Shown here: piece by piece, positions 1-16,335 of the stretch
Layout of the letters: every line of letters begins with the position of its first letter
Position numbering within the stretch: position 1 is the stretch's first letter
NCBI GenBank assembly: GCA_934278005.1
Contig: CAKQWG010000071.1
Span: forward strand, 1-16,335
DNA from: an uncultured Pirellulaceae bacterium
GTDB taxonomy: Bacteria; Planctomycetota; Planctomycetia; Pirellulales; Pirellulaceae
Direction of reading: 5' to 3'
DNA: 16,335 nt
Notes under the pieces: model-generated
Database searches by the model: none
Told to the model about the DNA's origin: nothing
Seen by the model: only the letters and a program-made list of their open reading frames with translations
Program-made: the position numbers and the translations under genes

Positions 1-60
1 CACTTGCCGATGCACCACTTGCCGATGCACCACTTGCCGATGCACCAGTTGCCGATGCGG
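1..60 (+). repeat. 15-bp tandem repeat, 4 copies, in frame in the kinase linker
   Basis: The unit CACTTGCCGATGCAC occurs three times perfectly (1-15, 16-30, 31-45) and once with two substitutions (46-60). It runs to the window edge, so more copies may lie upstream. The period is a multiple of three and encodes repeated Leu-Ala-Asp-Ala-Pro in the kinase reading frame, so copy-number change would lengthen the linker without a frameshift. Confidence 0.95.
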
Positions 61-1406
61 CGCTGCTCAGCCAAACTCGTCCGCCACCTGCGCCGGCGGA
101 CCCTGGTCAACCCTACCAGGTCGTGTTGGCAGCTCATGCCTGTCCATGGCAAGAACTGTTGAGTCGCGAGCTACAAGAGCTATCGCACCAGGTGACTCTG
201 CTCACTCCCCAGCAGTTGGCCACGCGCCAGCCGGCCCACTTGTTCAGCGCGGGCAATCGAACGATCGTCATCGCAGACTATCTGGAGCTATGTTCACTCA
301 CCTGGAACACTACTCCGGTAGTCTACAAATGGGTGTTGCTCAACGCCCTGGCCTACGCGCAGCCACATACTACGCCCGAATGGTTGGCGCACGCGGACGT
401 GACTTGGTTGACCCGTCCGATCTGCCGCCATAGTTTGGCTCAAGCTCTAAGCGTGCAGGCCGCCTCTAGCAGCCCTAGCGGCGGTAGTTCGCCGGCTGCC
501 ATGCCCCATCGCTCCGCGAATTTACTGCTGGTCGAGGACAGCCCGATCAGCCAAACCGTCCTGCGGGATATGCTACAGGGCTTGGGACACAGGGTCTCGA
601 TCGCCAGCCATGGGCGCGAGGCCATTCAGGCCTGCCGGCAAACCCAATTCGATCTCGTGCTCATGGATATCCAGATGCCGGACATGGACGGCTTGGAAGC
701 TACCCAATCGATCCGCCAACAGGAGCAGGGGACCAAGCAGCGACAAAGGATCTATGCCCTAACCGCTCACGCCAGCGCTCGCGACCGGCAGCAGTGCGAG
801 GCGGCCAGCATGGACGGCTTTCTGGTCAAACCAATTACGCGTAGTCGCTTGGCTGCGGCGATCCAACAAGCTCTCAATAACGAACCCAACAACTCGTTCG
901 CTCGCTTCTCGTCCTCAGAAAAAACTCTCAGCCCGGGCGGAGCGGCCGAAGCCCTCCACAGCCCCGCGCTACATGCCCCAAGTGCTACAGAGTCGCAGAC
1001 AGAGCAGCAAAGCGGGCCAGCAGCCTCACCCGATGCTCGTCACATCGATATAGAGCATGCCTTTGACACAGCCCCCGCTTGGCCCGAGCTAATTCAGTTG
1101 ATGCACGGAAATGAGGGGCTGCTGCGCGACGTGCTAACGCTGCTCATTCGCGAAATGCCACGCCTGGGGCGCAGTTTCCAGAATGGTTTAAAGGAAGGCA
1201 ATTTTAGCGAGGCGCGCCGCGCGGTACATACGCTCAAGAGCAATGTCCGCCATGTCGGCTTAAACAACATCGGCGAATATGCCCAGTGGCTGGAACACTT
1301 GGCCCGCGACCAACAAAGCGACTTGCTCAAGGCACACCTGGAAAATCTAGTAGCGTTGTCCAATGCCGTGGCCGACTGGGCTGAGCGCATGTTGAAAGCC
1401 CACTAG
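3..1406 (+). CDS. Hybrid sensor histidine kinase, C-terminal part (receiver + Hpt), 5' partial
   Basis: The reading frame is open from base 3, so the gene starts outside the window and the in-frame GTG at 123 is not needed as a start. Visible residues 1-20 are a pentapeptide repeat (LADAP) leading into a Pro/Ala-rich linker. Residues about 36-145 look like a degenerate receiver lacking the acidic pair and phospho-Asp. Residues about 173-290 form a canonical receiver: acidic pair E178/D179, phospho-acceptor D222 in MDIQMPDMDG, T254 and K276 in LVKP. A Ser/Ala-rich linker follows. The C-terminal Hpt domain (about 355-467) has phospho-His H409 in the AVHTLKSN motif. From family knowledge, such proteins relay phosphate His-Asp-His to a separate response regulator. 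The sensor and kinase core would lie upstream, so the stimulus is unknown. A kinase-less receiver-Hpt protein is possible but less likely. No adjacent response regulator is seen. Confidence 0.88.
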   Translation, partial: LADAPLADAPLADAPVADAALLSQTRPPPAPADPGQPYQVVLAAHACPWQELLSRELQELSHQVTLLTPQQLATRQPAHLFSAGNRTIVIADYLELCSLTWNTTPVVYKWVLLNALAYAQPHTTPEWLAHADVTWLTRPICRHSLAQALSVQAASSSPSGGSSPAAMPHRSANLLLVEDSPISQTVLRDMLQGLGHRVSIASHGREAIQACRQTQFDLVLMDIQMPDMDGLEATQSIRQQEQGTKQRQRIYALTAHASARDRQQCEAASMDGFLVKPITRSRLAAAIQQALNNEPNNSFARFSSSEKTLSPGGAAEALHSPALHAPSATESQTEQQSGPAASPDARHIDIEHAFDTAPAWPELIQLMHGNEGLLRDVLTLLIREMPRLGRSFQNGLKEGNFSEARRAVHTLKSNVRHVGLNNIGEYAQWLEHLARDQQSDLLKAHLENLVALSNAVADWAERMLKAH

Positions 1407-1906
1407 ATCGCGTCGGCCACACAACTGTGCGATCTGCTTGCTGCGCCTGAGGGACTTGAATTGACCGTGTTTCCGATTGCATGAGATCGTCGCGCAGCGG
1501 ACAGGCGAAGCAGGGACGACAGGCGAGCGACCTTGCGTCCAAATCGACACCTGTCGTCGCTTCGCGACTTCTCGAACTGAACTCGCTTCGTCACCTGGGA
1601 TTTGCATCCCAGGCTGTCACCTACCACCGCTTCGCGGTTGAAGCATCACACCCAGCCTGTCACATATTTCGCCACTCGATGGGTTGAGAAGGACTAGCTT
1701 TGTCTAGCTGCAACGGTCGGACAGGCAACATTGGCGGAGGCTGGCCAGCGGTGGCTGAATATTCTATCCGACCATTTTCTAACCATCGACCAGTCAGCGG
1801 ACAGTTGCTCTATGCGCGATGATCACTCAACCTGTGCTCGCCGAGTTCGCCCCTGACAGACTTCAGGTTAAAAAATGCATCGTAAAAAATGTTCAAATTT
1901 CAGAAT
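1407..1906. other. 500-bp gap between genes, hairpin-rich, no credible gene
   Basis: This lies between the stop of the plus-strand kinase gene and the stop of the minus-strand epimerase gene, so it is a convergent 3' region. A short open frame at 1481-1687 has no recognisable domain and overlaps the hairpin block, so I do not call it a gene. The left half holds the hairpins listed separately. The right end (about 1868-1900) is AT-rich with two A6 runs, which read as T runs leaving the epimerase on the minus strand. No clear GC stem precedes them, so a terminator is not established. Confidence 0.7.
1556..1638. repeat. Cluster of three perfect short hairpins
   Basis: Three perfect inverted repeats lie within 83 bp. 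GTCGC-TTC-GCGAC is at 1556-1568, CCTGGGAT-TTGC-ATCCCAGG at 1594-1613 (8-bp arms), and ACCGC-TTC-GCGGT at 1626-1638. The tract CTGTC recurs near them at 1551, 1614 and 1658. None is followed by a T run, so they are not standard terminators. They resemble REP-like intergenic elements or a small structured RNA. Which of these applies cannot be decided from one copy. Confidence 0.6.
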
Positions 1907-2935
1907 TCAAACCGCTCCGTCTTTAAGCTGAACTCCCAATCCGGGCTGCTGGGGCAAGCGGCAATAGCCCTGCTTCCATTGCAGCCCCTCGGCGATATCC
2001 TCAGCTAGCAACAAGGCTCCGTCCAGATCCGCATAGTCGAGCAGCGGTAGTAAATGCACGCCGGCAGCTATGCCTATGCTCGATTCAGTCATGCATCCCA
2101 CCATAACCTTCAGTCCGTTTTGCTTGGCGCGGGCGATCATGCGTCGCGCAGGCGTTAGTCCGCCGCACTTGACCAACTTGATATTGATTGCATCGAAACT
2201 ATCGATACAACGATCTACATCGCTTTCCACCTGGCAGCTTTCATCAGCCATCAACGGAATAGCGCAGTTCCCTTTGAGCTGCTTCATGGCGGCAAATTCC
2301 TCCGGCCCGAGCGGTTGCTCGATGAGCTCCACCCCCAGCCCAGACAACTCCTCCGCCCAGGCAGGCACGTCCGCAGCCCGCCACGAGCAGTTGGCATCCA
2401 CTCGGAACTGACTCGTAGTCTCCTCTCGCAGCCGCCGCACCAAGTCCATACCTCCGCGCGCATCGAGTTTGATTTTATACACGGGCCAATTGGGCATTTC
2501 GCGCATCTTGCGCACCATTTCTTCGGGAGTATCCAAGCCGATGGTATAGCAGGTGGGCGGATAGCCATCGTCGTCTCGTAGCCCCCACAATTTCCACAAC
2601 GGCTGTTGCTGAATTTGCGCGTACAGATCCCAGGCCGCACAATCCAAGGCGCACTGCGCAAAGCGGCATTCCGAGAGCAGGGGATCCAATTCGCGCCACA
2701 GTTCGGCTGGATTGTCCAACTGCCAATTGTCCAACAGAGGCGCTACTCGCTCAATTGCGGCAGACATACTCTCAAGGGTAACACCATAGAATTCGTTGGT
2801 AGTTGCCTCCCCCAAGCCGACCAGCCCCTGGTGCTCAAGTCGCACAATCAGCGTCGGCTGAACCGTCACCGTTCCGCGTGCGATAGTAAACGGATCTCGC
2901 AACTTTAAAGCATAGCTTTCAACACTAACCCGCAT
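1907..2935 (-). CDS. Dipeptide epimerase (L-Ala-D/L-Glu epimerase family, enolase superfamily)
   Basis: This 342-residue enolase-superfamily protein has the muconate-lactonizing-type barrel. The KxK catalytic motif is K154/K156 (VYKIKLD). Metal ligands are D180 (VDAN), E206 (IEQP) and D231 (MADES). The second catalytic lysine lies in the NIKLVKCGG segment (about residue 253). Near the C terminus DLDGALLL (D303/D305) carries the DxD that binds the dipeptide amino group in known L-Ala-D/L-Glu epimerases. The expected role is epimerising dipeptides released from murein peptides, in the cytoplasm. An upstream in-frame GTG (2947) exists, but the ATG at 2935 starts directly before the capping domain and is preferred; no strong ribosome site precedes either. 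Exact dipeptide specificity varies in this family and is not determined here. It is transcribed divergently from the secreted TPR gene. Confidence 0.88.
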   Translation of the reverse strand: MRVSVESYALKLRDPFTIARGTVTVQPTLIVRLEHQGLVGLGEATTNEFYGVTLESMSAAIERVAPLLDNWQLDNPAELWRELDPLLSECRFAQCALDCAAWDLYAQIQQQPLWKLWGLRDDDGYPPTCYTIGLDTPEEMVRKMREMPNWPVYKIKLDARGGMDLVRRLREETTSQFRVDANCSWRAADVPAWAEELSGLGVELIEQPLGPEEFAAMKQLKGNCAIPLMADESCQVESDVDRCIDSFDAINIKLVKCGGLTPARRMIARAKQNGLKVMVGCMTESSIGIAAGVHLLPLLDYADLDGALLLAEDIAEGLQWKQGYCRLPQQPGLGVQLKDGAV

Positions 2936-3227
2936 CTTATTGACCACGAATATAAAGGGGACTGGAACTAGATGCGTCTACGATACCGCTACGTTGCCAG
3001 CGCGGCTAGGGCTTTGTCCCAGTGTACCGCAGGCATGTTGGCAGCCTCTGGGACGTGCCGCCAGACCTGGCAAAAGGCCTAAAGTGCTGGCGAGTTGCGG
3101 TTTGCACCCTACGTTGCCCTTTTCTTAGCAAACGGATTTCGAGTATAGCTGCTGATGCGTCGTTGTGCGGTTTGCCTCCTGGAAGTGGCCGACCCCCACT
3201 TTACTTTGAGAGTCTAGGAAGCGTCCA
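2936..3227. other. Divergent intergenic region with possible 5' UTR stem
   Basis: About 290 bp separate the divergent epimerase and TPR genes and should hold both promoters. On the minus strand a TATATT (2949-2954) could be a -10 element for the epimerase, but I find no matching -35. On the plus strand, GTCCCAG (3016-3022) pairs perfectly with CTGGGAC (3048-3054). The adjacent AGGC (3031-3034) pairs with GCCT (3044-3047), giving an 11-bp stem with an 8-nt bulge. The open frames here have no recognisable protein features. Confidence 0.5.
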
Positions 3228-4445
3228 GTGAAATCTGTCATTCTCTGGTGTTCGGCCCTGTTAGTGTGCATGTCGTTTCTATTGAGCAGCCTCAACGCTC
3301 AGCAGGCTACCCAGTTTCAGCCGCGCAGCGGTCGGCCCGCACAGTCACCCGGCTCTCAGCAGTCGTCGCAAGCGGTCTCGCGCGACCTGTTGTCGGTCTA
3401 CGAGCAGACGCGCACCGCTAGTGACGAAGCTGCGCTGACCGCAATTGCACGCGCCTGCTCCAAAGTCATTCCCGACCAGAAACGCTCAACCGTCGACCGT
3501 GAGTATGCTGCTAATCTGTTCGCTTGGGCACTGAACCGCCGAGGAGAGCTGAGAAATGAGCGGGCAGCGACGCTGGTGGAACAGGGACAAACCGACCAGG
3601 CCAGCAGCCTAGATCAGCTGGCCGCCAAGGATTTTGAGACAGCCATCGAGCACAATCCGAACAATTGGCGAATCCATCACAATCTGGCGATTGCCCTAGC
3701 AATGAAAGGCGCATACGTCCGCGCCATCAAGGAATTTTCCGCAGCCATCGACCTTAACGCCGAGTACGCCAATTCGTACTTTAACCGTGGGGAACTGTAC
3801 TTCGAGCTTGGCCAATACGCCCAGGCCATGGATGACTATACCCAAGCCATCGTGCTAGATGGGGCCGATCCACAGTACCACAACAGCCGTGGTCATTGTC
3901 GATTTATGCTTGAGACCTATGAAGAGGCACTGGACGACTACATTCGCGCTACAGAACTGGGCGCAGACAGCGCGGCCTACGCCACAGATTTGGCCGACGC
4001 CTATCAGTTTCTAGGGCTGTGGGAGCAGGCCACAGTGGCTTATCGCCAAGCCGTAGCGATCAACAGCAAATATCCGCGAGCTTATCAAAACGCAGCTTGG
4101 CTCATGGCGACTTGTCCTGATCCCAAGTTTCGCAACGTCGAGCTAGCGACGTCAGCCGCTAAGAAAGTCATCGAGCTAACTGGCCAACGGAACTCGCAGA
4201 CACTCGACACACTGGCCGCCGCCACCGCGGCGGGCGGGCGACATCGCGAAGCGGCCGAACTGCAACGCGAAGCGGTGCAACTGGCCAGCCAGGAGGATCG
4301 GGCCGAGCTTTCGCAGCGCCTGCAACTGTACCAAGCCGGGCAAAACTATCTACAACCCACGGCCAGCGCCACCATCGCCAGCCAGACCAGCACGGTGGGC
4401 AGCCGCATCCGCACCGCATCCGGCAGCAGCCGTCCGCCCCGCTAA
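3228..4445 (+). CDS. Secreted TPR-repeat protein
   Basis: This 405-residue protein starts at GTG, with AGGAAG six bases upstream (3216-3221) supporting the start. Residues 1-24 are a Sec signal peptide, with likely cleavage after SLNA, so it is probably periplasmic or envelope-located. After a Gln/Ser/Pro-rich linker (25-50), helical residues 55-140 lead into at least four TPRs (about 146-285) of the usual pattern, for example NWRIHHNLAIALAMKGAYVRAI. Residues 285-355 form a further module: AAWLMATCPDP, then an insert, then a TLDTLAAATAAGG helix pair. The tail is Ser/Thr/Arg-rich and probably disordered. TPRs bind other proteins; no catalytic residues are visible and the partner is unknown. 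The neighbouring convergent gene encodes a related TPR protein. Confidence 0.85.
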   Translation: MKSVILWCSALLVCMSFLLSSLNAQQATQFQPRSGRPAQSPGSQQSSQAVSRDLLSVYEQTRTASDEAALTAIARACSKVIPDQKRSTVDREYAANLFAWALNRRGELRNERAATLVEQGQTDQASSLDQLAAKDFETAIEHNPNNWRIHHNLAIALAMKGAYVRAIKEFSAAIDLNAEYANSYFNRGELYFELGQYAQAMDDYTQAIVLDGADPQYHNSRGHCRFMLETYEEALDDYIRATELGADSAAYATDLADAYQFLGLWEQATVAYRQAVAINSKYPRAYQNAAWLMATCPDPKFRNVELATSAAKKVIELTGQRNSQTLDTLAAATAAGGRHREAAELQREAVQLASQEDRAELSQRLQLYQAGQNYLQPTASATIASQTSTVGSRIRTASGSSRPPR

Positions 4446-4504
4446 TTCCCAGCGCTTAATCTGATATTCTGCCTAGACGACAGCTGCCTCGACTAGATGA
4501 TAGC

Positions 4505-4524
4505 GGGCACCCGGGCGGTAGCCC
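4505..4524. other. GC-rich hairpin between convergent TPR genes
   Basis: GGGCACC (4505-4511) pairs with GGT-A-GCCC (4517-4524) with one bulged A and a five-base loop. It sits in the 78-bp gap between two convergent stops, where a bidirectional terminator would be expected. No T run follows on either strand, so an intrinsic terminator is only a possibility. Confidence 0.35.
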
Positions 4525-6245
4525 TAGGTATCAATGGTGTCCGAGGGAGCTAGGGGCGCGACCTCGTTCTCTTCAGTCTCCTGCTTTTCGCGCCAGGGCT
4601 TGTCTTCTTTATAGCTTTCCAGCTCGTTTTCAAGCTGCTCTATCTGATCGTGCTCCTGGTCCTTGCCCAACTCAACCGCTTTGGCCGCCCATTTGCGGGC
4701 GTTTTCAAAGTCCCCCACCTCAGCGTAGGCCGCCGCCAGAGTGCTCAAGATATGTGGAGTGGCATAGTCGGTTGCCTCACTGGCCTTGAGCGCAAGCTCC
4801 AAGGCATGGGGACCGTCGCGCAGGCTGTCCTTCGGGGAAGTGGCCAGAACCCAGGCCAAGTTGTTCAGCAGACCGCTGTAGTCGAGTTTAAATTCCTCGG
4901 GCTCCAGCGTGTCTCGCTTAGCTTCAAAGGCCTTAACGGCCAGCTCGTAATCCTCAATCGCCTCTTCGTGCATGTTGACACTCAATTTCGCGTCTCCACG
5001 CGAGCGCAGCGCACGCGGGTCCTCGGGTTCGACCAACAGTAGTTGATCCAGCAGCTGAATCGCCAAGCGTGGGCGTTTATCCATTTGATAATAGGAAGCC
5101 AATTGGCGAATCCAATCGGCCTTGGTTGGGTCGGCTCGGACCAGCATCTCCATATCCGCAATGGCATCGGCAAACCGTCCTTCTTGCGCGGCGACGATGC
5201 TTCGCATCCAAACCCCGCGGACCGAGTCAGGGCGAATCAACAGTGAATCGGTAATGTCGCGGTTGGCCTTCTCGACCTCGTCCTGTTGGTAGTACAGCAT
5301 GCCCCGCATCACGAGCGCTTCCGCGTCGCGTGGATCCAACTCGATCGCTTTATTTAGGTCAGCCATGGCCTTTTCATTGGCCGCCTCGCGGTCTTCATCC
5401 GAAATGCCTTCGGCGTAGGATTCTTCACGGTAGGCCGCCGCGCGAATGCGGTAGAACAACCCCTCGGTAGGATTCTTTTCGATGCGTGCGTCCAGCAATT
5501 CGATGGCATCCTTGCGCTTCTGCAGGCGGATCAGCGCTTCGACCGCAGCGACTACGGCCACCGTATTGGATTCGTCCGTAGCCAACAGGCCTTTGGCATC
5601 GTCGAGCGCTTCAGCGTAGCGTTCTAATTGCAACTGCATGCTAATCAGGGCTTGCCATGCGTCGATGTTGGTCGAGTCCGACTTGACCGCCTTGCGCAGG
5701 TCCTCGATTCGCTCATCGTTTCCCTCCTGCAACTGGGCACGCATAATATACGCCGCAGACAGGTCTACTGGCTTATCCTTGAGCACTTCGATCGCCCGAT
5801 TGAGATTGTCAAGGGCTGCTGACCGATCACCGCCGGGCAGCGTCTCCAGCTTAGCCATCAAGATAAAAGCTTCGGCCAGCGTCGGATTATTCTCGACTGC
5901 CTTCTTCAGTTCGTCGAGCGTCTTCCGACGCAGTTGCCTGACCGCATTGGGATTATTAGCAATGCTTGGCAACGACTGGATCATCAGTTGAGCGCGCTGG
6001 AAGGATGAAGCTGCAATTAATTGCTGGGCTAATCGCTTGTTCCCTTCGTCCAGTCCACTTTCAATAGCCGCTTCACTCAGTTCAATGACTTTTCCTAGAT
6101 CGGCAGGAGATTCGGCTTTGAGTTTCAGCGCGGTAGCTTCATCTAACTTGGCCTGGCCATTTTCTTGAGCCACCGCAGCAGCGGCGGGCAACAGCAGCAG
6201 CCCCAGCAACAGCGAGGCTAGCACACATTTAATTCGCAGAAACAT
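4524..6245 (-). CDS. Secreted multi-TPR protein
   Basis: This 573-residue protein has a signal peptide (about 1-27: basic start, Leu-rich core, AAAAVAQ cleavage region). A run of TPR-like helix pairs spans most of residues 35-440, for example NEKAMADLNKAIELDPRDAE and RYAEALDDAKGLLATDES. Residues about 458-528 hold the LLNNLAWVLATSP ... ILSTLAAAYAEVGDF module, which also occurs in the convergent neighbour. The last 45 residues are very acidic and probably flexible. It is likely a periplasmic or envelope scaffold; the partner is unknown. The ATG at 6245 is chosen because GGAGA lies seven bases upstream. An in-frame TTG at 6251 would leave almost no spacer. The upstream region carries a dyad that could be regulatory. 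Confidence 0.87.
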   Translation of the reverse strand: MFLRIKCVLASLLLGLLLLPAAAAVAQENGQAKLDEATALKLKAESPADLGKVIELSEAAIESGLDEGNKRLAQQLIAASSFQRAQLMIQSLPSIANNPNAVRQLRRKTLDELKKAVENNPTLAEAFILMAKLETLPGGDRSAALDNLNRAIEVLKDKPVDLSAAYIMRAQLQEGNDERIEDLRKAVKSDSTNIDAWQALISMQLQLERYAEALDDAKGLLATDESNTVAVVAAVEALIRLQKRKDAIELLDARIEKNPTEGLFYRIRAAAYREESYAEGISDEDREAANEKAMADLNKAIELDPRDAEALVMRGMLYYQQDEVEKANRDITDSLLIRPDSVRGVWMRSIVAAQEGRFADAIADMEMLVRADPTKADWIRQLASYYQMDKRPRLAIQLLDQLLLVEPEDPRALRSRGDAKLSVNMHEEAIEDYELAVKAFEAKRDTLEPEEFKLDYSGLLNNLAWVLATSPKDSLRDGPHALELALKASEATDYATPHILSTLAAAYAEVGDFENARKWAAKAVELGKDQEHDQIEQLENELESYKEDKPWREKQETEENEVAPLAPSDTIDT

Positions 6246-6252
6246 AACCAAT

Positions 6253-6257
6253 TCTCC
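6253..6257 (-). promoter_or_regulatory. Ribosome binding site fixing the start of the TPR gene
   Basis: GGAGA on the minus strand is seven bases from the ATG at 6245. It decides for that ATG over the in-frame TTG two codons upstream, which would overlap the spacer. Confidence 0.7.
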
Positions 6258-6306
6258 AGGGGAATCAACTCACAACGGCGATGCGGGGGGGACGACTACA
6301 CAAACT

Positions 6307-6357
6307 CCACATCCTTCAGAATTTAGTGTACCTAATTCTGATCCCAGTTGAATGTGG
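6307..6357. promoter_or_regulatory. Nested dyad upstream of the TPR gene
   Basis: The inner arms are CAGAATTTAG (6317-6326) and CTAATTCTG (6332-6340), with one bulged T and a TGTAC centre. The outer arms CCACAT (6307-6312) and ATGTGG (6352-6357) also pair. The structure sits about 60-110 bp upstream of the start at 6245. It could be an operator or a 5' leader structure; no transcription start can be placed. Confidence 0.45.
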
Positions 6358-6444
6358 GGCCGGTCTGAAAGTCACAAACCCGCCTCTTAGGGACGACTCA
6401 ACCATAACTTTGCGGTTCGTTAAAGTAGAGCTTGGGGACAACGG

Positions 6445-6495
6445 TAGAAAATGCGTGGTAAAAGATAGGGCGTCTTGAGGGGCTCGCATTTTCTA
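6445..6495. repeat. Perfect 11-bp inverted repeat
   Basis: TAGAAAATGCG (6445-6455) and CGCATTTTCTA (6485-6495) are exact reverse complements separated by 29 bases. The arms are AT-rich, unlike the surroundings. There is no coding explanation. It may be a small mobile repeat, a protein-binding site, or the stem of a structured RNA. Confidence 0.7.
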
Positions 6496-6520
6496 AGCTT
6501 CGATCGCGCAGCTATAGTCC

Positions 6521-6536
6521 AGCCGCTACGGCGGCT
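6521..6536. repeat. 6-bp hairpin with TACG loop
   Basis: AGCCGC-TACG-GCGGCT is perfect. Read on the plus strand, the loop is C(UACG)G, a member of the very stable UNCG tetraloop class. There is no T run after it on either strand, so it is not a standard terminator. Confidence 0.6.
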
Positions 6537-6544
6537 TGACGCTG

Positions 6545-6569
6545 AACGAATTCGGCCGGCTGAATTGTT
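6545..6569. repeat. 25-bp near-palindrome
   Basis: The sequence from AACGAATTCG to TGAATTGTT folds on itself as AAC/GTT, AATTC/GAATT and GCC/GGC. There is one bulged G and one G:T opposition at 6554/6561. It may be a binding site or part of a larger repeat element together with the hairpin just to its left. Confidence 0.5.
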
Positions 6570-6848
6570 TAATAACGCCGAACCGTAGTAGGCCGCAGCG
6601 CATGAGGTTACCATGCTAGGGCGAGGCACGCTGGAGCACCACCCCGCCCGCCCGCCAACCGTCAGTCGCGGCCTGCGCAGGTGAAGGCACTTCACAGCAC
6701 TCCACTTGTCTGCTGCAAAGCATTCGGTCCATTTCAACTAGGGATGTTATTGTTGAGCAAGTTCTTACTTTCTTCCGAGCAGCAGCGAAATTCACCGCGC
6801 AAGCCAGTACCAAGAGCCTGGCTACGTTGACAAAGCTTCGCTCCCAGC

Positions 6849-6880
6849 GGCGAGTCACGCGCGCGGCGAGTTACACGCGC
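6849..6880. repeat. 16-bp tandem duplication, 14/16 identical
   Basis: GGCGAGTCACGCGCGC (6849-6864) is directly followed by GGCGAGTTACACGCGC (6865-6880). The two differences are both transitions (C/T and G/A). It lies 3' of the ligase-like gene. Confidence 0.75.
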
Positions 6881-6902
6881 CGTCGGAGTCAACCAACTGC
6901 CG

Positions 6903-8321
6903 CTACAACTGGAGCGACCACGTGTGCACCGGCTGACTGGACTGCTGGCGAGCCTCGTAGAGAGCCAGCAGGTGATGTACGTCCCCGTCACAAGCAGCCA
7001 GCATCTGTCTCTGCCATGCGGCTCCATTCTGGCGCGTCTCCAACCGGCCGCGCAGAATTTCACCCGCCGAGGCGATCTGTTCGGGAGCCGCGCCGAGTTC
7101 GGCCAGCGCATCGAGCACACGTGGCAAGAGCGAGGCCTGGATCAGCTCAACTACCGCATGCTTGCGGCCGTCGAGCCAGACCACATCCGCATCCAAACCC
7201 ACCTTAGCAGCCGCATAAAAATTTTCACTCACACGAGCAAACTCTAGCTGCGACTCGACAGGCTGTGGTAGGCAAGCCAAATAATGCACGAGTCCTAAGT
7301 AAAAATGCAAATCGGCAAACAGGTCGCTCAGGGTTGGACTGGCTGATAGGGGCCGATGCTCGATGCGCAGGTGAGGCTGGCCGTTGGATTCAAAACCGAT
7401 CAGCGGACGATTCCAATTCCAGACCGTGCCGCCATGCATTCGCACATGGGGCATGCGGGCCGGCGCTTCTTCAATCGGCACCGGTAGCAGCGCCTCGTGG
7501 TATGTCCAGTTGTCATCGAACAATTCCATCAGCGATCGTTCAAGATATCGACGCCCGAAGGACACCCGCGGGATCGGGCCCGCCGTATCGACTGCCTGCT
7601 CAAACACGGCAATGCGGGTGTCGTCCCACAAGCGATGCCCAAATAGCACGGGCGCGTTGGCAGCCATGGCAACGGTAAAGGCAGATGCGAGCAGCGAAGC
7701 ATTGTAGTAACGCGTCGCAACGGCCTGTGGAACTTTCAGGTGGAACTGCACAGAGGTCGCCGCTGACTCGAGCATAACATCGCCACTGGTTACGCGCAGC
7801 GAATCGGTACCATCGATCTCTAGCGACACGGGATTGCCTTGCCGCAAGCGGGCTACCTGCCGATTAATTGCGGCGAAACGCTTCAACGGGGACATGTTGT
7901 GAGGCCCCAGCATCGCTTCGGTAACAGTTGGCAAAATACCGACAGAGACGATGCGATGGCCCAGAGTGTTGGCTACTTGCTCGCACTGCTGCCACGTGGT
8001 GCCTAGTTCCGCTCGCATATCGGCCAAGCCGCTGCCGCTGATGTACTGTGGCGATACATTAAATTCGAAATTGAACTTGGCCAACTCCGGTACGACTGTG
8101 CAACGGTCTAAAGTCGTCAAGAAGAGTGTGTTATCTGGTACCGGCAGACCATTTCGGTCGACCAGCCAAGCTTCCAACTCCAAGCCACACTGCAGGCTGT
8201 CGTCGCAGAACTTATTGCCCGCGAACCAGCTTCGCAAAAGCTCCATTTCTGCCCGCATACGCTCGCGAAAGTTTGCCTGGTCGGCGGCCGTGAAATGTTC
8301 CGTGGCTATCTCTGATCCCAT
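6903..8321 (-). CDS. Glutamate-cysteine ligase-like carboxylate-amine ligase (GCS2/YbdK type)
   Basis: This 472-residue protein belongs to the ATP-dependent carboxylate-amine ligase family that includes YbdK and bacterial GCS2 enzymes. Expected motifs are present: GLELEAWLVD (residues 46-55, metal and glutamate acids), ELAKFNFEFNVSP (79-91), the TSVQFHLKV strand (189-197), MHGGTVWNWNRPLIGF (295-310) and LRIEHRPLSASPT (318-330). Such enzymes join the gamma-carboxylate of glutamate to an amine, classically cysteine. It is about 100 residues longer than YbdK, mainly at the C terminus, so the amine substrate may differ. The start ATG has AGGAA eight bases upstream (8330-8334). It is the last gene of a nine-gene minus-strand run, 21 bases after the pterin synthase gene. 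No glutathione synthetase is beside it. Confidence 0.8.
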   Translation of the reverse strand: MGSEIATEHFTAADQANFRERMRAEMELLRSWFAGNKFCDDSLQCGLELEAWLVDRNGLPVPDNTLFLTTLDRCTVVPELAKFNFEFNVSPQYISGSGLADMRAELGTTWQQCEQVANTLGHRIVSVGILPTVTEAMLGPHNMSPLKRFAAINRQVARLRQGNPVSLEIDGTDSLRVTSGDVMLESAATSVQFHLKVPQAVATRYYNASLLASAFTVAMAANAPVLFGHRLWDDTRIAVFEQAVDTAGPIPRVSFGRRYLERSLMELFDDNWTYHEALLPVPIEEAPARMPHVRMHGGTVWNWNRPLIGFESNGQPHLRIEHRPLSASPTLSDLFADLHFYLGLVHYLACLPQPVESQLEFARVSENFYAAAKVGLDADVVWLDGRKHAVVELIQASLLPRVLDALAELGAAPEQIASAGEILRGRLETRQNGAAWQRQMLAACDGDVHHLLALYEARQQSSQPVHTWSLQL

Positions 8322-8342
8322 TCACTGCGTTCCTAAAACTTC

Positions 8343-8768
8343 TCAAACACTCGCTTCCGCATAGGCTTCATCTGTCTCCCAAATGCGCACGCGCAATGCC
8401 CTCGCACCGGTGCCTTCGAGGACATGTGGGCACATCTCTTCAAGCAAATAACGAGCCATATTTTCAGCCGTGGGATTGTACGGCATTTTGAATAGCCGGC
8501 AGGGCTGCACGGCCTGCAGCGCATTGATCGCATTCTGGTCCTGTTCAAACACCAGAAAGCTGTGGTCCCAGTGCTCATCGATCCATCCTTTAGTGCGCGC
8601 CTTGAGGTCCGCAAAGTCCAGCACGCGCCCAACAGCATCCACCGCATCACCGGTGACGTGAATTTCCGCTACATAGTTATGTCCGTGAAAATGCTCGCAC
8701 TTGCCGCCATGGCCAAACAGCCGATGGCCAGCGCAGAATTTAATTCGACGCATAATAGTCAAACTCAT
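8343..8768 (-). CDS. queD: 6-pyruvoyl-tetrahydropterin synthase / QueD-family 6-carboxytetrahydropterin synthase
   Basis: This 141-residue protein shows the tunnelling-fold PTPS pattern. Zinc ligands are H15 (CAGHRL), H28 and H30 (HFHGHNY). The catalytic cysteine is C24 (GKCEH). The Asp-His pair is D68/H69 (HWDHSF). PTAENMARYL (99-108) and the pterin-anchoring glutamate E131 (WETDEAYAEA) follow. QueD converts dihydroneopterin triphosphate to 6-carboxytetrahydropterin, the second step toward queuosine and other 7-deazapurines, in the cytoplasm. The symbol is a family-level call: QueE and QueC are not in the window, and a sepiapterin- or PTP-forming relative is possible. AAGGA lies about ten bases before the ATG. 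The gene begins 14 bases after the MazG stop, so the ribosome site overlaps that stop. Confidence 0.83.
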   Translation of the reverse strand: MSLTIMRRIKFCAGHRLFGHGGKCEHFHGHNYVAEIHVTGDAVDAVGRVLDFADLKARTKGWIDEHWDHSFLVFEQDQNAINALQAVQPCRLFKMPYNPTAENMARYLLEEMCPHVLEGTGARALRVRIWETDEAYAEASV

Positions 8769-8782
8769 GGCTGGGTCATTCC

Positions 8783-9136
8783 TTAATCGAGTTTAGGATT
8801 AGTGCGATGCCGCCTGGCGTCGCGTTGGGTCTTTTTTTTTAGATTGAGCTGCAGGGCCTGAGTCAGATCTACGCCTGTTTGATTTGCTAAACAGAGCAGC
8901 GCGAAAAGCACGTCCGCCATTTCATCGCCAAGCTCCGGCGCAGCCTCGCCGGCTTTGAAACTCTGCTCGCCGTAAGTTCGTGAAATCACCCGCGACAATT
9001 CACCGACCTCTTCCATCAATTGCGCCAGATTCGTCAGTTCGGAAAAGTAGCGCACACCAAATTCGCGAATCCACTGGTCGACCTGCTGTTGGGCCTGCGC
9101 GATGGTCAGCGCGTCGCTCTGTTCGATGCTAGCCAT
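8783..9136 (-). CDS. MazG-family nucleotide pyrophosphohydrolase, YpjD-like
   Basis: This 117-residue protein has the MazG helix-bundle pattern: LMEEVGELSRV with metal acids E42, E43 and E46, then ELGDEMADVLFALLCLAN with E72 and D75. The spacing and the FGVRYFSELTNLAQL lead-in resemble the short YpjD-type enzymes. The expected reaction is hydrolysis of a (d)NTP, often a non-canonical one, to the monophosphate and pyrophosphate. A longer open frame reaches 9202, but the ATG at 9136 is preferred because it gives the normal family N terminus. It overlaps the upstream gene's TAG by 8 bases (GATGGCTAG arrangement), which suggests translational coupling. Basic residues fill the C terminus. Confidence 0.8.
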   Translation of the reverse strand: MASIEQSDALTIAQAQQQVDQWIREFGVRYFSELTNLAQLMEEVGELSRVISRTYGEQSFKAGEAAPELGDEMADVLFALLCLANQTGVDLTQALQLNLKKKTQRDARRHRTNPKLD

Positions 9137-10043
9137 CGGCCAAGTCTTTAAGTTGCTTGAGGTAACTCGGAATAACCTCGAGCGGGTCCTGCTTGGCCTC
9201 ATACTCTAGGGCTACCCAGCCGCTATAGTTAGCCTGACGCAGTATCTGCAAAACGCGTTCAAGATCGGTCGGCTGAGCAACTCCGCCCACACGCACTTCA
9301 ACCTTAACCTGCGCATTGACTGCGTACGGAGCGATCATTTCCAACTCCCGGTAGGGATCATCGCCCGCGTTGAAATTCCCTGAGTCAAAATTCACACCGA
9401 AGGCCGGCGATTGCACTTGCCGGACAATCTCGAGCAAGCCTTCAGCCCGCGCTGTGACTCCACCGTGATTCTCCAGAGCTAACATGACTCCCTGCGCGGC
9501 CGCGTCGTGGCAGGCCAATTGGCAAATCTGTGCGCAGCGCGCAAGAGTCCGGCTAGTCTCCTCGCCAGCGATCGGTTGTCCGGCAAAAATCCGAATTGCC
9601 GGTGCGCCCAATTTTGCGTAATGGCCAATCCACTGCCGCGTGTGCGCCAAATCCCTGGCTACCGCCAGCGGATCGACTTGAGTGAAATCATTGCGTATGG
9701 CACCGCCGGAAATGCTAACGCCGCGCAGGTGGCAGTGCCGCTTCAGTTTGAGCAGATAGGCATCGTCGACATTGTCCGGAAAATAATACGAAGTCAACTC
9801 AGCCCCGCTCAAACCGTGCTCATGACAAAAATCTACAAACTCAAACAGATCCATTTCGGCAGCTTGGCCGCCGGCAGGTTGCAGATATTTTCGCAGCGAA
9901 TAAGCCGCCAAACTGATTCGCAGATGGCTCGGCGCCGGCCTCTCGATGGGCTCGATAGCGCGAACGACTGGCGCTGCGAATACTCCCGAAGTCGTCAACC
10001 CTGCCAAGCATCCAGTTCGCAGAAAGCTTCTACGCTTCATCAT
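9129..10043 (-). CDS. Tat-exported TIM-barrel sugar isomerase/epimerase-like protein
   Basis: This 304-residue protein begins MMKRRSFLRTG, a twin-arginine signal (RRSFLR) followed by a hydrophobic stretch and cleavage near VVRA. The mature part is an AP-endonuclease-2/xylose-isomerase-like barrel: LRISLAAYSLRKYL, GLSGAELTSYYFP, GAPAIRIFAG, MLALENHGG (metal Glu), FGVNFDSGNF (metal Asp) and a C-terminal VALEYEAK (Glu). These fit the metal ligands of sugar-phosphate isomerases/epimerases, acting outside the cytoplasm here. The substrate is unknown; planctomycetes carry many such proteins. The open frame extends upstream to 10115, but that would bury the Tat motif. The ATGs at 10043 or 10040 are better, although no Shine-Dalgarno is visible. 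It follows the Fe-S gene by 31 bases. Confidence 0.8.
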   Translation of the reverse strand: MMKRRSFLRTGCLAGLTTSGVFAAPVVRAIEPIERPAPSHLRISLAAYSLRKYLQPAGGQAAEMDLFEFVDFCHEHGLSGAELTSYYFPDNVDDAYLLKLKRHCHLRGVSISGGAIRNDFTQVDPLAVARDLAHTRQWIGHYAKLGAPAIRIFAGQPIAGEETSRTLARCAQICQLACHDAAAQGVMLALENHGGVTARAEGLLEIVRQVQSPAFGVNFDSGNFNAGDDPYRELEMIAPYAVNAQVKVEVRVGGVAQPTDLERVLQILRQANYSGWVALEYEAKQDPLEVIPSYLKQLKDLADG

Positions 10044-10074
10044 GTTGCATTTCAAAAAAGTGTTTCTCAAACTC

Positions 10075-11172
10075 TTATAGATCGAGTGCATCGAGTTGGT
10101 CGATGAGCGCGTCAAGATTGTCCGCCTGCCCAGACTCGCCAGCGGGTTTGAGCAGCCGTTGGCTCAGCCCAGTCGATGCTCCAACCGCTTGGCGTCCCGC
10201 TAAACGCAACTGCTCATCGCGCTCGCGAATGGCCGCCGTCGCCGCATCTTCACCATCGTCTGGCGCACCAAACAGTTTGGAAAGATCGATTTTCAGACCG
10301 CCGGCATCTACCGGAGCACCTGCGATGGCTGGGGATTTATGTTGCGGGAACATGATCGCGTTCTCTGGACACACGCGACTGCAAGCTGGACATCCCTTGC
10401 GGCAATTGTCAGCCTGCTCAACGACGATCGTCTCCACGGAATCAATTCCATACACGCCGAATAGGCAGAAGTCGATACATTCCATGCAGTTGGTGCATCG
10501 GCTGAAATCGATTACAGGATACCAGCGGCGAGCCGGATGTTCTTCGATCGTGGCCACGCTGGCGTTGCCGAAGAGCGTCGCCGTGGTCGATTCATCGGCG
10601 TGGCGAAGCGACGCCGCGCTGCCGGGCGCACCGATGTACGTATCGTTGGTGGGTTGCTCGAATTGCCCCAGCATTTCTAATGTAAGTGGAGTGGAGGCCT
10701 GCTGGGCAGTCCGCGTGGCTCGCGACAATATTGCGATCCGCTGAATCTCATCCACGAAAGCGCTGGCTGCAGTACTCGCTCGAAAGTCGAGTGTATAAAT
10801 CGTGCGATCGGGCCGAGGCTGGGCGAGCGTCACCCGGTCCTCGTGCGGCTGGCGATCCTCGGCCGCGTCGTCTTCCTCGGATTCCTGCTGTAGTTCAACC
10901 GTGCCGAACTGCCCGCACACGCCATTGCGGTCGAGTATCCAGTGTGCCGCGCGCGGGAACATCCAGCTGACCAGCACAATATCGCCGTACAGTTGCCGTA
11001 GCGCCTGATAGGTCTCTCCGTCTTTGGCCAAATCGTACAGATGAGGCACGCAAATAACCCGAACTCCCGGCAGCTCTCCAGCCGCTGCCGCGATGGCCTG
11101 TTCGAGTTCACGCTTCTCGGGATTGCGGCTTTGTCCCGCGGATACTACCACGTTGATGTGGCCACTATGCAT
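10075..11172 (-). CDS. Protein with two [4Fe-4S] motifs and an unrecognised N-terminal domain
   Basis: This 365-residue protein has four parts. Residues 5-95 are an alpha/beta domain (INVVVSAGQSRNPEK ... GDIVLVSWMFPRAAHWIL) that I do not recognise firmly. Residues 96-215 are acidic and low complexity with a short folded patch. Residues 216-275 are a ferredoxin-like domain: C226, C229, C232, C236 (CxxCxxCxxxC) and C257, C261, C264, C268 (CxxxCxxCxxxCP), enough for two [4Fe-4S] clusters. Residues 280-365 are a flexible tail ending in an Asp/Leu-rich helix. The likely role is electron transfer for a partner, probably the upstream radical SAM and lipoyl-carrier proteins. The ATG overlaps the TAG of the GcvH-like gene by 8 bases (ATGCATAG), implying coupling. 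There is no signal peptide, so it is cytoplasmic. Confidence 0.75.
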   Translation of the reverse strand: MHSGHINVVVSAGQSRNPEKRELEQAIAAAAGELPGVRVICVPHLYDLAKDGETYQALRQLYGDIVLVSWMFPRAAHWILDRNGVCGQFGTVELQQESEEDDAAEDRQPHEDRVTLAQPRPDRTIYTLDFRASTAASAFVDEIQRIAILSRATRTAQQASTPLTLEMLGQFEQPTNDTYIGAPGSAASLRHADESTTATLFGNASVATIEEHPARRWYPVIDFSRCTNCMECIDFCLFGVYGIDSVETIVVEQADNCRKGCPACSRVCPENAIMFPQHKSPAIAGAPVDAGGLKIDLSKLFGAPDDGEDAATAAIRERDEQLRLAGRQAVGASTGLSQRLLKPAGESGQADNLDALIDQLDALDL

Positions 11173-11683
11173 TGACTTGTCCTTTTATCGTACGCTGGGC
11201 GACTTCCCAAGCCGACGTGAGATGCTGGATGTACTGCTGCGGATTCAGCAGCAGCGGCGCGCCGCTGTGTTTGGCCGCGCCGGTCGGCTCTGGCGACTCG
11301 GCTGAGTCAGCATCTGCCCATTCGATCGCCATTTCGAACATCCATCCCGCTCCGTACTTATCGAGATTAATTCCGGTCGGATCTTGCAGCAGTTCTTCAT
11401 TTAGTTCAGTGACAAGTCCCGGCAGCGGCGCGTACAGACTGCTCTCTGCCTTCTTGCTTTCAATCGATCCGATTTCTTGTTTGGCTGCGAGCGCCATCTG
11501 AGGTTCGATAATTAGGTCTAGAAAATAGACATCTTGCAGCAACCGCACGGCATAGGCAGACAGACCAAACCGCACGGCACCGTCGCTCTGCGTCTGCGCC
11601 CACATATGATTCTTTGCGTACATGCGGTCGACGGGAAACTCCGCCGAGTGCTCTCCCATCATGAACACCAGTGCGGCGCTCAT
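11165..11683 (-). CDS. GcvH-like lipoyl-carrier protein
   Basis: This 172-residue protein matches glycine cleavage H protein across residues 20-120: YAKNHMWAQ, VRFGLSAYAVRLLQDVYFLDL, IGSIESKKAESSLYAPLPG, and DPTGINLDKYGAGWMFEM. The lipoyl-attachment lysine is K78, in the position of Lys in the H-protein ESxKA motif. It has about 18 extra N-terminal residues and a roughly 50-residue C-terminal extension (LLLNPQQYIQHLTSAWEVAQ) that H proteins lack. No P- or T-protein gene is in the window. The gene starts inside the stop of the radical SAM gene (ATGA, 4-base overlap). I therefore infer a lipoyl carrier serving this operon rather than glycine cleavage, as has been shown for the LbpA carriers of the sHdr sulfur-oxidation system. 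An ordinary gcvH displaced from its partners is the alternative. Confidence 0.8.
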   Translation of the reverse strand: MSAALVFMMGEHSAEFPVDRMYAKNHMWAQTQSDGAVRFGLSAYAVRLLQDVYFLDLIIEPQMALAAKQEIGSIESKKAESSLYAPLPGLVTELNEELLQDPTGINLDKYGAGWMFEMAIEWADADSAESPEPTGAAKHSGAPLLLNPQQYIQHLTSAWEVAQRTIKGQVNA

Positions 11684-12984
11684 GTATAGCGAACTCCTCG
11701 AAACTGAGGCTCAAAGAACATTGGCAGCAATCCATCGGCACGCAGCAGCCCTTGCATCGTCAGTTCGATACGGTTGCCCTCGCGCACCACGTAACCCTCG
11801 CTGACATATTGGTCCCACACCTCTTGGAACTCGGTCCAAATATCCGTTCCAAACTTGTCTTGAAAATAATCGAGCTCTAGATAGCCGCGTTTGAGCAGCA
11901 GGATCACTTCGCGAATCATAGCCTGAGTAGGCGACGGGGTGAAAGCGCGTCCTAGCGGCAAGCGTCCCTCGTTGACCGCCGTGATATACTGATGCCATTC
12001 GGGAAGGTTTTGATAGTGCACGCCAGAGACGTGCCCGAAGGAAGCGATGCCGGTTGCCAACAAGTCCGAGCCCTGCCATAAATTATCGCGATAGCTGAAG
12101 GAGATCTTGTTGGGATCCTTAATCATCGTGTAGGCAGAATTCTGGGCATAACCCGCTTCGGCAAAGGCCTCGAAGGCGTACTGCACCCAATCCCGCTTTG
12201 TCTGCCAATCGGCCACCGGCGACTGCTGAGCCTGTTTGAGAATGCCCTCCGAATAAACGGTATTAAAAGGCAGTTCCATCTGGTAAATCGTCACGCTCTC
12301 CGGTGAAAGCTCCAGCGTCTTGGCCACGTTGATTTTCCAGTTCTCCCAAGTTTCTCCCACCATGCCTGAGATCAGGTCTATATTGACGTTCGGAAAGTCA
12401 GCGGCCACGATCCACTCCCAAGCATTAAAAACCTCTTTGGACAAGTGAGCTCGGCCATTCTCTTCTAAGATGGCATCGCTAAAGTTCTCTATGCCTAGGC
12501 TTAAGCGCGTCACGCCAAGCTGTTTGAGGGTATGCACTTTGGTCTCACTCAGAGTTCCCGGTTCGCACTCAAAGGTCACCTCTTCCGCTTTGTCCCAACT
12601 GATATTGGCGCGCAGGCGGTCAACTAGGCTAGTCAACTGTTTGGGGGACAGAAAGCTGGGCGTGCCACCGCCGAAATAGACAAATCGGAACGGCCGCTGC
12701 CCCATCACTGCTTGCTGGCTGACTAGCTCAATCTCGCGGCTGAGGGCTTCGACGTAGGTCTCGATCTCGCTCGCGTTCTTGCCAGTGAAGACTTTAAAAT
12801 AGCAGAACTTACAACGCTTGCGGCAGAACGGGATGTGCAAATACAGTCCCAACGGAACCTCGCCCGGCGGGCTATCTAGAGCCTGCTCGACCTGCGGTAG
12901 ATACTCGCGCTTCCACTGAGAAAAAGGTGGATAGTTGGAGATGAAGTAACTACCGACCTGCGTCGTGGTTGCATCAACTGACAT
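11680..12984 (-). CDS. HemN/HemW-like radical SAM protein
   Basis: This 434-residue protein from the ATG at 12984 has the HemN architecture. The radical SAM cluster motif is C54-x3-C58-x2-C61 (HIPFCRKRCKFCYF), followed by the FGGGTPS SAM-binding loop (about 105-107) and barrel strands such as FECEPGTL, LSLGIENF and NIDLISGMVGET. The C-terminal HemN winged domain (about 345-425) includes SGVHYQNLPEWHQYI and IELTMQGLLRADGL. True HemN has a fourth Cys two residues after the third; here it is Phe, as in HemW-like proteins, so coproporphyrinogen oxidation should not be assumed. An in-frame TTG at 13047 would add 21 residues but has no ribosome site; the ATG has only a weak GGA. It overlaps the GcvH-like gene by 4 bases. 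Its substrate is unknown. Confidence 0.8.
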   Translation of the reverse strand: MSVDATTTQVGSYFISNYPPFSQWKREYLPQVEQALDSPPGEVPLGLYLHIPFCRKRCKFCYFKVFTGKNASEIETYVEALSREIELVSQQAVMGQRPFRFVYFGGGTPSFLSPKQLTSLVDRLRANISWDKAEEVTFECEPGTLSETKVHTLKQLGVTRLSLGIENFSDAILEENGRAHLSKEVFNAWEWIVAADFPNVNIDLISGMVGETWENWKINVAKTLELSPESVTIYQMELPFNTVYSEGILKQAQQSPVADWQTKRDWVQYAFEAFAEAGYAQNSAYTMIKDPNKISFSYRDNLWQGSDLLATGIASFGHVSGVHYQNLPEWHQYITAVNEGRLPLGRAFTPSPTQAMIREVILLLKRGYLELDYFQDKFGTDIWTEFQEVWDQYVSEGYVVREGNRIELTMQGLLRADGLLPMFFEPQFRGVRYT

Positions 12985-13053
12985 AGATAAATCCAACGGA
13001 GGTAAAAGCGGTTCGTGGCAGGGTTCGCTCGTAGCAGAAGTTACCAATCTAAC

Positions 13054-14277
13054 TTATTTTTGGCCAAAACAGAAGATCGTGCCTCGGTCATTGGCCACTA
13101 CTAGTCTACCATCCGCGACAGCCGGCGCACCCAAAAAGCCCGGCTTGACTTCGAACATCCAGCCGGGTTGTCCGGTTTTCAAGTCGAATGTGGAGATGCG
13201 TCCATCGGCGGCAGCCACCACTACCTGCTGTCCGGCAATGACGGGCGATGAATCGCAGCGCTTGCGCAGCGTCTGCTCCCAGGCCACCTTGCCGGTCTGG
13301 ACGTCTATCGCAAATACGCGCTTGTTGCGACTGGCGGCTACCGCCAATCCATCCGCTACCGCGACTGAATTTTTGAACTCGCTAGCCAAGTTTGGATCAT
13401 TAAATCGCCACTGCAATTCAAATTCGGGAAGTCTGTAACAGAAAATCTCGCCTGCGTAGGTCGGAACAAAAACTTGATTACCAAGCACGCTGGGAGTACT
13501 TCCCGTGGGCGAATCTATGGGCAGAAGATCGCCGACTCGCTGTCCGCTTTCAACGTCGATGACATGCAAGTTGGAATCGCAGCCACCCAGAAACGTCTTA
13601 TTGCCCGCAAGAGTAGGGCCGCACTGCAGCTGATCGCCTGTTTCGTACTTCCACACTAACGATCCATCGCTGAATTTAACACAATACAAATTGCCATTCT
13701 GAGAGGTGAACAGCACGTTGCCTTGGAAGAAATTCGGATTGCCATCGATCTCCATTTCGGTCGCATAGCTCCACTTCTCGCCTCCGGTAGTAGCATCGAG
13801 CGCGTGCAGCGTGCCGTCGTAGTCTCCGACAAACAACCAGCCGTCTCGATAGGCCGGAGAAACTACAAAACCGGTATCCATGTCGACTCGCCAGAGCTCC
13901 TCACCCTTGGCTAGGTCGATAGCTACGATGCGCCCATCCTGATCGGCGGCGAACACCTTGCCGTCGGCGATGATCGGACCCGCATCAAAGCCCAGCCCGC
14001 CCAGGCTGACCTCCCACAATAGCTCCATGGTCTCGGGCAGCGCTTGAGCGGTAGCGCCCGTGCCGGCTACGTCGCCGCGGCCCAGTGGCCACTCGCCGGC
14101 ACGCGCCTGAGCGGTCCAGGCCGCACCGACAAGCCCGCTGATCAGCAGCAGCGCGCACGGTAGTACCTGCGCGCACGGTAGCACCTGCGCGCACGGTAGC
14201 ACCTGCGCGCACGGCTGTAGCCGCTGCCGAAGCCAGAAGTGCTTCCACTGCCGTTGGGCCAACTGCTGAAGCGTCAT
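13054..14277 (-). CDS. Secreted PQQ-type beta-propeller protein (BamB/quinoprotein-like repeats)
   Basis: This 407-residue protein's residues 85-405 hold about seven blades with the signature '...GKVFAADQDGRIVAIDLAKGEELWR', '...GWLFVGDYDGTLHALDATTGGEKW' and so on, ending IFCFGQK. Such propellers occur in BamB-like scaffolds and in quinoprotein dehydrogenases. The dehydrogenase active-site residues are not apparent, so a binding role is likelier. Residues 1-60 form an odd signal peptide: a basic start, then a repeated Pro-Cys-Ala-Gln-Val-Leu unit, then the hydrophobic core LLLISGLVGAAW and cleavage near AQARA. GAGGT lies seven bases before the ATG. It is 66 bases downstream of the peptidase gene and precedes the radical SAM gene by 69 bases. 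Confidence 0.85.
   Translation of the reverse strand: MTLQQLAQRQWKHFWLRQRLQPCAQVLPCAQVLPCAQVLPCALLLISGLVGAAWTAQARAGEWPLGRGDVAGTGATAQALPETMELLWEVSLGGLGFDAGPIIADGKVFAADQDGRIVAIDLAKGEELWRVDMDTGFVVSPAYRDGWLFVGDYDGTLHALDATTGGEKWSYATEMEIDGNPNFFQGNVLFTSQNGNLYCVKFSDGSLVWKYETGDQLQCGPTLAGNKTFLGGCDSNLHVIDVESGQRVGDLLPIDSPTGSTPSVLGNQVFVPTYAGEIFCYRLPEFELQWRFNDPNLASEFKNSVAVADGLAVAASRNKRVFAIDVQTGKVAWEQTLRKRCDSSPVIAGQQVVVAAADGRISTFDLKTGQPGWMFEVKPGFLGAPAVADGRLVVANDRGTIFCFGQK
14153..14214 (-). repeat. 18-bp tandem repeat inside the signal-peptide coding region
   Basis: Three 18-bp units lie at 14153-14170, 14171-14188 and 14189-14206 (plus strand GCGCACGGTAGCACCTGC, the first with one C/T change). The first 8 bases of a fourth follow at 14207-14214. 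Because 18 is a multiple of three, each unit adds the hexapeptide Pro-Cys-Ala-Gln-Val-Leu in frame to the propeller protein's signal region. Confidence 0.95.
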
Positions 14278-14343
14278 GGTAGTTACCTCGCGGGGTTCAC
14301 GGTTGGGTATGGCGAACTGAGCCTTGTGCAGCGATGAGCGACG

Positions 14344-16335
14344 CTATTCGACTGGAAAGCCTCGTTTGCGGAGCAGTGCGGACGTATCGACATCGCGGCC
14401 ACGAAAGGCGCGAAAGCCGTCCGCCGGATCGATTGTGTCGCCTACCGACATAACGTTCTCATACAAACTCTTGGCTACCTTCGGGTCATAGTAGCTGCCC
14501 GCCTCCTCGAAGACATTGGCCGCATCTGCTGTCAGCGCATCGGACCACAGGTAACTATAGTACCCGGCGGAATAGCTGTCGCTGGAAAAGATGTGCATGA
14601 ACTGGGGCGTGCGGTGACGCATGGGAAGCTGCGCAGGCATGCCCAACTCCTCGAGCGTCTCGCGCTCAAACGCATCCGGGTCAATCGCCACATCGCCGGC
14701 CAAATGCAATTTCATATCAATCAGCGCACTGGCCAGGTATTCCACCGTGGCAAAGCCTTGGTTGAACGTCGCGGCATTCTCGATCTTGTCGACCAACTCC
14801 TGTGGCAACGGCTGGCCAGTCTCGTGGTGCACCGCAAACTTGTTCAAAATCTCTGGCGTCGTTAACCAGTGCTCATAAAGCTGCGAGGGAAATTCAACGT
14901 AATCGCGGGCAACCGACGTGCCCGACTGCGAGGGGTAGCGGACGTTGGAGCACAACCCGTGCAGGGCGTGACCAAACTCATGAAACAGTGTATCGGCGTC
15001 ATCCCAAGAAATGAGCACCGGCGTCCCATCGGCACCCTTTACAAAGTTGGAGTTGTTAGAGACCAGGGTAGTGATGGGTTCGGTAATATTCTCCTGGTCT
15101 CGGTAGCTGGTCATCCATGCTCCGGATCGCTTTCCTTCGCGGGCATAGGGATCAAAGTACCAGAGGCCAACCAGCTCGCCAGCCGCATTGCTCACCCGCC
15201 AAACGCGCACGTCGGGATGAAAGACGGGCACGTCGTCGACCTGTGTGAACTTAAGACCGAACAGTTCACCGGCTGCCCACATCATGCCCTCGCGCAGTTT
15301 TTCCATCTGCAGATAGGGTTTGACTTCGTTAAAGTCCAAGTCGTATTTCAGCTTGCGAACCTTCTCCGCATAGAAGCGGTAGTCCCAGGGTTCGATGGTG
15401 ACTTTATCGCCGGCCTTATCGGCCAACTGCTGCATGTCGGCAACCTCCTCGGCGACTCGCGCGACGGCCTTCGGCCACACCTTGAGCAAAAGGTCCATGG
15501 CGGCTTCGGGCCGCTTAGCCATCTGCGGTTCCAGTCGCCAATGGGCGTGGGTTTTGTAGCCTAGGAGCTTGGCACGCGCTGCACGTAGGCGAAGTATTTC
15601 GCTGATGATTGCGTTGTTATCGTGCTCATCGCCGTTATCGCCGCGGTTGTAAAAATTGCGCCACACTTGTTCGCGCAGTTGGCGGTCTTCGGCATAAGTC
15701 AAAAACGGGTCGACTGAGGAGCGCGTATTGGTCACAGCCCACTTGTTCGGCTCCCCTTTCTCTTTGGCGGCTGCGGACATGCCTGCCACGACGCTGGTCG
15801 GTAAGCCCGCTAGGCCAGACTGATCCTCGATCCAGGTCACGTAAGCCTGCTCGTCGGCCAACACATTCTGGCTGAAATCGGTAAATAGGCTGGCTAGCCG
15901 CTGGTTGATTTTGGACAGCTGCTCTTTGTCCTTGGCTGATAACTTGGCCCCCTGCCGCACAAACTGTTTGTAGCGATCGTCGACCAAACGCTGCTGAGCT
16001 GAATCGAGCTGTTTGAATTCATCGCTGTGGAAGACCTTGTCGATCCGCGCGAAGAGTCTGTCATTCTGCACAACTCGATCGCGATGCTCGGCAAGTTTGG
16101 GTTCGACCTTGCGCTCGACCTCCGGCAGAATGCCCACGTTGAGATTCGAGGAGTGTACGCTGAATATTGCACTCAAGCGGCTCAGGGCTCGCCCGGCCGT
16201 CTCCAGCGCCACGATGGTATTTTCAAACGTGGCCGGGGCGGGATTGTCGGCGATAGCTTCAATTTCAGCATCAGCCTGCGCGATAGCCGCATCGAAATCG
16301 GCAATGAAATTTTCCGGACGTACCGCATCCCAAGG
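14344..16335 (-). CDS. M3-family oligopeptidase / peptidyl-dipeptidase (Dcp/PrlC type), 5' partial
   Basis: The frame is open to the right window edge, so the N terminus is missing. The GTG at 16212 is internal, since clear family sequence (PWDAVRPENFIADFDAAIAQ) precedes it. The 663 visible residues cover nearly the whole family length of about 680. The zinc motif HEFGH is at visible residues 452-456 (codons at 14968-14982) in DADTLFHEFGHALHGL, followed by the SVARDYVEFPSQLYEHW block that carries the third zinc ligand region. The C-terminal SDSYSAGYYSYLWSDAL supplies the conserved Tyr residues of the active site. The family cleaves short peptides, often releasing dipeptides. Whether the protein is cytoplasmic or exported cannot be told without the N terminus. 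It is first of the visible minus-strand run, 66 bases before the propeller gene. Confidence 0.92.
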   Translation of the reverse strand, partial: PWDAVRPENFIADFDAAIAQADAEIEAIADNPAPATFENTIVALETAGRALSRLSAIFSVHSSNLNVGILPEVERKVEPKLAEHRDRVVQNDRLFARIDKVFHSDEFKQLDSAQQRLVDDRYKQFVRQGAKLSAKDKEQLSKINQRLASLFTDFSQNVLADEQAYVTWIEDQSGLAGLPTSVVAGMSAAAKEKGEPNKWAVTNTRSSVDPFLTYAEDRQLREQVWRNFYNRGDNGDEHDNNAIISEILRLRAARAKLLGYKTHAHWRLEPQMAKRPEAAMDLLLKVWPKAVARVAEEVADMQQLADKAGDKVTIEPWDYRFYAEKVRKLKYDLDFNEVKPYLQMEKLREGMMWAAGELFGLKFTQVDDVPVFHPDVRVWRVSNAAGELVGLWYFDPYAREGKRSGAWMTSYRDQENITEPITTLVSNNSNFVKGADGTPVLISWDDADTLFHEFGHALHGLCSNVRYPSQSGTSVARDYVEFPSQLYEHWLTTPEILNKFAVHHETGQPLPQELVDKIENAATFNQGFATVEYLASALIDMKLHLAGDVAIDPDAFERETLEELGMPAQLPMRHRTPQFMHIFSSDSYSAGYYSYLWSDALTADAANVFEEAGSYYDPKVAKSLYENVMSVGDTIDPADGFRAFRGRDVDTSALLRKRGFPVE

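Follow-up and report, generated by a model that had tools for sequence, protein, structure and literature searches.

The window, that is the whole stretch of 16,335 nucleotides analysed here, carries on its minus strand three overlapping genes, each an open reading frame read from the sequence. The gene of a HemN-like radical SAM protein (rSAM; 11680..12984, 434 aa counted from ATG) is followed by the gene of a GcvH-like protein (GcvHL; 11165..11683, 172 aa) and by that of an Fe-S protein (10075..11172, 365 aa). The overlaps of 4 nt and 8 nt described in the first-pass annotation were confirmed directly in the window sequence: the stop/start overlap ATGA between rSAM and GcvHL at 11680..11683 and ATGCATAG between GcvHL and the Fe-S gene at 11165..11172, both on the minus strand. 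Its naming of the products as a HemN-like radical SAM protein, a GcvH-like protein with lipoyl lysine and a two-cluster Fe-S protein agrees with Pfam and with the invariant residues described below. Just upstream of rSAM lies a gene for a PQQ-type beta-propeller (13054..14277, minus strand, Pfam PQQ_2).

Among the 80 closest loci, which come from Planctomycetota save three labelled merely "bacterium", rSAM and GcvHL genes are adjacent in 43 and all three genes in 36. Blastopirellula marina DSM 3645 (L057) has the three genes side by side. In 28 of these 43 loci both facing ends of rSAM and GcvHL were fully aligned; scored for length and register, the 4-nt overlap is retained in the same register in 26 of the 28, and the coupling of the two genes therefore exceeds chance. 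The spacing of GcvHL and the Fe-S gene varies across 38 loci: at one extreme the two overlap by 11 nt, at the other they are 731 nt apart, and in several the overlap is 8 nt or the nearest to it. The propeller gene is likely in one transcription unit with rSAM. The order PQQ then rSAM, on one strand and within 500 nt, was counted 40 times in 120 loci, some of which may repeat one place.

The rSAM protein scores 76.7 bits with Pfam Radical_SAM and 23.7 bits with HemN_C, slightly below the cut-off of 24. Its motif CX3CX2C (C54/C58/C61; 12802..12825, minus strand) is invariant in 16/16 rows of alignment A7; the rows used for invariance counts of rSAM, GcvHL and the Fe-S protein are selections. 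Relatives in the PDB are HemN (1olt) and NocN (9p2u). In alignment to HemN, the fourth cysteine of that enzyme is replaced by Phe63. Residues Y48, Y103, R160 and D203 align with the NocN SAM-II residues Y34, Y96, R153 and D196, and NocN Ser225 corresponds to Thr232. Y48, R160 and D203 are found in 16/16 rows and Y103 in 15/16, the remaining row having X. With the SAM-II tyrosine Y48 six residues ahead of CX3CX2C, the features that mark class C methylases are present, a match that is necessary and not sufficient for this class because some of the residues are common to HemN. Judged by these positions, rSAM is closer to the class C methylases with two SAM molecules than it is to HemN.

The HemN likeness could point to a tetrapyrrole branch, in which HemN-like and NirJ/AhbD-like radical SAM enzymes with an electron carrier would modify heme or siroheme. 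The models nearest to rSAM in NCBIfam are indeed HutW, STM4012 and HemN (194, 192 and 174 bits), and for a second radical SAM protein encoded in related loci (rSAM2) the NirJ, AhbD and pseudo-SAM models give 60-70 bits. However, all subfamily scores of rSAM lie below the cut-offs, far below for these three models (325-400 bits; for the HemN coproporphyrinogen dehydrogenase model TIGR00538, 174.5 against 324.95), and those of rSAM2 are likewise far under theirs (500-525 bits). The fourth cysteine of HemN is missing, and Y103 corresponds to the NocN tyrosine, not to the HemN histidine. Among the annotated recurrent neighbours there is no tetrapyrrole gene; a prenyl synthase and a cyclase-like protein with a DxDD motif are found instead. 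We consider a tetrapyrrole branch very unlikely.

GcvHL belongs to the H-protein family (Pfam GCV_H, PF01597; 77.4 bits, cut-off 22.2). Its structure model (pLDDT 88.7) was assigned the H-protein fold by Foldseek, with E 3.8e-11 to 3hgb. The predicted lipoyl lysine K78 (codon 11450..11452, minus strand) aligns with that of H-proteins, and K78, E75 at -3 and G89 at +11 are invariant in 48/48 aligned rows. Scores with the curated GcvH models stay below the cut-offs (TIGR00527, 76.7 against 115.85; PRK01202, 91.2 against 117), as do those with the GcvH-related protein NF045810 (39.9 against 150) and with the not_gcvH model TIGR03077 (26.6 against 144.05). The C-terminus extends about 10 residues beyond the canonical H-protein end: past the W114 column there are 34-58 residues in 28 GcvHL rows and 27-31 in 28 of 29 GcvH rows, with 60 in the remaining one. 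The model places a helix at residues 148-171 (11171..11242, minus strand) with conserved W159, Q163 and K167-G168-Q169, found respectively in 46, 47, 46, 46 and 46 of 48 rows. The helix is longer in GcvHL, not absent from canonical H-proteins.

In the simplest case, GcvHL would be a spare H-protein of glycine cleavage. Its fold and intact K78 would allow this, and its relatives are named "glycine cleavage system H protein" in the source annotation. Nevertheless, besides the scores under TIGR00527 and PRK01202, three observations make this explanation scarcely credible. Firstly, in a tree of 28 GcvHL and 29 GcvH rows GcvHL forms a separate clade with support 99/95, so that the distinctness from gcvH looked for in the first-pass annotation is borne out. 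Secondly, gcvT or gcvP, whose proximity that annotation had named as the contrary case, was seen in 0 of 85 stretches carrying GcvHL (the window included; some are short and some are copies of one place), against gcvP near canonical gcvH in 13/20. Thirdly, a second, canonical-looking GcvH is present in 8/8 genomes.

A lipoyl carrier of this type outside glycine cleavage has a precedent in LbpA, described as a GcvH-like lipoyl protein that is essential there (PMC6067878). A sulfur system like that of LbpA and sHdr, with lipoyl carrier and Fe-S proteins handling sulfur atoms and IscS as their source, could be imagined, and an IscS-like gene does occur in 6/120 loci. This is only a subset, though, and among the annotated neighbours neither sHdr subunits nor LipS1/LipS2 were recognised. 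GcvHL genomes have the canonical lipoyl synthase LipA (36/38), and the neighbours are of terpenoid type instead. A sulfur system of this kind is a very improbable explanation.

In the Fe-S protein (Pfam Fer4_7, 34.3 bits, cut-off 27), alignment A1 shows an alpha/beta domain at the N-terminus (about 1-160), followed by two [4Fe-4S] motifs (226-268) and a conserved tail. The cluster cysteines C226, C229, C232, C236, C257, C261, C264 and C268 (10369..10497, minus strand) are invariant in 24/24 rows. The AlphaFold2 model is confident for about residues 1-160 only. Foldseek gave no match to this N-terminal domain at E <=0.001, the best being PnpB (0.032) and WrbA (0.041), and because all matches are weaker than this we make no claim about its fold. 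The protein possibly serves as an electron donor.

The distribution of these genes was followed in 199 Planctomycetota genomes, which are related and in part incomplete, with counts that are not phylogenetically independent; locus genes were called by tblastn. The trio genes do occur in many planctomycetes, as the first-pass annotation expected: GcvHL in 38/199 and rSAM in 44/199 genomes. All 38 GcvHL genomes fall within the 49 that have the Fe-S gene, and in 36/38 the two genes lie within 3 kb. The same set contains a fusion of DUF116 with a prenyl-diphosphate synthase (50/199 genomes, 48 in common with the Fe-S set; 38/38 GcvHL genomes), a class II cyclase-like protein (46/199, all in the Fe-S set; 37/38) and rSAM2 (41/199, all in the Fe-S set; 36/38). 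In the 11 Fe-S genomes that lack GcvHL, the Fe-S matches lie mainly in the ferredoxin region and may represent different proteins. rSAM follows other company. An EhpF-like adenylating enzyme is found in 45 genomes and rSAM in 44, with 44 common to both.

Two blocks of genes can be told apart. Block A is composed of the EhpF-like enzyme, an aldehyde dehydrogenase, an Fe-alcohol dehydrogenase, the PQQ propeller and rSAM; block B of GcvHL, the Fe-S protein, rSAM2, the cyclase-like protein and the DUF116-prenyl synthase fusion. The occurrence of the two dehydrogenases is known from the loci; the genome-wide counts cover the Fe-S, GcvHL, fusion, rSAM2, cyclase-like, EhpF-like and rSAM genes. Nine genomes have rSAM and EhpF-like genes without Fe-S and GcvHL; eight of them also lack the fusion, which the ninth (G095) has as the only one of the three. 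Because rSAM occurs there without GcvHL, block A needs no GcvHL in these nine genomes.

These counts bear on the original proposal of a redox or cofactor unit made up of just these three genes, where GcvHL would present an intermediate to rSAM, or reduce it for that enzyme, and the Fe-S protein would supply electrons. The 4-nt coupling in 26/28 loci and the proximity of GcvHL and the Fe-S gene in 36/38 genomes are consistent with it, and so is the general fact that radical SAM enzymes require electrons. On the other hand, 35 genomes of the even sample carry both rSAM and GcvHL, and in only 3 of them are the two genes within 3 kb of each other. Moreover, rSAM accompanies the EhpF-like gene in 44/44 genomes including the nine described, and GcvHL with the Fe-S gene follows the terpenoid-type genes. 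The core pair is GcvHL and the Fe-S gene, not the trio, and a self-contained redox unit is unlikely. One point of that proposal holds, in that the literature searched contained no named system with this gene set; the system is apparently undescribed. Instead of a redox or cofactor unit, the trio is better called a junction within a biosynthetic locus.

Such a junction is visible in some Pirellulales-type loci, where both blocks form a single gene run. In L071, one same-strand run contains genes for the EhpF-like enzyme, both dehydrogenases, rSAM, GcvHL, the Fe-S protein, rSAM2, the cyclase, the fusion, a small protein c31, an FAD enzyme and a symporter. L039 has a similar run with the PQQ gene added, the stretch ending after c31; L072 and L077 repeat the L071 run with rSAM2 inverted, and L145 has block B in another order. 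It might be objected that these are old, functionally unrelated neighbours kept together by shared descent of the Planctomycetota. Counts over related genomes inflate linkage, EhpF-like and rSAM genes lie within 10 kb in only 20/44 genomes, and in G001, the sample genome nearest to the window, other locus genes are on other contigs, with the blocks separated. Yet the order varies among L071, L064 and L145 while the same genes stay near. Further, cyclase and fusion are within 3 kb in 31/37 and fusion and Fe-S gene within 10 kb in 31/38 genomes, and 140/199 genomes have none of the five tallied gene sets. Shared descent alone is rather improbable as an explanation.

We favour, by a modest degree, the view that the trio joins two gene blocks which together make up one larger biosynthetic locus of planctomycetes, apparently not described before, with GcvHL as its dedicated lipoyl carrier. 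The presence of LipA in 36/38 GcvHL genomes also counts in favour of this view. What we observed towards it are gene identities, conservation, co-occurrence, gene order, the GcvHL clade and the integrity of motifs; lipoylation, carrier chemistry, substrates and product are what we infer. The pathway of the locus is probably of (mero)terpenoid type and would build an unusual ring-shaped lipid. In block B, the cyclase-like protein has the acid motif DxDD in 20/20 members read (19 DxDDT, 1 DxDDS) and its best PDB match is squalene-hopene cyclase (SHC) 1gsz with E 1e-44. It combines the acid motif and the SHC similarity by which class II terpene cyclases are recognised. It differs from SHC by being encoded beside the DUF116-prenyl synthase and by scoring 98-125 bits with two SHC/squalene-cyclase NCBIfam models whose cut-offs are 323 and 431 (two members scanned). 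The prenyl synthase has the first Asp-rich motif DDxxD in 19/19 members and the second one as plain DDxxD in 6/19 only. For DUF116, the literature searched describes predicted metal-binding cysteines and no function.

In block A, the EhpF-like protein matches EhpF (3hgu) with E 9.9e-42. EhpF is an enzyme of the griseoluteic acid pathway; both are short ANL-type adenylating enzymes, the one described here lying beside an aldehyde dehydrogenase-type protein and having otherwise different neighbours. LuxC/LuxE were considered as nearest kin of the aldehyde dehydrogenase and the adenylating enzyme and were dropped, the PDB searches returning EhpF and generic aldehyde dehydrogenases. A set of comparable roles, that is adenylating enzyme, carrier and HemN-like two-SAM enzyme, is known from NosI-NosJ-NosN of nosiheptide (PMC5585349). 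NosN is a class C radical SAM methylase and NosJ a phosphopantetheinyl carrier, whereas GcvHL is of lipoyl type; the carriers are alike by role, and we claim no relation in sequence. The present locus has the EhpF-like enzyme, dehydrogenases and prenyl block as well.

A possible course of the pathway is as follows. Block B would make and modify a cyclised prenyl lipid. In block A, a carboxylic acid would probably be activated by the EhpF-like enzyme, methylated or alkylated by two-SAM radical chemistry and reduced to aldehyde and alcohol. Most likely GcvHL would be lipoylated and would serve this pathway alone as a swinging-arm protein, with the Fe-S protein as its first partner. It might act in one of two ways: as a relay, its dithiol taking electrons from the Fe-S protein and handing them to one of the pathway enzymes, or as a carrier, with an acyl intermediate bound to its thiol in the manner of NosJ with NosN. 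A protein of glycine-breakdown type seems to have been re-used as pathway carrier. A bolder version, which we put forward tentatively and hold to be possible though doubtful, is that the (mero)terpenoid or cyclised-lipid pathway depends on a lipoylated H-protein of its own: the EhpF-like enzyme or a radical SAM enzyme would load or alter a substrate on the dihydrolipoyl arm, the two-[4Fe-4S] protein would keep the arm reduced, and the DUF116-prenyl synthase with the class II cyclase would build the rings.

Lipoic acid serves 2-oxoacid dehydrogenases, glycine cleavage and sHdr sulfur oxidation. If our assumptions are true, it would here act in a way not known before, as a carrier thiol in the biosynthesis of lipids or natural products, and a client linked to prenyl-lipid genes would broaden the roles of the cofactor. 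It would also assign a function to GcvH-like genes currently named glycine cleavage system H protein, supply the first context for DUF116 fused to prenyl synthases, and point to an unfamiliar lipid in many planctomycetes.

In some genomes block B is accompanied by a CobW-type GTPase, IscS (L145 is one of the six loci with it) and c31. The likeness of c31 to chorismate pyruvate-lyase is weak (E 0.021 in 1/5 members; 2nwi, E 0.1; UbiC, hhalign probability 26.5%), with PF01947 above cut-off in 0/46 genomes. The fusion, cyclase-like and second radical SAM genes are frequently near GcvHL.

The HemN-like radical SAM gene (rSAM, window:11680-12984), the gene of the GcvH-like lipoyl carrier (GcvHL, window:11165-11683) and the two-cluster Fe-S gene (window:10075-11172) are open reading frames on the minus strand. 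The first two overlap by ATGA and the last two by ATGCATAG. Both the arrangement and the domains proposed in the first-pass annotation are borne out by domain searches and by the overlapping reading frames. In alignments of selected sequences, every row keeps K78, E75 and G89 of GcvHL (48/48; the window, 27 listed relatives and 20 from loci), all eight Fe-S protein cysteines (24/24; the window and 23 of 120 listed relatives, with 7474 matched in total) and the rSAM CX3CX2C motif (16/16, of 41 clustered). The Fe-S protein has two ferredoxin-type motifs and an N-terminal domain, for which a structure model and structure search gave no identity.

A one-genome-per-species scan yielded 393 Fe-S relatives, and the best 80 of these were taken as loci. 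Planctomycetota or a planctomycete is named in 77 of the 80 titles, some of the genera being ones that we take to be planctomycetes; L003, L041 and L068 say only 'bacterium'. rSAM and GcvHL lie on the same strand at most 400 nt apart in 43 of the best 80 loci, GcvHL and Fe-S at most 900 nt apart in 38, and both spacings occur in 36. Neither rSAM nor GcvHL is found in 35 stretches, some of them short. The 4-nt rSAM/GcvHL overlap is present in 26 of the 28 loci (of 43 adjacent) with both facing ends fully aligned. Where the Fe-S gene is solitary, GcvHL is located elsewhere in the genome: all eight whole genomes checked have it, together with a second, canonical-looking GcvH of 31-41% identity. 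The expected conservation of the trio in many planctomycetes holds, all three genes being adjacent in 36 of the best 80 loci. The trio is not a strict unit, and in the even genome sample described below rSAM is often apart.

The carrier separates from canonical GcvH, as had been predicted. In a tree of 28 GcvHL and 29 canonical rows (including E. coli) the two are distinct with 99/95 support, and the split recurs in 99% of bootstrap trees; L145 and L147 attach near the midpoint root and L144 forms a very long branch. A subfamily model scan leaves GcvHL under every GcvH-type curated cut-off. Association with glycine cleavage genes would place gcvT or gcvP nearby; neither was found at E 1e-6 in 85 GcvHL stretches (score >75 bits, the most divergent GcvHL excluded), whereas gcvP is near canonical gcvH in 13 of 20 stretches of up to 9 kb. 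The predicted structure and structure search give an H-protein fold with a C-terminal helix (148-171), the C-terminus being about 10 residues longer than canonical H-protein ends. LipA was detected in 36 of the 38 genomes that carry GcvHL, the exceptions being G044 and G194, so lipoylation of GcvHL is possible.

The trio is real and conserved, and it is of more interest within a larger gene set than alone. Block A comprises an EhpF-like adenylating enzyme, aldehyde dehydrogenase (ALDH), Fe-alcohol dehydrogenase (Fe-ADH), PQQ propeller and rSAM. Block B comprises GcvHL, Fe-S, a second radical SAM protein (rSAM2), a class II cyclase-like protein (DxDD in 20/20 members; best PDB match squalene-hopene cyclase) and a fusion of DUF116 with a polyprenyl synthase (DDxxD in 19/19). 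Among 199 genomes drawn evenly from Planctomycetota, some incomplete, GcvHL, Fe-S, fusion and both radical SAM proteins occur together in 34 and are all missing from 140; these and all other co-occurrence counts are inflated by shared descent. Fe-S relatives, searched with a single query at E 1e-10 (weaker matches are mainly to the ferredoxin part), are present in 49 genomes, and cyclase-like proteins in 46 (E 1e-60). The remaining sets were drawn at score gaps of profile searches: GcvHL in 38 genomes (at least 115.7 bits; next 100.2), fusion in 50, counting fragments in G036, G083 and G106 (at least 237.5; next 167), rSAM2 in 41 (at least 441; next 254.5), rSAM in 44 (at least 495.6; then a second tier at 405-433 in five genomes already counted, next 167.5) and EhpF-like in 45 (at least 414; next 176). 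Fe-S accompanies GcvHL in 38/38 genomes, rSAM2 in 41/41 and the cyclase in 46/46, and is found with the fusion in 48; EhpF-like accompanies rSAM in 44/44. Against a strict unit stand nine rSAM genomes without Fe-S and GcvHL, one of which, G095, carries the fusion, as well as 11 Fe-S genomes without GcvHL.

GcvHL and Fe-S are within 3 kb in 36/38 genomes, cyclase and fusion in 31/37, and fusion and Fe-S in 24/38 (31/38 within 10 kb). EhpF-like is within 10 kb of rSAM in 20/44. Only 3/35 genomes have rSAM and GcvHL within 3 kb of each other, and five have them within 10 kb. Locus L071 carries on one strand EhpF, ALDH, Fe-ADH, rSAM, GcvHL, Fe-S, rSAM2, cyclase, fusion, the small protein c31, an FAD enzyme and an SSF-type symporter. 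L039 has this order plus PQQ and ends after c31; L072 and L077 have it with rSAM2 inverted. The order in L145 is GcvHL, CobW, IscS, rSAM2, a 112-aa gene, Fe-S, fusion, toroid protein, cyclase. Block A is present without block B in L151-L155 (from G017, G085, G204, G206, G079) as EhpF, ALDH, Fe-ADH and rSAM, with varying PQQ, geranylgeranyl-reductase/halogenase-type FAD enzyme, GT4 glycosyltransferase, 4HBT thioesterase and SSF symporter. In G001, the sample's genome closest to the window (Fe-S 77% identical), the trio is contiguous; cyclase and fusion are on contig 94, rSAM2 is on contig 63 and EhpF-ALDH on contig 180, all away from it.

The curated models closest to rSAM are HutW, STM4012 and HemN, all below cut-off, and its PDB relatives are HemN and NocN. 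Of these two, HemN scores higher overall (112.8 vs 84.5 bits for NocN). In the alignment, HemN's fourth cysteine is missing from rSAM and HemN has His at the place of Y103, whereas rSAM Y48, Y103, R160 and D203 align to NocN Y34, Y96, R153 and D196 (NocN Ser225 corresponds to Thr232). According to a preprint on NocN, these NocN residues surround the second SAM (PMC12871812). We read rSAM as a putative two-SAM enzyme, with an active site apparently nearer to that of class C methylases than to HemN's.

The EhpF-like protein matches EhpF at E 9.9e-42, and EhpF presumably activates an acid for reduction. The nearest worked precedent for an adenylating enzyme, a carrier and a HemN-like rSAM is NosI-NosJ-NosN, where the carrier-bound acid is methylated by NosN (PMC5585349). 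On this model, the dihydrolipoyl arm of GcvHL could carry an acid as NosJ does. GcvHL, however, is tied more closely to Fe-S and block B than to block A, so its arm could equally well act as a dithiol redox relay supplied by the Fe-S protein. Rather than either chemistry we favour a general statement, that a prenyl-lipid pathway has a lipoyl arm dedicated to it, a function that we infer. Searches of open-access papers, judged mainly by title and the opening of the abstract, brought up no description of the trio with its blocks, in line with the earlier note, which knew of no named system with this gene set. Terpene-cyclase and polyprenyl-synthase genes, which may or may not be those described here, are reported by antiSMASH as common to three planctomycete strains (PMC4982196).

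Small protein c31 recurs 3' of both blocks (e.g. L071:14949-15488, L164:5375-5884), also in block-A loci such as L152, L156-L158, L162 and L169. Its conserved R83, PLG 122-124 and YGR 163-165 recall chorismate lyases, and it is possibly chorismate-lyase-like.

Several minor observations were made. In the window, AP-endonuclease-2-type TIM barrel (AP2), MazG-type, PTPS/QueD-type and GCS2-type genes lie 3' of the trio (6903-10043, minus); L001 retains their order, and the other 79 loci gave a single weak AP2 match (L018). Paralogues of rSAM form the second tier (405-433 bits) in G001 (G001:C110:22913-24211), G064, G072, G166 and G196, all already counted. In L154, the EhpF-like gene is separated from the aldehyde dehydrogenase gene by one for a 23S rRNA intervening-sequence-type protein (6775-7182). 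At G176:C1:14806-17640, roughly 1 kb separates a weaker HemN/HemW-type radical SAM match from a match to a stand-alone prenyl diphosphate synthase, and similar pairs occur in G057, G078, G096, G114, G130, G146, G161 and G203. Short tandem peptide repeats are seen in translation at the N-terminus of the PQQ-propeller reading frame (PCAQVL, window:14149-14214) and at the window start (LADAP, window:3-62).
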